From positions 1 to 64,000 of the forward strand of contig SVOC01000009.1 in NCBI GenBank assembly GCA_015066625.1: a stretch of 64,000 bases of DNA, in the 5' to 3' direction. Made by a program: the position numbers and the translations under genes. The stretch comes from Oscillospiraceae bacterium (GTDB lineage: Bacteria; Bacillota; Clostridia; Oscillospirales; Acutalibacteraceae). Under the pieces are notes generated by a model, which saw only the letters and a list, made by a program, of their open reading frames with translations, did no database searches and was not told the DNA's origin. Within the stretch, counting starts at the first letter, position 1. Each line of letters starts with the position of its first letter. Below are positions 1 through 64,000 of this stretch, one piece after another.

Positions 1-64
1 TCTGCGGAAGGTCTTCCCAAGTGTAGGGACAGTACCGAATCGGTGACCGCTTCAGATATGACAT
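1..64 (-). CDS. 5' end of an unidentified small gene of the mobile element (partial)
   Basis: An ATG at 64-62 (minus) follows a strong AAGGAGGT ribosome binding site and opens a frame that stays open to the window edge, giving about 21 residues that begin MSYLKRSPIRYCPYTWEDLP. It is the third gene of a minus-strand run that starts at 641. The fragment is too short to identify. By position (downstream of a Cro-like gene in an integrative element) an excisionase-type or replication-associated protein is possible, but that is only inference. Confidence 0.5.
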   Translation of the reverse strand, partial: MSYLKRSPIRYCPYTWEDLPQ

Positions 65-77
65 TTCTTCACCTCCT

Positions 78-96
78 TGTAGGCGATTTGCCTACA
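78..96. promoter_or_regulatory. Operator-like palindrome (TGTAGGC-N5-GCCTACA)
   Basis: Perfect 7-bp inverted repeat with a 5-nt spacer, lying between the stop codon of the Cro-like gene and the ribosome binding site of the next minus-strand gene. The same arms recur at 668-690 and as a half-site at 317-324. It could be a repressor operator, or an RNA hairpin directly upstream of the ribosome binding site. Confidence 0.55.
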
Positions 97-97
97 T

Positions 98-298
98 TCA
101 CGTTAAAAAAATTTGGTCAATCAGAGATAGGGACATCCCGAGACTGCGGAAAGCTCGGATATCATTGACCGAGAAGGGTCTTTCGCCCTTCAGCTTCAGC
201 GAAAAAGCAGCTCGGGTTATTCCTGCCTCTTCACAGATGCGACCCTTCTTGATTCCGCTTTCTGTTATCCATTTTTTGATAAGGTCTATCCTCGACAT
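98..298 (-). CDS. Small Cro/CI-like helix-turn-helix protein
   Basis: 66-residue protein with a lambda-repressor-like fold. The segment around residues 18-45 reads as a helix-turn-helix (GIKKGRICEEAGITRAAFSL). The start at 298 was chosen because AGAAGGTGA precedes it at normal spacing; the longer frame to 391 has no such site. It lies in the minus-strand run opposite the CI-like repressor, the usual place for a Cro-type or early transcriptional regulator in phages and integrative elements. The DNA target is unknown; the TGTAGGC palindromes next to the gene are candidates. DNA-binding is fairly sure, the role is inferred. Confidence 0.65.
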   Translation of the reverse strand: MSRIDLIKKWITESGIKKGRICEEAGITRAAFSLKLKGERPFSVNDIRAFRSLGMSLSLIDQIFLT

Positions 299-316
299 TA
301 GTTCACCTTCTTTCTG

Positions 317-324
317 TTGTAGGC
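317..324. promoter_or_regulatory. Half-site of the TGTAGGC operator
   Basis: TTGTAGGC (GCCTACAA on minus) lies about 19 nt before the start of the Cro-like gene. The second arm is not conserved. It matches half of the palindromes at 78-96 and 668-690. Confidence 0.3.
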
Positions 325-404
325 GGTTATAGGGGTTGTGACCTTCTACCTGCCGCATTACAGGTAAGGACATCTTTGTCCTCACCACCACTCTGCGTTT
401 TTCA

Positions 405-426
405 AAATTTAGGCGGTTTTGCCGCC
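405..426 (-). terminator. Probable terminator after the 65-aa gene
   Basis: GGCGG-N5-CCGCC stem at 412-426. Read on minus it is followed by a T-rich stretch (TAAATTTTG). It lies directly downstream of the minus-strand gene at 444-641. The stem is short, so termination may be partial. Confidence 0.4.
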
Positions 427-443
427 ACCCTCGGCTTTGTTGT

Positions 444-641
444 TTATCTTAAATCAGTTACAATAATTTTTCCGTTAAACTTGCGTACCGAGTAAAGCCA
501 ACATTTAAGTTCTGTATCTTTAATTCTGCGGCTGTGTCCGTTGTTTCGAAGACCTTTCTTTGCGTATTCCATTGCTTCGTTAACTGTGTCAAACTCTTTA
601 ATAGCTTTTGTGAGGTCTGCTCCGTACACCTTAATTATCAT
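444..641 (-). CDS. Hypothetical small protein of the mobile element
   Basis: 65-residue protein beginning MIIKVYG. The start at 641 was chosen because AAGGAAGT lies just upstream; the longer frame to 659 starts inside that site. No known domain is recognised. The middle (EAMEYAKKG) looks helical and the end (KIIVTDLR) looks like a beta strand. It is the first gene of the minus-strand early operon, directly behind the promoter at 695-723 and the operator at 668-690, so it is probably expressed when repression is lifted. Function unknown. Confidence 0.55.
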   Translation of the reverse strand: MIIKVYGADLTKAIKEFDTVNEAMEYAKKGLRNNGHSRRIKDTELKCWLYSVRKFNGKIIVTDLR

Positions 642-667
642 TGTTTTACTTCCTTTCACTTGTTCAG

Positions 668-690
668 CTTGTAGGCAAACCGCCTACAAG
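668..690. promoter_or_regulatory. Operator palindrome at the minus-strand early promoter
   Basis: Perfect inverted repeat CTTGTAGGC-N5-GCCTACAAG (9-bp arms). It begins 4 nt downstream of the minus-strand -10 box, so it covers the expected transcription start and early transcribed region. Bound repressor would block this promoter. The CI-like protein encoded divergently at 803 is the obvious candidate ligand. Confidence 0.65.
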
Positions 691-694
691 CCAC

Positions 695-723
695 ATATTA
701 CCACGGTGTAGCTGATTTGTCAA
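695..723 (-). promoter_or_regulatory. Early promoter of the mobile element (minus)
   Basis: On minus, TTGACA (723-718), a 17-nt spacer and TAATAT (700-695): a near-perfect sigma-A promoter reading into the 65-aa gene and the Cro-like gene. It diverges from the repressor promoter at 752-780. Confidence 0.8.
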
Positions 724-751
724 CACTTTTTCAAAAAAATTTCAAAATTTG

Positions 752-780
752 TTGACAAAGTGTGACCGTGTATGTATAAT
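752..780 (+). promoter_or_regulatory. Repressor promoter (plus)
   Basis: TTGACA (752-757), 17-nt spacer, TATAAT (775-780): a full consensus sigma-A promoter, 23 nt upstream of the repressor start codon. Back to back with the minus promoter, it forms a lysogeny-type switch. Confidence 0.85.
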
Positions 781-802
781 ATGTTTTGTAAGGAGGTTGC
801 TT

Positions 803-1264
803 ATGGATAACAAAGTTATAGGTAATAAAATCAAAGAGAGAAGAAAAGAGCTGAACATATCACAGGAAAAGTTAGCTGAAATGGTTGGCTATAGTTCAAG
901 AAGCAGCATCAATAAGATTGAAATGGGAACAAGAGATTTTCCGAGAAGTCTTGTAATTAAGTTTGCCAAGGCATTGAATGTATCTCCTTCGTGGCTTCTC
1001 GGTGAGGTTGAGACCGATGACGATTTTATTGCGGCTCTCGGAGAAATCAAACCTCTTGGAGAATTGCCGTCTGATGTAGAGGCTATCAACATATTTGCGG
1101 AGAGCTTCGGTGAACGTATTATTAAGGTAGATGATAACCTTTTCTTTGGCGAATGCGGAATGCTGTCTGATGATGAACTTAATTACATCAAATCATCCGC
1201 AGGCGATGCAATTAAGTTTGCTTATGACCAAATAAAAAAGAAGAGGCTGTCGAGCCTCTTCTAA
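803..1264 (+). CDS. CI-like XRE-family repressor
   Basis: 153 residues from the ATG at 803, chosen because AAGGAGG precedes it by 6 nt; the longer frame from 749 runs through the promoter. The N-terminal residues 1-65 form an XRE helix-turn-helix (GNKIKERRKELNISQEKLAE, then a recognition helix around SSINKIEMG). The C-terminal part is short and has no visible LexA-type Ser/Lys self-cleavage domain, so derepression is probably not by RecA-stimulated autoproteolysis. It is transcribed divergently from the Cro-like operon with operators between them, so it most likely maintains the integrated state. Family and role are well supported; operator binding is inferred. Confidence 0.8.
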   Translation: MDNKVIGNKIKERRKELNISQEKLAEMVGYSSRSSINKIEMGTRDFPRSLVIKFAKALNVSPSWLLGEVETDDDFIAALGEIKPLGELPSDVEAINIFAESFGERIIKVDDNLFFGECGMLSDDELNYIKSSAGDAIKFAYDQIKKKRLSSLF

Positions 1265-1288
1265 TGAAATATGAAAGAAGGTTAAATT

Positions 1289-1519
1289 ATGAAAGACGAA
1301 TGCACAATGTGCGGTGCAACCAATGTAGAGCTTACAGTTATCGATGATGTTGACCGAGTGTGCGAGGATTGCCTTGAGAGCGAGTATTTCTATTGTTCTG
1401 ATTGCCACGAGTATTGGCAGTATGTTGACAAAGATTATCGCACTTTAAAAAACGGCAATCTTGTCTGTGAGGACTGTGCTGAAGAGCATAATGATGACGA
1501 GTTCGACGAGATATTTTGA
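1289..1519 (+). CDS. Small cysteine-rich (zinc-ribbon-like) protein
   Basis: 76 residues with four CxxC pairs (CTMC, CEDC, CSDC, CEDC) and an acidic C-terminus (EEHNDDEFDEIF). The pairs suggest one or two structural zinc sites. A GAAGG ribosome binding site precedes the ATG. It lies between repressor and integrase on the same strand, probably in one transcript. Such small zinc-finger proteins are common cargo of integrative elements. No specific function can be assigned. Confidence 0.6.
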   Translation: MKDECTMCGATNVELTVIDDVDRVCEDCLESEYFYCSDCHEYWQYVDKDYRTLKNGNLVCEDCAEEHNDDEFDEIF

Positions 1520-1538
1520 GAAAGCTGAATGATAAGGT

Positions 1539-2711
1539 ATGAAGAAGACAAATACAAAACGAGCTGACGGTAGAATTGCCGTTCAGGTGTACCTTGGAAA
1601 AGATGAGTTTGGAAAACGAAAGTATAAGACAGTTTACGGCAAGACTCAAAAGGAAGCCAATAAGAAGGCTGATGAGATTCGCTCTGCGATGAATAAAGGT
1701 ATTGATGTTTTGAAGGAGCAGGATAGCTATTCCGAATGGGCATCCTTGTTCCTGACCGCCCAAAAGGAAAAGCTTACTCCATCGGAGCATGACCTCAAAA
1801 CAAAGAGAGCTATGTTCTTCTGTAATTTCTTTGGAAACCTTCCCTTGAAGGCTATCAATGCTCACTTGGTCGAGTCAGCTTTACAATCCCTTGCCAAGCG
1901 GAATCCTACAACAGGGAAGCCGTCTGCTGACAGAACCATAAAAGGTTATAAATTGGTTTGTTCGCAGGTTTTCAAATTCGCTATAAAGAACAGAGCTGTA
2001 ACCTATAATCCCTGTGATGATGCAGAGCTTCCTGAAGGTGCAGGAAAGACCGAGAGACGAGCTTTGACCTCTGTCGAAAGAGATTGGATACTCAACATCG
2101 AGCATCGAGCCAAGACGGCAGCTATGATATCTATCTTCTGCGGATTGCGAAGAGGGGAGATGACCGCCCTCACTTGGAATGATATCGATTTCATCAACGG
2201 AACAATATCGGTGTCCAAGAGCTGCGATTTCAAGGCGAATGAATTGAAGCTTCCCAAAACAGAGGCAGGTATCCGAGTAGTCCCTATGCCCGACATATTG
2301 GTCGATTACTTGAAGAAGGAAGAACGCAAGAGCTTGTATGTCTGTTGTAATTCAAAAGGCGGTATGATGACCGAGACCTCGTGGAAGAGGCTTCTCGAAA
2401 GCCTTCTCGTTGAATTGGAGGTACAGTACGGAGCAGGGGAGAAGAAAAATAAATTTGCTCCCGTTCCCACGGTCCTGACCATCAAGCCTTTCGGATGGCA
2501 CGATTTGAGACACACCTATGCGACCATCCTCTATGAAGCAGGAGTTGATGTGCTGACGGCACAGTACCTTCTCGGTCACGCATCAGCCGAAACTACAATG
2601 AGAATTTATACCCATCTCTCCGAGGAGAAGAAGGAAAAATCTATAACAAAGCTGAATGAATTTTTAAGTACAAAAAACAAATGCAAGTCAGATGCAAGTC
2701 AGGCGATTTGA
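1539..2711 (+). CDS. int: Phage/ICE-type tyrosine integrase
   Basis: 390-residue site-specific recombinase that should integrate and excise the element. Residues 1-55 resemble the arm-type DNA-binding domain, 60-165 the SAM-like core-binding domain, and 175-370 the catalytic domain. All catalytic residues are visible: Arg204 (CGLRRGE), His321 and Arg324 (HDLRHTYA), His347 (LGHAS) and the nucleophile Tyr357 (MRIYTHL). The gene ends 43 nt before a tRNA-Trp-like 3' fragment, the usual int-att arrangement. It is co-directional with the repressor and zinc-ribbon genes. Length is normal for the family and the frame is intact, so the element may be active. The rest of the element lies left of the window. 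Confidence 0.93.
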   Translation: MKKTNTKRADGRIAVQVYLGKDEFGKRKYKTVYGKTQKEANKKADEIRSAMNKGIDVLKEQDSYSEWASLFLTAQKEKLTPSEHDLKTKRAMFFCNFFGNLPLKAINAHLVESALQSLAKRNPTTGKPSADRTIKGYKLVCSQVFKFAIKNRAVTYNPCDDAELPEGAGKTERRALTSVERDWILNIEHRAKTAAMISIFCGLRRGEMTALTWNDIDFINGTISVSKSCDFKANELKLPKTEAGIRVVPMPDILVDYLKKEERKSLYVCCNSKGGMMTETSWKRLLESLLVELEVQYGAGEKKNKFAPVPTVLTIKPFGWHDLRHTYATILYEAGVDVLTAQYLLGHASAETTMRIYTHLSEEKKEKSITKLNEFLSTKNKCKSDASQAI

Positions 2712-2715
2712 AAAA

Positions 2716-2732
2716 CCCTTGTATATCAAGGG
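2716..2732. repeat. Inverted repeat beside the attachment site
   Basis: CCCTTG-TATAT-CAAGGG, perfect 6-bp arms, between the integrase stop codon and the tRNA fragment. There is no T-run, so it is unlikely to be a terminator. It may be an integrase or excisionase arm site; a related GATACACAAGGG lies at 2819-2830. Confidence 0.35.
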
Positions 2733-2753
2733 ATTCAGCCGTTGTGACTCTTG

Positions 2754-2799
2754 CCTCCAAAACCGCGTGCCGAGGGTTCAAGTCCTTCTGCCCCTGCCA
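2754..2799 (+). other. Attachment site: 3' part of a tRNA-Trp gene
   Basis: From the anticodon loop on, this reads as the 3' half of a tRNA-Trp: loop CTCCAAA with anticodon CCA, a T arm (GAGGG-TTCAAGT-CCTTC, five pairs with one G-U), the acceptor strand TGCCCCT, a G discriminator and an encoded CCA ending at 2799. The sequence 5' of the loop cannot pair into an anticodon stem and holds no D arm, so it is not a complete tRNA. Elements that integrate into the 3' end of a tRNA leave such a duplicated segment at the integrase end; the intact gene should be at the other end, left of the window. Confidence 0.7.
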
Positions 2800-2806
2800 T
2801 TCAAGT

Positions 2807-2848
2807 CCCGAAACCGTTGATACACAAGGGTTTCGGGATTTCTCTTTT
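2807..2848 (+). terminator. Terminator following the tRNA-Trp fragment
   Basis: CCCGAAACC (2807-2815) pairs perfectly with GGTTTCGGG (2829-2837), followed by ATTTCTCTTTT. It lies 7 nt after the CCA end and is probably the original tRNA terminator. Confidence 0.65.
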
Positions 2849-2973
2849 CGAAAAATAATTTTTTCTAACACTTTTGACCCTTTTTTCTAACATTTTTCTA
2901 ACACTTTTTCAGGCTTTGTTTTTTAATCGGCACAACTTTTGTGCTGATTTTTGCTGTTTTCAAACCTTTTTTT

Positions 2974-2997
2974 GACCCTTTTTCGGGGTCTTTTTTT
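2974..2997 (+). terminator. Rho-independent terminator
   Basis: GACCC-loop-GGGTC stem (2974-2990) followed by seven T. It would stop any transcript coming from the mobile element. The sequence 2849-2973 before it is T-rich, with repeated TTTTTCTAACA and a weaker hairpin at about 2924-2948, and has no gene. Confidence 0.6.
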
Positions 2998-3171
2998 GTA
3001 TCTGAAAGGGTCCTTTTTAACACCTAAACCGGAAGGTTTACTTCCGCTTTTACAAAATTTTTTGAAAATTTATTTGAAGTTAATTTAGTGTTATATTCTC
3101 TTTCTGAATTGATATTACCCCTAAACTCTGACACGTAATGTCGGGGAATCAAAAGTATTTTTATTTTTTTA

Positions 3172-3208
3172 AATCACAAACCACCGGTTGAACCGGTGGT
3201 TTGTGATT
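3172..3208. repeat. Long perfect hairpin, probably a bidirectional terminator or small dispersed repeat
   Basis: Two 17-bp arms (3172-3188 and 3192-3208) with a 3-nt loop, core ACCACCGGT/ACCGGTGGT, and T-rich sequence on both sides. It starts a gene-free interval. A similar hairpin (AAACCCACGGTT arms) separates convergent genes at 21512. Confidence 0.55.
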
Positions 3209-3230
3209 ATGCTTTTCTTTGTAACTCAGC

Positions 3231-3455
3231 AAGCAGGGCAAGTGTAAATACACTCTCACTTTTTTGCTTGCCGACTGTTCATACTTTGTAATCACATTAT
3301 CAGAAAGCAGGGCGAGTGTGTACACACTTTGCAAATTCTGCTCGCAAAACCGTTTTGGTTTTCACCCATTCACTAACTTTGCAAGCAGGGCAAGTGGGTA
3401 CCCAAATTTAAAATTTTGTTTTTTGTCCTTGCCGATTATTGGTGAAAAAACTCCC
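3231..3455. repeat. Three tandem structured repeats
   Basis: AAGCAGGGC(A/G)AGTG occurs at 3231-3244, 3305-3318 and 3383-3396 (spacing 74 and 78). In each unit this strand can pair with a downstream partner: GGCAAG with CTTGCC, GCGAG with CTCGC, and GGCAAG with CTTGCC. A small inner hairpin follows: AGTGT-AAAT-ACACT, AGTGT-GTAC-ACACT, and GGGTACCC. The pairs change together between copies, as expected for a conserved fold. No convincing gene overlaps. Function unknown. Confidence 0.5.
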
Positions 3456-3474
3456 CAAACCCCTCATAAAAATT

Positions 3475-3502
3475 GGAGAGGAATTTTTGAAAATTCCTCT
3501 CC
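3475..3502. repeat. Hairpin (GGAGAGGAATTT arms)
   Basis: Perfect 12-bp arms at 3475-3486 and 3491-3502 with a 4-nt loop and no T-run after it. The rest of 3503-3679 shows nothing recognisable. Confidence 0.4.
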
Positions 3503-3679
3503 GAGCGACGCCATGGTGGCACAAAATTATTTCGTTAAATTGATTATTCTATGCTTTAAATCAATATCAAACAAAGTCAGTGCTGATGGTTCATCTCATC
3601 CGAGTCAGACAAGAAGCATTAGACACTCTGCAAGTTGAGCTCTGGTTCTGTTGTCACACAGTTAACCGAGTTGCTGCAT

Positions 3680-3714
3680 AACGAAAAACAGGCACCCACC
3701 ATTCGGTAAGTGCC
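3680..3714 (-). terminator. Terminator of the GH130 gene
   Basis: Stem GGCAC..ACC-loop-GGT..GTGCC at 3691-3714 with one 2-nt internal loop. On minus it is followed by TGTTTTTCG. It lies 25 nt downstream of the GH130 stop codon. Confidence 0.65.
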
Positions 3715-3738
3715 GTGTAATAAAGTTTGTTTCTACTT

Positions 3739-4755
3739 TTATTTTCGTTTCTCCGTACAAAGTGCAATCAGGTCTTCAACCCTTGCGGTGGCAAGACATT
3801 CAACCGTATCTGATGCACCGTAATAAATTTTCACCTCGCCATCATCCTCCAAAATCATACCGCCGGGAAAAATTACATGCTGACGGAATCCCGTCTGCGT
3901 TTCGTAATAAGTTTCAGGAGCAATAAGCGGTAATTTGCTCATGCCGACGATTTTTGTGGGGTCTTTCAGGTCAAGAAGCATAATTCCTGCACAGTATCTT
4001 TTCTTCCAGGTTCTTTCCCAGCCGTTTTTTCTTCGCTTGTCGTCTTTATCTACTGCGTGGAAAATTGTAAGCCAACCCTTATCGGTTTTAATCGGAGGAG
4101 CTGCAGGACCGATTTTATCATTTGCATAAGGAACATCTTCAACAGCAAGAACAAGCTCGGTTTCACCCCAAAACACCAGATCCGGCGAAGCTGAAAGCCA
4201 AAGGTCAAATCGGTCCTTACCGCCTCTTGAATAAACGGGGAACGGTCTTTCGAGACGAACGTACTTACCGTTTATTTTTTCAGGGAAGAGCACCATGTTG
4301 CGGTTATCGGGAGCAGAAGTGCTGATAATGTTTATTATTTTAAAATCATCATCGATTTCAGCGATGCAACCTCGCACGCCATGGCGGGTATCCATAGCCA
4401 TACAGAGGTAAGGTTTTCCATCAATAACTGTAATTCTTGGGTCATAAAGTCTTTTTATTTCGTCATCCGGCAAAAGATTTTTGTTGTCAAAAATAGTTTT
4501 TTCGCTTACTGTCCAGTTTAAACCGTCGTCACTTGTAGCAAAACCGAGAGAAGTTTTAAAGCGCACCTTCGGGTAAGTTTTTTCTGTAGGTCCGTAATCG
4601 TTACGGAATACCATAACATACTTGCCCTTATATTTAGCAACACCTGCATTAAAAATCAGTGAAGCTTCATAAGGTATATCATCCTTGGTCAGAACAGGTT
4701 TTTCTGTTTTTCTTATACAGTCTGCACTGTAAAGCTTTGGTTTTAAGGTTTTCAT
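3739..4755 (-). CDS. GH130 family glycoside phosphorylase (beta-mannoside type)
   Basis: 338 residues from the ATG at 4755. A GTG at 4791 would add 12 residues but has no ribosome binding site. The five-bladed beta-propeller family GH130 is recognisable from NAGVAKYKGKYVMVFR, the catalytic-Asp region YDPRIT, the phosphate/sugar-binding stretch NRNMVLFPEKINGKY and GPAAPPIKTDKGWL. GH130 enzymes use phosphate to cleave beta-mannosides, releasing mannose 1-phosphate in the cytoplasm; the exact substrate (mannosylglucose or mannooligosaccharide) cannot be told from sequence. No signal peptide. It lies downstream of the AraC regulator on the same strand and opposite a GPH transporter, which fits uptake and phosphorolysis of a mannoside. 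Confidence 0.85.
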   Translation of the reverse strand: MKTLKPKLYSADCIRKTEKPVLTKDDIPYEASLIFNAGVAKYKGKYVMVFRNDYGPTEKTYPKVRFKTSLGFATSDDGLNWTVSEKTIFDNKNLLPDDEIKRLYDPRITVIDGKPYLCMAMDTRHGVRGCIAEIDDDFKIINIISTSAPDNRNMVLFPEKINGKYVRLERPFPVYSRGGKDRFDLWLSASPDLVFWGETELVLAVEDVPYANDKIGPAAPPIKTDKGWLTIFHAVDKDDKRRKNGWERTWKKRYCAGIMLLDLKDPTKIVGMSKLPLIAPETYYETQTGFRQHVIFPGGMILEDDGEVKIYYGASDTVECLATARVEDLIALCTEKRK

Positions 4756-4895
4756 TATTCCATCCCATTTCAAATATTTTTTACCTGACACGGTTGCTTT
4801 AATAACTATATTTTACATCTGCTTTGTTATGCTTTCCTTGAATATTTTGATGAACTAAAGACCTTTTCTTTACTTTATTGATATTGCTTTTTAAA

Positions 4896-5699
4896 TTATC
4901 CTTTTTTCTGCAGCTTTTTAGGTGATATACCGTAAACTTCTTTGAACTTTTTAGAAAAATAATTGCTGTCCTCAAAGCCGCAGATTTCTGCAACTTGAGT
5001 TATGCTTTGTCCTTCTGAACTTCTGAGAATCTGTTCGGCATACTGCAATCTTAAAGAGTTGAGGTATTTTGAAAATCCCAAGCCTGTTTCTTTTTTGAAC
5101 AGCCTCGAAAAATGCTCGGGACTGAGGGAAAACCTTTTCGCCAGAGAAGAAAGTGTTATATCCGATGAAAAATTTTCTCTTATATAGGCTACAGCCTGCT
5201 CAATTACCTTGTTGCCGTCATCAATATCAATGCATGATTCAGTGTTTCGCATAAGCAGATAAAACAGTGAATGAGTGTGGCAGGAGATTATTTCGTCAGT
5301 AAAAGAGTCTTTGAGATTATATTCAAGTTCTATTTTATCTAGAATTTTTCTTATTTCATCGGCTACAAAAGGATTTCTGTAAAGGTAGTTGCCCGTGGAA
5401 ATACTTGAATATACAGAATCGGGTATGTATTCACGGTTGCAGTTGATAAGTATTCTTGAGTGTTTTATGTTATCGTATTTCGTGTGGTGAATTATACCGT
5501 CGGGAATAATTACAATATCACCCGATTGAACGTTATAAACCTTGTTGTCAATAAAATAGGTGCAGTTACCCTCCTCAAGAAAATATATTTCATAAAGAGA
5601 GTGGTAATGTGGCCAGGAAGCACCTGTTTCGGCAACTTTTTTATCCATACCGTGGTGAAAATAAAAATATTCAGCCGGGTCAAATTTGATATGATTCAT
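4896..5699 (-). CDS. AraC-family regulator with N-terminal cupin
   Basis: 267 residues. The start at 5699 was preferred over 5714 because AAGGTG lies 6 nt upstream of it. Residues 30-90 form the cupin-type sensing domain (HYHSLYEIYFLEEG, then SGDIVIIPDGIIHHT). Residues about 165-265 hold the two helix-turn-helix motifs of AraC (LSSLAKRFSLSPEHFSRLFK and ITQVAEICGFEDSNYFSKKF). This class senses a sugar and activates neighbouring catabolic genes. It sits between the GH130 gene and the divergent phosphoesterase/transporter operon and probably controls both. The inducer is unknown. Confidence 0.85.
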   Translation of the reverse strand: MNHIKFDPAEYFYFHHGMDKKVAETGASWPHYHSLYEIYFLEEGNCTYFIDNKVYNVQSGDIVIIPDGIIHHTKYDNIKHSRILINCNREYIPDSVYSSISTGNYLYRNPFVADEIRKILDKIELEYNLKDSFTDEIISCHTHSLFYLLMRNTESCIDIDDGNKVIEQAVAYIRENFSSDITLSSLAKRFSLSPEHFSRLFKKETGLGFSKYLNSLRLQYAEQILRSSEGQSITQVAEICGFEDSNYFSKKFKEVYGISPKKLQKKG

Positions 5700-5844
5700 A
5701 TTCTGCACCTTCATTCTTTTTCGATAATATCATCCGATATCAAAAAAGTCAAGAAATTGTTAGAAATGAGTCAAAATATTTAAGGAAAACATAACAAAAT
5801 AGATATATTATATTATTAAAAGGAATATTTAAGGAATGATACAT

Positions 5845-6933
5845 ATGAAAAAAAGTGTAAAGATCATCCTTGCTCTTGTTTTGGCAGCGATAATCGGTGT
5901 GGGCGGTTTTGTGATTTATAAAAACTCACAGGGCATTTCCTATGATATTTCATCAGTCGAAAAAGTACAGAACGATGTTGAAATCGTTTCTGAAACTGAA
6001 GACGGTGTTACTATAAAAAAGAAGAGTGACGACGACTTTAAAGTGCTGATGTTTACCGATACACACCTTAACGGTAAAAAAGCAAAGGACAATATGACGG
6101 TTACATACATCGTTAATAACATAAATGAGCAAAAGCCTGACCTTGTTATTTTCGGCGGTGATAATATTTCCTCGGGATTTAACAAAAAGAGAACAACTGA
6201 ATTTGCAGAGCTTATGGAAAGTCTCGGCGTTTATTGGGCGGCGGTTTTGGGAAATCACGAGGGTGAAGGCATTCTTGCTGTTTCAAGAGAGGAAAATGTT
6301 GAAATATTCTCATCATACGATTACTGCCTTATGAGAAACGGTAAGGACGATATTGACGGCAACGGCAACTACACAATCAACATTCTTAATTCTGACGGCA
6401 AACTCAAAGAGGTGTTCTTCTTTATGGACTCGGGCAGTTATATGACCGATGAAAGCAAAGCAGAATACGGTGTTACAAAAGAGGGCGAAGTCTATGACGG
6501 TGTAAAGGCCTCACAGGTACAGTGGTACAGAGATAAGCATGATGCTATAACAGCTGAATACGGCAAATTTAAATCCATAACAGTTGTACACATTCCTCCC
6601 TATCAAGCTGAAAGAGAATACAGTGAAGAAGATTATCTTTATGGAGAAAAAAGAGAGGGTGTCTGTGAATCAGGCTTTGATTCTGGTCTTGTTGATGCTA
6701 TGATACAAAAGGGCAGTGCACAGGCTGTTTACTTCGGTCACGACCATGTAAACGATTTCGGTGTAATGTATAAAGATATTCTCTTCTCGTACATTCAGCC
6801 ATCAGGGTATGGCGTTTACAACATGGAAACCAAGTTTGATTCGCCTGAAAACGAATGGATTCAGGGTGCAACACTTCTTAATATTAAATCAGACGGCACT
6901 TACACCGCCGAGAAAATATACAACCATAAATAA
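5845..6933 (+). CDS. Membrane-anchored calcineurin-like phosphoesterase
   Basis: 362 residues from the ATG at 5845, which has AAGGA 9 nt upstream; an in-frame ATG at 5836 sits on the ribosome binding site. Residues 2-25 are a hydrophobic signal or anchor segment (VKIILALVLAAIIGVGGFVI), so the enzyme works outside the membrane. The five metal-binding motifs are present: FTDTHLNG, GGDNIS, LGNHEGE, VHIPPY and YFGHDHVND. This is the PhoD/Mpp-like phosphoesterase group; the substrate is unknown. It is the first gene of the plus operon with the GPH transporter, 17 nt upstream of it. Whether it processes phosphorylated or teichoic glycans is open. Confidence 0.8.
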   Translation: MKKSVKIILALVLAAIIGVGGFVIYKNSQGISYDISSVEKVQNDVEIVSETEDGVTIKKKSDDDFKVLMFTDTHLNGKKAKDNMTVTYIVNNINEQKPDLVIFGGDNISSGFNKKRTTEFAELMESLGVYWAAVLGNHEGEGILAVSREENVEIFSSYDYCLMRNGKDDIDGNGNYTINILNSDGKLKEVFFFMDSGSYMTDESKAEYGVTKEGEVYDGVKASQVQWYRDKHDAITAEYGKFKSITVVHIPPYQAEREYSEEDYLYGEKREGVCESGFDSGLVDAMIQKGSAQAVYFGHDHVNDFGVMYKDILFSYIQPSGYGVYNMETKFDSPENEWIQGATLLNIKSDGTYTAEKIYNHK

Positions 6934-6950
6934 TTTAAGGAGAAAATAAA

Positions 6951-8414
6951 ATGGGTAAATTGAAAGAAAAATTTCAAGAACTGAAAAACAATCCCGATGT
7001 TGCTCTGAAAGAGCAAGTAGGTTATGTTTCGGGTGTTTTCGGCAACTGTATGGGTCAGGATTCCGTTGGTACATATACTGACCAGTTTATGTATGACTAT
7101 ATGGGACTGAAATCTTCTCATATTGTTACAATGAAATCAGTAACAACGGGCGTTAACATTCTTATTGCCCCCATTGTCGGCGCTTTGCTCGATAATAACC
7201 ATTCATCCAAGGGCAATGCAAGACGTTTTATGATGGCTTCTGCAATTCCGTTTACTCTTTCGTCAATCCTTTTGTTTATAGTTCCTTCGGCATCCCTTAC
7301 ATTCAATCTTATCTGGAGCTTTTTGCTGTTTTTGCTTTTTAATATAGCGGATACTTTTTTTGATGTTGCCCTTTCTACACTTTCTGTCAGAATGACACCG
7401 AATGCAAAATCAAGAAAGAATTTCTACACTATTGCACAGCTTGCATCAACCCTCGGCTCAATGCTTCCCGGCGGTATGGTGCCCATTATCATTGAGCTTC
7501 AAGGCAACGATTATGCAAAGGAAAAGTGGGCGTTTTTCACCGTTGCGTTAATATTCGGTGTGCTCGGTATGTTCACGATGCTTGTCCCTTGTCTTACACT
7601 TAAAGAGCGCAATATGGTTCTTCCGCCCAGAGAAACAAAAAAGAAAATTAAAATTGATTATAAACTCATTCTCCTTAACAGACCCCTGCTTCTTCTCTGC
7701 CTGAGCCAGGTGATTGATTCAATCAGGCAGGTATGCTACAACTCGCTCCCGTTCTTCTATAAGCAGACCCTCAATAAATTCAGCATGAAAACTTACGTTG
7801 AAATGGCAAGCTCCGTGCTTTCATACGGCGGACTTCTTTCCGTGCCCTTTGTCGGCAAAAAGCGTTCGTCAAGAGATATCGTTGTGTGGGGTTATCTTCA
7901 TACAGGCATATGTTATCTTTTGCTTTTGATTTTTGGTTATAAATCCCTTTGGATTGTTGGTATTCTGATAGCACTCGGCGGTCTTCCCAATGCGGCTATG
8001 AGCGCCGCAAGAAGAATACTTCTTGCCGACTCAACCGATTATATGGAATGGAAAAGCTACAAGAAATACGGCGTTGCACAGCGTAACGAGGGTATGGTCT
8101 TTGCTTTCAATACAACGGTTACAAGAATTGCTGCTCTCTGGAAAGAGCTTCTTGTCAACGGCGGACTTGCGCTTATCGGTTATCAGAGCGCACAGATGAT
8201 TAACGGCGAAATGGTAGAGGCTGTTCAGTCGGCACAGACCTTACACGGTATTTTCCTTCTTGTTGTTATTCCCGGTATCATTGGCAACCTTCTTCCCGGT
8301 ATCATTATGATGTTTGATAACTTTACAGGCAAGCGTAAAGAAAAGATTATGGCAGAGCTTGAAATAATCAGAGCAGAAGCAAAAGTAAAGCACGAAGATT
8401 TACAGACATTATAA
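6951..8414 (+). CDS. GPH-family sugar:cation symporter
   Basis: 487 residues, about twelve hydrophobic segments, MFS fold. The N-terminal region (GVFGNCMGQDSVGTYTDQFM) and the central loop after the sixth helix are typical of the glycoside-pentoside-hexuronide family, which imports glycosides with Na+ or H+. A clear AAGGAG precedes the ATG. It sits between the phosphoesterase and a decayed glycosidase, opposite the AraC/GH130 pair, so a mannoside or related oligosaccharide is the likely cargo. Family is sure, substrate inferred. Confidence 0.85.
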   Translation: MGKLKEKFQELKNNPDVALKEQVGYVSGVFGNCMGQDSVGTYTDQFMYDYMGLKSSHIVTMKSVTTGVNILIAPIVGALLDNNHSSKGNARRFMMASAIPFTLSSILLFIVPSASLTFNLIWSFLLFLLFNIADTFFDVALSTLSVRMTPNAKSRKNFYTIAQLASTLGSMLPGGMVPIIIELQGNDYAKEKWAFFTVALIFGVLGMFTMLVPCLTLKERNMVLPPRETKKKIKIDYKLILLNRPLLLLCLSQVIDSIRQVCYNSLPFFYKQTLNKFSMKTYVEMASSVLSYGGLLSVPFVGKKRSSRDIVVWGYLHTGICYLLLLIFGYKSLWIVGILIALGGLPNAAMSAARRILLADSTDYMEWKSYKKYGVAQRNEGMVFAFNTTVTRIAALWKELLVNGGLALIGYQSAQMINGEMVEAVQSAQTLHGIFLLVVIPGIIGNLLPGIIMMFDNFTGKRKEKIMAELEIIRAEAKVKHEDLQTL

Positions 8415-8432
8415 ACTCAAGGAGTAAATAGA

Positions 8433-9250
8433 ATGATACCAACAAAATGAGGACGGGGACAGCTTTTCGCTTTTTCCGTCCTTGACGGTGATGCTTTTTT
8501 CACCGATGATTTTACGGGTACACTTTCAGGCGATAAAATCGGTGTGATATTTCATTCACTTTGTCGAAGAACCCTATATTTCGGGGATGTGAATAACTTT
8601 ATTGTCCTCGAGCCTAAGTGTGTAACTTCGGATATGATTATACTTGAAAGCATTATCGGCTCTTTTAGTATGATATTTTTTGAAAGACATTTTGTTGTGG
8701 GTGAATATGAGGATGCAGCGGGTGTTTTTGTGAGTTTTGGCGGTGAATGTGAAACTGTCAGAAAAGGTGATATAGAAATACACAATAGTGACGATGGCGA
8801 ATATACGGCTATTCTTAAAAGAGAAGGCAGGTTTGCTTTCGCTTACGGTAAAAGAGTTATGCATCTTTTTGAAAAAGGCATTAACCTTGACCTTGAAGCA
8901 CTTAAAATCAAAAATAGAGAGCCTTATAATAAAGCTGTTTCAGATAATGACAGATACGCCGCCTTGTATTCTAAAGGTGAAATCCGTTGCCTCTTTTTTA
9001 CCGATTTTTTCAGGTGTATGCGATGAAGAACAGTGCAGAAAACTCATTGCTCATCTTGAAAATCCCGATGATGTGGTATAACCGTAAAGGCACGGTTTAT
9101 GAGTTTTATGACAGCGAAAACAAGATTCCTCCTTTCTGATTCAACAGAAAAGGTAAGGTTTATGAGCCTTATGAATTCAGAGTAAAATATCAGGCAATCA
9201 GAGATTACGGGTGGAGTATTACGCTTGCGTTTGATTTAATAAATGAATAG
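8433..9250 (+). pseudogene. Decayed glycoside hydrolase, (alpha/alpha)6-barrel type
   Basis: After a good GGAGT ribosome binding site and ATG the frame stops after 5 codons. Restoring two homopolymer frameshifts (a run of four G near 8454 and a run of five T near 8472) gives a continuous N-terminal beta-sandwich-like region to about 8995. The reading then moves to a second frame (LPIFSGVCDEEQCRKLIAHL) and a third (NRKGTVYEFYDSENKIPP, an in-frame TGA, then VKYQAIRDYGWSITLAFDLI), ending at 9250. The three pieces resemble the N-terminus, part of the catalytic domain and the C-terminus of a trehalase/amylo-1,6-glucosidase-like enzyme, with the core deleted. It was the third gene of the transporter operon. 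That it is decayed is clear; the family is a judgement from motifs. Confidence 0.7.
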
Positions 9251-9259
9251 TTAAAAATT

Positions 9260-9294
9260 AAGCACGACTTTCAGGGAAGCCGTGCTTTTTGTTT
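9260..9294 (+). terminator. Terminator of the plus-strand glycan operon
   Basis: AAGCACG at 9260-9266 pairs with CGTGCTT at 9281-9287, followed by TTTGTTTAT. It lies 10 nt after the pseudogene stop. Confidence 0.65.
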
Positions 9295-9297
9295 ATA

Positions 9298-9325
9298 TTT
9301 GAAAACCTCTGGCTGTGGCAAGGTT
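9298..9325. repeat. Degenerate copy of a small hairpin element
   Basis: TTTGAAAACCTCTGGCTGTGGCAAGGTT resembles the element at 16636-16665 (TTTGAAAACC, then a C/T-rich GGC, a short loop, and ...AGGTT). The arms pair only partly here. Both copies lie in or beside a pseudogene. Confidence 0.35.
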
Positions 9326-9351
9326 AAAAATAATAGTTATTTATTCTCTGA

Positions 9352-11331
9352 TCATTTAACGGCACGGATAAGTAAGACCATATCGGTTGCCTGAGGTCTG
9401 TCGCCGATGTAGTATGTGCCGAGTTTTGTTGCGGTGAATTCATATTCTTCGGAGTATTCGCCGCTTATCGGGTCAAACCATTGGTATGTATATTTTCCGC
9501 CCGGAACAAGACTGCCGACGGTGCCCGTTTTTATGCCGCCGTAATATTTTGTATTGGCGTATTCTGCGACGGATTCATCGGTGAATGAATAGAAGTAAAC
9601 AACGATTTCTGTGTTGCTTTCGTTGCTTGCATAAGCGTAATAAACGTTGTTTGCAGGAACAAAATATGCTCTGTTATCAAACCTCGGAATAAGGTTATAC
9701 CACTCTGTTTTTTCAAAGAAATTGCGCATATATCCGACCTGATATGAGCTCTCGTATTCAAGCGAATCCTGCCAGATTGCATTGATTTTTTCTTCACTTG
9801 TTATGGTGTCAACGCCGTCGGAGCTGTCGTTTTCTTCATCATAGATGTTAAGATAGCTCCAGGTATCGTGACCGCCCCAGCCGTAGCCGTACATACCGCC
9901 CAGATATGCAGTCCAGCCCTGCATTCGTGAGCCGAAATTCTTTGTCCAGAGGTAGCAATACTGACCCTCATAATTGATCGCAGGCTTGCCTTGCGAGTTA
10001 TACCAGCAGTCTTTTTCAATGCGGAAATCGCTCTGTTCTGTTTTGGAAGTGTGCCACTGTACGGCATAAAAATTGTGCGCTTTCACATCTCTGAAACAAG
10101 AGGGCATAGCGTCTTTAAAATAAATCTTGCGTTTATCTGTTGCGCCCTTGCCGTTGCCGTAAACCGATGTTGAACCAACGTTTTCCATATGAGCAGAAAG
10201 CGGATGGTCATAGGCATCATATTTTGCTATATATTCCGCAACAAGCTTGTAAGGGTTGTTTTTCAGTCCCCATTCGGGATGGTTTGTTTCACTCCAATAG
10301 AAATCGTTGTCAACCTCCTGGCCGAGAGTCCAGATAACGGGATATGCGCCGTATCTTGCGACCCAGTAACGGCAGGCTTTTTCAAGGTAAGCTTTTGCCG
10401 GATCGGACGGCTCATCGTCGTTAAAACCGCCGTTATTTGAAATCAGAGGCTCAATAAAATAGGAAAAGAAAAACTGTGCATTTGCGTGAACAAGACCGTT
10501 TTCGGCGATGATACGGAACTTTTTGTCATAGTCAGCAAGACCTGCCATATCATCTTCAGTAATTACGTTTGTGAAATCGAACTTTGCTCCGATAGGTTCA
10601 CTCTGATATACGGTAAAGCCTTGTGAAACACGCTTTTCACAGATGGTTTTAACCATATCAACGGTTTCGTCACCAAGGCTCCAATGTGTATCGCCGAGAT
10701 AAAAGAAAGGTGTGCCGTCATCATATGTGAAATATTTTTTGGCTGCGTTCGTTGTAACGAACCCGTGTTTATAAATATCGTGTTCGCCGCTGTATTCTGA
10801 ACAAATAACCTTGCCCGTTCTGCCGTCAAGTGATGTGTTTTCGGTATCTGTGCAGACTGTTTTGTAGTACCATGTACCTGCAGACGGGCAAACAAAACGG
10901 ATTTTCCATTCGTTACCGCCATCCCAGAATCCGGGGATTTTATATAATCTGCCGTTGCCGAAAAGATGCAATTCCACGTCAACGTCATTGAACGGATCGG
11001 AATAGATTTTTTCACTTTCAAAGGAAATTTCATTTGCAACCCACGTTTCTGCGGTCAACGTCTGCTCGGGATTCTCAATCGATTCGCCGTTATATTCAAT
11101 CCACGAATGAGGATTTACCGTTGCAGCAGGGATATCGGTTTCGTCTGTACCGGTGATTTTGTTAAGGAACTTTGCAAAGAAATTCATAACAATACCTGTA
11201 ATTTCTTCTGCAGTATTTATTATTGCAGGTGTACTCGATTCGGTTCCGTTTGTGGCATACGAAGGGCGTAAGGCAGTTGAAAATATCATAACAATGCAAA
11301 GAAGCAAGGAAACTTGTTTTTTGAATTTCAT
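9352..11331 (-). CDS. Secreted apiosidase-like glycoside hydrolase (DUF5060/DUF4038 type)
   Basis: 659 residues. Residues 1-26 are a signal peptide (KKQVSLLLCIVMIFSTALRP, then a probable cut after SYA). Residues about 95-185 look like the DUF5060 beta-sandwich (SDPFNDVDVELHLFG, FWDGGNEWKIRFVCP). Residues about 205-530 look like the DUF4038/apiosidase TIM barrel (FTYDDGTPFFYLGDTHWSL); WTLGQEVDND and INYEGQY supply candidate catalytic Glu residues. The C-terminal domain resembles the usual accessory beta-sandwich. Such enzymes remove rare side-chain sugars of plant pectin (GH140 apiosidase is the known case). It is the last gene of the minus operon with the beta-helix glycosidase and the glycyl radical enzyme. 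The substrate is inferred only from the family. Confidence 0.75.
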   Translation of the reverse strand: MKFKKQVSLLLCIVMIFSTALRPSYATNGTESSTPAIINTAEEITGIVMNFFAKFLNKITGTDETDIPAATVNPHSWIEYNGESIENPEQTLTAETWVANEISFESEKIYSDPFNDVDVELHLFGNGRLYKIPGFWDGGNEWKIRFVCPSAGTWYYKTVCTDTENTSLDGRTGKVICSEYSGEHDIYKHGFVTTNAAKKYFTYDDGTPFFYLGDTHWSLGDETVDMVKTICEKRVSQGFTVYQSEPIGAKFDFTNVITEDDMAGLADYDKKFRIIAENGLVHANAQFFFSYFIEPLISNNGGFNDDEPSDPAKAYLEKACRYWVARYGAYPVIWTLGQEVDNDFYWSETNHPEWGLKNNPYKLVAEYIAKYDAYDHPLSAHMENVGSTSVYGNGKGATDKRKIYFKDAMPSCFRDVKAHNFYAVQWHTSKTEQSDFRIEKDCWYNSQGKPAINYEGQYCYLWTKNFGSRMQGWTAYLGGMYGYGWGGHDTWSYLNIYDEENDSSDGVDTITSEEKINAIWQDSLEYESSYQVGYMRNFFEKTEWYNLIPRFDNRAYFVPANNVYYAYASNESNTEIVVYFYSFTDESVAEYANTKYYGGIKTGTVGSLVPGGKYTYQWFDPISGEYSEEYEFTATKLGTYYIGDRPQATDMVLLIRAVK

Positions 11332-11445
11332 AAAACCGACTCCGTTTCTTATACAGGGATTTGTTATTCAGTGAGTCCGTATTCTTTGTGTTTTGCAAGC
11401 ATCACTTCATAAAGCATACGGTTGCCGAAACACTGACAGTATATT

Positions 11446-13083
11446 CTAATCAGCGGTTACTTCGCAATACCTGCCGATGCTGAACATCGTTTTCGGGAAT
11501 GGCTGACGTTTTCCGAAAACGGTGATATTTTCAAGCTCAACCTGTACGGTATTTGTGTCGCTGTCCGTGCCTGCGATTTTCGGTTTCATATATGAGGTGT
11601 AGGAAATATTTCTGAAAACAATATTTTTAATCTCAAAATTTTCCGCTTCTTCATCATAAATCTTAACGAGAACCGGTCTGCCTTCGTCACGGAAAATTTC
11701 AATGTTTTCAAAAAGCACGCCGTCAATACTGCCCTTGGTCTGCTCTGCCACAACAACGAGCGAGCCTATTCTGTCATTGTCCCAGATACCGTCACGGTAA
11801 ATTACGGCGCAATCACGGAATGTGACATCAGAAATCTTTTTGTTGACTTCGCCCGTAATGCCGAAGCACCGTGCATAACCGCCCCATGCAATACAGTTTG
11901 TGAATGTGATATTCCTGCTGTCCATTGTACCGCCGAGTGCCTTTACCTCAAAGGTGTCATCCGCCACTCTCGCAAAGCAGTTATCAACGGTTACATTGTG
12001 GCTGTTGCATATTGCAAAGCCGTCGCAGTTGCCTCGGTTGCCGATGATATCAACATTGTCAATTTTTACATCGGTACAGCAGTAGGAGATGAACGACCAT
12101 TCGGGCGAGTTGATAATTTTGATATCGCTTATGTTTATGTTATTGCAGTTTGTGAAAACCACACCACGTCTTTCACGTCTGTCAAGGTGGGTAAGGTCTA
12201 TTACGCCCCTGCCTGCAAAGGTTATGTTGTTGCAGTTGAAGAAATTGAGAAACGGATACCTTGTAAGCCCTATACTGTTATCGCCCGGCGCAGCAGGCTC
12301 AAAATATTTGTTCTCATCCTCGGCGCAGTCAATGTCGTAAAGGTGGTTTGCAAGGACATAAGCACCTTCACGCAGGTAGATTACAAGATTTTTGTCTGAA
12401 ACAAAGTTGACATAGTCATATTTATATACGCCTTTATCAAGGACTATAACTTTATCTTCGCCGTAATTCGCAATATATTCTGCGATTTCTTTATCCTCAT
12501 CAACCTTTTCACGCACCATAAGCGTGTAGCCGTAGTACTGGTTTGCACCGTTGAAAAGGAAAGTGTAAATACCCGTTTTGTTGATTGATGCGGTTACCGT
12601 GTTATCTTTGCACTGTGCTTTTACGCCGTGGGATTCGGGGAGCACAACGGCATTTTTGAGTGCAACATCGGCACCCGTTATTTCAATGTTGAACGAAAAA
12701 TCTTTGTCTGTATCAACGTAAATTTCCGAAAAAGAGTGCAAAGTACCCGTATCATCGACACGGATAAAAACAACCGAAGCATAAACGGGGATTTCCTCTC
12801 CGCTTACCTTTGCGGTGTAATAAGGCGAAACTGTTATGCCGTTCATATCGTCATATCCGCCCGACTGCACATATTCGGGAAGCTCAGCCGAAGCCCTGCC
12901 GACAAGCTCCTGCTCGGTAAGCCCCGCTTCTTCAAGCGTGATAATTGCTTCTTCGGGGTATTGCAGATATGAAAAATCAAAGCCCTCGCTCTCGGGATAA
13001 ATTGTTGCAGGAAAAAGAAGGTTTGAACAAAAAACAGAAATCACGGTAAATGCTGTAAATAAGAGCTTAATAAAACTTTGCAT
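11446..13083 (-). CDS. Secreted right-handed beta-helix glycosidase (GH28/GH49-like)
   Basis: 545 residues with an N-terminal signal segment (residues 1-27). Residues about 85-195 form a beta-sandwich-like domain. Residues about 200-520 are a right-handed parallel beta-helix, visible as repeated (N/C)NNIT/NISDI ladders such as FTNCNNINISDIKI and VTVDNCF. The cluster GNCDGFAI plus VADDTFEVK matches the NxD...DD acid pair of polygalacturonase-type enzymes, in variant form. It would cut a pectin- or dextran-like polymer outside the cell. A GGAGA site precedes the ATG. It sits between the glycyl radical enzyme and the apiosidase-like gene on one strand. Exact family and substrate are uncertain. 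Confidence 0.7.
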   Translation of the reverse strand: MQSFIKLLFTAFTVISVFCSNLLFPATIYPESEGFDFSYLQYPEEAIITLEEAGLTEQELVGRASAELPEYVQSGGYDDMNGITVSPYYTAKVSGEEIPVYASVVFIRVDDTGTLHSFSEIYVDTDKDFSFNIEITGADVALKNAVVLPESHGVKAQCKDNTVTASINKTGIYTFLFNGANQYYGYTLMVREKVDEDKEIAEYIANYGEDKVIVLDKGVYKYDYVNFVSDKNLVIYLREGAYVLANHLYDIDCAEDENKYFEPAAPGDNSIGLTRYPFLNFFNCNNITFAGRGVIDLTHLDRRERRGVVFTNCNNINISDIKIINSPEWSFISYCCTDVKIDNVDIIGNRGNCDGFAICNSHNVTVDNCFARVADDTFEVKALGGTMDSRNITFTNCIAWGGYARCFGITGEVNKKISDVTFRDCAVIYRDGIWDNDRIGSLVVVAEQTKGSIDGVLFENIEIFRDEGRPVLVKIYDEEAENFEIKNIVFRNISYTSYMKPKIAGTDSDTNTVQVELENITVFGKRQPFPKTMFSIGRYCEVTAD

Positions 13084-13139
13084 AAATTTTTCTCCATTCT
13101 ATGATTTTAATAAAGATCTATTTAATATTTGCGATGAAA

Positions 13140-15305
13140 CTACATTTCCGTAAACGTTCTCTCAATAACATTATCCTGAAGCGCTTCATCGAGGTTTACG
13201 AAATAATCACTGTATCCGCCGACACGAACGATGAGATTACGGTGATTTTCGGGATTAGCTTTTGCGTCAAGCAAGTCTTCGGGAGAAACAACAGTAACGG
13301 TGTATTGCTGTCCGCCGCCTGCAAAATATGCTTTTGCAAGTGCAATAAAAGAAGCCTTTCCTTTCTCACTGCAGAACAGCTTTTTTTCAAATTTGTTCTG
13401 AAAAACAAATCCGCTGCAAGCATTATTGTGATTGTATTTGAGAACGGATTTGATTTGTGCCGTAGGTCCGTTTGTGTCGCGGCCCGGTGTTGCAGCGATG
13501 CTGTCTGCGAGGAGAGGTTCACCCTTCAGCTTTCCGTTGGGAAGTGCCGCAGTACGGCTGCCGTAGTCAGCGGCACGGTTGAATGTGCTGCATCCGCCTG
13601 TGAACACACCGCCTCTGTATGTATTGTTACGCTTGAGAACCGTGAAGAATCGGTTGAGCACACGTGCGGTTATTTCGTCAACATCATCAATATCATTGCC
13701 GAACTTTTCGCAATTTTTGAAATCGTGGTGGAGTTGCTCAAATCCCTCAAAGTTTGCGTTGAGAGCATCAATAAGCTCTGCCATCGTGTATTTCTTTTCA
13801 TCGTAAATGAGTTTTTTGACAGCATAAAGACTGTCGCCTGCATCGGCAATACCCTCAGCTAAAATCTGTCCGTGGTTGTAAAGCGGACCGCCGTTTCTGT
13901 AGTCCCTGCCTTTTTCAAGGCAGCCTTCAATCAGGCAGGAACGGAGAGGGTGGGGTTCAAACACACCCCGAAGGTGCTGGCATGTGTTTGCACTGCTGCA
14001 GGAATTATAGGTTACATATTCAAGCTGATCTATAAAAGCACGTTCAAATCTCTCATAGGTCGTAAAGGCTCTTGGGTCACCCGTTTCAATTGAAACCTTT
14101 TCGCCGTTCATTGCATTGACGCCGTTATGCAGTGCAAACTCAAGACACTTGGTAAACAAAACCTCACCGTCTTCAAGACCCATATGGCTCTTGCCGAGAA
14201 TATCTATCTGATTACAGCCGTTCATACAGTAATCGTGGCTGTCTTCGGGCGGAATGCCGATTTTTTCAAGTGCGATGCAAACTACATCATCATTGTAGAG
14301 TGCAGGAAGCCCTGTTCCCGTTGCAAGAGTATCGGCAACGGCATTCCAGAGCTTGTCGGGTGTGTTTCTGTGAATACGGCAAGTGAGGTTAGGTGTATTG
14401 TAGCCTTTCTTTCTCACCATATCGAGAATATCATATGTAAGCCCGTTCGATTCATCATTCCAATTCTCATCACTACCCGAAATGCAAAGATTCCAGGAGC
14501 GATGGTCGTGGAAGTAGTCCCACAGTCTGTCAAGCAGGTCGTCTATTTCTTCCTTATTTTCGGTTTTTGAATATGCGGGATACATATACTGGTCAAAGCG
14601 CCCCGGAGAATCACTTCCGTCAAAGGCAAAGATGAGCATAAAAGAGCACATAGCCGATGTGAAATCGTAAGCAGGCTTCTTCGGCACTGTTTCAAATGCC
14701 TTTGCCATACGCAGAAGAAATGCCTTGTCATCGGCATTATCGCAGTTTTCTGCTATTTCAAGAGCAGATTTACGGTATCTTTCACCAATAATATCTATTG
14801 CATCGAGTGCATAGGAACAAGAACGGTAAAACCAAGCCTCGTCGGGATATTTATCACGGTTTTCGGCGATTATTGAACGGATATGGTCTGTGCCGTAATT
14901 GACTATTCTGCCGTAATCGGGGTTGGAGTGTCCGCCCCAGCCGCCGCCCCATTGGGCACCTGAACGGTCAAGTGCTTCCGTAGGCTCGGAATAAAGTCTT
15001 TTTGCTTTATTTTTTGATATGTTTAATTCGTCAATGTATCTCTTAAATGTTTCTTTGTGTTCAGGGAATTCTTCTGCAAGCTTCATAATGTTTTCATCAG
15101 AAAAGCGAAGTCCCTCTGAAGGAGTGTAGGCTGCAGTGCCGTATTTCGCTTCAAATGCAGTTTCGGGAAGCAACTGATGTGAAAATTTAATCTCAATATT
15201 CTTTGCGGCATAAAGCAGGGCAAGACCTACTCTCTCGCCGTGTTCAAGAGTTTCATCAAGAAAATATCCGTAAAGGAAAGGGTCAATGTGAATTAAGTCT
15301 GTCAT
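13140..15305 (-). CDS. Glycyl radical enzyme of unknown substrate (pyruvate formate-lyase family)
   Basis: 721 residues, a complete PFL-type ten-stranded barrel enzyme for oxygen-free radical chemistry in the cytoplasm. The C-terminal radical site is RVGGYSDYF, with Gly697 as the expected radical residue. The active-site Cys is probably Cys364 in HDYCMNGCNQI. In dehydratases and many lyases this stretch reads DYGxxGCVEP with a catalytic Glu two residues after Cys; here that position is Gln366, and pyruvate formate-lyase's Cys-Cys pair is absent too. So it is neither a standard diol/hydroxyproline dehydratase nor PFL. AGAGGT precedes the ATG. The activase lies 13 nt upstream on the same strand and glycosidases follow, suggesting a sugar-derived substrate. 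Confidence 0.85.
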   Translation of the reverse strand: MTDLIHIDPFLYGYFLDETLEHGERVGLALLYAAKNIEIKFSHQLLPETAFEAKYGTAAYTPSEGLRFSDENIMKLAEEFPEHKETFKRYIDELNISKNKAKRLYSEPTEALDRSGAQWGGGWGGHSNPDYGRIVNYGTDHIRSIIAENRDKYPDEAWFYRSCSYALDAIDIIGERYRKSALEIAENCDNADDKAFLLRMAKAFETVPKKPAYDFTSAMCSFMLIFAFDGSDSPGRFDQYMYPAYSKTENKEEIDDLLDRLWDYFHDHRSWNLCISGSDENWNDESNGLTYDILDMVRKKGYNTPNLTCRIHRNTPDKLWNAVADTLATGTGLPALYNDDVVCIALEKIGIPPEDSHDYCMNGCNQIDILGKSHMGLEDGEVLFTKCLEFALHNGVNAMNGEKVSIETGDPRAFTTYERFERAFIDQLEYVTYNSCSSANTCQHLRGVFEPHPLRSCLIEGCLEKGRDYRNGGPLYNHGQILAEGIADAGDSLYAVKKLIYDEKKYTMAELIDALNANFEGFEQLHHDFKNCEKFGNDIDDVDEITARVLNRFFTVLKRNNTYRGGVFTGGCSTFNRAADYGSRTAALPNGKLKGEPLLADSIAATPGRDTNGPTAQIKSVLKYNHNNACSGFVFQNKFEKKLFCSEKGKASFIALAKAYFAGGGQQYTVTVVSPEDLLDAKANPENHRNLIVRVGGYSDYFVNLDEALQDNVIERTFTEM

Positions 15306-15318
15306 AAATAAACCTCTT

Positions 15319-16212
15319 TTATTTTGATACTCTCACATTCGTGCCGTGAGAAGCAAACAGTGAACACCAGTGTGATATTTCATCATCGCTCGTACTTTCA
15401 TGGGTATAAGCTGAAACGGCACCTATCTTTTCGGATTTTCCTGTGCCAAGCGTGTGATAAGGCATAATCTCCGCATATCTGTACCGTCCTTTGTTTTTGT
15501 TAAGGAAGGTCGCCAACATAGCAATATCATCGTCGCTGTCGTTACATTCGGGAATCAAAGGCAGTCTGATAATGATATCCGCACCTCTGCCCATAAGATA
15601 ATAAAGGTTTGATATTATATGTGTGTTATCTGCACCGGTAAATTTGCGGTGACGTTCGGGGTCGATACACTTTATGTCATACAGAAAAGTAGTGCCGAGG
15701 TCCGCTGCATTTTTGTAGAAATCACGGGAACCGACACCGCAGGTTTCAATGGCAAGTGAAATTCCTGCTTCCTTCAAAAGATGGAGAAGCTCCAAGGTGA
15801 AATCAGGTTGATATGACGGTTCACCGCCCGTAACGGTGACTCCGCCTCCCGATGTATCGTAGAAAATCTTGTCTTTTAAGACCTCAGCCAGAACCTCAGA
15901 TGCTGTCATTCCTTTGCCGATAATTTCATTGGCATCGCTAAGGCAAATCTCCTCACATTTGCCGCACTCTATACACTTTTCACGGTCAATCTTCATAGTG
16001 CGGTTTTCGATTCTGCGTGCTGAACACACCGCAAGACATCTGCCGCATAATGAGCATTTCTGTTTGTTGAAAGAAAGAATCGGCAATTTATCAAGACTTT
16101 CGGGGTTGTGACACCAGATGCATCTGAGGGGACAGCCCTTCAGAAAAACGCAGGTGCGGATACCGTCGCCATCGTGTATACAAAATTTCTGTATGTTGAA
16201 TATTAATCCCAT
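15319..16212 (-). CDS. Glycyl-radical enzyme activating enzyme (radical SAM)
   Basis: 297 residues from the ATG at 16212 (GGTGAG 7 nt upstream); an ATG at 16233 is possible but poorly spaced. The radical-SAM motif is CPLRCIWC (CxxxCxxC). Two ferredoxin-type Cys clusters follow (CSLCGRCLAVC and CIECGKCEEIC), so it carries three 4Fe-4S clusters like the larger PFL activases. The GGEP motif (TVTGGEPSYQP) binds SAM. It abstracts hydrogen from the partner's glycine to make the radical; the partner is the gene 13 nt downstream. First gene of the minus operon 16.2-9.35 kb. Family and partnership are well supported. Confidence 0.92.
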   Translation of the reverse strand: MGLIFNIQKFCIHDGDGIRTCVFLKGCPLRCIWCHNPESLDKLPILSFNKQKCSLCGRCLAVCSARRIENRTMKIDREKCIECGKCEEICLSDANEIIGKGMTASEVLAEVLKDKIFYDTSGGGVTVTGGEPSYQPDFTLELLHLLKEAGISLAIETCGVGSRDFYKNAADLGTTFLYDIKCIDPERHRKFTGADNTHIISNLYYLMGRGADIIIRLPLIPECNDSDDDIAMLATFLNKNKGRYRYAEIMPYHTLGTGKSEKIGAVSAYTHESTSDDEISHWCSLFASHGTNVRVSK

Positions 16213-16492
16213 TTTATGCTCACCAACTTTCATAATTCAATTCTGAAATAAAATTAATAAGGTCGCCCGTATATATTATTATCTGCTGTTCCTTCAGTGT
16301 TTTTTTAGAAATCAAGATCAGCCTCTGCGGAAAGTATTTTGTGCAGATTATTACAGTTCATTTTATCACATATAAAGTTTACATTCAATAATTCAGATTA
16401 CATTAAAAGAGTAATTTTTTTAATTCTTGACACACTTTTACCTCAAAAATATATAATGCTGTAATATTGGGAAAATGATAGAGGGACAAATT

Positions 16493-16862
16493 ATGCTTAA
16501 TAAAATTATTGAAACAGTAAAATAAGCGGGTATAATCATTCTTTCAGCGCACAATCGGGAATCACCCGCAACGGTATAATAAGGCAGAAAAACTTTGTAA
16601 CTAAGTACGATGTTGCCGTTCAGGATTTTTTTGTATTTGAAAACCCCCGGCTTAGCCGGAGGTTACTATATGATGGGCTTGGCAAGGCTTTTCCCGAAGC
16701 TGAATTTGTAGTCTGGGAGGGCGGAAATGACTTTGAAAGCAAAGCTTTGCGCTTTATAATCCTTACAACGACGAAATCTTCAGTGCGGAAAAGGGGAGTG
16801 GCGCATATCTGAACAGCGGAAAATAAAGGTGAGTGACCGTCTTCACAGATACAAGCCGATTT
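16493..16862 (+). pseudogene. Inositol-monophosphatase family pseudogene
   Basis: An ATG with a GGG ribosome binding site starts MLNKIIETVK and stops at once; reading past it gives AGIIILSAHN. After a frame change comes NFVTKYDVAVQDFF, a hairpin insert, then LGKAFPEAEFVVWEGGNDFESKALRF. A further frame gives LYNPYNDEIFSAEKGSGAYL and finally KVSDRL. The order matches inositol monophosphatase/bisphosphate nucleotidase proteins, but the metal-binding core (the DPIDGT region) is deleted. It ends against the 3' end of the convergent permease gene. It cannot make enzyme. The surrounding 16234-16492 is AT-rich with no other gene. Confidence 0.75.
16636..16665. repeat. Small hairpin element inserted in the pseudogene
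   Basis: TTTGAAAACC starts the copy. The arms AACCCCCGGC (16642-16651) and GCCGGAGGTT (16655-16664) pair at 9 of 10 positions around a TTA loop. It interrupts the phosphatase reading just after AVQDFF. A degenerate copy lies at 9298-9325. Probably a short dispersed palindrome. Confidence 0.5.
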
Positions 16863-18011
16863 TTATGCATTTGATTTATTACTGAAAATTTTTACGTATA
16901 AAACGGAAATTACAACTGTAATTAATGTCCCGTATACGGCACCTGTGAAAAGATATGCCAATACAACCGATATAAGACAAACAATTCCTTTGACACTTTT
17001 GAAAACATTTTTAAGCTCGCTCCATTTAACGCTGTTCCAGGCACCGACTATAAGCACCACTGCACACGAATGAACGGGAATCCGTGCTATGAAATCTTTG
17101 AAAATAAAAGCAACTAAGCCTGTGAGAATGGCGGCGGCGAAAGAAGAAACATAATTCTTTTTGTTAATTTCCGACGGAATAAATCCGCAGGTAACAAAAC
17201 CGAGCGCGGCATTTGCGGCACCGCATAACATATAATCTTTTTTACCCGCCGATATTAAAGACAAAGAATAAAATACGGTAAAATAAAGTGCAAAGCCGCA
17301 CATAATTCCGTTAAGAACAGCCGAAGGCTGAGATGTAACCGGTAAAATGAATGTGTCTTTATAATCCGCAAATGAAAATGTGCCGACCTCTTTTATAGCG
17401 GTAATCATATCAGACGGATTCAGCCAAAGATTAAGCAATACGGTAGCAATAAGACCGAGAAATGCTGCACTCAATATTTTGCATGCGTTTTTGAATTTCC
17501 TGGGAAAAGTTATCATTATAACCATTACAATTGTGCCGTAAAGCACTCCGCGCCAGTTGGGGTGAAAACCGAGCGAAAGATATGACTCAATCATAGTTTT
17601 AGGTATTGCACCGGTTGCGCCGATTCCGAAATAATCGGTTGTGAAAAGAACGGTTACGGATAAAGCTGTTGCAAGCATGGCAGAGGGTATGGCAGGAGAG
17701 CGGAAATATTCATTTAATTTTTTATGTGCGGGTGCAGAAATAATCAGCAGTATTCCGCAGAAAATGACAGCCGCAGAAAGTGCAGACGGACCGTACATAT
17801 TTAAAGTGAAAACTGCAATTAAAAAAGATGTAAAAACAGGCATCATCTTCTTTTGCTCAAATCCGGCAGATAATAAAACCGCCATGCAGGCCAATATAAC
17901 TCCTGCTATTGTTCCCATACCTGCACAAACGCACATACTCAGTACAAGGGGGAATATTCCCGTAAACCTTGAAATTGCATCAAGTGAAATATCTTTTATT
18001 TTGTTGTTCAA
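16863..18011 (-). CDS. SulP-like permease without STAS domain
   Basis: 382 residues, about ten to eleven hydrophobic segments. The general pattern and the stretch IPVHSCAVVLIVGAWNSVKW resemble the transmembrane part of SulP anion permeases. The usual C-terminal STAS domain is missing: the protein ends soon after the last membrane helix, so it is shorter than the usual 500-600 residues. The start is a TTG at 18011 preceded by GAGGTA. The substrate cannot be told (sulfate, bicarbonate, dicarboxylate or a xanthine-type compound). It is transcribed alone, diverging from the gene at 18159 and converging on the pseudogene. Confidence 0.6.
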   Translation of the reverse strand: MNNKIKDISLDAISRFTGIFPLVLSMCVCAGMGTIAGVILACMAVLLSAGFEQKKMMPVFTSFLIAVFTLNMYGPSALSAAVIFCGILLIISAPAHKKLNEYFRSPAIPSAMLATALSVTVLFTTDYFGIGATGAIPKTMIESYLSLGFHPNWRGVLYGTIVMVIMITFPRKFKNACKILSAAFLGLIATVLLNLWLNPSDMITAIKEVGTFSFADYKDTFILPVTSQPSAVLNGIMCGFALYFTVFYSLSLISAGKKDYMLCGAANAALGFVTCGFIPSEINKKNYVSSFAAAILTGLVAFIFKDFIARIPVHSCAVVLIVGAWNSVKWSELKNVFKSVKGIVCLISVVLAYLFTGAVYGTLITVVISVLYVKIFSNKSNA

Positions 18012-18158
18012 AATTCAGTACCTCATTTCAGAACTATGTATAATAGTTTACATTAAAACTTATGAGTATACAAGTCTTTTGAAAAACTTTTTGATAAAGT
18101 ATAGTAAAAAGTGTAAAAATGTGATAAAATGAAAAAATAAAATCTTACGGAGCGTTTT

Positions 18159-19157
18159 ATGAATAAAAATCGTGCAAAAAAAATAGCAACATGGATTGTG
18201 GTACCGCTTATGGCAGCAATATTTCTGCTTGACATAGCAACCGTTGTCATAGGTAATTCATATTGCAGGCGTTTTAAGCTTACACATGAAAATTTTGATT
18301 ATTCCGACGGTGATGACAGAATACATTTTCTCAACACAGCCAATTCAGATTCAATTCTTATTGAAAGCAACGGACTCTTTGCTTTGATTGATGCGGGCGA
18401 AGGCAACTCAAACCCCAGAAGAAAAACCGCTTATAAAGGCTATGAGCAGGAAGTTATTGACTATGTAAAAAAGGTCTGCAAAAAAAGTGACGGCAGCGTT
18501 TATCTTGATTTTATTATGGGTACCCATTGCCATTATGACCATATAGGTTCATATCTTTCACTTGTATCCGATACTGAAATCGGAATAGGAAAAGCAATTT
18601 TCAAAAAATTTAATGAAAAAATTGCAAAAAATTATGAAATTGAAAGATGGGAAATCGACAAGATTTATCAAAACATAATTGACGCACTCAACAAGAGAAA
18701 TGTTGAGGTGATCAGTGATATATCCGATGAAGAATTTCTTTTCGGAGATTTTACTCTTCGCTTTGTAAATACGGTTACATCTGATGAGTTTGAAGGCGAA
18801 GGTGAAAATGCATCAAGCATAGGTGTTGTTGTGAGTAAGGGAAATAAAACAGCTTTTCTTGCGTCGGATATCACCTCCTCAACGGGACTTGAAGATGTTG
18901 TTGCTCCGTTGGTTGGAGATGTTGACTTGCTTAAAATAGGTCATCACGGCTATTACGGCTCATCATCAAAAAGCTTTCTCAAAACCCTTTCGCCCGAAAT
19001 AGCCATTGTTACAAATCAGCTTGGCAAGGTGTATCCTAACGTAAAGTGGAATCTTACAATGTTTGCAAAGGTTCCGTTTTATGCCACATATGATAATAAC
19101 GGAATCATTGCCACCTTTACGGATGACGAGATAGTTCTTACGAACAATATACATTAA
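18159..19157 (+). CDS. Membrane-anchored metallo-beta-lactamase-fold hydrolase (ComEC-tail type)
   Basis: 332 residues. Residues 8-31 form a transmembrane anchor, so the catalytic part is outside. The fold is shown by LIDAGEG, the zinc motif THCHYDHIG, FLASDI and KIGHHGYYGS. This is the ComEC/Rec2-like branch of the superfamily but without the competence channel, so it is not ComEC itself. Such stand-alone proteins are taken to be extracellular nucleases or phosphodiesterases. CGGAG precedes the ATG. It diverges from the SulP-like gene and is followed by an independently promoted acyl-CoA synthetase. Confidence 0.75.
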   Translation: MNKNRAKKIATWIVVPLMAAIFLLDIATVVIGNSYCRRFKLTHENFDYSDGDDRIHFLNTANSDSILIESNGLFALIDAGEGNSNPRRKTAYKGYEQEVIDYVKKVCKKSDGSVYLDFIMGTHCHYDHIGSYLSLVSDTEIGIGKAIFKKFNEKIAKNYEIERWEIDKIYQNIIDALNKRNVEVISDISDEEFLFGDFTLRFVNTVTSDEFEGEGENASSIGVVVSKGNKTAFLASDITSSTGLEDVVAPLVGDVDLLKIGHHGYYGSSSKSFLKTLSPEIAIVTNQLGKVYPNVKWNLTMFAKVPFYATYDNNGIIATFTDDEIVLTNNIH

Positions 19158-19183
19158 GGAATTATTAATTATCAACAGATAAT

Positions 19184-19212
19184 TTGACAAACCGAACGGT
19201 TTTTGTTAAAAT
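19184..19212 (+). promoter_or_regulatory. Promoter of the acyl-CoA synthetase gene
   Basis: TTGACA (19184-19189), 17-nt spacer, TAAAAT (19207-19212). The start codon lies 51 nt downstream. Confidence 0.7.
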
Positions 19213-19262
19213 GAATGCCTATGTGATTTTATATCAGTTGAATAAAACGGACGGGAATTTTT

Positions 19263-20894
19263 ATGAATTTAACTTGTTACGATTATCTTAAAGTTTGTGC
19301 AAAAAAAACGGGTGACTTTACCGCTGTTTATGCATTCGGAAGTAAAATAAAACTTTCAAAGCTTATCAGTGATATTGACGCTCTTGCCGCTTATTTTAAT
19401 TCAATAGGAATTGTCAAGGGCGATGCCGTAACAATATTCTTGCCTAATGTTGTTCACGCTTTTACAACTTTTTATTCACTCAACAAAATAGGCGTAATTG
19501 CGAATATTGTTCATCCTCTTACATCACCTGATGTACTCAAAGAGAGTGTTGAACTTACAAAATCAAAGGCAATTTTTATTCTTGATATTCTTGCCGCCAA
19601 ATATGCCGATGTTCTCAACGAGCTCGGTATTCCCTGCATAATATGCTCAAATTCCGATTATGTCATTGCACCTGCAGTACCTGCCTTCAGAGTTTTTGAA
19701 AAGGTCAAGGGCAAGGGTCTTGACGGTTTTAAGAATTCCGTTAAGTATCTTAAAGCAATTTCAATCGGCTCAAAGAAAAGCTGTGTTGAGTGTCACGACG
19801 GCTCAAAGCTTGCGGTTTATCTTCACGGCGGCGGCACCACGGGTAAAAGTAAGACAATAATGCTTTCCAGCAATAACCTTAATAATCTTGCCGAAAAGCT
19901 GAACACACTTGATATTCCCCATAAGGCAGGCGAGGAGTATTCGCTTATGGTTTTACCCATATTCCATGCGTTTGGTCTGGGTATTGCAATGCATTTCCCG
20001 TTGACGCACGGCTTTACCTCCATTCCTATGCCTCAGTTTACGGCTGAAGCGGCGAATAAACATCTTAAAAAGCATAAGGTTACCTTCCTTCTAGGTGTTC
20101 CGAATATGTTTAAAAAGATGATGGAGGATAAGAATTTTGACGGTCCTCATCTCAAGAACCTCAGACTCGTTTTCTGCGGCGGTGATGTTCTTCCGGAAAG
20201 ACTTGTTAAGGAATTCAACAAAACCGTTGCGAAAAACGGTGGTAAGGGCAAGCTTTTCAGAGGCTACGGTCTGACGGAGGTATCATCGGTTTGTTCGGTT
20301 AATACCTATGAAAATAACAGGGAAGACTCAATAGGCAAGCCCCTGGGAGATATAGTTGTTCAGATATGGGATGAAATGAAAAATGAAGTTTCTGCGGGTA
20401 TAACCGGTGAAATCGTTGTGAAAGGCGATACGGCGATGCTTGGATACTTCAACGGTGATAACACCGTAATGAATGAAGGCATTTACATTGATGCCAAGGG
20501 CAACAGATGGGTTCCCACAGGCGACCTGGGATACAAAGATTCCGACGGTTTTATTTTCTTCACCGGCAGGAAGAAACGAATGATTATAATTTCGGGCTAC
20601 AATGTGTATCCCATCGATATTGAAAATGCCGTTATGCAGATTCCTTTTGTCAGTGAAGCTTGTGCAGTTCAGGGATATCTCAAAAACAAGCCCTGCGTAA
20701 AGCTTTGTGTAACCCTTAACTGTGATATGAATAAGGATGAAGCGGCTGATAAGATTCAGGCATATTGTAAAAAGAATCTTGCCAGATTCTCTTGCCCCAG
20801 AAAAATTGAGGTTATGGACAGCTTCCCCAGAACAAAAATGGCGAAGATTGATTTTATGAAGCTTTCGGATTCATTTGACCCTAAAGCAAAATAA
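19263..20894 (+). CDS. AMP-forming acyl-CoA synthetase/ligase
   Basis: 543 residues, a full ANL-superfamily enzyme that activates a carboxylic acid with ATP to the acyl-AMP and then usually the CoA ester. Motifs in order: the ATP loop GGGTTGKSKTIM (about 189-200), the adenine motif GYGLTE, the hinge PTGDLGYKDSDGF with FTGRKKRMI, and the C-terminal catalytic Lys in RTKMAKIDF. No membrane segment. It has its own promoter and is followed 16 nt later by a cyclophilin gene. Substrate specificity (fatty, branched or aromatic acid) cannot be read from the sequence. Confidence 0.85.
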   Translation: MNLTCYDYLKVCAKKTGDFTAVYAFGSKIKLSKLISDIDALAAYFNSIGIVKGDAVTIFLPNVVHAFTTFYSLNKIGVIANIVHPLTSPDVLKESVELTKSKAIFILDILAAKYADVLNELGIPCIICSNSDYVIAPAVPAFRVFEKVKGKGLDGFKNSVKYLKAISIGSKKSCVECHDGSKLAVYLHGGGTTGKSKTIMLSSNNLNNLAEKLNTLDIPHKAGEEYSLMVLPIFHAFGLGIAMHFPLTHGFTSIPMPQFTAEAANKHLKKHKVTFLLGVPNMFKKMMEDKNFDGPHLKNLRLVFCGGDVLPERLVKEFNKTVAKNGGKGKLFRGYGLTEVSSVCSVNTYENNREDSIGKPLGDIVVQIWDEMKNEVSAGITGEIVVKGDTAMLGYFNGDNTVMNEGIYIDAKGNRWVPTGDLGYKDSDGFIFFTGRKKRMIIISGYNVYPIDIENAVMQIPFVSEACAVQGYLKNKPCVKLCVTLNCDMNKDEAADKIQAYCKKNLARFSCPRKIEVMDSFPRTKMAKIDFMKLSDSFDPKAK

Positions 20895-20910
20895 GAAAGG
20901 ATAAATAAAA

Positions 20911-21507
20911 ATGAGCAAGCAGATAAGAGAAATTCAGCAGGGTGATGTTGTTGCCCTTATGAGAACAACAATGGGCGATATCAAAATTCTTCTTTTCCCC
21001 GATGCAGCACCCAAGACTGTTGAGAATTTTACAACTCATGCAAAAAACGGATACTATAACGGAATTATTTTTCACAGAGTGATTCCCGACTTTATGATTC
21101 AGGGCGGTGACCCCACAGGCACAGGCAGAGGCGGAGAAAGCATCTGGGGCAGAAGCTTTGAAGATGAGTTCAGCGTGGATTATCATAACATCAGAGGCGC
21201 GCTTTCAATGGCTAATGCAGGACCTTCAACCAACGGAAGCCAGTTCTTTATTGTTCAGGCAAAGGAAGTTGATGCAGGTCTTCTTTCACAGATGGAACAG
21301 CTTTCAGACAGAGGCTTTCCCACAGAATGCGTTGAGGATTACAAAGCTATCGGCGGCACTCCCTGGCTTGATTTTAAGCACACCGTTTTCGGTCAGGTTG
21401 TTGAAGGTATGGATGTTGTTGACGCTATTGCAGGTGTTAAGACAGGCTATGCCGACAAACCCGTTGAGGATGTTGTAATTCTTGGTATTGAAATTGAAAA
21501 TGTATAA
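20911..21507 (+). CDS. Cyclophilin-type peptidyl-prolyl cis-trans isomerase
   Basis: 198 residues, cytoplasmic cyclophilin that speeds proline isomerisation in folding proteins. Diagnostic stretches are [19 protein letters not shown] (catalytic Arg), [17 protein letters not shown], and [14 protein letters not shown]. An insert of about 35 residues ([12 protein letters not shown] to WLDFKH) lies before the final strand and is seen in other clostridial members. No signal peptide. AGAAAGG precedes the ATG. It is co-transcribed with the acyl-CoA synthetase and ends at a strong hairpin. Confidence 0.92.
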
Positions 21508-21511
21508 AATT

Positions 21512-21539
21512 AAACCCACGGTTTCATAACCGTGGGTTT
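21512..21539. terminator. Bidirectional terminator between convergent genes
   Basis: AAACCCACGGTT (21512-21523), TCAT loop, AACCGTGGGTTT (21528-21539): perfect 12-bp arms with T-rich ends. It separates the cyclophilin gene from the minus-strand purine genes. Confidence 0.75.
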
Positions 21540-21555
21540 GTTGTTTGCCTGAATA

Positions 21556-22740
21556 TCAGTGATGGAAAAGTCTCATACCTGTGAAGCACATTACCATACC
21601 GTGCTTATCGCATGCGGCGATAACATTGTCGTCACGGATTGAGCCGCCGGGCTCTGCAATGTAAGTCACACCGCTTTTTGAAGCTCTTTCAATGTTGTCA
21701 CCGAAGGGGAAGAATGCATCGCTGCCAAGAGCAACGCCCTTGATTGTTGCAAGGTAAGCCTTCTGCTCTGCCTTTGTGAAGGGTTCGGGCTTCTCTGAGA
21801 AAAGAGTCTGCCAAACGCCGTCTGCAAGCACATCTTCATATTCGTCGGAGATATAAACATCGATTGTGTTATCTCTGTCAGGTCTGCCGACTGAGTCAAG
21901 GAAGGGGAGGTTAAGAACCTTTTCGTGCTGTCTGAGATGCCAGATATCTGCCTTGTTGCCTGCAAGTCTTGTGCAGTGAATTCTTGACTGCTGACCGGCA
22001 CCTACACCGATTGCCTGACCGTCAACTGCATAGCAAACAGAGTTTGACTGAGTATATTTAAGCGTGATAAGTGAGATTATAAGGTCACGCTTTGCGCTGT
22101 CGGGCATTTCTTTGTTGGCGGTAACAATGTTTTCAAGAAGTGCATTGTTGATTTCAAAATTGTTTCTGCCCTGCTCAAATGTGATACCGTAAACCTGCTT
22201 TGTTTCAATGGGAGCGGGTACGAAGTCGGGGTCAATTTTAACGATGTTGTAGTTTCCGTTTCTCTTGCTCTTGAGAATTTCAAGTGCTTCAGGTTCATAA
22301 CCGGGAGCAATAACACCGTCTGAAACTTCTCTTTTGATAAGCTTTGCTGTTGTTACATCACAGACTTCTGAAAGTGCAATCCAGTCACCAAAAGAGCTCA
22401 TACGGTCTGTGCCTCTTGCTCTTGCATATGCGGTTGCAAGGGGAGATTCGTCAAGACCTTCAATATCATCAACGAAGCAAGCCTTTTTGAGAGTGTCACT
22501 CATCTTGATACCTACAGCTGCTGATGTGGGGCTTACATGCTTGAATGATGTTGCTGCGGGCATACCGAGAGCTTCTTTAAGCTCCTTTACAAGCTGCCAG
22601 CTGTTGAATGCATCAAGGAAGTTAATGTAACCGGGTCTGCCGCTGAGAATTTCAATGGGGAGCTCTGTGCCGTCAGCCATATAAATCTTTGCAGGCTTCT
22701 GATTGGGGTTACAGCCGTATTTAAGTTCAAATTCTTTCAT
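21556..22740 (-). CDS. Stand-alone AICAR formyltransferase (purine step 9)
   Basis: 394 residues, corresponding only to the C-terminal transformylase part of bifunctional PurH. It transfers a formyl group from 10-formyl-THF to AICAR, giving FAICAR. The start MKEFELKYGCNPNQKPA is typical of the stand-alone clostridial form; the substrate-binding SFKHVSPTSAAVG and the GQQSRIHCTRLAG stretch are present. The cyclohydrolase half is absent and is supplied by the next gene upstream (22752), 11 nt away in the same operon under a ZTP riboswitch. The symbol purH is often used, though only half is present. Confidence 0.92.
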   Translation of the reverse strand: MKEFELKYGCNPNQKPAKIYMADGTELPIEILSGRPGYINFLDAFNSWQLVKELKEALGMPAATSFKHVSPTSAAVGIKMSDTLKKACFVDDIEGLDESPLATAYARARGTDRMSSFGDWIALSEVCDVTTAKLIKREVSDGVIAPGYEPEALEILKSKRNGNYNIVKIDPDFVPAPIETKQVYGITFEQGRNNFEINNALLENIVTANKEMPDSAKRDLIISLITLKYTQSNSVCYAVDGQAIGVGAGQQSRIHCTRLAGNKADIWHLRQHEKVLNLPFLDSVGRPDRDNTIDVYISDEYEDVLADGVWQTLFSEKPEPFTKAEQKAYLATIKGVALGSDAFFPFGDNIERASKSGVTYIAEPGGSIRDDNVIAACDKHGMVMCFTGMRLFHH

Positions 22741-22751
22741 TGTTGTTCTCC

Positions 22752-23471
22752 TTATTTATTCTTGTTAATCATTCTGCTGTCATATTCGCCGCTTTCAAGG
22801 TCAACATAGCGAACATAAAGAGAAATCTTGTTGTTTTCGTTAAGGTTTGCCCAAATATCGTTTGTAAATTCATCGATATCATCGGGGATTGCAACTCTTT
22901 CGGGTTCACCTGTGAATGTGGGGATAGGATTGCCGTCGTGGTTGTAAGTGTGAATGAAGTGACCGAGACCTGCAAGGGGAGCATATGAGAATGTGTATCT
23001 GTTACAGGCAGTGCCGTTTTCATCAGCACTCTTAAGAATGCTCATTTTGTAGGTGAAATCACCGCCGTCAAAGGTTATCATACCGCTGATACGGGGTGTG
23101 AAGTTGGGCATGTCGGGTTCAAACTCTCTTGTTTCAAGAGCCTGTTCAAAGGTTTTGCCCTCTTTAATGAAATCATAAATTGTGTCTGTCTGATCACCGT
23201 TTGTAACGATAAGCTTGTTTTCATACTGTCTTACGGGTGCGTAGATAATGAGTGAAGGATCTTCAACTTTTGATGCATCAAAGGGATGAATAATGATTTC
23301 GTTGCCTTCTTTAATGAAGACTCTGTTGCGGCTGTTCTCACTTCTGCCCATAATGAAGTAAGCGGTAACAGCTTTTTTGCCGTCTGCACTTTTACCGATA
23401 ACAATGCCTCTGCCGACATATGTGTTATCCTTGATAAGCTGGCCCATGTTGTTGATTTCGTAAATGCCCAT
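22752..23471 (-). CDS. purO: IMP cyclohydrolase, PurO-type
   Basis: 239 residues. It closes the ring of FAICAR to give IMP, the last step of purine synthesis. The fold is the PurO family best known from archaea: it starts MGIYEINNMGQLIKDNTYVG and has YFIMGRSENSRNR, FTPRISGMI and HTYNHDGNPIP. It is unrelated to the N-terminal half of PurH. First gene of the operon with the transformylase; its leader is a ZTP riboswitch with a terminator that ends just before the ribosome binding site (GGAAAGGA). Confidence 0.85.
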   Translation of the reverse strand: MGIYEINNMGQLIKDNTYVGRGIVIGKSADGKKAVTAYFIMGRSENSRNRVFIKEGNEIIIHPFDASKVEDPSLIIYAPVRQYENKLIVTNGDQTDTIYDFIKEGKTFEQALETREFEPDMPNFTPRISGMITFDGGDFTYKMSILKSADENGTACNRYTFSYAPLAGLGHFIHTYNHDGNPIPTFTGEPERVAIPDDIDEFTNDIWANLNENNKISLYVRYVDLESGEYDSRMINKNK

Positions 23472-23486
23472 TTTTCTTCATCCTTT

Positions 23487-23600
23487 CCAAAATAAATAGG
23501 GCAGCCCTATCCGAGATAAGACTGCCCAGACGGTCGGCTTTGAAACGGATTTTTTGCTCCTTTGCAGTGCTCTGCATAATTCCGTCAGTTACAAAAAACC
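23487..23600 (-). promoter_or_regulatory. ZTP (pfl-type) riboswitch with terminator
   Basis: On minus the leader contains GTAACTGACGG at about 23593-23583, a small hairpin, and the conserved CCGACCGTCTGGGCAG at about 23537-23522, which are the two core parts of the pfl/ZTP aptamer. Directly after it GGGCAG (23527-23522) can pair with CTGCCC (23504-23499), followed by TATTTATTTT: a terminator that reuses the end of the aptamer. Binding of ZTP/ZMP, which builds up when 10-formyl-THF is short, should prevent termination and raise purO/AICAR transformylase expression. This class is commonly found before purH. Confidence 0.85.
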
Positions 23601-23618
23601 CTTAAATTTTACAAATAA

Positions 23619-23647
23619 ATTTTAACATTTAAAATTGTATTTGTCAA
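23619..23647 (-). promoter_or_regulatory. Promoter of the ZTP-controlled purine operon
   Basis: On minus, TTGACA (23647-23642), 17-nt spacer, TAAAAT (23624-23619). It lies between the MATE stop codon and the riboswitch. Confidence 0.8.
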
Positions 23648-23652
23648 TATGA

Positions 23653-25011
23653 TTAAATTCTGATTTTAGGCTTTTTCCATTTTCCGCTTGCTATAAAAAT
23701 TGCACCTACAATAATCGAAGCGGCTGAAGCAAGACCGGTTGCAAGACCGATGCCGTTGAAACCCAGAGTTGTGAAATGCACAACAAGATATGCAAAAGGA
23801 ACTCTCACAAGAATTGAACTGAAACAAGCGTTGAACAGAGCAAAGTTTGTATATCCCGCACCGATTGCAAGACCGTTCATACAGAAAACAAACGGAACAA
23901 AAATATAATCAAGCGCAATAAATCTCATATACTGAGAACCTATTTCAATTACTTCGTGATTGGTGTCGAAAAGCGAAATAATGGGCTGTGGGAACAATTC
24001 AACAACAGCAAAAACAACTGCAGATATCGCAAATGCAATACCCATACCTGTCAGCATTGTTTTCTTTGCTCTCTCGGTTTCATCTGCACCGATATTCTGA
24101 CCCGCCATTGATGAAACGGCGCTGCTCATTGCGAGAGCAGGAAGAATGGCAAATGAGTTAACCTTGCCGCCGATTCCCTGGCAGGCTGATGCAATCTCAG
24201 CATTAGGCAGTGAGTTTATTAATGCGGTCAATGTGAGGAACGAAAACGAAACAACAACCTGCTGAACCGAAGAGGGTAAGCCGATTTTAAGAAGCGTTTT
24301 GAGCTTTTCTTTATCAATTTTAAAATCACTCTTTTTGAATCCGTCAAAGAAATGATTTTTAAAAAGGTATATGAGTGAAAGAATTACGCTGAGCGCCTGA
24401 GCGGTAACGGTAGCATAAGCTGCACCGGCCGCACCCATTTTAAAAGGTCCTACAAGTATTATGTCGCCGATTACATTAACTATTGTAGCAATCAGTACAA
24501 AGTAAAGAGGTCTTTTTGAGTCGCCCATACCGCGGAGAATCGCACTTATAACATTGTATGCAAACATAAATATAAGGCCTGTCATACATATATTGTAATA
24601 ATCTTCCGCATCCTTCATTGCAATATCGGGGGTCTTCAGAACTTCGAGAAGAGTTGTACCAAGAAGAAGCATTACAACCGTGCATATTACACTGAGAATC
24701 ATATACGCGGTAAAAAGTGTTCCGATTGATTTCTTTTGTTCGTCAAATTTTTTTGCGCCGCCGTATTGAGCAATCAGAACGGTTCCTCCGACAGCAAGAC
24801 CCAGTGCGGCACCTGTTACAAGGATATTAATCTGGCTGCCTATATTTACTGCTGTTATTCCGACTGTTCCATACAGCCTGCCTACAATAATCATATCGGC
24901 AACCGAATAAAATGCCTGAAGAAGATTTGAAAGCAGAAACGGAATTGCAAATTTCATAAGCTGCTTTCCGACGCTTCCTTTGGTTAAGTCCTGTCTGAAT
25001 TTATCTGCCAT
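23653..25011 (-). CDS. MATE-family multidrug/Na+ efflux transporter
   Basis: 452 residues with twelve hydrophobic segments in two related halves. The first half has GSVGKQLMKFAIPFLLSNLL and IIVGRLYGTVGITAVN; the second half begins at KIGLPSSVQQVVVSFSFLTL. The family exports drugs or metabolites in exchange for Na+ or H+. The start codon lies 1 nt after the tex stop, so translation is probably coupled; last gene of the dnaD-dnaC-tex-MATE run. Substrate unknown. Confidence 0.88.
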   Translation of the reverse strand: MADKFRQDLTKGSVGKQLMKFAIPFLLSNLLQAFYSVADMIIVGRLYGTVGITAVNIGSQINILVTGAALGLAVGGTVLIAQYGGAKKFDEQKKSIGTLFTAYMILSVICTVVMLLLGTTLLEVLKTPDIAMKDAEDYYNICMTGLIFMFAYNVISAILRGMGDSKRPLYFVLIATIVNVIGDIILVGPFKMGAAGAAYATVTAQALSVILSLIYLFKNHFFDGFKKSDFKIDKEKLKTLLKIGLPSSVQQVVVSFSFLTLTALINSLPNAEIASACQGIGGKVNSFAILPALAMSSAVSSMAGQNIGADETERAKKTMLTGMGIAFAISAVVFAVVELFPQPIISLFDTNHEVIEIGSQYMRFIALDYIFVPFVFCMNGLAIGAGYTNFALFNACFSSILVRVPFAYLVVHFTTLGFNGIGLATGLASAASIIVGAIFIASGKWKKPKIRI

Positions 25012-25012
25012 T

Positions 25013-27184
25013 TTAATTGTTCTCCTGCTTTTTGGGTTCTTTCATTGTAAGTGAAATTCTCTTTTTGGCGGTTTCAACCGAAATTACCCATACGGTTACA
25101 ACCTGACCTACTTTAAGCACCTCGGAAGGATGCTTTATAAACTTATTGGTAATCTGTGATATGTGAACAAGACCGTCCTGATGAACGCCGATATCAACAA
25201 ATGCACCGAAATCTGTAACGTTTCTGACAGTTCCTTTAAGCTCCATGCCCGGTCTCAGGTCATCAATATCCATAACATCTGTTCTGAGCATGGGAGGAGG
25301 AAGTTCATCTCTGGGGTCTCTTGCAGGCTGGATAAGCTCCTTCACAATATCTTTGAGAGTGGGAACACCGATACCAAGCTTTTCGGCAACCTTACCTTCT
25401 CCGAGAGTATCAACCTTATCCCTTATTTCTGCTATTTTATCTGTTCCGATATCATCAACGGAATAGGAGAAAAGCTTAAGCAATGACTTTGCGGCTGCAT
25501 AGCTTTCGGGGTGGACGCCCGTATTATCAAGTGCGTTTTTGCTTTCGGGAACTCTGAGGAAACCTGCACACTGTTCAAATGCTTTTGCACCCAGCTTGGG
25601 AACCTTCTTAAGCTGAGAACGCTCGCTGAATTCGCCGTTTTCATCTCTGTAATCAACAATATTTTTTGCAACAGTTGAATTTATGCCCGATACTCTTGAA
25701 AGCAGGGGAACGGATGCAGTGTTAAGGTCAACACCTACGGAGTTAACCGCATCTTCAATAACACCGTCAAGTGCTGCATCAAGCTCTTTGGGAGGCATGT
25801 CGTGCTGATACTGACCTACGCCGATTGCTTTGGGATCAATTTTAACAAGTTCTGCAAGAGGGTCCTGAAGTCGTCTTGCAATAGATACGGCACTTCTGAG
25901 TGATACATCAAACTGAGGGAATTCTGCGGCGGCAAGCTTTGATGCGGAGTAAACAGATGCACCTGCCTCACTTACAACCATATATGAAACCTGAGCTTTG
26001 ATTTCACGAAGAACCTCTGCTGCAAATATTTCGGTTTCCTTTGAAGCTGTTCCGTTGCCGATTGAAATGCAGTTTACGCCGTGCTTTGCAATAAGCTTTT
26101 TGATAAGCTCCTTCGCCTGGTTTCTTTGTGCTTCGGAATGTGTAACATAGATAACACCTGTATCAAGAACCTTACCTGTGGGAGCAACAACCGCTACCTT
26201 GCAACCTGTTCTGTAACCTGGGTCAAGACCGATAACAACCTTGCCTTTTACAGGAGGTGCAAGAAGAAGTTCTTTTGTATTAAGGGCAAAAACTTTAATT
26301 GCGCTTGCGGCTGCATTTTCCGTAAGCATGTTTCTTATTTCACGCTCAATAGAGGGGTAAATAAGACGGTTATATGCATCTTCGCCTGCCTCACGGACTG
26401 CTTCCGTGGTAGGTGAGCCCTGAGGATTGAGAGTGACACTTGTAATGACATTAGCAGCTTTGACAGTGTCAATGGTTACGCTGACTTTGAGGAATTTTTC
26501 CTTTTCACCTCTGTCAATTGCCAGAATTCTGTGACCTGCAATCTTACTGACAGGCTCGGAATAATCATAATACATTGAATATACGCTGTCTGCATTTTTA
26601 TCCGTTGCAGTTGTTGAAACCGTACCGATAACGGTAAAAAGATTACGGAGTCTTCTGCGGATATCGGCATCGTCTGAAATGTTTTCGGCGATTATATCAA
26701 GTGCACCTTTAAGTGCGTCTTCTGCAGTTTCCACACCTTTTTCTGCGTCGATGTAGCTTTCGGCAAGTTCAATGGGGGAGAGTGAACCGGCATTTTGTTC
26801 ATAAATTGCATTTGCAAGGGGTTCAAGACCTTTTTCTCTTGCAACGGAAGCTCTTGTCTTTCTCTTGGGTCTGAAGGGTCTGTATATATCTTCAATTTCA
26901 GCCAGAGTAGCAGCTTTGTCAAGTGCTGCTGAAATTTCATCCGTAAGCTTTTCCTGTGCTTCTATGGATGCGCGGACTTCTTCGCGGCGCTTTTCAAGAT
27001 TTCGCAGATATTCAAGTCTTTCGGAAAGCTCTCTGATAACCTGGTCATCAAGAGTGCCGTGTGCTTCTTTTCTGTATCGTGCAATAAAAGGAATTGTATT
27101 ACCCTCGTCAATAAGTTTTACGGTATTTTCAACCTGCCAGGTCTGCAAGCCGAACTGTGATGTGAGTTGCTGAATAATATCCAT
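25013..27184 (-). CDS. tex: Tex-family S1 RNA-binding protein
   Basis: 723 residues, normal for Tex. The order is an N-terminal helical region, the YqgF/RNase H-like domain (VIGLDPGYRTGCKVAVV, about 325-341), a helix-hairpin-helix segment (NTASVPLLSRVSGINSTVAKNI, given here only as the region about 500-520) and the C-terminal S1 domain (MELKGTVRNVTDFGAFVDIG, about 648-667). Tex binds nucleic acid and influences transcription. The gene lies 10 nt downstream of dnaC and 1 nt upstream of the MATE gene. Confidence 0.93.
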   Translation of the reverse strand: MDIIQQLTSQFGLQTWQVENTVKLIDEGNTIPFIARYRKEAHGTLDDQVIRELSERLEYLRNLEKRREEVRASIEAQEKLTDEISAALDKAATLAEIEDIYRPFRPKRKTRASVAREKGLEPLANAIYEQNAGSLSPIELAESYIDAEKGVETAEDALKGALDIIAENISDDADIRRRLRNLFTVIGTVSTTATDKNADSVYSMYYDYSEPVSKIAGHRILAIDRGEKEKFLKVSVTIDTVKAANVITSVTLNPQGSPTTEAVREAGEDAYNRLIYPSIEREIRNMLTENAAASAIKVFALNTKELLLAPPVKGKVVIGLDPGYRTGCKVAVVAPTGKVLDTGVIYVTHSEAQRNQAKELIKKLIAKHGVNCISIGNGTASKETEIFAAEVLREIKAQVSYMVVSEAGASVYSASKLAAAEFPQFDVSLRSAVSIARRLQDPLAELVKIDPKAIGVGQYQHDMPPKELDAALDGVIEDAVNSVGVDLNTASVPLLSRVSGINSTVAKNIVDYRDENGEFSERSQLKKVPKLGAKAFEQCAGFLRVPESKNALDNTGVHPESYAAAKSLLKLFSYSVDDIGTDKIAEIRDKVDTLGEGKVAEKLGIGVPTLKDIVKELIQPARDPRDELPPPMLRTDVMDIDDLRPGMELKGTVRNVTDFGAFVDIGVHQDGLVHISQITNKFIKHPSEVLKVGQVVTVWVISVETAKKRISLTMKEPKKQENN

Positions 27185-27194
27185 TGGTTTCTCC

Positions 27195-28175
27195 TTAGAA
27201 ATTGTTTTTTATCTGTCTTATGTCTTTGCCTATAAACAGCAGTGAAACATAGTTGCCGATTATTCTTGAAGTTACACGCTGTGTGTATTTTTCTTCAAGC
27301 TCTTTTTCGGTAAGGTTTGTGCTGATTATAACAGGCTTTGAACGGTTGATTCTTGTGTTGACAATGTTGTATATTGCGGCAACCGTAAACTGTGTTGAAA
27401 ACTCGGAACCGAGGTCGTCGATTATAAGCAAATCACAGTCCAAAATTTCTTTTTCACGTTCACCTGTGTTTGAATAGCTGAATTTCTCTCTTTCAAGAGA
27501 AGAAAGAATGTTGTGTGCGGTGTCATAAATGACTCTGTAACCTTTTTCGGCAACAACATTTGCGATGGCAAGTGAAAGATGTGTCTTGCCCAGACCTGTT
27601 GCGCCGTGCATATAAAGACTTTCGGACTCGGTATCAAAATCCTCTGCATAACACTTGCAGTATTCCAGCACGCTGTTCATTCTTTTACGGGGTGAAATAC
27701 CCAATGCGCCGTCAACGGGTTCGGGATAATAGTTGACATCAAAATTATCAAAACTGCATTTCTCACTAGGTGATACTGATGCCAGTTCTTTTTTTGCAAG
27801 CTCTTTCAAAAGTTCTTTGCGGCATTCGCACACATATCCGCCGATAAACCCTGTATCACTGCAAACAGAGCAGGTGTAAGGAACATTAAGATAGTTTTCG
27901 GGATATCCGTTTTCTTTAAGCAGATTTTTTATTGTTTCCTGAAACGAAAGATTAAGCTGTGAAAGCTGTTCTATATATTCCTTTGCATCGCTTCCCATAC
28001 CGATGGCCTTTACAACATCAAGACCCGTTTGTGAAAGCTTTGATTCATATTCGGATATAACAGGTATTTTTTCGGTAACCTCAAGATGTCTTGCAAGCTG
28101 AATACGCTGTGCTTTGTTGCGTCTGCTTTCAAGAATCTGAGTTGCTTTTGAAAGGGTTGATTTACTGTAACTCAT
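27195..28175 (-). CDS. dnaC: DnaC/DnaI-type helicase loader ATPase
   Basis: 326 residues. It loads the replicative helicase. Residues about 100-122 carry two Cys pairs (CSVC, CECRKE) typical of the zinc-binding N-terminal part of DnaI-like loaders. The AAA+ core has Walker A GATGLGKTHLS (about 195-205), Walker B LLIIDDLGSE, and sensor 1 ISTNLTEKELEE. The start overlaps the dnaD stop by 4 nt (ATGA), so the two are translationally coupled; this primosome pair is common in clostridia. Confidence 0.9.
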   Translation of the reverse strand: MSYSKSTLSKATQILESRRNKAQRIQLARHLEVTEKIPVISEYESKLSQTGLDVVKAIGMGSDAKEYIEQLSQLNLSFQETIKNLLKENGYPENYLNVPYTCSVCSDTGFIGGYVCECRKELLKELAKKELASVSPSEKCSFDNFDVNYYPEPVDGALGISPRKRMNSVLEYCKCYAEDFDTESESLYMHGATGLGKTHLSLAIANVVAEKGYRVIYDTAHNILSSLEREKFSYSNTGEREKEILDCDLLIIDDLGSEFSTQFTVAAIYNIVNTRINRSKPVIISTNLTEKELEEKYTQRVTSRIIGNYVSLLFIGKDIRQIKNNF

Positions 28176-29194
28176 TTCTTTTTCTTCCTTTCATATTTCA
28201 ATTCCGAATGAAGTGATTGCTCCTTGAACTTTTCAAGGTCATAGGAGGCATTATCACCGCCTGCTGTTTTTGCGGGCTTGTTTTTAGCTTTTTGGAATTC
28301 AATTTCACCGTTTCGGATATCTTCGGGTGTTCTGTATCCTTTTTGATACCAGTTTGCAAGAACTTTATTCATATAATTCAGATTGAATTTTCCCGTGTTT
28401 TCAACCATCGCTTCATATGCCAATATAATTATGTCAGCTTTATATTTAAACTCTTCGCTCCAGCGGCGGACAATATCCATTTGTTTCGGAGTAGGTCTTG
28501 TGTTTGTGATACCCACTGACTTTGAAAATTCAGTCCACAGAGTCTGAGTATTTCTCAGTGCTTCAATTTGTTCGGCAGCTTTATCGATTGTATCAATCTC
28601 GCGAAGACCCCAGTCTTTGCCTACCGTGTGAATATAGCTGTAATTTGTTTTCCCAACCGAAACACAGTAGTCAATCATCATAAATATTACTTCCGTGGGA
28701 AGACCGTAGTGGTCGTGAATCAGCAAAAGAGTGCACTGACCGTCATAACCGATTGTTTTGCCCAGTTTCATCTGTGCTTCATTGAACAGATGACCGATTT
28801 CGGGTGATTCCTCAAGTCTTGTAAGAATTTCCGCACTTGAAGGCTTTGAGGGTACAGTTTCATCTGTACTCTGAGTGTTAACAACAGGGGAGGGTTCTTT
28901 TGCTTTCGGAACTTTGGGCATTGCTTCTTCATTTTGTGATTCTGAATATGTATTATTATTTCCGCTGAGAATGCCGTTTTCAACCCAATATTGAAGATAA
29001 TCCGTTGCATCATCCTTTGTGATTTTAAGTGCCTTGCACATTTCATTCAAATCGGGCTTGTCCGGCGAATTGCGGAGAATCCACAGCAAAACCTTAAGCT
29101 GATGTCCGTTTGCAAGGCGTATGTGCTTATCGACTATATCGGAAGGAACGGCAAATATTGACCTGAATGCCGCGGGATTTACAGAATAACTCAT
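28172..29194 (-). CDS. dnaD: DnaD-domain primosome protein
   Basis: 340 residues from the ATG at 29194 (ATGGAGAAATATA upstream); the longest frame would begin 29 codons earlier inside the promoter. It has an N-terminal winged-helix-like part and two DnaD-like domains (about 135-205 and 215-290; the second has the YxxxI-type end NYMNKVLANWYQKGYRT). It helps open DNA and assemble the helicase loader at origins and restarting forks. Directly upstream of and overlapping dnaC. Confidence 0.85.
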   Translation of the reverse strand: MSYSVNPAAFRSIFAVPSDIVDKHIRLANGHQLKVLLWILRNSPDKPDLNEMCKALKITKDDATDYLQYWVENGILSGNNNTYSESQNEEAMPKVPKAKEPSPVVNTQSTDETVPSKPSSAEILTRLEESPEIGHLFNEAQMKLGKTIGYDGQCTLLLIHDHYGLPTEVIFMMIDYCVSVGKTNYSYIHTVGKDWGLREIDTIDKAAEQIEALRNTQTLWTEFSKSVGITNTRPTPKQMDIVRRWSEEFKYKADIIILAYEAMVENTGKFNLNYMNKVLANWYQKGYRTPEDIRNGEIEFQKAKNKPAKTAGGDNASYDLEKFKEQSLHSELKYERKKKK

Positions 29195-29230
29195 TATATT
29201 TCTCCATTTTATATTATTAAACATTACATT

Positions 29231-29258
29231 ATTATACACTATCTGCCTTGAAAAACAA
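29231..29258 (-). promoter_or_regulatory. Probable promoter of dnaD-dnaC-tex-MATE
   Basis: On minus, TTGTTT (29258-29253), 16-nt spacer, TATAAT (29236-29231), 37 nt before the dnaD start. Confidence 0.5.
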
Positions 29259-29376
29259 ACATAATTTTTAAAAAAAATCAAGTTCGTGAAAAGTTTTATA
29301 TAATAATGTAATTAATCACAATATGTTGTGGAAATAACACCTGCCGTTAACAATCTGATTGTCAAATGTTACAAAT

Positions 29377-29406
29377 GAAAAAGAGACTGCCTGAAAGCAG
29401 TCTCTT
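29377..29406 (-). terminator. Terminator of rpmB
   Basis: AAGAGACTGC (29381-29390) pairs with GCAGTCTCTT (29397-29406). On minus it is followed by a T-run. It ends 17 nt downstream of the rpmB stop. Confidence 0.8.
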
Positions 29407-29422
29407 AATCATCCTGTTTTAA

Positions 29423-29611
29423 TCAAACGGCTCTTGTAACCTTACCTGAGCGAAGGCAACGTGTGCAAGCGTATACTCTCTTGGGAGTACCGTTAACAAC
29501 GGCCTTAACTCTCTTAACGTTGGGCTTCCATGTTCTGTTTGAACGTCTGTGTGAGTGAGAAACCTTGATGCCGAATGCAACGTCCTTACCGCAGTATTCG
29601 CATTTTGCCAT
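29423..29611 (-). CDS. rpmB: 50S ribosomal protein L28
   Basis: 62 residues from the ATG at 29611 (MAKCEYCGKDVAFG), with AGGAGG upstream; the longer frame adds only MCH. Two CxxC pairs (CEYC and CTRC) mark it as the zinc-binding form. The basic core SHSHRRSNRTWKPN is typical. It is monocistronic with its own promoter and terminator, divergent from recA. Confidence 0.95.
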   Translation of the reverse strand: MAKCEYCGKDVAFGIKVSHSHRRSNRTWKPNVKRVKAVVNGTPKRVYACTRCLRSGKVTRAV

Positions 29612-29647
29612 GTGACACAACCTCCTTTTTAGTCATTAACAGATGAT

Positions 29648-29676
29648 ATATTAGCAGACTTTTAAATAAAATGCAA
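29648..29676 (-). promoter_or_regulatory. Promoter of rpmB
   Basis: On minus, TTGCAT (29676-29671), 17-nt spacer, TAATAT (29653-29648), 37 nt before the start. Confidence 0.65.
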
Positions 29677-29733
29677 GCTTTTTTTTATTTTTTTGCAAAC
29701 TTATTAAAAAAATAAATATTTTTGAAAAAAGTA

Positions 29734-29762
29734 TTGCATTTTTTGTAAATATGTTATACAAT
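29734..29762 (+). promoter_or_regulatory. Promoter of recA
   Basis: TTGCAT (29734-29739), 17-nt spacer, TACAAT (29757-29762). The LexA-type box lies 7 nt further on. Confidence 0.6.
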
Positions 29763-29768
29763 ATCGAT

Positions 29769-29782
29769 AGAACATTTGTTTG
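29769..29782. promoter_or_regulatory. LexA (DinR-type) SOS box at recA
   Basis: AGAACATTTGTTTG matches the Gram-positive consensus CGAACATATGTTCG at 11 of 14 positions, including the GAAC/GTT core. It sits at the expected transcription start of recA. Confidence 0.65.
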
Positions 29783-29803
29783 ATTCACTACGGAGGTTTA
29801 GAA

Positions 29804-30913
29804 ATGGCAGATAAAAAGAAGGCACTTGAAACTGCGCTTGCGCAAATTGAAAAGGCTTACGGTAAAGGCACAATAATGCGTCTTGGCGAAAACAGCGGAA
29901 TGAATGTTGAAGCTGTTTCAACAGGCTCAATCACTCTCGATGCCGCAACGGGTATCGGCGGACTTCCCAAGGGCAGAATTATTGAAATATACGGTCCTGA
30001 GTCATCAGGTAAAACAACTCTTGCTCTTTCTGTTGTTGCACAGGCACAGAAAAACGGGGGAGAGGCAGCTTTCATCGATGCTGAGCACGCCCTTGACCCT
30101 GCTTATGCTTCAAATCTCGGTGTAGATGTTGATGCACTTCTTGTATCTCAGCCCGACAACGGTGAGCAGGCACTTGAAATTGCTGAGGCACTTGTTCGCT
30201 CGGGTGCTCTTGATGTAGTTGTAATCGACTCGGTTGCCGCTCTTGTTCCCCGTTCTGAAATTGAAGGTGAAATGGGCGATTCACATGTAGGTGCACACGC
30301 AAGACTTATGTCGCAGGCACTCAGGAAGATTGCAGGTGCCGTTGCAAAATCGAATACAATCATTATCTTTATCAACCAGCTTCGTGAGAAGGTTGGCGTT
30401 GTTTACGGTAATCCGGAGGTCACAACCGGCGGCAGAGCTCTTAAATTCTATGCTACAATGCGTATTGATGTTCGCCGCACAGAGTCTCTTAAAGGCTCAG
30501 GCAGTGAGGTCGTCGGTAACAGAACAAGATGTAAAATTGTCAAGAACAAGGTTGCTCCTCCCTTCAAGGATGCCGAGTTTGATATTATGTACGGCAGAGG
30601 TATCTCCAAGGAAGGCGAAATGGTTGATATCGGCGTGAAATATAATGTAATCCAGAAAAGTGGTGCATGGTTCTCATACGGTGATATGCGTCTCGGTCAG
30701 GGCAGAGATAATGTAAAGGAGCTTTTCCTTTCAAATCCTGAGCTTGCCGAAGAAATCGAAAAGAAAATTATTGCAGCTATGGCAGAGGCAAATGAGGCTT
30801 CCAAGGTTGTGAGAAGACCCAGACCCGTTGCACCTCCTCCGCCCGCTCCGGAACCCACCACAAAAGCAAGCGCAAGAGCAAAGTTAGATATTGTTGTCGA
30901 TGATGACGAATAA
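29804..30913 (+). CDS. recA: Recombinase A
   Basis: 369 residues from the ATG at 29804 (GGAGGTT upstream, [20 protein letters not shown]). It forms ATP-dependent filaments on single-stranded DNA for strand exchange and stimulates LexA cleavage. Walker A is [11 protein letters not shown], Walker B is [12 protein letters not shown], and the L2 loop and the filament interface are intact. The C-terminus is proline-rich ([13 protein letters not shown]) and then acidic, as in many clostridial RecA proteins. The gene has a promoter with a LexA-type box, and recX follows 3 nt later. Confidence 0.98.
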
Positions 30914-30916
30914 TTT

Positions 30917-31546
30917 ATGAAAGTAACTGTTGTTAAAGGAAAACAGAATAAAATTCATATTTCCTGCGACGGTGAATATATGTTTACCGTTGATGCTGAA
31001 TATTGGTTCAGCAGTCCGTATCACGGCAGAGAAACTATAGAAGATGATGAGGAGTTGACAGCCTTTTATCAGGCTGTCGGCTCCCGTTGCGCATTTATTG
31101 CAGGGCTTCGACTTCTGTCTTACCGTGACCACAGTTCAAGAGAACTTGTTACAAAGCTTGTTCAAAAGGGTCACAAGCGAGAATATTCTGAAGCAGCAGT
31201 TGAAAAGCTTTCTGAATACGGATATGTAAACGATGAGCGTTATGCTTCGTATCTTGCTTCTTCTTTGCTTGAACGTAAAGGAATGAACTCAAATGCCATC
31301 AGAAGCGAGCTCCTACGCAAAGGAATTTCAAGAGAAATTTCGGATAATGTTGTCGAATCACTTGACATTGACCCCGTTTTTCGTATTATAGACTTATTGA
31401 ACACAAAATATTCCCGTAAAATATCCGACGAAAAGGGGGTTAAAAGAACGGTTGCATCGTTGCAGCGTCTCGGCTACAAATGGTCGGATATCAACACTGC
31501 TTTCCACAGATTGGAAATAGAAACGGAGGATACGGATGATGTATAA
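30917..31546 (+). CDS. recX: Regulatory protein RecX
   Basis: 209 residues, built from tandem three-helix repeats: LLSYRDHSSRELVTKLVQKG, then YVNDERYASYLASSLLERKG, then INTAFHRLEIE near the end. RecX caps RecA filaments and limits recombination. It follows recA after 3 nt in the same operon and overlaps rimO by 11 nt. Confidence 0.92.
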   Translation: MKVTVVKGKQNKIHISCDGEYMFTVDAEYWFSSPYHGRETIEDDEELTAFYQAVGSRCAFIAGLRLLSYRDHSSRELVTKLVQKGHKREYSEAAVEKLSEYGYVNDERYASYLASSLLERKGMNSNAIRSELLRKGISREISDNVVESLDIDPVFRIIDLLNTKYSRKISDEKGVKRTVASLQRLGYKWSDINTAFHRLEIETEDTDDV

Positions 31547-32864
31547 AATCGGTATGATTTCTCTCGGCTGCCCCAAAAATCAGGTTGATGCCGAAAGGAT
31601 GCTTGCTCAGCTTGACGGTAACGGATTTTCAGTAGCAGATTGTTACGAAGGCGTTGATGCGGTTATAATCAACACCTGTGGTTTCATCGATGCAGCAAAG
31701 CAGGAGGCAATTGAAAATATTCTTGAAATGGCTCAGCTCAAGGAGGAAGGCACAGTTAAAAAAATCATTGTTACCGGATGCCTTGCCCAGCGATACAAGG
31801 AAGAAATATTTTCTGAAATTCCCGAGGTTGATGCCGTGTTGGGCATTGGTTCAAACGGTGAAATTGCAGAGCTCGTAAAGAGTGTTATTGAGGGTGAAAA
31901 TGTTTATAAAATGCCCGATAATGAGTTTCTCCCTCTGACGGGTGAAAGACTTCTGACAACACCCGAATATTGGTCATATCTTAAGATTGCTGACGGTTGT
32001 TCAAACAGGTGCACATATTGTGCCATTCCTTCAATCAGAGGCAATTACAGGAGTGTTGAATTTGAAACTCTTGTTGAAGAAGCCAAGCAGCTTGCTGCAG
32101 CAGGCACCAAAGAGCTTGTTCTTATTGCTCAGGATACAACAAATTACGGTGCTGACCTTTACGGCAGAATTCGTCTTCCCGAATTGCTCGATACACTTTG
32201 TGAAATTGACGGTATAGAGTGGATAAGAATGCTTTATTGCTATCCCGACAAGATAACGGATGAGCTTCTTGAAACAATGGCAAGGCAGCCCAAGATTCTT
32301 CACTATATAGATCTCCCTCTTCAGCACGCTGACGATAATATTCTCAAAGCTATGAACAGAAGGGGAGGCAGTGCATATTTAAGGCAGACAATCGGCAGAA
32401 TCCGTGAGGCTATGCCTGATGCGGTTATCCGCACAACCTTTATAGTCGGTTTCCCGGGTGAAGGTGAGGAAGAATTTGAAAATCTTGCCGAATTTGTGAA
32501 TGAAATTGAATTTGACCGCCTGGGATGTTTTGAATTTTCACCTCAGGAGGGTACGCCTGCATTCGATATGGAGGACGATGTTGACGGCGATACAAAGCTT
32601 CGCCGAGGCGAAATCATTATGCAGGACCAGCTTGAAATAGTTACGCTTAAAAATACCGAAAGAATCGGCAAAATATATAAGGTTCTTGTTGAAGACTATG
32701 ACAGATACAGTGACAGTTACAAGGGCAGAACCTATATGGATGCTCCTGAAATCGACGGTACTGTCTCTTTCACAACAAAAAATGATTACGAACCCGGTGA
32801 TTTTGCAGATGTTGTAATCATCGGAATAAATGATTACGATTTAATCGGAAAAGATGTGAATTAA
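31536..32864 (+). CDS. rimO: Ribosomal protein S12 methylthiotransferase
   Basis: 442 residues. It methylthiolates an Asp of ribosomal protein S12. Three parts: the UPF0004 domain with its own cluster Cys (SLGCPKNQVDAE, NTCGFI, VTGCLAQRY), the radical SAM core with CSNRCTYC, and a C-terminal TRAM domain (IGKIYKVLVEDYD). The SLGCPKNQVD start and the lack of a MiaB-type tail separate it from tRNA-modifying MiaB. GGAGG precedes the ATG, which lies inside the end of recX. Confidence 0.95.
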   Translation: MMYKIGMISLGCPKNQVDAERMLAQLDGNGFSVADCYEGVDAVIINTCGFIDAAKQEAIENILEMAQLKEEGTVKKIIVTGCLAQRYKEEIFSEIPEVDAVLGIGSNGEIAELVKSVIEGENVYKMPDNEFLPLTGERLLTTPEYWSYLKIADGCSNRCTYCAIPSIRGNYRSVEFETLVEEAKQLAAAGTKELVLIAQDTTNYGADLYGRIRLPELLDTLCEIDGIEWIRMLYCYPDKITDELLETMARQPKILHYIDLPLQHADDNILKAMNRRGGSAYLRQTIGRIREAMPDAVIRTTFIVGFPGEGEEEFENLAEFVNEIEFDRLGCFEFSPQEGTPAFDMEDDVDGDTKLRRGEIIMQDQLEIVTLKNTERIGKIYKVLVEDYDRYSDSYKGRTYMDAPEIDGTVSFTTKNDYEPGDFADVVIIGINDYDLIGKDVN

Positions 32865-32873
32865 GGAGTTATT

Positions 32874-33434
32874 ATGAATTTACCCAATAAACTTACGGTT
32901 CTGAGAATCGTTCTTACTCCCTTTTACCTTGCTGCAATGCTTATTGAGTTTGAGTATCATTTTCTGGTTGCGGCGGTTATCTTTATTGCGGCATCGGTGA
33001 CGGATTATCTTGACGGAAATATTGCAAGAAAGAATAATCTTGTAACAACCTTCGGTAAGCTTTGCGACCCCGTTGCGGATAAAATGCTTACAACTGCGGC
33101 TCTTCTTGCATTTATGCACTTTGACCTTTGCAATATCTGGATTGTTATGATTGTTCTTACAAGGGAATTCCTTGTAACTTCATTCCGTCTTGTTGCTTCG
33201 GCGCAGGGAATTGTTATCCCTGCAGGTATACTCGGCAAGCTCAAAACCGTCAGTCAGATGGTTTTTTCAATCGTTATTATGCTTCTTATACATTTCGGTC
33301 CGGTTGCAGGTGTTGAGTATAGTACTGTTTCTCTTTTTTCAAACATTCTTATGTCTGTATCTGCGATACTGACCGTTATTTCAGGTGTCAAATATATGGC
33401 AGACGGCAAAAAAGTAATTGACTTTTCAATGTGA
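32874..33434 (+). CDS. pgsA: CDP-diacylglycerol-glycerol-3-phosphate 3-phosphatidyltransferase
   Basis: 186 residues, an integral membrane enzyme making phosphatidylglycerol phosphate. The CDP-alcohol phosphotransferase signature DGNIAR...G...D...D is complete (LDGNIARKNN, then GKLCDPVADK). Four to six hydrophobic helices follow. AAGGAG precedes the ATG, 9 nt after rimO. The promoter of the cys operon overlaps the last codons. Confidence 0.95.
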   Translation: MNLPNKLTVLRIVLTPFYLAAMLIEFEYHFLVAAVIFIAASVTDYLDGNIARKNNLVTTFGKLCDPVADKMLTTAALLAFMHFDLCNIWIVMIVLTREFLVTSFRLVASAQGIVIPAGILGKLKTVSQMVFSIVIMLLIHFGPVAGVEYSTVSLFSNILMSVSAILTVISGVKYMADGKKVIDFSM

Positions 33435-33446
33435 ATAACATATAAT
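33418..33446 (+). promoter_or_regulatory. Promoter of the cysE-cysS T-box operon
   Basis: TTGACT (33418-33423), 17-nt spacer, TATAAT (33441-33446). The -35 box lies inside the end of pgsA. Confidence 0.8.
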
Positions 33447-33452
33447 ACCGAA

Positions 33453-33690
33453 TGACAGATCAAATGCAATCGGCGGGTAGAGTAACCGACTCACTGTATA
33501 ACAGAGAGGAAGCAGGCAGCTGAAAATGCTTCTTATACACATTCGGCGAAGTGCGCCCGACGGCACACAGGGGGAATTTGCAGTATCCCTGTGCGTATGG
33601 CTGCGTTAAAGCTTTTTGAGTTATAAACTGGAGTGGAACCGCGTAATTACGCCTCCGTAGTCTTTCGGGACTGCGGAGCTTTTTATTTTA
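33453..33690 (+). promoter_or_regulatory. Cys T-box leader
   Basis: The leader has the stem I region with AGAGAGGAAGCAGGCAGCTG (about 33503-33522) and, on its 3' side, GCGAAG-TGC-GCCC with a likely Cys codon specifier UGC at 33552-33554. The T-box core GGAGTGGAACCGCG lies at 33630-33643; its TGGA (33634-33637) would pair with the UCCA end of tRNA-Cys. The antiterminator GGAG..GCG/CGC..CTCC competes with the terminator CTCCGTAGTC/GACTGCGGAG (33653-33678) and its T-run. Uncharged tRNA-Cys should switch on cysE and cysS. Confidence 0.88.
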
Positions 33691-33704
33691 TAAGGTGTGA
33701 TTTT

Positions 33705-34337
33705 ATGTTTAAACAGCTCAGGGAAGATATTGCCTGTGTTAAAGACAGAGACCCTGCGGCACGTTCTGCACTTGAAATTTTATTGCTTTATCCGGGCTTG
33801 AAGGCAATAAGAATGCACAGACTTGCCAACAGATTTTACAAGAAAAAGATGTATTTTGCCGCTCGCTGGATTTCTCAGAGAGCATCAAAGAAAACGGGTG
33901 TTGAAATTCATCCTGCAGTTCAGATAGGTAAACGTTTTTTTATAGACCACGGTACGGGCGTTGTTATCGGTGAAACCACGGTTATCGGTGATGATGTTAC
34001 TATTTATCAGGGTGTTACACTTGGCGGTACAGGTAAAGATACGGGCAAAAGACACCCCACAATCGGCAACAATGTTATGATCGGAGCAGGCGCAAAGGTT
34101 CTCGGACCTCTTAATATCGGTGATAATTCCAAAATTGCATCGGGTGCGGTTGTTCTGAATGATATTCCGCCCGATTCAACGGCGGTGGGTGTTCCCGCAA
34201 GGGTTGTGAAGCGTGAAGGTATGAGAGTTGACGATCTTGACCAGGTTCATATTCCCGATCCTGTTGCTCAGGAAATAGCAAGACTTGAAAATGAAATAAT
34301 TGAATTAAAAAAACAAATTCACTCGGAGGATAAATAA
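33705..34337 (+). CDS. cysE: Serine O-acetyltransferase
   Basis: 210 residues from the ATG at 33705 (AAGGTG upstream, after the T-box terminator). It makes O-acetylserine, the precursor of cysteine, from serine and acetyl-CoA. The N-terminal helical part (MFKQLREDIACVKDRDPAAR) is followed by the left-handed hexapeptide beta-helix (IGKRFFIDHGTGVVIGETTV, GVTLGGTGKDTGKRHPTIG). Controlled by a Cys T-box and directly followed by cysS, so cysteine supply and charging respond together to tRNA-Cys. Confidence 0.95.
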   Translation: MFKQLREDIACVKDRDPAARSALEILLLYPGLKAIRMHRLANRFYKKKMYFAARWISQRASKKTGVEIHPAVQIGKRFFIDHGTGVVIGETTVIGDDVTIYQGVTLGGTGKDTGKRHPTIGNNVMIGAGAKVLGPLNIGDNSKIASGAVVLNDIPPDSTAVGVPARVVKREGMRVDDLDQVHIPDPVAQEIARLENEIIELKKQIHSEDK

Positions 34338-35729
34338 ATGAGAATTTTCAACACACTCACAAGAGAAAAAGAAGAATTCAAACCTATCAAAGAAGGCGAA
34401 GTGAAAATCTATGCCTGCGGACCTACCGTATATAACTTTATCCATATCGGTAATGCACGCCCCATTTGTGTGTTTGACGTTCTGAGAAGATATTTTGAAT
34501 ACAGAGGTTACAATGTGACTTTTGTTCAAAACTTTACGGATATTGACGATAAAATCATTAAACGTGCAAATGAAGAAGGCTCAACCTTTAACGAAGTTTC
34601 TGAAAAGTATATCGAAGAATTCTGGACAGATGCAAAAGGTCTTAATTTCAGACCTGCAACAATTCATCCCAAAGCAACTGAAAATATCGGAAAAATTATT
34701 GAAATTGTTCAGGGTCTTATCGATAACGGTCACGCATATGAGGTTGACGGCGATGTTTATTTCAGCCCTTCAACTTTCAATGAATACGGTAAGCTTTCTC
34801 ACCAGCCTCTTGAAGAGCTTGAAGCAGGCGCAAGAATTATGGTTGGCGACATAAAGAAGAATCCCATGGACTTTGCTCTCTGGAAGTCGGCAAAGCCCGG
34901 TGAACCCTATTGGGAGTCACCCTGGGGTAAGGGCAGACCCGGTTGGCATATTGAATGCTCTGCAATGGTTTGCAGATATCTCGGCGAAAGCATCGATATT
35001 CATTGCGGCGGACAGGACCTTATCTTCCCTCACCATGAAAATGAAATTGCACAGAGCGAGTGCTTTACAGGCAAGCCTTTTGCGAACTACTGGATGCACA
35101 ACGGTTACATCAATGTTGACAATGTTAAAATGTCAAAATCACTGGGTAACTTCAAAACCGTTCGTGATGTAGCCAATGTTTACGGCTATGAGCCTATCCG
35201 CTACCTTATGATCTCGTCATCATACAGAAGCCCTATCAATTACAGCATTGATATCATTGAGCAGTGCAAGGCTTCCCTCGCAAGACTTTATACCTGCCGT
35301 GACAGTATTGATTTTGAAATAAAGAACGCTCCCGAAGGTGATCTTTCCGCTGAAATTAAGGAGCAGCTTGATAAGAGAGTCGCACAGTTTATTGAAGCTA
35401 TGGATGATGACCTTAACACTGCTGACGGCATCGCGGCGGTGTTTGAGCTTGTAAGAGATATAAATTCACTTGTTATCGGTAAAGGCGGTTCGAAGGCTAC
35501 TGCCGAATACGCCGCAAAGATTTTTGACGAGCTTACGGGCGTTCTCGGTCTTGTTTACAATCGTAAGACCGAAACTCTTGATGAGGACATTGATGCAATG
35601 ATTGCCGCAAGAACCGAAGCGAGAAAGAACAAGAATTGGGCTGAGGCGGACAGAATCAGAGATGAACTCAAGGCTATGGGTATTGTTCTTGAAGACACAG
35701 CTCAGGGCGTTAAGTGGCACAGAGAATAA
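34338..35729 (+). CDS. cysS: Cysteinyl-tRNA synthetase
   Basis: 463 residues, class I synthetase. The zinc-site Cys ([17 protein letters not shown], with the HIGH-like HIGN), the second site [27 protein letters not shown] and the KMSKS loop are all present, with the anticodon-binding C-terminal part ending in [13 protein letters not shown]. The ATG follows the cysE stop without a gap, with GGAGGA inside the cysE end. Normal length. Confidence 0.98.
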
Positions 35730-35745
35730 ATTTATAAAGCAAATT

Positions 35746-35779
35746 GCCGTATCAATTCAATTTTGATACGGCTTAATTT
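35746..35779 (+). terminator. Terminator after cysS
   Basis: GCCGTATCAA (35746-35755) pairs with TTGATACGGC (35763-35772), followed by TTAATTT. The T-run is weak. Confidence 0.6.
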
Positions 35780-35828
35780 GTGTATAACATAAAATTTCGT
35801 TATATAATAAAAATAATTAAAATTATGC

Positions 35829-35857
35829 TTGCAATTTTATCTGTGTTGTGATATAAT
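35829..35857 (+). promoter_or_regulatory. Promoter of rpsB-tsf
   Basis: TTGCAA (35829-35834), 17-nt spacer, TATAAT (35852-35857). Confidence 0.75.
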
Positions 35858-35863
35858 TCCAAG

Positions 35864-35984
35864 GCAAATCACACGCAAGGCTATTTTTATTATGAGTGCG
35901 GAGCTTAAATCCGTTGTAATATCAGGCTTTGCGGCGGTTCGTATCTGACATTAGATACAAAATTTAACTTAGGAGGAAAAACAA
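35864..35984 (+). promoter_or_regulatory. Long rpsB leader, candidate S2 autoregulatory RNA
   Basis: About 120 nt are transcribed before the rpsB ribosome binding site (AGGAGGA). They contain GCAAGGC...GCGGAGC and GTATCTGACATTAGATAC, which can form a hairpin at about 35940-35957. Ribosomal protein leaders of this length often bind their own product. I cannot match it to a known S2 leader by eye. Confidence 0.35.
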
Positions 35985-36710
35985 ATGTCAGTAGTATCAA
36001 TGAAGCAATTGCTTGAAGCAGGTGTTCATTTCGGACACCAGACCAGAAGATGGAACCCCAAAATGGCTGAGTACATCTTCACAGAACGTAACGGCATCTA
36101 CATCATCGACCTTCAGAAAACAGTTAAGAAGCTCGAAGAAGCCTATATGTTCATCCGTGAAATCGCTGCAGACGGCGGCGAAGTACTTTTTGTAGGTACA
36201 AAGAAGCAGGCTCAGGATTCAGTTAAGGAAGAAGCAATCCGTTGCGGTATGCCTTTCGTAAATGCACGTTGGCTCGGCGGTATGCTCACAAACTTCAACA
36301 CAATCCAGAAGAGAATCAAGAGACTTGCACAGCTCAAGGCTATGGAAGCAGACGGTACTTTTGATCTTCTCCCCAAGAAGGAAGTTACAAAGCTTAACCT
36401 TGAAATTGAAAAGCTCGAAAAGTTCATGGGCGGCATCACAGAAATGAAGAAGCAGCCCGCAGCTATGTTTATAGTAGACCCCCGCAAGGAAAGAATTGCT
36501 GTTCTTGAAGCAAAGAAGCTCGGTATCCCCATCGTTGCTATCGTAGACACAAACTGCGATCCCGACGAAGTAGATTACGTAATCCCCGGTAACGATGATG
36601 CTATCCGTGCCGTTAAGCTTATCGCAGGCGCAATGGCAGATGCAGTTATCGAAGGCAGACAGGGTGAGCAGTCAGCTCCCGAAGCAGCAGAAGCATCAGA
36701 GGAGGAATAA
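35985..36710 (+). CDS. rpsB: 30S ribosomal protein S2
   Basis: 241 residues. It begins [20 protein letters not shown], with the signature [12 protein letters not shown] and the C-terminal [20 protein letters not shown]. The acidic tail (EAAEASEEE) is common in clostridia. Followed by tsf after 4 nt. Codon use is biased to translation-optimal codons compared with its neighbours, as expected for a highly expressed gene. Confidence 0.98.
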
Positions 36711-36714
36711 TACA

Positions 36715-37812
36715 ATGGCAGCATTTACAGCTAAAGATGTTCAGGCTCTCAGAGAAAAAACAAACGTTGGTATGATGGATTGCAAAAAGGCACTCACTGA
36801 AGCTGACGGTGATATGGATAAGGCAATAGAAATCCTTCGTGAGAAGGGTCTTGCAACAGCAGCAAAGAAGGCAAGCAGAGTTGCAGCAGAAGGCGTTATC
36901 GGTCTTTATTCAGACGGTTCGGCATCAGCTCTTGTTGAACTCAACTGCGAAACAGACTTCGTAGGTAACGGTCCCGAATTCAAGGCTCTTGCAAATCAGA
37001 TTGCAAAGACTGTTGTTGAAGCTAAGCCCGCAGATCTTGATGCACTTCTTGCAACAACAATTTCAGAAGGCAGTGTTTCAGTTGCAGATGCAATTCAGGA
37101 ACTCTTCCTTAAAATTCGTGAAAACCTCAAGCTTCGCCGTTTTGTTCTTGTTGAAGGAACAGCTGTTTCATACATCCACGGCGGCGGTTCGGTGGGCGTA
37201 CTTGTAAGCTTTGATACAAACGCTGCTGACAATGACGAGTTCGTTGCTATGGGTAAGAACATTGCAATGCAGGTTGCAGCTATGAGCCCCGAATATCTCA
37301 GCAAGGAAGATATTTCAGCAGATGAGCTTGCAAAGATGAAGTCAATCACAATTGACAGCTCACTCAACAAGCCCGAATCACTTCCCAAGCCCATTCTCAG
37401 AAAGCTCTTTGAAAAGGCTTGCAACGAGAAGCTTTTCAGCGACGAAGATATCGCTGCTTACGAAGAGCAGAAGAACAATAACTTCCTCTTCAACTTCCTT
37501 TCAAAGGAAGCAGTTGCAACTCTTGCACAGCTTGCAGTAGCAGGTAAAGAAGAGTATGTAAACGACAAGATTTTTGCAGGCGCAGTTGAGGGCCGTATCA
37601 AGAAGCAGCTTAAAGAAATCTGCCTTCTTGACCAGACTTTCGTTCGTTCAGACCTCTTTGACGGCACAGTAGCAGGATATGTTGCTGATGTTGCCAAGAA
37701 GCTTGGTGCTGATATCAAGGTTACAGGCTTTGTTCGTCTTGCAAAGGGCGAAGGTATCGAAAAGAAAGAAGATAACTTTGCAGCAGAAGTTGCAAGCATG
37801 ATGAACAACTAA
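36715..37812 (+). CDS. tsf: Translation elongation factor Ts
   Basis: 365 residues from the ATG at 36715 (GGAGGAATAATACA upstream). It recycles EF-Tu. The UBA-like N-terminus (KDVQALREKTNVGMMDCKKA), the TDFVGNG motif and the later GRIKKQLKEICLLDQTFV stretch are in place. It is longer than the 283 residues of E. coli EF-Ts; much of the excess lies between SPEYLSKEDIS and FVRSDL and includes the helical stretch EEQKNNNFLFNFLSKEAVAT. Co-transcribed with rpsB and ended by a strong terminator. Confidence 0.95.
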   Translation: MAAFTAKDVQALREKTNVGMMDCKKALTEADGDMDKAIEILREKGLATAAKKASRVAAEGVIGLYSDGSASALVELNCETDFVGNGPEFKALANQIAKTVVEAKPADLDALLATTISEGSVSVADAIQELFLKIRENLKLRRFVLVEGTAVSYIHGGGSVGVLVSFDTNAADNDEFVAMGKNIAMQVAAMSPEYLSKEDISADELAKMKSITIDSSLNKPESLPKPILRKLFEKACNEKLFSDEDIAAYEEQKNNNFLFNFLSKEAVATLAQLAVAGKEEYVNDKIFAGAVEGRIKKQLKEICLLDQTFVRSDLFDGTVAGYVADVAKKLGADIKVTGFVRLAKGEGIEKKEDNFAAEVASMMNN

Positions 37813-37823
37813 TTAAATAATCA

Positions 37824-37859
37824 ACGGCTGTTACCGAAAGGGTAGCAGCCGTTTTTTTA
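37824..37859 (+). terminator. Terminator of rpsB-tsf
   Basis: ACGGCTGTTACC pairs with GGTAGCAGCCGT (one G-T pair) around a GAAAG-type loop, followed by seven T (37853 on). Confidence 0.88.
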
Positions 37860-37868
37860 TAATTTGTA

Positions 37869-38429
37869 TCACTCCAAATGCATTTTATAGAATTTTGCCT
37901 TGAATGTCTGTGTGCCGTCAAATGTGCTGTATTCTCCGTAGTGGTCAAAGACAAGACCGCATTTTTCCATAACCTTGCCTGATGCGGGATTATCAATTGC
38001 ATGGTTGGAAACAAAATCTCTTATACCACATTCTTCATAGGAAAATACAATCATTCTTTTAGTTGCCTCTGTCGTTAATCCCTTGTTCCAGAAATCATAC
38101 CTGATATTATAACCGAAACCCCACTCGTCGGGATTTCCTTTGTGAGGTCCGATGCTGCAGCTTCCGATTAAAAGATTGCTTTCTTTTAATACAATACCCC
38201 AATGGTAATTCTCATCTTGGGGAAGAATCACATTTATCCAATTCAAAACCTCATCAATATTTTTATAAAGGTTATACGGCATAAATCTATTGACTCTTTC
38301 ATCACTTAGCCAAACAAATGCCGTTTCTGCATCTTCGGGGGTAATCGGTCTTAAAATCAGCCGTTCTGTTTCGAGAACGGGAGTTGTTTTTATGTATTCC
38401 GCCTGTTTATATTTTTGTTCTTGGTTCAT
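37869..38429 (-). CDS. GNAT acetyltransferase (RimJ/RimL-like)
   Basis: 186 residues. It begins with the family motif ETERLILRPITPEDAETAFVW; the acetyl-CoA site is in RYDFWNKGLTTEATKRMIVF and the end has NPASGKVMEKCGLVFDHYG. This group acetylates protein N-termini or small molecules, including some antibiotics. It is the second gene of a minus operon, 6 nt after the methyltransferase and behind a leader-peptide attenuator. The target is unknown; the context suggests modification of a translation-related target or drug, which is inference. Confidence 0.8.
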   Translation of the reverse strand: MNQEQKYKQAEYIKTTPVLETERLILRPITPEDAETAFVWLSDERVNRFMPYNLYKNIDEVLNWINVILPQDENYHWGIVLKESNLLIGSCSIGPHKGNPDEWGFGYNIRYDFWNKGLTTEATKRMIVFSYEECGIRDFVSNHAIDNPASGKVMEKCGLVFDHYGEYSTFDGTQTFKAKFYKMHLE

Positions 38430-38435
38430 TTCCTG

Positions 38436-39272
38436 TTACTCCTTTCTCAACACGTCAAGCGTGTGATGTGATAAACCGATTAAATCCTGTCTTTCGCAGG
38501 TTTTGAAATGATATTTCAGATACAGTTCATAGGTTTCGTTATCCATTTTGTCTATTACTTCACGCATATGGCAGGCATAACCGTCGGTTGCCAGAAAATG
38601 CAGTCTTTCGGCATTAAGTTCTTCCGTCAGCTCAAATATTTCATCTCTTGTATAGAGCTTGAAAATGCCGTGCGGAGGAAAGAACGTTTCAAAAGTTTCG
38701 GTGTCAATAAGCCCGTCGTCAATGCTTTGCTGTACCTTATTGTTTTTGAAAATTCCCGTTAAAACTGAAGGATCAACCATACAGTATGCAACGAAAACAT
38801 AACCGCCGCTTTTGGTGATTCGCATTGCTTCCGACAACGCTTTTTTCTGTTCTTCAACCGTATAGAGATGATACATCGGACCGAGCAAAAGCGTTATATC
38901 ATAGCTTTCATCGGGATATTCGGACAGATTGATTGCGTTGCCTTGTCTGATGCTGATTTTTTCATTCGGCTGTGTTTTTGATTTGAAAACCTCAATGTTA
39001 TGCTCGATGAGTTCAACTGCATCAACCTCAAAACCTTTTTGAGCAAAGTAATGCGAGTATCTGCCGGTAGCGGCACCGATTTCCATAATCTTCATACCGT
39101 CTTTCAGATATTTCTCAATATACTTTGTAGTTGTAAGGAATTCGATTCTGCCGTGTTTTGACAAAAGACGGGAATCCTCGTCAATACGGTTATAGAAATC
39201 TGCAAGATGATCACCTGTTTTTACAGGTTGCTTTTTGAAAAGTTTCTTTTTGATTAATTCAAATAGTTTCAT
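38436..39272 (-). CDS. Class I SAM-dependent methyltransferase behind an attenuator
   Basis: 278 residues from the ATG at 39272 (AAAGGAG upstream); longer frames run into the attenuator. The Rossmann fold is shown by motif I MEIGAATGRYSHYFA (about 84-98), the acidic strand-2 end FEVDAVELIE, NAINLSEYPDESYDITLLLG and MYHLYTVEEQKKALSEAMRI. The N-terminus is very basic (ELIKKKLFKKQPVK), which may help bind RNA or membranes. This small-molecule/RNA methyltransferase type cannot be assigned a substrate. It is first in an operon with a GNAT enzyme, and the 250-nt leader holds a 36-codon ORF and a conditional terminator. Confidence 0.8.
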   Translation of the reverse strand: MKLFELIKKKLFKKQPVKTGDHLADFYNRIDEDSRLLSKHGRIEFLTTTKYIEKYLKDGMKIMEIGAATGRYSHYFAQKGFEVDAVELIEHNIEVFKSKTQPNEKISIRQGNAINLSEYPDESYDITLLLGPMYHLYTVEEQKKALSEAMRITKSGGYVFVAYCMVDPSVLTGIFKNNKVQQSIDDGLIDTETFETFFPPHGIFKLYTRDEIFELTEELNAERLHFLATDGYACHMREVIDKMDNETYELYLKYHFKTCERQDLIGLSHHTLDVLRKE

Positions 39273-39286
39273 AACAAATCTCCTTT

Positions 39287-39334
39287 GAGTATAAAAAATA
39301 AACAGTGTAAGCATCTGCAGCTGCTTACACCGTT
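39287..39334 (-). terminator. Conditional terminator (attenuator) before the methyltransferase
   Basis: On minus the arms GGTGTAAGCA (39331-39322) and TGCTTACAC (39313-39305) form a hairpin, followed by a T-rich run (TGTTTATTTTTTAT), just before the ribosome binding site. The first arm and the next bases (39331-39317) can instead pair with 39394-39382 inside the leader ORF: GCTTATACC with GGTGTAAGC, and GCAG with CTGC across a 2-nt bulge. That is a 13-bp competing antiterminator. Confidence 0.75.
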
Positions 39335-39356
39335 ATAAACATATGGAAATATAGTT

Positions 39357-39467
39357 TTATCTATCCCAAAATGAATATAGAGGTATAAGCCTGCCAGATG
39401 ACTGATAATCATGCTGTGCAAGCCAATTCATATCCATATCAAGTTTTGAGAAAAGATATGTGTTCAT
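39357..39467 (-). CDS. Leader peptide of the methyltransferase/acetyltransferase operon
   Basis: 36 codons from the ATG at 39467 to TAA at 39357, with a GAGGT ribosome binding site 8 nt upstream and a consensus promoter right before it. The peptide begins MNTYLFSKLDMDMNWLAQ and ends PLYSFWDR. It is too small and oddly composed for a normal enzyme. Codons 25-29 (G-R-L-I-P) encode the RNA segment that can pair with the terminator's first arm. A ribosome that reads through normally would cover that segment and let the terminator form; one stalled earlier would free it. This is the classic logic of translational attenuation. Confidence 0.7.
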   Translation of the reverse strand: MNTYLFSKLDMDMNWLAQHDYQSSGRLIPLYSFWDR

Positions 39468-39494
39468 GAATTTTACCTCGTTTGATTTTTTGAC

Positions 39495-39523
39495 ACTATA
39501 ACACTGTAAAAGAAATTTGTCAA
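39495..39523 (-). promoter_or_regulatory. Promoter of the leader-methyltransferase-GNAT operon
   Basis: On minus, TTGACA (39523-39518), 17-nt spacer, TATAGT (39500-39495), 28 nt before the leader start codon. Confidence 0.85.
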
Positions 39524-39592
39524 GGATTATTTTTGTATTTTTTTGACTTTGCTGTAAATACTGTTATTACCAAACAGTAAAGGAGAATTGAA

Positions 39593-39778
39593 ATGGCAAA
39601 TCTTACTGCAAAAGAACTTTCTGCAATTGAGGACCAGCTTAACTGCGAGCAGATGCTGATCAAAAAGTATAAAGCATATGCTCAGGTTGCAACAGACCCT
39701 CAGATTAAATCTACCTGTGAACAGCTTGCAAATCAGCATAAGCAGCATTATAACACACTTATGGGTCACTTATATTAA
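39593..39778 (+). CDS. Small CotF-like coat-associated protein
   Basis: 61 residues, helical (MANLTAKELSAIEDQLNCEQ, then IKKYKAYAQVATDP). It resembles the first half of a ferritin-like/CotF spore coat helical bundle and is commonly paired with a second small gene of the same group, as here. AAGGAG precedes the ATG. Its stop overlaps the ATG at 39778. Probably a spore-surface protein; direct evidence is only the family resemblance. Confidence 0.65.
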   Translation: MANLTAKELSAIEDQLNCEQMLIKKYKAYAQVATDPQIKSTCEQLANQHKQHYNTLMGHLY

Positions 39779-39792
39779 TGGGGGATTATACT

Positions 39793-40071
39793 ATGATGAA
39801 TATGGATGCAAGCTTCACCGATAAAGAGATTATGGATGATATTCTTTCATCGCAGAAGCATATTACCGATGTTTACAATACTTTTTCAAACGAATGCACT
39901 AATCAGCAGCTTCAGACCGATATGCTCAATATTCTTAAAGAGGAGCATACAATTCAGTTCAGCGTTTTCGGAGAAATGCAGAAAAGAGGCTGGTACAGCC
40001 CTTCTGCCGCAGAAGCACAGATGATTGACCAGACAAAAACAAAATACGAAAATATGGCTTCTCAGCTTTGA
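39793..40071 (+). CDS. CotF-family spore coat protein
   Basis: 92 residues from the ATG at 39793, preceded by GGGGA at good spacing; an ATG at 39778 (five residues longer) has no ribosome binding site. The stretch FTDKEIMDDILSSQKHITDV and the final KRGWYSPSAAEAQMIDQ are typical of coat protein F. It forms a two-gene unit with the preceding protein and is followed by a terminator. Expected in the spore coat. Confidence 0.75.
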   Translation: MMNMDASFTDKEIMDDILSSQKHITDVYNTFSNECTNQQLQTDMLNILKEEHTIQFSVFGEMQKRGWYSPSAAEAQMIDQTKTKYENMASQL

Positions 40072-40075
40072 TTGT

Positions 40076-40113
40076 AAGCGGCATCTGTTTTACACGGATG
40101 CTGCTTGATTTTT
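40076..40113 (+). terminator. Terminator of the coat-protein pair
   Basis: AAGCGGCATC (40076-40085) pairs with GATGCTGCTT (40097-40106) with one mismatch, followed by GATTTTT. Confidence 0.65.
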
Positions 40114-40145
40114 ACATAAAAATTATTAAAAATTTTTAAAAAGGG

Positions 40146-40174
40146 TTGGAAAATTATCGGATATGATTTATAAT
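40146..40174 (+). promoter_or_regulatory. Promoter of the hprK operon
   Basis: TTGGAA (40146-40151), 17-nt spacer, TATAAT (40169-40174), 55 nt before hprK. Confidence 0.65.
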
Positions 40175-40229
40175 AACATTAATATGGGTTTGTGTCTGAA
40201 GATTAAACCCGTAATATAAGGAGAATGAT

Positions 40230-41198
40230 ATGAGCAGTAAATATTCCGTTTCTCTTGAAAAGGTTGTAAAAGACCTTTCGTTCCAGGTGATTTATACACC
40301 TAAGGATATTGCAGATATTTATATTACAGCTCAGGATGTTAACCGTCCCGGACTTATCCTTACAGGTTTTGAAGATTATTTTGACCCTGCAAGAATTCAG
40401 TTTTTTGGGCTGACTGAGCTTGAATATTTTAAAAGTTTGAGCAAAGAAGCTTTCCTTGAATGCCTTGAAAGATTTTTCTCAAAGCGTCCCGTTGCAATTG
40501 TTGTAACCCGTGACCTTAAATGCGGAAAAAGATTTCTGAGCTTTGCCGAAAAATACGAAGTTCCCGTTCTCAGCACATCCGAATCAACTTCAGGTTCAAT
40601 GGCAGCAGCTATATCATATCTCGGCGTTGAGCTTGCACAGCGAATTACCCGCCACGGTGTTCTTGTTGAGGTTTACGGTGAGGGTGTACTTATTCTCGGT
40701 GACAGCGGTGTAGGTAAAAGCGAAACCGCACTTGAGCTTATTAAAAGAGGACACAGACTTATCGCAGACGACGCAGTTGAAATCAGAAGGGTATCCAATA
40801 AAACCCTCGTTGGTTCTGCGCCGGATAATATTCGCCACTTTATTGAACTCAGAGGTGTAGGTGTGCTTAATGCAAGACGGCTTTTCGGTATGGGTGCAGT
40901 TAAAATGACCGAAAAGGTTGATATGGTTGTTCAGCTTGAACCCTGGGACAGTGAAAAGGTTTATGACAGACTGGGGCTTGATAATGAATATACGGAAATA
41001 CTTGATATAAAGGTCCCCGTAACAACTGTTCCCGTAAAGCCCGGCAGAAATCTTTCAATTATAATTGAAGCTGCCGCAATGAACAACAGACAAAAGAAAA
41101 TGGGCTATAATGCTGCAAGAGAGCTTCTGCACAGCCTTGGTATGACAGATGATGTTATACCCGCTCAGCAGGAACTTGAAGTATGGCATAATTTTTAA
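40230..41198 (+). CDS. hprK: HPr kinase/phosphorylase
   Basis: 322 residues. It phosphorylates Ser46 of HPr and removes that phosphate again, controlling carbon catabolite repression. The Walker A loop GDSGVGKS spans residues 157-164, followed by the acid RLIADDAVEI and the family signature HFIELRGVGVLNARRLFG with NRQKKMGYNA near the end. AGGAG precedes the ATG. First gene of the run hprK-ROK-murB-whiA-dnaE, with its own promoter. Confidence 0.97.
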   Translation: MSSKYSVSLEKVVKDLSFQVIYTPKDIADIYITAQDVNRPGLILTGFEDYFDPARIQFFGLTELEYFKSLSKEAFLECLERFFSKRPVAIVVTRDLKCGKRFLSFAEKYEVPVLSTSESTSGSMAAAISYLGVELAQRITRHGVLVEVYGEGVLILGDSGVGKSETALELIKRGHRLIADDAVEIRRVSNKTLVGSAPDNIRHFIELRGVGVLNARRLFGMGAVKMTEKVDMVVQLEPWDSEKVYDRLGLDNEYTEILDIKVPVTTVPVKPGRNLSIIIEAAAMNNRQKKMGYNAARELLHSLGMTDDVIPAQQELEVWHNF

Positions 41199-41234
41199 AT
41201 AAATGTAAACAAATTATTTTGGAGGTAATAAAAT

Positions 41235-42182
41235 ATGTATAGAATCGGTGTTGATCTTGGAGGTACCAATATTGCCGTAGGTGTTGTAAATGAGGAACTT
41301 AAAATCATCGGCAGAGGCAAAGTTAAAACAAGATGCCCCAGACCTGCTGCTGAGATATTTGACGATATTGCAGTTGCAGTTGAAATGGCTGTAAAAGATG
41401 CAGGCATATCAATGGATGATGTTGTTTCGGTTGGTGTCGGTACTCCCGGCTCGGTAAACAAGAATAACGGCTACATTGAGTTTGCAAATAATCTTGGTTT
41501 TAACCAGGTGCCTGCAAAGGAAATGCTTGAAGAAAGAATCGGTAAAACCGTATACCTTGATAATGACGCAAACTGTGCCGCTCTCGGTGAAGCTATTGCA
41601 GGTGTAGGTAAGGGTGTAGGCAATTTTGTAGCAGTTACTCTCGGTACAGGTGTTGGCAGCGGTATTATTGTTAATGGTAAAATCGTAAGCGGTGTAAACT
41701 ATGCAGGCGGTGAAATGGGTCATACCGTTATTATGGTTAACGGCAAACAGTGTAATTGCGGCAGAAAGGGCTGCTGGGAACAGTATGCTTCAGCAACTGC
41801 ACTTATTTCACAGACAAAAGAAGCTATGCTGGGCGATAAAGACAGCAAAATGTGGGAGCTTGTAAACGGCAATATTGATGCCGCAAGCGGAAGAACGGCA
41901 TTTGATGCAATGCGTCTTGGTGATGAAACCGCTAAAAAAGTTGTTGAAAATTATATCTACTATGTGGCGGTTGGTGTTATCAACATTATTAATACCTTCC
42001 AGCCTGAATTTGTATGCATCGGCGGCGGAATAAGCCACGAAGGCGAAACACTTCTTGTACCTATCAGAAAACACGCAGAAGATGAAAGATATTCAGTTCA
42101 CTCTTCAACACAGTGCAAAATTGTTGCTGCTGAGCTTGGCAACGATGCAGGTATCTTCGGTGCGGCACTTCTTGATGAATAA
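41235..42182 (+). CDS. ROK-family glucokinase
   Basis: 315 residues. It phosphorylates a hexose, most likely glucose, in the cytoplasm. The ATP-binding start is GVDLGGTNIAVGVV, the catalytic Asp is in YLDNDANCAALGEA, and the zinc-binding ROK signature CNCGRKGCWEQYAS is complete. There is no helix-turn-helix, so it is an enzyme and not a ROK repressor. GGAGG precedes the ATG. It sits between hprK and murB. Confidence 0.9.
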   Translation: MYRIGVDLGGTNIAVGVVNEELKIIGRGKVKTRCPRPAAEIFDDIAVAVEMAVKDAGISMDDVVSVGVGTPGSVNKNNGYIEFANNLGFNQVPAKEMLEERIGKTVYLDNDANCAALGEAIAGVGKGVGNFVAVTLGTGVGSGIIVNGKIVSGVNYAGGEMGHTVIMVNGKQCNCGRKGCWEQYASATALISQTKEAMLGDKDSKMWELVNGNIDAASGRTAFDAMRLGDETAKKVVENYIYYVAVGVINIINTFQPEFVCIGGGISHEGETLLVPIRKHAEDERYSVHSSTQCKIVAAELGNDAGIFGAALLDE

Positions 42183-42203
42183 ATGAAATTTTCGGAGGCA
42201 ATA

Positions 42204-43121
42204 ATGAACTCATATAGCGATTTTTGCGCACTTTGCAATGAAATAAAATGTGAATATTCTGTTGATGTGCCGCTCAGGGACTATACGAGTTTTAAAATCG
42301 GCGGTAATGCCGATGTGATTGTTTTCCCCGATACGGTAGAGAAACTTGTTTCTGTAACGGAATACGCAAATAATAACGCAATTCGTGTTCTGGTTATAGG
42401 TAAAGGCAGCAATCTTCTTGTTAATGACAGCGGATTCAGAGGAATTGTTATTAATACCTGTAAAATGGATAAAATTATGCTTGTTGATGATACAACGATT
42501 TACTGCGAATGCGGTGTAACGCTTTCCCGTCTTTGCCGTTTTGCTCTTGAAAACTCCCTTACCGGACTTGAGTTTGCATTCGGTATACCCGGAACAGCAG
42601 GCGGTGCGGCGTATATGAACGCAGGTGCATACGGCGGAGAAATGAAGGATGTACTTGTATCCTGCACTCATATCAGTCCTGACGGTATAATCGGTGAATT
42701 CATGGACGATGAGCTTGATTTGTCATACCGTCACAGTGCATATTCCGACAGTGAGTATATTATTTTATCCTTGACTCTTAAGCTTGAAAAAGGCGATAAA
42801 GCTGAGATAAAGGATAAAATGGATGACCTTATGTCAAGACGCAAGGATAAACAGCCTCTTGAATATCCCAGTGCAGGCAGTACCTTCAAGCGTCCCGAAG
42901 GATATTTTGCAGGTGCACTTATTGAGCAGTGCGGTCTGAAAGGTTACACATCCGGCGGTGCACAGGTAAGCGAAAAGCACGCAGGTTTTGTTATAAACAG
43001 GGGCGGTGCCACCGCGGAAGATGTGATGAATGTTATTAATCACTGCAAAAAAACGGTTCTTGAGCAAACAGGTGTTGTGCTTGAACCTGAGGTTAAAATC
43101 ATAGGGCAGGAGGGGATTTGA
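42204..43121 (+). CDS. murB: UDP-N-acetylenolpyruvoylglucosamine reductase
   Basis: 305 residues from the ATG at 42204, chosen for CGGAGG 5 nt upstream; the ATG at 42183 is seven codons earlier and lacks a site. It reduces the enolpyruvyl group to make UDP-MurNAc for peptidoglycan. FAD-binding SFKIGGNADVIVFP and VIGKGSNLLV, GIPGTAGGAAYMNAGAYGGE, and the catalytic Ser in PSAGSTFKRPEG mark it as the type with that motif. It ends exactly where whiA begins. Confidence 0.96.
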   Translation: MNSYSDFCALCNEIKCEYSVDVPLRDYTSFKIGGNADVIVFPDTVEKLVSVTEYANNNAIRVLVIGKGSNLLVNDSGFRGIVINTCKMDKIMLVDDTTIYCECGVTLSRLCRFALENSLTGLEFAFGIPGTAGGAAYMNAGAYGGEMKDVLVSCTHISPDGIIGEFMDDELDLSYRHSAYSDSEYIILSLTLKLEKGDKAEIKDKMDDLMSRRKDKQPLEYPSAGSTFKRPEGYFAGALIEQCGLKGYTSGGAQVSEKHAGFVINRGGATAEDVMNVINHCKKTVLEQTGVVLEPEVKIIGQEGI

Positions 43122-44024
43122 TTGTCGTTTTCATCAGATGTAAAAAGTGATATTTCAAAGCTCGAAAATCTTTCTCCCTGCTGTCAGCACGCACAAGTCT
43201 ACGGGCTTGTGCTTTTTGCTCATTTTTCAAAGTATAATTTTTCTATCACAACAGAAAATCAAGATGTATTTTCTCTGTATCTCTCATATCTTAAAGATTA
43301 TTGCGGAGTTGAACCTACGATAAGTGAAAGCGGCACAAAAAAAATGACAGCTTATCTGAGAACCGACGATGAAAAAGAAAAGGTTTTTGATAAATTCGGT
43401 CATACGCTTAAAGAACCTACTCTGAGAATTAACAGAGCAAATATTTTCGATGAATGCTGTGCAGGAGCCTTTTTGAGAGGCGTTTTCCTTTCTTGCGGCA
43501 CTGTAACCGCACCGGAGAGGGGATATCATCTTGAATTTGTTGTACCTTATAAACGACTTTCTGCCGATCTGATGAAGTTTATGGATGAACTTAATCTCAA
43601 TCCCAAATACATAGTCAGAAAAGGCAACCACGTTATTTATTTCAAAGACAGTGAGAGCATTGAGGATATTCTTGCCATTATCGGTGCGCAAGAGGCATCG
43701 CTCTATGTTATGGGTATCAAAATTGAGAAAGATGTAATCAATAAGGTTAACCGTAAGCTGAATTTTGAAATGTCTAACATCAGTAAGACAGTTGAGGCGG
43801 CAAATGCTCATATTGCTGCTATTGAGTATATTGAAGAGAAAAAGGGTCTTTCAATTTTACCTGATGCACTTCAGAAAATTGCAAGATTACGTGTGGAAAA
43901 CCGCGAAGCAAGCCTCAGTGAGCTTGGCAAACTTCTGGACGAGCCTATATCACGCTCAGGTATAAATCACAGACTTAACAGAATTGTTCAGATTGCCGAT
44001 AATCTTAAAAACGGAGAAAAATAA
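43122..44024 (+). CDS. whiA: WhiA-family regulator
   Basis: 300 residues. It starts with TTG directly after the murB stop, supported by AGGAGGGG. The first 200 residues resemble a LAGLIDADG-like fold without the catalytic acids (CAGAFLRGVFLSCGTVTAPE). The C-terminal helix-turn-helix is LSELGKLLDEPISRSGINHR. WhiA proteins of Gram-positive bacteria influence division and sporulation. Overlaps dnaE by 1 nt. Confidence 0.95.
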   Translation: MSFSSDVKSDISKLENLSPCCQHAQVYGLVLFAHFSKYNFSITTENQDVFSLYLSYLKDYCGVEPTISESGTKKMTAYLRTDDEKEKVFDKFGHTLKEPTLRINRANIFDECCAGAFLRGVFLSCGTVTAPERGYHLEFVVPYKRLSADLMKFMDELNLNPKYIVRKGNHVIYFKDSESIEDILAIIGAQEASLYVMGIKIEKDVINKVNRKLNFEMSNISKTVEAANAHIAAIEYIEEKKGLSILPDALQKIARLRVENREASLSELGKLLDEPISRSGINHRLNRIVQIADNLKNGEK

Positions 44025-47000
44025 TGTCTTTTACACATTTACATGTACACAGTGAATACAGTCTGCTTGACGGTGCTTGCAGAATTGAACCTATGCTTGA
44101 TAAAATCAAAAGTATGGGTCAAACATCTGTTGCCATAACTGACCACGGTGTAATGTACGGTGTAATTGATTTCTATAAAGCCGCATTGGCAAGGGGTATC
44201 AAGCCTGTTATCGGCTGTGAGGTTTATGTGGCACCACGGTCAAGATTTGATAAGGTACACGGAATAGACAGCGAGAGATATCATCTTGTTCTTCTCTGTA
44301 AAAATAACGAAGGCTATAAAAATCTTATAAAGCTTGTTTCTGAGGGCTGGGTCAACGGCTTTTACACCAAGCCGAGGGTGGATAAGGATATTCTCGAAAA
44401 ATATAACGAAGGTCTTATTGCTCTTTCAGGCTGTCTTGCGGGTGAGGTTGCAAGAGCACTACAGCAAGGCGACTATGACGAAGCAAAAAGAGTTGCTGAG
44501 TGGTACCGCGAAACCTTTGGTGAGGGCAATTACTATCTTGAAATTCAGAATCACGGTCTTGATGAACAGCTTCGTATAAATCCGGAGCTTATCAGACTTT
44601 CAAAAGAGCTTTGTATTCCGCTTGCTGCAACAAACGACGCTCATTATGTTGATAAAAGCGATGCTAAAATGCAGCAGGTGCTTATCTGCATACAGACAAA
44701 CCACACGGTTGGCGAAGATACCGGACTTGAATTCGGCACTTCAGAGTTTTATCTTAAAAGTGAAACAGAAATGCTTGAGGCATTTCCTCAGTGCCCCGAA
44801 GCTGTTGAAAATACCGCAAGAATTGCAGAACAGTGCAGTGTAGAGTTTGAATTCGGTAAAACAAAGCTTCCTCATTTTGAGGTGCCCGATGGATACGGAC
44901 ATTTTGAATGGTTTTCATGCCTTTGCCGTAAAGGTTTTTTTGAAAGATACGGCAAAAATCCCCCTGCGGAATATGTGGACAGGCTAAACTATGAACTTGA
45001 AGTTATAAATAAAATGGGCTATGTGGATTATTATCTCATAGTTTACGATTTTATCAGACATGCGAAAAAAGAGGGGATTCCGGTAGGACCAGGCAGAGGT
45101 TCGGGTGCTGCGAGTATCTGTGCTTATTGTATAGGCATAACCGGAATTGACCCTATGAAATATAACCTCCTTTTTGAGCGCTTTCTTAATCCCGAGCGAG
45201 TCAGTATGCCCGACTTTGACGTTGACTTCTGCTTTGAGAGAAGGGGCGAAGTTATTGATTATGTTATTGAGAAATACGGTTCTGACCATGTTGCACAGAT
45301 TGTAACCTTCGGTACTCTTGCCGCAAAAGCCGCAATACGAGATGTGGGCAGAGCACTGGGTATGCCTTATTCAACAGTTGATAATATTGCAAAGCAGGTT
45401 CCCAATGAACTTAATATTACCATTGACAGAGCTCTGAAACGTTCAACAGAGTTTAAATCTCTTTATGAGAACGACGATGAAGCACGTGAACTTATTGATA
45501 TGGCAAAGAAGGTTGAGGGTATGCCGAGGCACGCATCAACTCACGCCGCCGGTGTTGTTATCACACATGATCCCGTTGTGTCGTATGTTCCTTTGGCACG
45601 AAATGACGAAGCCATTGTGACACAGTTTCCTATGACAACCCTTGAAAATCTCGGCCTGCTTAAAATGGATTTTCTCGGTCTGAGAACTCTTACGGTTATC
45701 AAATCTGCAGAAAAACTTATCCGCAAGTCCGTTCCTGATTTCAGTATTGATAATATTGATACAGAAGATAAAGCTGTATTCGAAATGATGTGTTCTGCAC
45801 AGACGGAAGGCGTTTTTCAGTTTGAATCTGCAGGTATGCGCAGCGTTCTTTCACAGCTTAAACCCGAAAGCCTTGAAGACTTGATTGCGGTTATATCCCT
45901 TTACAGACCGGGTCCTATGGACTCCATACCCACATATATCGAAAACCGTCATAATCCACATAAAATCACATATAAAACCCCTGAACTTAAAAGCATACTT
46001 GACGTCACCTACGGATGTATGGTTTATCAGGAGCAGGTAATGCAGATTTGCCGTGAGCTTGCGGGCTATTCATACGGCAGGGCAGATATTGTACGCCGTG
46101 CAATGAGTAAAAAGAAACATGATGTTATGCTTAAAGAGCGTGATAATTTTGTTTACGGTATAGTTGACGATAAAGGTAATGTTGTTTGTGAAGGTGCCGT
46201 AAGGCGCGGAATTGACGAGAAAACGGCAAATGAAATATTTGATGAAATGATGTCATTTGCATCGTATGCTTTCAATAAAGCTCATGCGGCGGCATATGCC
46301 TATGTTGCTTATCAGACGGCCTGGCTCAAATGTCATTATCCCTGCGAGTTTCTCGCTGCCTTGCTTACCAGTTTTCTTGATAATACAAACAAAGTTGTTC
46401 AGTATATCGGAGAATGTTCGCGCCTGGGTATCAAAATTCTTCCGCCCGATATTAACCGCAGCTCCGAATCCTTTGAAGTTTCTGACGGCAATATCCATTT
46501 CAGTCTGCTCGCGGTAAAGAATCTTGGCAGAAATTTCATAAAAAGAATGACTGCGGAAAGAGAAATAAACGGTAGATTTGTTGATTTTTATGATTTCTGC
46601 CGCAGAATGTACGGTAAGGATTTTAACAGAAGAGCTATCGAAAGCCTCGTTAAGTGCGGTGCATTTGACGGCCTTGGTGCCAACCGAAATCAGATGATAA
46701 CAGTAACCGATAAAATTATCGAGGAGCTTGACAGTGAAAAAAACCGCAATGTTGAAGGTCAACTTGGTTTTGGTGACCTTATGAATTCATCGGATGAACC
46801 TGCACCGGCTGTAACATTCACCTATCCCGATATTGATGAATACCCCAACGAAACTCTTTTAAAATACGAAAAAGAGGTTTCAGGTATGTATCTTTCAGGT
46901 CATCCTATGGCAAGATACAAAAGTGTTTCGGAAGCACTTAAATGTGCAAAAATATCCGATATTATAGGTGAAGATGCGGTTTATAAGGATAATGACAGGG

Positions 47001-47509
47001 TAAAAATACTCGGTCTGATCGCCTCGCTTAAAAGAAAAATCACCAAGAATGATTCTACAATGGCTTTTGTTAACCTTGAAGATACTTACGGCAGTGTTGA
47101 AGTTATTGTTTTTCCGAAAACGCTTACCGAAAATCCGTCATTGTTCTGTGAAGGCAACATTGTTCTTCTTCGCGGCAGAATAAGTATGCGTGAAGATGAA
47201 GACACTAAAATAGTGTGTGAGTCGGTGGAACCCTGTCCGTCTGAAAATACTGTTGCAGAAAGCAGAAAGCCCGAAAAGAAAAAAGCCAAAGGTTTGTTCT
47301 TGCGGTTTGATAACGCGAAATCTCCGCAGATTGAATACTGCCGAAGATTACTTGCAATATTTGACGGAAATGTACCGCTGTTCTATTATTTCAGTGATTC
47401 CAAAGAATATAAAAAGAATCCTTTGAATATCGGGATTGACGTCAATCCCGTGCTTCTTCGTGAACTCAGAAAAATTCTCGGAGAGCAGAATGTGATTTAT
47501 AATGAATAA
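44024..47509 (+). CDS. dnaE: DNA polymerase III alpha subunit (DnaE type)
   Basis: 1161 residues, the shorter DnaE type without the PolC exonuclease. Order: PHP domain (FTHLHVHSEYSLLDGACRIE), catalytic palm with the Asp triad (MPDFDVDFCFERR), helix-hairpin-helix, and an OB fold near the C-terminus (RVKILGLIASLKRKITKND). In Gram-positive bacteria this enzyme extends primers, mainly on the lagging strand. It starts at the last base of the whiA stop. Confidence 0.96.
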   Translation: MSFTHLHVHSEYSLLDGACRIEPMLDKIKSMGQTSVAITDHGVMYGVIDFYKAALARGIKPVIGCEVYVAPRSRFDKVHGIDSERYHLVLLCKNNEGYKNLIKLVSEGWVNGFYTKPRVDKDILEKYNEGLIALSGCLAGEVARALQQGDYDEAKRVAEWYRETFGEGNYYLEIQNHGLDEQLRINPELIRLSKELCIPLAATNDAHYVDKSDAKMQQVLICIQTNHTVGEDTGLEFGTSEFYLKSETEMLEAFPQCPEAVENTARIAEQCSVEFEFGKTKLPHFEVPDGYGHFEWFSCLCRKGFFERYGKNPPAEYVDRLNYELEVINKMGYVDYYLIVYDFIRHAKKEGIPVGPGRGSGAASICAYCIGITGIDPMKYNLLFERFLNPERVSMPDFDVDFCFERRGEVIDYVIEKYGSDHVAQIVTFGTLAAKAAIRDVGRALGMPYSTVDNIAKQVPNELNITIDRALKRSTEFKSLYENDDEARELIDMAKKVEGMPRHASTHAAGVVITHDPVVSYVPLARNDEAIVTQFPMTTLENLGLLKMDFLGLRTLTVIKSAEKLIRKSVPDFSIDNIDTEDKAVFEMMCSAQTEGVFQFESAGMRSVLSQLKPESLEDLIAVISLYRPGPMDSIPTYIENRHNPHKITYKTPELKSILDVTYGCMVYQEQVMQICRELAGYSYGRADIVRRAMSKKKHDVMLKERDNFVYGIVDDKGNVVCEGAVRRGIDEKTANEIFDEMMSFASYAFNKAHAAAYAYVAYQTAWLKCHYPCEFLAALLTSFLDNTNKVVQYIGECSRLGIKILPPDINRSSESFEVSDGNIHFSLLAVKNLGRNFIKRMTAEREINGRFVDFYDFCRRMYGKDFNRRAIESLVKCGAFDGLGANRNQMITVTDKIIEELDSEKNRNVEGQLGFGDLMNSSDEPAPAVTFTYPDIDEYPNETLLKYEKEVSGMYLSGHPMARYKSVSEALKCAKISDIIGEDAVYKDNDRVKILGLIASLKRKITKNDSTMAFVNLEDTYGSVEVIVFPKTLTENPSLFCEGNIVLLRGRISMREDEDTKIVCESVEPCPSENTVAESRKPEKKKAKGLFLRFDNAKSPQIEYCRRLLAIFDGNVPLFYYFSDSKEYKKNPLNIGIDVNPVLLRELRKILGEQNVIYNE

Positions 47510-47553
47510 CAGTGCTGAACAAGGAAGTTTTTTATCAAAAAACGTATATTTCA

Positions 47554-47582
47554 TTGACATTGTGTAATAAAAAGTGTATTAT
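47554..47582 (+). promoter_or_regulatory. Promoter of pfkA-pcrA
   Basis: TTGACA (47554-47559), 17-nt spacer, TATTAT (47577-47582), 36 nt before pfkA. Confidence 0.75.
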
Positions 47583-47617
47583 ATAGCTTGAACATTTTTC
47601 CAAGGAGAGTAAGAACT

Positions 47618-48580
47618 ATGAAAACAATCGGCGTTTTAACAAGCGGCGGTGACGCACCCGGTATGAATGCTGCTGTTCGTGCAGTTGTAAGAACTGCATG
47701 TGAAAACGGCATAAAGGTTTACGGTATTAACAGAGGTTATCAGGGCCTTATTGAAGGAGACATTCGTGAACTTAACATCAGAAGTGTTTCCGATATAATT
47801 CACAGAGGCGGAACTATGCTTTATTCCGCAAGATGTAAAGCCTTCAGAGAGGAATCAGGTATGCAGCAGGCTATTGATACCTGCAAGAAGTTTGGTATAG
47901 AAGGCATTGTTGTTATCGGCGGTGACGGTTCGTTCAGAGGTGCACGCGACCTTTCACTCAGAGGTATTCCTTGCATCGGTGTTCCCGGTACAATTGATAA
48001 CGATATCGTAAGTTCAGACTATACAATCGGTTATGATACCTGTCTCAATACTGTTATGCAGATGGTTGACAGAGTAAGAGATACCGTTGAATCACACAGC
48101 AGATGTATTGTTGTTGAGGTTATGGGTAACAGATGCGGTGACCTTACTCTTAATGCAGGTATTGCCGTTGGTGCAACTGCAATTGTTATTCCCGAGATTC
48201 CTTCTGAAATTGAAAAGCATGTTATTGAAAGAATCAGAAGAACTCAGAAGACTGACAAAAAGCATTTCATTGTTATGGTTGCTGAGGGTATCGGCGGTGT
48301 TGAAGAGCTTGCAAGAAAGATTGAGAAGGAATGCGGGGTTGAGTCAAGAGCAATCGTTCTCGGACATGTTCAGCGCGGCGGTTCTCCCACAGTACGCGAC
48401 CGTGTTGCTGCAAGTCAGATGGGTTATAAAGCTGTTCAGCTTCTTATGGCCGGCATCGGCAACAGAGTTGTTGTTCAGAAAGATGACCATATAATAGATT
48501 ACGATATTTATGAAGCTCTCAGTATGGAACGCAAGGTTAATGATGAGCTTTATAAGATTGCACACGAGATTTCAATCTGA
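47618..48580 (+). CDS. pfkA: ATP-dependent 6-phosphofructokinase
   Basis: 320 residues from the ATG at 47618 (AAGGAG upstream); the longest frame begins 10 codons earlier. It makes fructose 1,6-bisphosphate. VLTSGGDAPGMNAAVRAVVR binds ATP, IGGDGSFRGA has the Gly that favours ATP over pyrophosphate, GTIDNDI holds the catalytic Asp, and EVMGNRCGDL binds sugar. Size fits the allosteric bacterial homotetramer. Followed after 8 nt by pcrA. Confidence 0.96.
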   Translation: MKTIGVLTSGGDAPGMNAAVRAVVRTACENGIKVYGINRGYQGLIEGDIRELNIRSVSDIIHRGGTMLYSARCKAFREESGMQQAIDTCKKFGIEGIVVIGGDGSFRGARDLSLRGIPCIGVPGTIDNDIVSSDYTIGYDTCLNTVMQMVDRVRDTVESHSRCIVVEVMGNRCGDLTLNAGIAVGATAIVIPEIPSEIEKHVIERIRRTQKTDKKHFIVMVAEGIGGVEELARKIEKECGVESRAIVLGHVQRGGSPTVRDRVAASQMGYKAVQLLMAGIGNRVVVQKDDHIIDYDIYEALSMERKVNDELYKIAHEISI

Positions 48581-48588
48581 GGTATTAA

Positions 48589-50949
48589 ATGCTTTCTAAC
48601 GATTTTCTTTCATTACGAAAAAGAATTATTGAAAGGGATTTCGGTTCCCTTAATGATATGCAGAAAAAAGCGGTCCTTTCTACGGAGGGACCGCTTTTGG
48701 TGCTTGCAGGTGCAGGCAGCGGTAAAACAACCGTTCTTGTTAACCGCATTGCCAATCTGATTAAATACGGTAAAGCTTATTACAGCGATACTGTTGAATA
48801 TGAGCCTACAAACGACGAGCTTGCTTTGATGCGTGCATATGCAGACGGTCTTATCGATGATGCATTTGATATTGAGCATCTTCTGAAAGTTGAAGCTGCA
48901 AAACCCTGGGAGATACTTGCCATTACCTTCACCAATAAAGCAGCGGGTGAACTAAAAGAAAGATTAGAGCGAATGCTTGGTGAGCAGGCAAGAGATATCT
49001 GGGCAAGCACTTTCCATGCTTCTTGTGTTCGTATTCTTCGCCGTAATGCCGATTATATCGGTTATTCATCCAATTTTACTATTTACGATACGGATGACAG
49101 CAAGCGCATTATTAAGGATTGTCTTAAACAGCTTGGCTTTTCAGATAATATTCTTACACCCAAAAGTGTTCTGGGTGCAATCAGCAGTGCAAAGGATATG
49201 CTTATTTCTCCCGAAGAATACATAAAAGAAAATTATATGGATATCCGAAAGAGAAATATAGGTTCGGTGTATGAGGCTTATCAGAAACGACTTAAATCCG
49301 CCGATGCAATGGATTTTGACGATATCATTGTCAATACAGTCCGTCTTTTGCAGAATAATCCCGAGGTGCTTGAATATTACCGGCGTAAATTTAAGTATAT
49401 TATGGTTGACGAATATCAGGATACCAACCACGCACAGTATCTTCTTACTTCCTTGCTTGCAGGCGGATATAAAAATATCTGTGTTGTAGGCGATGATGAC
49501 CAGAGTATTTATAAATTCAGAGGAGCAACCATTGAGAATATTCTCAGTTTTGAGCATCAGTACAGAAACGCAAAGGTAATCCGTCTCGAACAGAATTACA
49601 GGTCAACCCAAAATATTCTCGATGCCGCAAACAAGATTATTTCAAATAATCAAAACAGAAAAGGAAAAAATCTTTGGTCCGATAACGGCAGGGGAGAACT
49701 TATTACCTATCATACCGCCGATTCAGACCGAGATGAAGGTTTTTATGTTGCCGATAAAGTTTATGACGGCATAAGAAACGGCAGAAAATACAGTGATTTT
49801 GCCGTTCTTTACAGAATGAACTCTCAGTCAAACCATATTGAGCAGTCATTTGTAAGAATGGGTATTCCTTACAGACTTATAGGTGGTCATAAGTTCTATG
49901 ACCGTAAAGAAATCAAGGATGCTCTTGCATATCTCAGCGTGCTTGTTAATCCCAATGACAGTGTAAGGCTTCAGAGAATTATAAATGTTCCTAAAAGGGG
50001 AATAGGAGATTCTTCCGTTGCTGCCGCACAGGAGATTGCCGACGGTCTCGGAATAGGTCTTTTTGATGTTATCAAATCTGCAGATCAGTTCCCTAAACTC
50101 AGCAGAAGCGCAAAAAAAATGCTTGATTTCGCAAGGATGATTGAAGATTTCATTGACGAAATGGAAAACATTGAATTATCCGAGCTTTTTAAAAGAGTTA
50201 TAAAAGTATCGGGTTATGTTGAATCGCTTTCAAATGAACCGGAAACAAAAGAAGAAAGGCTTGCTAACCTTGATGAGCTTGCCAATAACCTTCTTCGTTT
50301 TTCAAATGATAACGGTGATGCAACTCTTAATGATTTCTTGCAGGAAGTTGCACTTATGACCGATATTGATAACTACAACGCAGAAGCAGAAACTGTTGTT
50401 CTTATGACGGTTCATGCCGCAAAAGGCCTTGAATTTCCCGTTGTATTTCTTGTAGGTATGGAAGAATCCATTTTCCCTTCGGATATGTCATCTATGGCAG
50501 GTCAGGAAGAAATTGAGGAAGAACGAAGACTGGCTTATGTTGCGGTTACGAGAGCAAAAAAGCGTTTGTATATCACAAGAGCAAAAACCAGAATGCTTTT
50601 CGGTCAGACACGCTTCAATCAGCCTTCAAGATTTATCAGAGAAATACCCGAAGAGCTTATGGAAAGAACGGGTGAAACCCTGAAAACGTCGTTTGCAGCA
50701 GGTTTTTCACAGACTCCGTCAAAACCTCAGACTCCTTCAAGAGGCTTCACATCAGCACCTGCTGTTTCCGCACAGTCAAAGAATACCGCAGTGTTCAATG
50801 TAGGTGATACCGTAATTCACAAAGCTTATGGTGAAGGTGTTGTTCTCAGTGCGAAGCCTATGGGGAATGACACGTTGCTTGAAATAGCATTTACTGCGGC
50901 TGGAACCAAAAAGATTATGGCAAATTATGCCAAGGTTGAAAAGAAATAA
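48589..50949 (+). CDS. pcrA: UvrD/PcrA-type DNA helicase
   Basis: 786 residues, SF1A 3'-5' helicase for repair and plasmid replication. Motif I is AGAGSGKTTVLVNRI, motif II is DEYQDTN, motif III GDDDQSIYKFRGA, motif IV LEQNYRST, motif V TVHAAKGLEFPVVF and motif VI LAYVAVTRAKKRL. A C-terminal tail (after SRFIREIP) with a Tudor-like end (VGDTVIHKAYGEGVVLS) interacts with RNA polymerase in PcrA. Upstream is pfkA; downstream a strong terminator. Confidence 0.96.
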   Translation: MLSNDFLSLRKRIIERDFGSLNDMQKKAVLSTEGPLLVLAGAGSGKTTVLVNRIANLIKYGKAYYSDTVEYEPTNDELALMRAYADGLIDDAFDIEHLLKVEAAKPWEILAITFTNKAAGELKERLERMLGEQARDIWASTFHASCVRILRRNADYIGYSSNFTIYDTDDSKRIIKDCLKQLGFSDNILTPKSVLGAISSAKDMLISPEEYIKENYMDIRKRNIGSVYEAYQKRLKSADAMDFDDIIVNTVRLLQNNPEVLEYYRRKFKYIMVDEYQDTNHAQYLLTSLLAGGYKNICVVGDDDQSIYKFRGATIENILSFEHQYRNAKVIRLEQNYRSTQNILDAANKIISNNQNRKGKNLWSDNGRGELITYHTADSDRDEGFYVADKVYDGIRNGRKYSDFAVLYRMNSQSNHIEQSFVRMGIPYRLIGGHKFYDRKEIKDALAYLSVLVNPNDSVRLQRIINVPKRGIGDSSVAAAQEIADGLGIGLFDVIKSADQFPKLSRSAKKMLDFARMIEDFIDEMENIELSELFKRVIKVSGYVESLSNEPETKEERLANLDELANNLLRFSNDNGDATLNDFLQEVALMTDIDNYNAEAETVVLMTVHAAKGLEFPVVFLVGMEESIFPSDMSSMAGQEEIEEERRLAYVAVTRAKKRLYITRAKTRMLFGQTRFNQPSRFIREIPEELMERTGETLKTSFAAGFSQTPSKPQTPSRGFTSAPAVSAQSKNTAVFNVGDTVIHKAYGEGVVLSAKPMGNDTLLEIAFTAAGTKKIMANYAKVEKK

Positions 50950-50954
50950 TTTTT

Positions 50955-50990
50955 AAAGACGGATGATTGCTCATCCGTCTTTTGTAATAT
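50955..50990 (+). terminator. Terminator after pcrA
   Basis: AAAGACGGATGA (50955-50966), TTGC loop, TCATCCGTCTTT (50971-50982), then TTGTAAT. Confidence 0.75.
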
Positions 50991-51039
50991 AAAAATGGAC
51001 TTGCTCATATATTTTACAAAAAGCCTTCGGAGGTAAAAA

Positions 51040-51669
51040 ATGAGCAAGTCTAAATTAAATTATAAGGTGTATAACGGCAAGGCGTTAAAAAAAATATTTG
51101 AAAATTCAAGAATATTTTTTCTTACCGCACTTTTTACAATCGGAATAATATTCGGAGCGGTTCTGATTAAAAATCCTTCCGATTGGTTTGCTGAAATAAG
51201 TGAAATAGCAGAAAATTTTATACAAAACCGAGCTGAAAAGGGGATAGGCGAGAATTTTTTCGATTCATTGAAAATATGTTTGTCATTCAATGTTTTGAGC
51301 ACATTTTTCGGGTTTTCACTTATCGGTTATCCTTTTATCATGTGGTTGCCTTTTTTGCGCGGATTGGGATTCGGTGCTTTAAGCGGATATATGTATTCCG
51401 CATATAAGCTGACAGGTCTTGGGTATTGCATTCTTACCGTTTATCCCGGTGCTGTTGTGTGTGTTTTCTCTTTTCTGATTGCCTGTAACGACAGTTGTGA
51501 ATATTCAAAAAATGCATTTGCAAAGGCAGTGAAGGGGAGAGGTCAGTTTGAAAAAGGCGAAACAAAGTTTTTTCTTACAAGACAAATGATTTTTGCGGTA
51601 ATATGCATTCTTTCAGCCGCAATTGATGCGGCATTCACTGCACTATTCACCGGATTTTTTGAAATTTGA
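51040..51669 (+). CDS. spoIIM: Stage II sporulation protein M
   Basis: 209 residues with five likely membrane helices. It is part of the SpoIIDMP complex that thins septal peptidoglycan during engulfment. Family traits are the early GIIFGAVLIKN after the first helix, the LPFLRGLGFGALSGYMYS loop and the CNDSCEYSKNAF segment. CGGAGGT precedes the ATG. It converges on the recombinase gene, overlapping its 3' end by 27 nt. Confidence 0.9.
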   Translation: MSKSKLNYKVYNGKALKKIFENSRIFFLTALFTIGIIFGAVLIKNPSDWFAEISEIAENFIQNRAEKGIGENFFDSLKICLSFNVLSTFFGFSLIGYPFIMWLPFLRGLGFGALSGYMYSAYKLTGLGYCILTVYPGAVVCVFSFLIACNDSCEYSKNAFAKAVKGRGQFEKGETKFFLTRQMIFAVICILSAAIDAAFTALFTGFFEI

Positions 51670-52629
51670 AGGATTGTTTAAGGGGTTTGAATCAACGGCC
51701 TTTTTAAGCTGTTCATCGTGAATGTGTGTGTATATTTCTGTTGTGGAAAGATTTTCATGGCCGAGTATTTCTTTAAGCTGCAAAGGGTCAACATTTCCGT
51801 GCTGATACATAAGAGTTGCGGCGGTATGCCTGAGTTTGTGTGTGGAAAATCCCATACCGTCAAGCCCGCATTTTTTCAGATAACCTTCAACCATCTTCTG
51901 AACGCTTTCTCTGCTTATGCGTCTTTTTTGATTGCTGATAAAAAGTGCATCCCTGTCTTTCACACCATCTGTGGGGCGTACAGCCATATATGATTTGATT
52001 GCAGAAAGGCAGGCGCTGTTAAGGTATATTGTTCTTTCTTTGTTTCCTTTACCGAGCACAACAAGCGTGTTGTTATCTTTTATATGTGATATGTTTATGC
52101 CCACAAGTTCAGAAAGACGAAGACCGCAGTTAAGAAAAAGAGTAAGTATGCAGTAATCACGTTCTTTAAATTTACCGTCAACGCTTTGAAGAAGCATAAC
52201 GCTCTGTTCGAGAGAAAGATACTTGGGCAAACCGCGTTTGGTTTGAGGCGATTCAAGAAAGGCGATTCTGTTGTTTTCAATATATCCGTTTATTTCCAGA
52301 TATTTGTAAAAACGCTTTATTGCAACAACTTTGCGCGCACGTGCATTTGTATCGTTATTTCTTTCTTTTCTGCAATAGGCGAGGAATGAATAAGCGTCTT
52401 CAAGCGTAACACTGAATATAATATCATTGGATAATAACGAAATGTTGATTTCATCAAAAGGCGTTGATTTATCACAAAGACCTTTTATAAGTGATATGTA
52501 TCTGAAAAAAAGCCTGAGGTCTGAGCCGTATTCAAGAACAGTCAGTTCAGATTTAGCTTTAATGGACATAAGGTAATTCAGATAAATTCTTACAAGGGCC
52601 GGAAGGGTTGCAATTTCTTCCTGTCTCAT
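51643..52629 (-). CDS. XerC/XerD-like tyrosine recombinase
   Basis: 328 residues, slightly longer than the usual 300. It has the N-terminal SAM-like core-binding domain (about 8-115) and the catalytic domain with Arg171 (NCGLRLSELVG), Lys194 (LGKGNKERT), His264 and Arg267 (STHKLRHTAA), His291 (LGHENLS) and Tyr300 (EIYTHI). It may resolve chromosome dimers at dif, or be an additional Xer paralogue; the second Xer gene is not in the window. Transcribed alone from a promoter overlapped by a long palindrome. Confidence 0.85.
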   Translation of the reverse strand: MRQEEIATLPALVRIYLNYLMSIKAKSELTVLEYGSDLRLFFRYISLIKGLCDKSTPFDEINISLLSNDIIFSVTLEDAYSFLAYCRKERNNDTNARARKVVAIKRFYKYLEINGYIENNRIAFLESPQTKRGLPKYLSLEQSVMLLQSVDGKFKERDYCILTLFLNCGLRLSELVGINISHIKDNNTLVVLGKGNKERTIYLNSACLSAIKSYMAVRPTDGVKDRDALFISNQKRRISRESVQKMVEGYLKKCGLDGMGFSTHKLRHTAATLMYQHGNVDPLQLKEILGHENLSTTEIYTHIHDEQLKKAVDSNPLNNPSNFKKSGE

Positions 52630-52649
52630 TTTTTCACCTCAAATATAAT

Positions 52650-52696
52650 AGGGTATGTCATAATCACATTATAACATACCCTTATAAAAAAATCAA
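52650..52696 (-). promoter_or_regulatory. Promoter with overlapping palindromic operator, Xer-like gene
   Basis: On minus, TTGATT (52696-52691), 17-nt spacer, TATAAT (52673-52668). A 33-bp near-perfect palindrome, AGGGTATGT..ATAAT-CAC-ATTAT..ACATACCCT (52650-52682, one mismatch), covers the -10 box and part of the spacer. A protein binding it would block the promoter. Confidence 0.6.
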
Positions 52697-52757
52697 TATA
52701 ATTCCACAAAATAAATGTTTTGTGTAATTCAGGGGAGTAAAAATAAACAAAATTAGA

Positions 52758-53498
52758 TTACAAAGCTTCGCAAATCGGTATTATTCCACCTATATCATAA
52801 AGTCTGTTTCTGTTTAACTCGATGCATTCTGTGTTGTTTCTTTCAAGGCAATCTATGATTACTTTATAATCATTATGGCTTTCGATTGCTCCGTTAAATG
52901 CAATTTTATTTTTATCAATCTTACCGCAGCATCCGCCTATGAATCCGTAACCATATCCATTCAATCCGATGGATCCTTTTGAAATGAACTGAGTATCGTT
53001 AAAAAAATTTCCAGCGGCTGCAAAGATGGATCTATCGTCGGTAATTATAGTGTTTTCGTTAACAACACATATCGAACATCTTGAATATCCCTGATTAACA
53101 TTTATGACAGTCAGACCGCAGCTGTCGGCGTATTCAAGGATTTTTCGCGAAACGGTTTTGGGATTACATATAAGCTTATTGCCGATAATTGTACAGTTAA
53201 GCCTTACATCATCTGGATATTTGTTGCCTGCTTTTTCATGTATATCTGTAAAATTAAATTTTTCTTCAAACTCCCCCAAGAACAAATGTTCGTAGCAAAA
53301 AATACAATTATTCCCCATATGGAGAATCTGAATATCTGCATGTGAACATACTGGTTCGGGAAGTTTACTGTTTTTCTTTATTTCAAGTATTTCTATTCCA
53401 AGGGAATTGAGTTTTTTTATCGACTCCCCTGCTTCTTCACTTATTGCCGCAAGTGTAACCTTCCCTTTAGGCAAATTCGGTTTTTCAATGAATTTCAT
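52758..53498 (-). CDS. Uncharacterised protein, possibly GME-fold (DUF6873-like)
   Basis: 246 residues from the ATG at 53498, 4 nt after the radA stop. No signal peptide. The pattern of short strands and the stretches VCSHADIQILHMGNN, CSICVVNENTIITDDRSIF and GFIGGCCGKI suggest the guanidino-modifying (GME) fold, a five-bladed propeller; the typical amidinotransferase/deiminase catalytic triad is not obvious. Upstream neighbours are radA and cwlD on the same strand, so it may belong to their operon. Function unknown. Confidence 0.5.
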   Translation of the reverse strand: MKFIEKPNLPKGKVTLAAISEEAGESIKKLNSLGIEILEIKKNSKLPEPVCSHADIQILHMGNNCIFCYEHLFLGEFEEKFNFTDIHEKAGNKYPDDVRLNCTIIGNKLICNPKTVSRKILEYADSCGLTVINVNQGYSRCSICVVNENTIITDDRSIFAAAGNFFNDTQFISKGSIGLNGYGYGFIGGCCGKIDKNKIAFNGAIESHNDYKVIIDCLERNNTECIELNRNRLYDIGGIIPICEAL

Positions 53499-53502
53499 AT
53501 GA

Positions 53503-54867
53503 TTATACCGCCGCATTATATGCTTCGTTAACATTGTTTGCACCGACTATTTCGATGTTACCTTTGAAGCCGTCTGAAAGAGTTTTAAGGTTATGTTTAG
53601 GTATAATACAACGCTTAAATCCAAGACGTTCAGCCTCTTTTATTCTTTGTTCACAATATGATACCGTTCTAAGTTCACCGCCAAGACCGATTTCGCCGAT
53701 TACAAGCGTATCATCTCTTATGGGTGTATCTTTAAAGCTTGAGATAAGTGCTAAAGCAACTGAAAGATCAGTAGCAGGCTCGTCAAGTCTTAATCCGCCG
53801 ACAATGTTGATATAAGCATCACAGTTGCTCATAAAATAGCCTGACCTTTTTTCAAGCACGGCAAGCAGCATGGACATTCTGTTATAGTCAAAGCCTGTTG
53901 ACATTCGTCTTGCATTGCCGTAATTTGATGTTGCAACAAGACCCTGAACCTCGGCAAGGATCGGTCTGCTGCCTTCCATAACACAGGCTATGCAGGTACC
54001 TGCAGTGTTTTTAGGTTTGCCGGAAATAAGCATAAGAGAAGGATTTTCAACCTCAACAAGACCTTTGTCAAGCATTTCAAATACGCCGATTTCATTTGTT
54101 GATCCGAATCTGTTTTTTACGGCACGGAGAATTCTGTATGAAAGATGTCTTTCGCCTTCAAAATAAAGAACGCAGTCTACGATGTGTTCAAGCACTTTGG
54201 GGCCTGCAATATTGCCGTCTTTGTTGACATGGCCCACAAGAATTGTGGGTATGCCGAGACCTTTGGCACAGTGCATATAAAGATTGGTTGCTTCTCTGAC
54301 CTGAGTTATGCTTCCGGGTGAAGAATTGATTTCGGATACACACATTGTCTGAATTGAATCAACGATAACAATGTCAGGCTTTTCGGCTTTGATATATTCA
54401 GTTATGGCTCCAACATCTGTCTGACACATTATAAGCAGATTATCTGTTTTTACGCCCAGACGGTTTGCTCTGAGCTTTATCTGCCTTGCGGATTCTTCGC
54501 CTGATACATAAAGAATTCTGAGGTTTTTGCCCAGATACTCACAAATCTGAAGGAGAATTGTTGACTTACCTATACCAGGATCACCGCTGAGCAGAACAAG
54601 TGAACCTTTTACAATTCCGCCACCGAGAACTCTGTCAAGCTCAGCCATGCCGGTTCTGAATCTGATTTCATCATCGGCGTCTATTTCGTTAATGGTCTGT
54701 GCAGTAATGCTTTTTGAGGCAGAGTGAACGGTTTTCTGCTGCTGAGCAGTCCGAAATTCTTCTTCCATCGTGTTCCATTCCGAACATCCGGGACAGCAGC
54801 CGAACCATTTTGCGCTTTCATAACCGCACTGACTGCATATATATAATGTTTTGGATTTAGGAGCCAT
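53503..54867 (-). CDS. radA: DNA repair protein RadA (Sms)
   Basis: 454 residues. It is a RecA-like helicase that helps branch migration in recombination. The N-terminal zinc finger is CSQCGYESAKWFGCCPGC, Walker A GDPGIGKSTIL (about 94-104), the RadA-specific KNRFGSTNEIGVFEM and the Lon-like C-terminal domain (MSNCDAYINIVGGLRL). Start 3 nt after the cwlD stop. It lies in a run cwlD-radA-DUF. Confidence 0.96.
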   Translation of the reverse strand: MAPKSKTLYICSQCGYESAKWFGCCPGCSEWNTMEEEFRTAQQQKTVHSASKSITAQTINEIDADDEIRFRTGMAELDRVLGGGIVKGSLVLLSGDPGIGKSTILLQICEYLGKNLRILYVSGEESARQIKLRANRLGVKTDNLLIMCQTDVGAITEYIKAEKPDIVIVDSIQTMCVSEINSSPGSITQVREATNLYMHCAKGLGIPTILVGHVNKDGNIAGPKVLEHIVDCVLYFEGERHLSYRILRAVKNRFGSTNEIGVFEMLDKGLVEVENPSLMLISGKPKNTAGTCIACVMEGSRPILAEVQGLVATSNYGNARRMSTGFDYNRMSMLLAVLEKRSGYFMSNCDAYINIVGGLRLDEPATDLSVALALISSFKDTPIRDDTLVIGEIGLGGELRTVSYCEQRIKEAERLGFKRCIIPKHNLKTLSDGFKGNIEIVGANNVNEAYNAAV

Positions 54868-54870
54868 TAT

Positions 54871-55608
54871 TTACACATCCTCCGATGAATTGATATAATC
54901 GCATATTCCCAATGCGATAACAAAAGCAAGCTTTTGCTGATAATCCGAATCTTTCAGTAACTCTGTTTCTTTTTGGTTTGACATAAAGCCGCATTCTACC
55001 ATTACGGCAGGAACCTGAGCGTTATTCAAAAGATAAATCTCTTTTCCGCTCTGTTTGATTTCTCTGGTATTGTCTTTTTGAAGAATTGATACAACAGAAT
55101 CTCTTATTTTATTTGCAAAAACTTCGGAACCGGGATTATTTTTGGAATAAAAAACCTGGGCTCCGCTGTATTTGGAATCTGAATAGTGGTTCTGATGTAT
55201 ACTGACATAAATAGCATTATCGGTATTGTTTATAATGCTGAGTCTGTTTTTGATATCCGATACTTTCTTTTGTCTTATTGTTTTAGCGCTTTCATCGTGT
55301 ATTGATATATCTTCTGTTCTTGTCATTACGGTTTCTACACCGAAAGACCTTAACACATCATTTAATTTATGGGCAACCTGAAGGTTTATTTCTTTTTCGG
55401 GTGTACCGTCAGCTGCAGATGTTCCGCTGTCCACTCCCCCGTGCCCTGCATCTATTATTACTGTATAGGTAACGGAATTGTTAAGCACATCGACTGCAGT
55501 TTTTTTATAAACATACCTTGTACCCACTGCAATAATGCCAAAAATGAAAATAAGTGAAGCTGATAAAATAACCTTGATTTTTATTTTTTGAGATACAACA
55601 ATCCTCAT
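54871..55608 (-). CDS. cwlD: Spore-cortex N-acetylmuramoyl-L-alanine amidase CwlD
   Basis: 245 residues from the ATG at 55608 (GGAGTG 6 nt upstream). An N-terminal membrane anchor (KVILSASLIFIFGIIAVG) places the enzyme outside. The amidase_3 zinc motif is IIDAGHGGVDSG (His, then Glu in EKEINLQVAHKL), followed by SIHQNHYSD and VMVECGFMSN. CwlD strips side chains to make muramic-delta-lactam in the spore cortex. A hairpin just upstream may mask its ribosome binding site. Confidence 0.88.
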   Translation of the reverse strand: MRIVVSQKIKIKVILSASLIFIFGIIAVGTRYVYKKTAVDVLNNSVTYTVIIDAGHGGVDSGTSAADGTPEKEINLQVAHKLNDVLRSFGVETVMTRTEDISIHDESAKTIRQKKVSDIKNRLSIINNTDNAIYVSIHQNHYSDSKYSGAQVFYSKNNPGSEVFANKIRDSVVSILQKDNTREIKQSGKEIYLLNNAQVPAVMVECGFMSNQKETELLKDSDYQQKLAFVIALGICDYINSSEDV

Positions 55609-55617
55609 ATAATCACT

Positions 55618-55648
55618 CCGCATATTAATCTGATAAAATAATATGCGG
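55618..55648. promoter_or_regulatory. Hairpin over the cwlD ribosome binding site
   Basis: CCGCATATTA (55618-55627) and TAATATGCGG (55639-55648), perfect 10-bp arms, lie between ruvX and cwlD. Read on minus, the second arm ends in the first G of the GGAGTG site. It could limit cwlD translation. Confidence 0.4.
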
Positions 55649-55656
55649 ATATATGA

Positions 55657-56079
55657 TTATATATTTTGATTTTTTCTGAAATCTATGTAATCCTGAAGAA
55701 TCACCACAGCGGCAACCTGGTCAACAACAGCTTTTCTTTTTTTGCCGCGTGTATTGGTTGAGTTAAGAGCATTGTGTGCGGTTACTGTTGAAAGACGTTC
55801 ATCTCGCATAATATATTCAATGCCTGATTTTTTCGAAAGCTGTTTTGCGAATTCTTGGCATTTTTCAGCTCTTGAGCCGTATGATGAATCCATATTTCTG
55901 GGAAGTCCAACAACAAACTGTTCAGCCTTGTATTCTTTGGCAAGCTTAATTATTTCATCAACAAGTAAGTCTGAGTTCCTCTGAGTGATTGCACACACAG
56001 GAGAAGCAAGCATTTCAAATTTATCGCATACGGCGATACCTGTTCTTACATCGCCGTAATCAACTGCCATTATAATCAA
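55657..56079 (-). CDS. ruvX: Putative pre-16S rRNA nuclease / Holliday junction resolvase-like YqgF
   Basis: 140 residues. The start is a TTG at 56079 preceded by AAAAGGA at 8 nt; an ATG three codons on is less well placed. RNase H-like fold with Asp in MAVDYGDVRTGIAV, EQFVVGLPRN and the final Asp in AAVVILQDYIDF. It matures the 16S rRNA 5' end. Same strand and next to the PBP gene; a terminator separates them. Confidence 0.93.
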   Translation of the reverse strand: MIIMAVDYGDVRTGIAVCDKFEMLASPVCAITQRNSDLLVDEIIKLAKEYKAEQFVVGLPRNMDSSYGSRAEKCQEFAKQLSKKSGIEYIMRDERLSTVTAHNALNSTNTRGKKRKAVVDQVAAVVILQDYIDFRKNQNI

Positions 56080-56094
56080 ATTATCATTCCTTTT

Positions 56095-56130
56095 AAAATT
56101 GCGGAGTTTGCAGTTATATACAAACTCCGC
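56095..56130 (-). terminator. Terminator of the PBP1A gene
   Basis: GCGGAGTTTG (56101-56110) pairs with CAAACTCCGC (56121-56130). On minus it is followed by AATTTTAAAA. It lies 7 nt downstream of the PBP stop. Confidence 0.65.
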
Positions 56131-56136
56131 ATATAT

Positions 56137-58353
56137 TTATCTTTCGCCTACAATGCTGTCGAGTATTGAATCAAGGTTTTCAATAACTCCGCCTACAACA
56201 TTGCTTACAAGCTCATCTGTTGAAGGTGTAAATGTGCAGGATGTGCAGGTTGAAGGTAAAGAGGTTATTTTATACCAGCCTGCACCCGTTGATGAGCAGT
56301 TTGTACCCGCAAGCTTACCGGTTACACGGCAATAGCGTTTTTCAATGGTTTTTGTACTCTTGGGAAAATCTTTTTCAGGCAAGCCTTTGTGAATTTCATC
56401 GAAAACTCTGATGAACACCTTACCGCCGGGGTTTGTTGAAACACCAAGGGTTTCGGGATGGTCAAAACCGAACCATACAGCGGCCACATAATAAGGTGTG
56501 CCTGCGCAGAACCAACGGTCCTTGTCGCTGCTTGTTGTACCTGTTTTGGCCATTATCTGGAATTTGCGTACATTACTTCCCGTTCCGTAATAGCTTGTAT
56601 CAACAGTCTGAAGAAGCTCGCACATGATATCGGCTGTTTCTTCAGATAATACATGCTGTGCCTTTTCTGAGGGATTTTCGTTGCTGAGAAGAATTTCCGT
56701 TCCTTGACTGTTGGTTACTTTGTAATATGTGTAAGGTTCATAATAATATCCGCCGTTACCGAAGGTAGCGTAAGCTGCTGCCATTTCAACCGTTGTTGTG
56801 CCGTTTGTAAGTGCGCCTGTAGCAAGAGGTGCAAGTGTTCTGTCTTCTTTTTCATCAAGCCTTGAAAGCTTGAATCTGTCTCTTATAAATTCAAACGAAT
56901 TATCAATGCCCACATCATAGTTGATTATTCTTGCAGGTACGGTGTTAAGTGATTTCTGAATTGCATATTCAACGCTTACATTTTTACCCGAACCGTATGT
57001 CTGGTCTACATTATGAGGCCAGAGTTTGCCCTGAACGGGAATTGCATAATCCTTAATCATACTTGAATAGTTATAGATATTCATTTCAATTGCGGGTGCG
57101 TAGGTTGCAAGGGGCTTGATAGTAGAGCCGGGCTGTCTGGGTGAATTTGCAGCTCTGTTAAGACACATTGCACCCGATTTGGGACCCGCTTCACCGACAA
57201 TTGCAACCACTCTGCCGCTGTAATCCATAATTGTCATAGCAGATTGAACAGCTTCGCCTTCGTGGTCTTCATCCTTGCTGTATAAATCCGGGAAAGATTT
57301 ACGGTTAACATATACATCTTCAAGTGTTTCCTGAATTTCAAGGTCAGCAGCTGCATAGATTTTAAGACCGCCGTAAAGAATTTTATCCTGAGCCTGCTGC
57401 AATGAATAACCGTATTCTTCCATAAGGTCATTCTGTACGCACTGTCTTACATAGTCAACATAGAAACTGTCAACTGTATTTTCAGTATCTTTCTTTGCCT
57501 GTTCTTCCTCTTCTTCATCGGGAACATAATTTTCACTGTTTGTAAAAATCAATTCAAAATTGCAGGCTTCGTCATATTCTTCTTTATTAAGAAAACCTTC
57601 AGCATGCATTTTTTCAAGACAGTCAAGCTGACGTTTCCTGTTGTTTTCGGGGTTAAGAAGAGGATTCCATTTGGTCGGTGCCTGAGTAATAGAAGCAATT
57701 ACGGCACATTCGGCAGCGTTGAGTTCACTTATATCCTTGCCGAAATATTCTTCACTTGCAGTTTTGACACCGTAACATCCGCTGCCGAGATACAGTGTAT
57801 TGAGGTATGCTTCAATAATGGTATCCTTGTCATAATGTTCTTCAAGATTAAGAGCTGTCAGAATTTCATTGAACTTACGGACAACTGTTACTTCCTTGTT
57901 GTTTGTAAGGTTTTTGATAAGCTGCTGTGTGATGGTTGAACCACCCTGTCCGATTTGCTTGGGTTTGACTATAACACCAACGGTTCGTATCCAGTCAACA
58001 CCGTGATGCTTTTTGAATCTGACATCTTCAAGAGCGATGAACGCTTTCTCCATATACGGTGACATATCATCAAGGTCAACCCATACACGGTCTTCTTCAC
58101 CGTGGAGCCTTGCAATTTCAACCGTATTGCCGTTTTTATCGTATGCATAGATAAATGACGTCTGGTTCTGGTTTGCCTTGTGCTCGTCAAGATTAATAAT
58201 CAGGTCGCCTTTTATTGTTGAAACAACATTGATCAACATATATGAAATGACAACAACCGCTGTAAGGGCGATAACGCTGAATATGCCCAAAAAAGCCAGA
58301 CCTGTTTTGCTTAAGTCCTTGATATTCTTTTTTGTGCCTTTTGTTTTTGCCAA
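56137..58353 (-). CDS. Class A penicillin-binding protein (bifunctional)
   Basis: 738 residues, with the start set at the second TTG (58353), about 10 nt after AGGAGG; the first TTG sits on the site itself. A membrane anchor (about 17-45) is followed by the GT51 transglycosylase domain (catalytic Glu in IALEDVRFKKHHGVDW, GGSTITQQLIKNL) and the transpeptidase domain with SxxK in PGSTIK (about 410-413), SLN (about 468-470) and KTGT (about 603). It polymerises and cross-links peptidoglycan. The C-terminal tail is Cys- and Ser-rich (GTNCSSTGAGWY, STCTSCTF), a variable part of this group. Confidence 0.92.
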   Translation of the reverse strand: MAKTKGTKKNIKDLSKTGLAFLGIFSVIALTAVVVISYMLINVVSTIKGDLIINLDEHKANQNQTSFIYAYDKNGNTVEIARLHGEEDRVWVDLDDMSPYMEKAFIALEDVRFKKHHGVDWIRTVGVIVKPKQIGQGGSTITQQLIKNLTNNKEVTVVRKFNEILTALNLEEHYDKDTIIEAYLNTLYLGSGCYGVKTASEEYFGKDISELNAAECAVIASITQAPTKWNPLLNPENNRKRQLDCLEKMHAEGFLNKEEYDEACNFELIFTNSENYVPDEEEEEQAKKDTENTVDSFYVDYVRQCVQNDLMEEYGYSLQQAQDKILYGGLKIYAAADLEIQETLEDVYVNRKSFPDLYSKDEDHEGEAVQSAMTIMDYSGRVVAIVGEAGPKSGAMCLNRAANSPRQPGSTIKPLATYAPAIEMNIYNYSSMIKDYAIPVQGKLWPHNVDQTYGSGKNVSVEYAIQKSLNTVPARIINYDVGIDNSFEFIRDRFKLSRLDEKEDRTLAPLATGALTNGTTTVEMAAAYATFGNGGYYYEPYTYYKVTNSQGTEILLSNENPSEKAQHVLSEETADIMCELLQTVDTSYYGTGSNVRKFQIMAKTGTTSSDKDRWFCAGTPYYVAAVWFGFDHPETLGVSTNPGGKVFIRVFDEIHKGLPEKDFPKSTKTIEKRYCRVTGKLAGTNCSSTGAGWYKITSLPSTCTSCTFTPSTDELVSNVVGGVIENLDSILDSIVGER

Positions 58354-58430
58354 TATAATCAAACCTCCTTGAAGAAGATTATGTTAATTTTATAATAAAC
58401 TGAATTATTGAATGTTTTATAATCTGTTTG

Positions 58431-60044
58431 TTAATTTATTTTATTTCCGTATCTGATGCGGTTTGATGTTAATCCGTATAATATCATAATAAGCCATACG
58501 GGAAGAAAAGCAACGAGTGCAACTGCGGCAAGAATAATAATCGGCATTCCTTTTTTACTTTTTTTAACGGTTGATTCTTTTGTTTTAAAAACAATTTTTT
58601 TGAAGGTGTCCTCATTTTTTTCAACATAAGGGAAAATTTCAAGGTCTGCAAAATATGAATCGATTTTTGCGTTGTAAAGCAAAGTTTCAACAAATGAAGC
58701 CGCATCGGGAGCAACCTTAAGTATCTTTTTTAAATCAATATGGAGCACTCGGAGAATGCTGTCAATAATGCTGAGCAGTCCCATTGTGATTTTATATTCG
58801 GCTGTTTCGGGCGGATACTTGCTTTCGCCGCCGAAAAGATTGAGAACAAGCTCTGTTATAAAATCAACGACCTTATTATCCTTTATATTGGCATAATCCG
58901 AGGGCTTTAATCCCGTTTCATGCTTTGTCCATTTTGCAACGGTACCGATTTTAAGAGAATTGAGAAGCTTGAATACAGGCTTTATAATCCAGCCGGATTT
59001 GTAGATCACCTTCGGCTTTATGCTTATTGCAGTTGCCATATCGGCAAGTCTATCAATATCTTCGCCTGCGGTTTTTATCATTCCCCTTATAACACCTATC
59101 ATTTGCTCTTCAAGGCGGTCACGCAGTGAAATGTTTTGTTGACTGAATATTTCGGGAGTGTTTACAAAAACCGTATCAACGTCAACTGTTTTTTCTTCGG
59201 GGCTGAAAATAACCTTTCTGTATGCACCCGGATAACCTATGGGCGAAGCTCCGCAGATGTCATAAAGAACATTGCCTTGCTCGCTCTGATAAGCGGATAT
59301 ATTGTGAATATGTGTGTGACCTGTAAAAATAAACTGAATTCCCAAATCTGCAAGCTGACGGATTCTTTCATTGTAATCACCCAGCATATCACCTTTGCCG
59401 ACTAATTCATATATGGGTGAAGGTGCAATAAGCGGATGGTGGGTCATTGCAATAATGAACTGATTTTCTTCTTTGGCTTTTATTGCTTGTTTTGTGATCC
59501 ATTCAAAGCATTCATCTGAAAATCCGCTTTTTCCGCTGAGGTTGGTATCATCATTAAGTGCAAAAAGTCTGTATCCTTCAGCTAACTGAACAATGTATGA
59601 CATACTGGGCAAATGAACCTCAAGCGCTTCGTCAGGACCGAATTCACGGTACATATCAAAGAGCATACTTCTTGTTGCTGTGGGTACATCATATACATTA
59701 TCCCCGTTGTAGCCGTTTGTTACTCCGCCATTACGGAAATCGTGTGTAGCCGTAATAACATAAACTCTTTTGCCCTTGGTTTTCAGATTGCGGAGCATTG
59801 AAATAAACTCAGCGTGGGAATTGAGTTCACCGTTGTTTGTAACATCGCCGCTGATAAGCACAATATCACTTTCGGCATCATTTTCGATTTGACTGAATGC
59901 CTCGGCTAATACTTCGGAGCTTTCGGCAAGGAGCTTCTGACTTTTAAGGTTTGCAAAATCATAAGCTTTGCCGCTTATTCCGTTTTCTTTGCAGTAATAA
60001 TGTGTATCTGTCAATACGGTAAGCGTAAGCGGAGAGAATGTCAT
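58431..60044 (-). CDS. Large metallophosphoesterase with C-terminal membrane anchor
   Basis: 537 residues. The calcineurin-like motifs are LTDTHYY, LISGDVTNNGE, TATHD, MTHHPLIAP and FTGHTHIHN, all within the first 260 residues. A long helical region (about 300-480) follows and a single hydrophobic helix (IIILAAVALVAFLPVWLIMI) near the end. Usually such proteins are at the membrane; substrate unknown. Start preceded by GGAACGAATAACA, only 2 nt after the upstream isomerase stop, so the two form a unit. Confidence 0.8.
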   Translation of the reverse strand: MTFSPLTLTVLTDTHYYCKENGISGKAYDFANLKSQKLLAESSEVLAEAFSQIENDAESDIVLISGDVTNNGELNSHAEFISMLRNLKTKGKRVYVITATHDFRNGGVTNGYNGDNVYDVPTATRSMLFDMYREFGPDEALEVHLPSMSYIVQLAEGYRLFALNDDTNLSGKSGFSDECFEWITKQAIKAKEENQFIIAMTHHPLIAPSPIYELVGKGDMLGDYNERIRQLADLGIQFIFTGHTHIHNISAYQSEQGNVLYDICGASPIGYPGAYRKVIFSPEEKTVDVDTVFVNTPEIFSQQNISLRDRLEEQMIGVIRGMIKTAGEDIDRLADMATAISIKPKVIYKSGWIIKPVFKLLNSLKIGTVAKWTKHETGLKPSDYANIKDNKVVDFITELVLNLFGGESKYPPETAEYKITMGLLSIIDSILRVLHIDLKKILKVAPDAASFVETLLYNAKIDSYFADLEIFPYVEKNEDTFKKIVFKTKESTVKKSKKGMPIIILAAVALVAFLPVWLIMILYGLTSNRIRYGNKIN

Positions 60045-60046
60045 TG

Positions 60047-60823
60047 TTATTCGTTCCTTTCGGCGATATCAACGAGGTTTTTATAACTGATTGCCATTGA
60101 TTCTCTGGGGTCGATTTCGCAGATATCCTGCTCGATTACAATATACTTTACACCCGTGCTTAAACATTTCTTATAGATAGCATCGAGGTTAAGGTTGCCT
60201 GTTCCGATTTCAACAAATTTCGGCGTATGATCTGTTATGCCGTAATCCTTGAAGTGACATACTTTCATTCTGCCTGCAATTTTTTCAATATAATCGCAGG
60301 GGTTTACGCCGCCGAACTGGAACCAGTATGTATCGCCGATAAAACTGAATTCTTCAGGTTTTGTATCTTCGATAAGCATATCAAAAATGCGTCTGCCGTT
60401 TTCAAGCTTTGCAAATTCAAATGAGTGGTTATGATAAGCAAATTGAAAACCTTTATCATGCATTTTTTTGCCGATTTCACTTGTTATTTTTATGAATTCT
60501 TTTATTCCGTCAACATCTTTTTTGTAGGCATCGGGCATACCGCCGATGCCGAGAGTATCGCAACCCAGCATTTTATGCTCGTTCAATACAGCATCAAGGT
60601 CTGTCTGCATTCTGTCAAAGGCGGTGTGAGTAACACATACATCCATGTTATATTTTTCTACAAGGTAAGCGACTTTTTCGGCAGGAATGGGACCGATGCC
60701 TGAAATCTGAATAACATTGATACCGATACTGTCAAGATATCTGAATGTTTCTTCGCAATCCTCATATGTTTTGATGTAATCACGCAGTGTATAAAGCTGT
60801 GCGCCCAACTTGATTGAACTCAT
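60047..60823 (-). CDS. Sugar phosphate isomerase/epimerase-like TIM-barrel protein
   Basis: 258 residues, AP-endonuclease-2/xylose-isomerase-like fold (IolE/IolH group). It starts LGAQLYTLRDYIKTYED, and has FQFAYHNHSFEF, FIGDTYWFQFGG, VCHFKDYG and YIVIEQDICE, whose acids and histidines bind a metal ion. It probably interconverts sugars or inositol derivatives; the exact reaction is not visible. GAGAGGTG precedes the ATG. Paired with the phosphoesterase and divergent from sigK. Confidence 0.78.
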   Translation of the reverse strand: MSSIKLGAQLYTLRDYIKTYEDCEETFRYLDSIGINVIQISGIGPIPAEKVAYLVEKYNMDVCVTHTAFDRMQTDLDAVLNEHKMLGCDTLGIGGMPDAYKKDVDGIKEFIKITSEIGKKMHDKGFQFAYHNHSFEFAKLENGRRIFDMLIEDTKPEEFSFIGDTYWFQFGGVNPCDYIEKIAGRMKVCHFKDYGITDHTPKFVEIGTGNLNLDAIYKKCLSTGVKYIVIEQDICEIDPRESMAISYKNLVDIAERNE

Positions 60824-60973
60824 TTTTACTCACCTCTCCAATATATTTATTACATTATATAACTTTTTTATATATTATGCAAGTTTATATTGATTATAAA
60901 TTCTTTCTTTTTTGCCGTAAGCGGTATTTTTTAAGTGCGTTTGCAATATATTTTGGATTACGGGAGTGATTGA

Positions 60974-61738
60974 ATGTTAGGTTTGCTGATTGAAATTATT
61001 ACAAGGGGTTTTCTGTTTTTTGCATTGCACATAAAAAACGGAAATTCATTTCCTTCCGCACTGTCGGCAAAGGATGAGAAGGAGTATTTTAAAAAATTCA
61101 AGGAAGGTGACCTTAATGCTAAAAACATACTGATTGAGCATAACCTCAGACTTGTTGCACACATCACAAAAAAATACTGCACCAATCCCAATGACCAGGA
61201 TGATCTTATTTCTATAGGCACTATAGGTCTTATCAAAGCTGTCAATACTTTTGACGGAGCAAAGGGTATCAAATTTGCAACATACGCTTCAAAGTGCATT
61301 GAAAACGAAGTGCTGATGTATTTCAGAAGTCAGAAAAAGTCTGCACAGGATATTTCCATAAATGAACCTATTGATTCGGACAGCGAAGGAAATCCTTTGA
61401 CATTGATGGATATTGTCTGTATTGAGGATACCATTGCAGATGATATAAGCGATAAAATTGAAATTACAAAGCTTTATGAATATATTGAGGAGCTTGAAAA
61501 TGAACGGGAAAAAGAAATAATAATACTCAGGTACGGTTTATACGGCGTAAATCCCCTGACCCAGAAACAAATCGCAAAAAAGCTTGATATTTCACGCTCT
61601 TACGTGAGTCGAATTGAAAAAAGAGTGCTTGAAAAACTCAGGAACAAATTCACTAAAAATGAAAAAAGCTGCTCCCGTAAAGGAACAGCTTCGTTTGATT
61701 TTGTTAAATCAGTTAATGAAAAGAACGATGAGAGTTGA
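60974..61738 (+). CDS. sigK: Sporulation sigma factor K (pro-sigma-K)
   Basis: 254 residues. The first ~20 residues (LLIEIITRGFLFFALHIKNG) are the hydrophobic pro-sequence, removed in the mother cell. Region 2 is NLRLVAHITKKYC, DDLISIGTIGLIKAVNTFD and KFATYASKCIENEVLM; region 4 is QIAKKLDISRSYVSRIEKRV. The gene is not interrupted by a skin-type element. Its last ~25 codons carry the terminator of the convergent secG gene and overlap secG by 30 nt. GGGAG precedes the ATG. Confidence 0.92.
   Translation: MLGLLIEIITRGFLFFALHIKNGNSFPSALSAKDEKEYFKKFKEGDLNAKNILIEHNLRLVAHITKKYCTNPNDQDDLISIGTIGLIKAVNTFDGAKGIKFATYASKCIENEVLMYFRSQKKSAQDISINEPIDSDSEGNPLTLMDIVCIEDTIADDISDKIEITKLYEYIEELENEREKEIIILRYGLYGVNPLTQKQIAKKLDISRSYVSRIEKRVLEKLRNKFTKNEKSCSRKGTASFDFVKSVNEKNDES
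61661..61691 (-). terminator. secG terminator inside sigK
   Basis: AAGCTGCTCC (61666-61675) pairs with GGAACAGCTT (61682-61691) with one mismatch. On minus it is followed by TTTTTTC. It lies wholly within the sigK reading frame. Confidence 0.65.
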
Positions 61739-61960
61739 AACAAGAGCAAGAACAAAGAATACGATTGCAAGAACCTTTGTAATCTTGGCAAGTTTCTGTT
61801 CGGTAGTTTTGCTTTTGCCCTTACCAAGGAAGGTTTCAGCTCCGCCTGCGATTGCACCTGAAAGACCCTGGGTTTTGCTCTCCTGAAGAAGAACGATGGC
61901 GATAAGTGCAAGAGATGTAAGAATAAGGACGATGCCTACTACGATTTCATACCACTGCAT
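61709..61960 (-). CDS. secG: Preprotein translocase subunit SecG
   Basis: 83 residues from the ATG at 61960 (GGAGGT 9 nt upstream); the longest frame begins 15 codons earlier. Two membrane helices (EIVVGIVLILTSLALIAIVL and VLAIVFFVLALVSTLIVLFI) flank GLSGAIAGGAETFLG, the conserved SecG loop. It is the third subunit of the SecYEG export channel. It ends in the opposite strand of sigK. Confidence 0.93.
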   Translation of the reverse strand: MQWYEIVVGIVLILTSLALIAIVLLQESKTQGLSGAIAGGAETFLGKGKSKTTEQKLAKITKVLAIVFFVLALVSTLIVLFIN

Positions 61961-61995
61961 AGGTAAATGACCTCCAAAAAATATTGTACTAATGG

Positions 61996-62024
61996 ATTTT
62001 AACACATATTATTGATAAATGCAA
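61996..62024 (-). promoter_or_regulatory. Promoter of secG
   Basis: On minus, TTGCAT (62024-62019), 17-nt spacer, TAAAAT (62001-61996), 36 nt before the start. Confidence 0.65.
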
Positions 62025-62090
62025 GATATTTTTTAATTTATTTGGAAAAATATTATAGTAATTAAAACAGAAAAGCAGGTAATGATAGTT

Positions 62091-62274
62091 TTGCAGAGAT
62101 GATTCAGGAATGCGTTTGCGGTTATTCTCTGCTGAAGCAGGCTTTTTGTTTTATGCGTTGTTTATGCACATTGTCAATGAACGGTGTGCGGTTAACGGTT
62201 TAAAACAGAATTTATATTGCCTTGCTTGTGCCGTTCAAGGTGGGGAAGCCCGACTTTGAACGGCTTTGTTTTAT
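62091..62274 (+). other. Non-coding stretch with two strong hairpins, possible small RNA
   Basis: No gene between the secG promoter and the topoisomerase stop codon. GCAGAGA (62093-62099) pairs with TCTCTGC (62126-62132), and a T-rich stretch follows at 62143. GCCGTTCAA (62230-62238) pairs with TTGAACGGC (62256-62264), followed on plus by TTTGTTTTATT. The second hairpin probably ends the topoisomerase transcript too, but its T-run is only on plus. No clear promoter was seen. Confidence 0.35.
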
Positions 62275-64000
62275 TCAGCGGAGAATGTAATTTGTTCTGC
62301 CTCGTCCTCGCCGCTGAGAAGTGCACCTGCTGCAGGGAGATTTTTGGCTTTATATCTGTAAGGCTTTGCAAACTCCCCTTCTCTGTAAGGTCTTGCGCTC
62401 ATAAGGCGGTGACCTTTTTTCAAAGTCAACACTCCTACACCAATTGTATCTTTGGTTGTTTTGGACGTAATTACTGCAGTATTGATAAGAAGATGTCTGC
62501 CTGCGCTTGATGTGACAACAAGCTCCGTATCCTGCTCAATATGCATAATTGCAGATACAGGTGATTTATCTGAAAATGCTTTGATAAGCTTTTTACGCTT
62601 TGTAACCGTCTGATATGCTTTAAGGTCAACCTTGGCTACCTTGCCGTTTTCAAAGAAGAACAGCATATAGCCTTTATAATCGCCTGTGACAGCCATATAT
62701 ATCGGTGTTTCACCGTCTTCCATCTCAAGCTTAGCAGGGATATAATCACCAAGCACACTTGCTTTGGTATCTTCAAAAGCGGCGGCAGATGATTTGTAAA
62801 CCTGACATTTGTTGGTGAAGAACAAAAGCTCTTTTGCGTTGCTTGTTTCAAATGTCTGGGAAATCTCATCCCCTTCTTTGAGCTTTTGCGCACCGCTCAT
62901 GCGCAGTGAAAGAGGTGTGATTTTTTTAAAATATCCGCCTGAAGTAAAGAAGATGTGTACGGGGTAGTCGGGTACTTCTTCCTCGAAATCATCATCATCT
63001 ATTTCTGTTGAATAAATGATTTCGGTTTTTCTGGGTGTAGAGTATTTCTTTATAACTTCTTTAAGCTCATAAATGATAATCTGTTTGATTCTTCTTGCGT
63101 TTTCAAGAATATCGTTAAGGTCTTTGATTGCCTCTTCAAGTTTTTCGATATCCTGCAATCGCTTGAGAATATATTCCTTGTTAAGGTGCCTGAGTTTGAT
63201 TTCCGCAACATATTCCGCCTGGATTTTATCGATTTTAAATCCGATCATAAGGTTAGGTACTACCTCGGATTCTTCCTCTGTGTTTCTTATAATTTTAATA
63301 GCCTTATCGATATCGAGAAGAATTTTTTCAAGACCTCTGAGAAGATGAAGCCTGTCGGTTGCACGCTTCAAATCAAATGCCGTTCTTCTTCTGATACAGC
63401 TGCTTCTGAAATCGATCCATTCTTTCAGTAATTCGCTTACACCAAGAACCTTTGGCATACCGTTGATAAGCACATTGAAATTGCAAGAGAATGTATCCTG
63501 AAGCGTAGTTGAGTCATAAAGCTTTTTCATAAGCTTATCGGGGTCGGTACCCTTTTTGATATCAATGGTGATTTTAAGACCGTTCTTGTCTGTCTCATCA
63601 CGGATATCGCTTATTTCTTTAATTGAACCTGCTTTTATTTTTTCAATTATTCTGTCAATGATAGCTTCGGATGTTGTAGTGGGTGGGATTTCTGTAACAT
63701 CAATGCAGTTATTTAATTTATCATAAGCGTATTTTGCCCTTACTTTAAATCCTCCCCTGCCCGTTCTGTAGATGTTTTCCATTTCATCGCGGTTATATAC
63801 AAGGAAGCCTCCGCCTGCAAAATCGGGACCTTTGAGAGTTTCCGTAACATCGTGCTTGGGATTCCGGAGAAGCTCAATGGTGGTGTTGCAGACTTCTTCA
63901 AGATTAAATGAACAGATTGAGCTTGCCATACCTGCGGCAATACCCGTATTTGCGTTTACAAGCACGCTGGGGAATGTTACGGGCAGAAGAACAGGCTCTT
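62271..64000 (-). CDS. Type II DNA topoisomerase subunit A, ParC-like (3' part, partial)
   Basis: The last about 576 codons; the 5' part, including the catalytic Tyr, lies beyond 64000. EPVLLPVTFPSVLVNANTGI with AAGMASSICSFNLEEV matches the GyrA/ParC core after the active-site region; the coiled-coil part (LRGLEKILLDIDKAIKII, HLNKEYILKRLQDIEKL) is complete. The C-terminal blades run to the end, but the GyrA-box (QRRGGKG) is not visible, which favours a topoisomerase IV/ParC-like or divergent paralogue. It relaxes and decatenates DNA together with a B subunit. Confidence 0.85.
   Translation of the reverse strand, partial: EPVLLPVTFPSVLVNANTGIAAGMASSICSFNLEEVCNTTIELLRNPKHDVTETLKGPDFAGGGFLVYNRDEMENIYRTGRGGFKVRAKYAYDKLNNCIDVTEIPPTTTSEAIIDRIIEKIKAGSIKEISDIRDETDKNGLKITIDIKKGTDPDKLMKKLYDSTTLQDTFSCNFNVLINGMPKVLGVSELLKEWIDFRSSCIRRRTAFDLKRATDRLHLLRGLEKILLDIDKAIKIIRNTEEESEVVPNLMIGFKIDKIQAEYVAEIKLRHLNKEYILKRLQDIEKLEEAIKDLNDILENARRIKQIIIYELKEVIKKYSTPRKTEIIYSTEIDDDDFEEEVPDYPVHIFFTSGGYFKKITPLSLRMSGAQKLKEGDEISQTFETSNAKELLFFTNKCQVYKSSAAAFEDTKASVLGDYIPAKLEMEDGETPIYMAVTGDYKGYMLFFFENGKVAKVDLKAYQTVTKRKKLIKAFSDKSPVSAIMHIEQDTELVVTSSAGRHLLINTAVITSKTTKDTIGVGVLTLKKGHRLMSARPYREGEFAKPYRYKAKNLPAAGALLSGEDEAEQITFSAE

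Follow-up and report, generated by a model that had tools for sequence, protein, structure and literature searches.

The window, a stretch of 64,000 nucleotides of Oscillospiraceae DNA, carries on its minus strand, in front of a methyltransferase-acetyltransferase operon, a leader in which transcription attenuation by a leader peptide is well supported by the sequence. We read this element as a member of a class of translation-stress attenuators guarding detoxification enzymes. The explanation as a whole, in which a four-strand attenuator read by the ribosome acts as a general sensor of translation stress and controls enzymes acting on the stressor, seems to us highly probable. An attenuator controlling this operon had been proposed earlier (the original prediction). 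It has now been found, in addition, that the leader is of a recurrent class, that its antiterminator strand takes part in a third pairing with the leader's own start region, and that such leaders stand in front of many likely detoxification enzymes.

Parts of the leader and of the operon

The promoter occurs as predicted on the minus strand at 39495..39523, the TTGACA (39523-39518) and TATAGT (39500-39495) boxes being separated by a 17-nt spacer and matching the consensus at 11/12 positions. Taken alone, a promoter scan of the window is uninformative (2 sites vs 3.9 in shuffles); many of the relatives' leaders are preceded by TTGACA-like and TATA-like boxes, as judged by eye. The predicted leader ORF of 36 codons (MNTYLFSKLDMDMNWLAQHDYQSSGRLIPLYSFWDR) was also recovered. 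It runs on the minus strand from the ATG at 39467 to the TAA at 39357, with the GAGGT upstream forming part of a Shine-Dalgarno (SD) sequence, GAGGTA (39474..39479, minus). The terminator that had been placed before the methyltransferase ribosome-binding site is present at 39334-39301 (minus) in the form of a hairpin with 13 pairs, followed by a T-rich tract (39300-39289); the terminator scan of the window (2 terminator-like sites vs 1.0 in shuffles) is weak by itself. This intrinsic terminator lies between the leader ORF and the first gene, the SD-led short ORF overlaps the antiterminator, and the antiterminator uses leader codons and is mutually exclusive with the terminator. The predicted fold of the leader RNA has an energy of -61.9 kcal/mol vs -39.9 kcal/mol (sd 4.3) in 200 shuffles, none of which equals it (z -5.1). 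The ribosome-binding site and start codon (39270..39286, minus) open the two genes expected, which encode a class I SAM-dependent methyltransferase of 278 aa (38436..39272, minus; PF08241, 1.3e-14) and a GNAT acetyltransferase of 186 aa (37869..38429, minus; Acetyltransf_3, PF13302, 2.4e-31).

Divergent small genes, the second of which has a Coat_F (spore coat) domain, are located at 39593-40071 on the plus strand and start 70 bp from the attenuator promoter; by eye, the sequence upstream of the leaders at loci L006, L013, and L017 resembles them. Elsewhere in the window, a Type-P5 twister ribozyme (330-397, minus; 43.5 bits) has, as judged by eye, a plus-strand ORF resembling an integrase (1539-2711) at a distance of about 1.1 kb and a helix-turn-helix-like ORF (749-1264) close by; this locus is possibly the end of a mobile element. 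A ZMP/ZTP riboswitch (23517-23602, minus; 60.3 bits) precedes a pair of minus-strand ORFs (239 and 394 aa), which by eye look like purine-biosynthesis proteins of the IMP cyclohydrolase/AICAR transformylase kind.

Alternative pairings and modelled switching

Four RNA strands would make up the switch: strand 1, the SD/start region, to which codons 15-18 would be added in the window type; strand 2, codons ~24-31; and strands 3 and 4, the terminator. In the window, strand 2 spans codons 24-31 (39376..39398, minus), forms the 5' strand of the antiterminator, and can pair with strand 1 as well. The pairing originally proposed between leader codons 25-29 and the first arm of the terminator (2:3) held both as a duplex (z -5.0 vs shuffles) and in the covariation over 37 leaders. 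The alignment of these leaders was built from sequence (MAFFT), without any fitting to structure. As many as 87.5% of the 2:3 cells are paired, vs 33.5-49.0% when one strand is slid; two-sided changes occur in 8/13 pairs (5.2 in shuffles; 3/500 as high) and in 48 cells vs 20.7 shuffled, a value reached in 0/500 shuffles, and the count of further pair types is ordinary (48/500 shuffles). The terminator is paired in 92.4% of the cells of the same alignment, with two-sided change in 12/15 pairs; the alignment proposed as a check thus came out with both the terminator and the antiterminator pairs covarying. Shared descent among the sequences is uncorrected in these figures and in those on the other pairing below.

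The original prediction missed that strand 2 also pairs with the leader SD (1:2), GAGGTA at 39479-39474 facing TACCTC at 39385-39380. In relatives, the SD/start region is likewise a partner of strand 2, as in GTACGACAATG facing TATTGTCGTAC or CATTGTCGTAC. The window type has a different 1:2 register and an extra pairing of codons 15-18 (TGGCTTGCACAG, WLAQ; 39414..39425, minus), which are the same in 16/16 window-type leaders and are paired with strand 2 in the predicted window fold. Since the window 1:2 duplex is weak on its own (z -1.5 vs shuffles), the case for pairing with the start region rests on the relatives. In one fixed register over 61 leaders, 77.8% of the cells are paired vs 25-52% when slid, and 43 cells show two-sided change vs 21.4 shuffled (0/1000 as high), the number of pairs with two-sided change being ordinary (197/1000 shuffles). 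When each leader was tested for its own duplexes (61 leaders; L088, L242, and L170 excluded), z fell below -2 in 56/61 for 2:3 and in 42/61 for 1:2. The noncognate controls were modest (mean rank 0.27 for 1:2 and 0.20 for 2:3) because the motifs are common to the leaders.

In the mechanism proposed, the absence of a ribosome would allow 1:2 to form and the terminator to stop transcription, and in the case of fluent translation the ribosome would cover strand 2 and the terminator would form. A ribosome that stalls before strand 2 (codons 2-4 and 9-22 being the best places in the window) would block strand 1 and leave strand 2 free; 2:3 would then form, and RNA polymerase would read into the methyltransferase-GNAT operon. 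Since stalls at many codons suffice, the element would be a general translation-stress sensor, which its codon content (Asn, Trp, Met, Gln) might bias toward particular shortages or drugs.

Switching was modelled in 61 leaders as the number of 2:3 pairs expected once RNA polymerase completes strand 3, with the ribosome footprint placed at each codon; the model is one of equilibrium and ignores kinetics, pausing, and NusG. The window leader gives 3.3 expected pairs without a ribosome, 4.9 with the ribosome at codon 1, and 14.3, 13.1, and 9.1 at codons 2-4. The values are only 3.6-6.5 at codons 5-8, reach 12.6-17.8 at codons 9-22 (ON), and are below 4 from codon 23 onward, with 0.2 at the stop (OFF). 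The mean over the 61 leaders is 11.9-15.5 pairs when the P site precedes strand 2 by at least 5 codons and near zero when the ribosome is on strand 2; 82% of the leaders keep at least 5 pairs at a distance of exactly 5 codons, and 44% do so one codon later. Without a ribosome the mean is still 9.3, with 61% of the leaders keeping at least 5 pairs, and it climbs to 6.1-6.6 after the ribosome has passed the start of strand 2 by 9-11 codons, which in many leaders brings it near the stop. In the model, therefore, neither OFF state is clean in all the leaders, and OFF via 1:2 is imperfect.

Distribution of the leaders and genes behind them

Related Clostridia carry the leader element at 98 non-redundant loci, 5 of which are doubtful, and SD-led ORFs are found again there with strand 2 inside and the stop before or near the terminator. 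The clusters and leader starts were obtained with simple scripts, without one-by-one curation. Loci L071, L096, L101, and L131 were dropped from the leader set as implausible, and L088 and L100 also from the model list; L243, L247, L250, and L175, and then L032, L246, L248, L234, and L100, were dropped in the clustering and tally. The element has no match in Rfam 15 at the gathering score of any family, and four low-score matches (three microRNA families and one Hsp90 element) were rejected.

The window methyltransferase is present in one copy in its own genome (E <= 0.001) and was matched in 52/398 genomes of the family (E <= 1e-40) and 82/394 genomes of the order (E <= 1e-30), these two samples overlapping. 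Among 15 loci of named records, the leader ORF precedes the gene in 14, L015 being without it. A covariance model, R1, extends from strand 2 to the terminator and was built on 37 sequences hand-picked from 52 with fewer of the window type. It matches 30/57 fetched methyltransferase loci and 28/66 others (L098 and L105 weakly), in flanks of 1-1.5 kb, beyond which a leader farther upstream could be missed. All 13 loci with at least 70% methyltransferase identity (L001, L017-L028) match R1; the leader was not found at the Subdoligranulum plasmid copy (51% identity) or at the Cetobacterium copy. Judging from these sequences, the leader accompanies the close relatives of the methyltransferase, and farther ones are often without it; homologous operons lacking the leader, which the original prediction had counted against itself, do therefore exist in part.

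R1 at E <= 0.05 has matches in 156/398 genomes of the family, and most of these are not leaders because the model yields false matches. At E <= 1e-4, it has a match in 56/394 genomes of the order. At 1e-6 in 398 phylum-wide genomes, it has three matches: in the window genome, in a second genome of its order, and in G855 (L251), where the match is considered false, a hairpin and T tract standing behind a 417-aa ORF, decarboxylase-like by eye, with no leader seen. Out of 18 fetched loci, 8 were kept as leaders (L169, L170, L172, L182-L186), L175 was set aside, and 9 (L171, L173, L174, L176-L181; best E 2e-6) were judged to be terminators behind other genes. At the sensitivity of R1, the leader class was not found outside the order.

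The first genes of 40 further leader loci, all outside the R1 training set, were scanned with Pfam (E <= 1e-6). They are mostly enzymes modifying or cleaving small molecules: Methyltransf_25 was found in 18, Acetyltransf_3 in 12, Acetyltransf_1 in 11, the phosphorylase family PNP_UDP_1 in 4, and Adenyl_transf, tRNA-synt_1g, Peptidase_S66, and Peptidase_S51 in one each, one member being able to score for several families. The 20 Pfam families obtained include none of Erm, ABC-F, Tet, or rRNA methyltransferases, and no biosynthetic genes were seen downstream of the leaders. These loci are not all independent of the window methyltransferase (five GNAT fusions; a few with it in second place), and one of them, L234, is probably a false ORF. 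The first gene of L231 is ANT(6)-like (PF04439 at 4e-104, under the NCBIfam cut-off) and is followed by a member of the window methyltransferase family. In L237, GNAT and methyltransferase domains are fused, and L232, L239, L240, and L244 are similar. L235 begins with a MetRS-like gene (225 bits vs a cut-off of 587), about 330 nt behind which lies an ORF that is LD-carboxypeptidase-like by eye. In L185, the S66 protein has its best matches among MccF-like proteins (4e-96), with MccF itself at ~1e-40; in L184, the GNAT reaches MccE at 6e-7, after other acetyltransferases; and the S51 protein of L215 has only weak PDB matches.

A family of ~190-aa proteins with a P-loop-like motif, GPHAVGKMTVGQEL, recurs in the leader operons (10 proteins in cluster C2; members in L214:704-1282, L172, L215, L216, L217, L219, and L228). 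L217 and L228 begin with a protein homologous to that of L214, which has no Pfam, NCBIfam, or PDB match; the family is possibly a new small-molecule kinase. A phosphodiesterase/nucleotide pyrophosphatase-like gene (in L002:3842-4963, PF01663) follows the methyltransferase in 15/18 window-type loci, often with a GNAT next, and is absent from the window. At L186:4001-4124, leader and terminator are well preserved (85 bits) and have no usual gene directly behind them; they are perhaps an orphaned switch.

Codon content, signal, and function

In the 16 window-type leaders, strand 2 is nearly invariant, pS being 0.09 there vs 0.20 before it and pN 0.014 vs 0.139; selection on the peptide before strand 2 is weak (pN/pS 0.68). 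The frame is shifted just before strand 2 in L026, L027, and L080, where the nucleotides are kept, as are the earlier codons and the closed ORF. Loss of the leader frame where the hairpin is conserved, which had been named as a finding against the prediction, is therefore partly encountered. Since these frame shifts leave the RNA intact, the C-terminal peptide is not the sensed part. The peptide RLIPLYS was rejected as a stalling motif in view of the shifted frames and its fit to the RNA pairing, and the recurring endings RLIPLYS, GLYCRT, LTLLYP, and LALSY can be read as the translation of the pairing strand of each type.

The codons before strand 2 (1452 residues in 62 leaders; L088 and L242 excluded here and in the Trp test) were compared with 510 long ORFs of the window and the fetched loci. 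W (3.6x), M (2.6x), N (2.2x), and Q (1.7x) are enriched, and E (0.17x), K (0.46x), G (0.46x), and Asp (0.72x) are depleted, the enrichment dropping with the general abundance of the residue (Spearman -0.81). N is present in 61/62 leaders (39.3 expected), with 82/137 of its occurrences at codons 7-12. W is not universal, being found in 38/62, in 23/38 of which the last W stands exactly 4 codons before strand 2. It occurs in 31/36 leaders of operons with the window methyltransferase family vs 7/26 others (Fisher p 3e-6, uncorrected for descent). Four of the former were assigned by hand or likeness: the second gene was seen in L211, L213, and L216, and the leader of L212, at a contig end, resembles that of L216. 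We read this codon content as pointing to the sensing of scarce codons, with a Trp-linked part for the window methyltransferase family, and regard drug-specific stalling as an equal rival.

That the signal is a ribosome-binding drug causing sequence-specific stalling, as macrolides, chloramphenicol, and orthosomycins do, and that the methyltransferase protects against it, is a reasonable possibility, which we hold tentatively. The architecture equals that of drug-sensing leaders, the positions of N and W are clustered, and the ANT(6)-like gene of L231 precedes a member of the methyltransferase family. On the other hand, no stalling motif common to all the leaders was seen, and the 40 first genes include no rRNA methyltransferase, ABC-F, or Tet family. 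Stalling by orthosomycins depends on the incoming aminoacyl-tRNA. A single uORF may nevertheless serve several ribosome drugs: in the E. coli topAI-yjhQ operon, stalling at several positions of toiL allows several drug classes to be sensed (PMC12121999). toiL resembles the present class in that one uORF reports stalling at several positions, and differs in acting through translation and Rho termination, whereas the window class combines an intrinsic terminator with an antiterminator, occurs in Clostridia, and precedes many enzyme genes.

A shortage of charged tRNA, caused by synthetase inhibitors of the microcin C kind that the operons would destroy, is a possible but somewhat doubtful signal, for which stalls would occur at Asn, Trp, Met, or Gln codons. 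It would account for the enrichment of these codons and for the placement of W, since a W codon 4 codons before strand 2 in the A site puts the P site at the last mostly-ON position. It is also consistent with the association of W with the window methyltransferase family, with descent uncorrected, and with the S51, S66, and GNAT effectors and the MetRS-like protein. MccE2 (GNAT), MccF (L,D-carboxypeptidase), and MccG (S51) protect against microcin C-like compounds, which inhibit aspartyl-tRNA synthetase (PMC9239234). These three enzyme families (GNAT, MccF/S66, and S51) also occur behind the present leaders, with a likeness at the family level only, and the microcin C enzymes described there are producer immunity or standalone genes. 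Against this signal stand the depletion of Asp codons, although microcin C hits the Asp synthetase, and the absence of W before strand 2 in L029, L030, L080, L232, L237, and L244, all of which carry the window methyltransferase family. In the window type, moreover, 11 codons separate W from strand 2, with which the W nucleotides themselves are paired. Single-codon runs, by which amino-acid attenuators are usually recognized, seldom occur among the leaders. The trp, his, and ilv attenuators follow a 1:2, 2:3, 3:4 logic read by the translating ribosome; the window class shares this logic and differs in the rarity of codon runs and in its downstream genes, which are not biosynthetic.

That the methyltransferase acts on rRNA and protects the ribosome, as Erm does, is unlikely. 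In favor of it are the use of SAM by the enzyme, the stalling-type leader in front of its gene, and, among the PDB matches, a weak one to a 23S rRNA methyltransferase (8z62, E 0.0068). The search against resistance and rRNA methyltransferase families, which the original prediction had called for, gave scores far below every NCBIfam cut-off, those of the rRNA methyltransferases included. The stronger PDB and fold neighbors are mainly small-molecule or uncharacterized methyltransferases (model pLDDT 70, moderate), and the enzyme is fused to GNAT in L237 and its relatives. A PADLOC match to the mad2 methyltransferase domain (E 7e-17, 59 bits) was the only one and was not taken as a sign of defence. 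The analogy drawn earlier with erm and ABC-F genes therefore concerns only the mechanism, in view of these scores and neighbors and of the 40 loci. A constitutive terminator, with an unread short ORF and pairings that are by-products of repeated sequence, is very improbable: many methyltransferase relatives lack the leader and the leader peptide is poorly conserved, but both competing pairings show covariation in excess of the shuffled and slid controls, and SD-led ORFs recur with strand 2 inside and the stop before or near the terminator.

Returning to the translation-stress attenuator, the likeliest target of modification by the enzymes is the small molecule that causes the stress, not the ribosome. 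Of the inducible resistance system first proposed, attenuation is well supported by the sequence, and a resistance reading is plausible, the genes behind the related leaders being of kinds that would suit an inducible detoxification or resistance role. The drug-inducible leader attenuators of Gram-positive bacteria, tlrB/yxjB of B. subtilis (PMC6851288) and mef/mel (PMC4335068), resemble the window leader in having a leader peptide, stalling, and transcription attenuation, and precede rRNA methyltransferase or efflux genes. Unlike them, the window class uses the leader start region as a switch strand, and its effectors are GNATs, non-Erm methyltransferases, peptidases, and others.

It is conceivable, if rather speculative, that these are order-wide alarm leaders sensing the scarcity of charged tRNA (Asn and Trp above all), i.e., an attack on the synthetases, and driving exchangeable detoxification cassettes in which the window methyltransferase family would be a new resistance enzyme linked to Trp codons. 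If this is true, the target of some unknown natural toxin could be read from the codons of the leader. To our knowledge, most of what is known of leaders regulating drug-resistance genes concerns single genes. In the present class, a single architecture that uses the leader's own start region as a switch strand precedes numerous enzyme families, unrelated to each other, in an order of gut bacteria. A search based on the switch is a way to find unnamed detoxification enzymes without homology, and the codon content of each leader is a testable clue to the stimulus of its operon.
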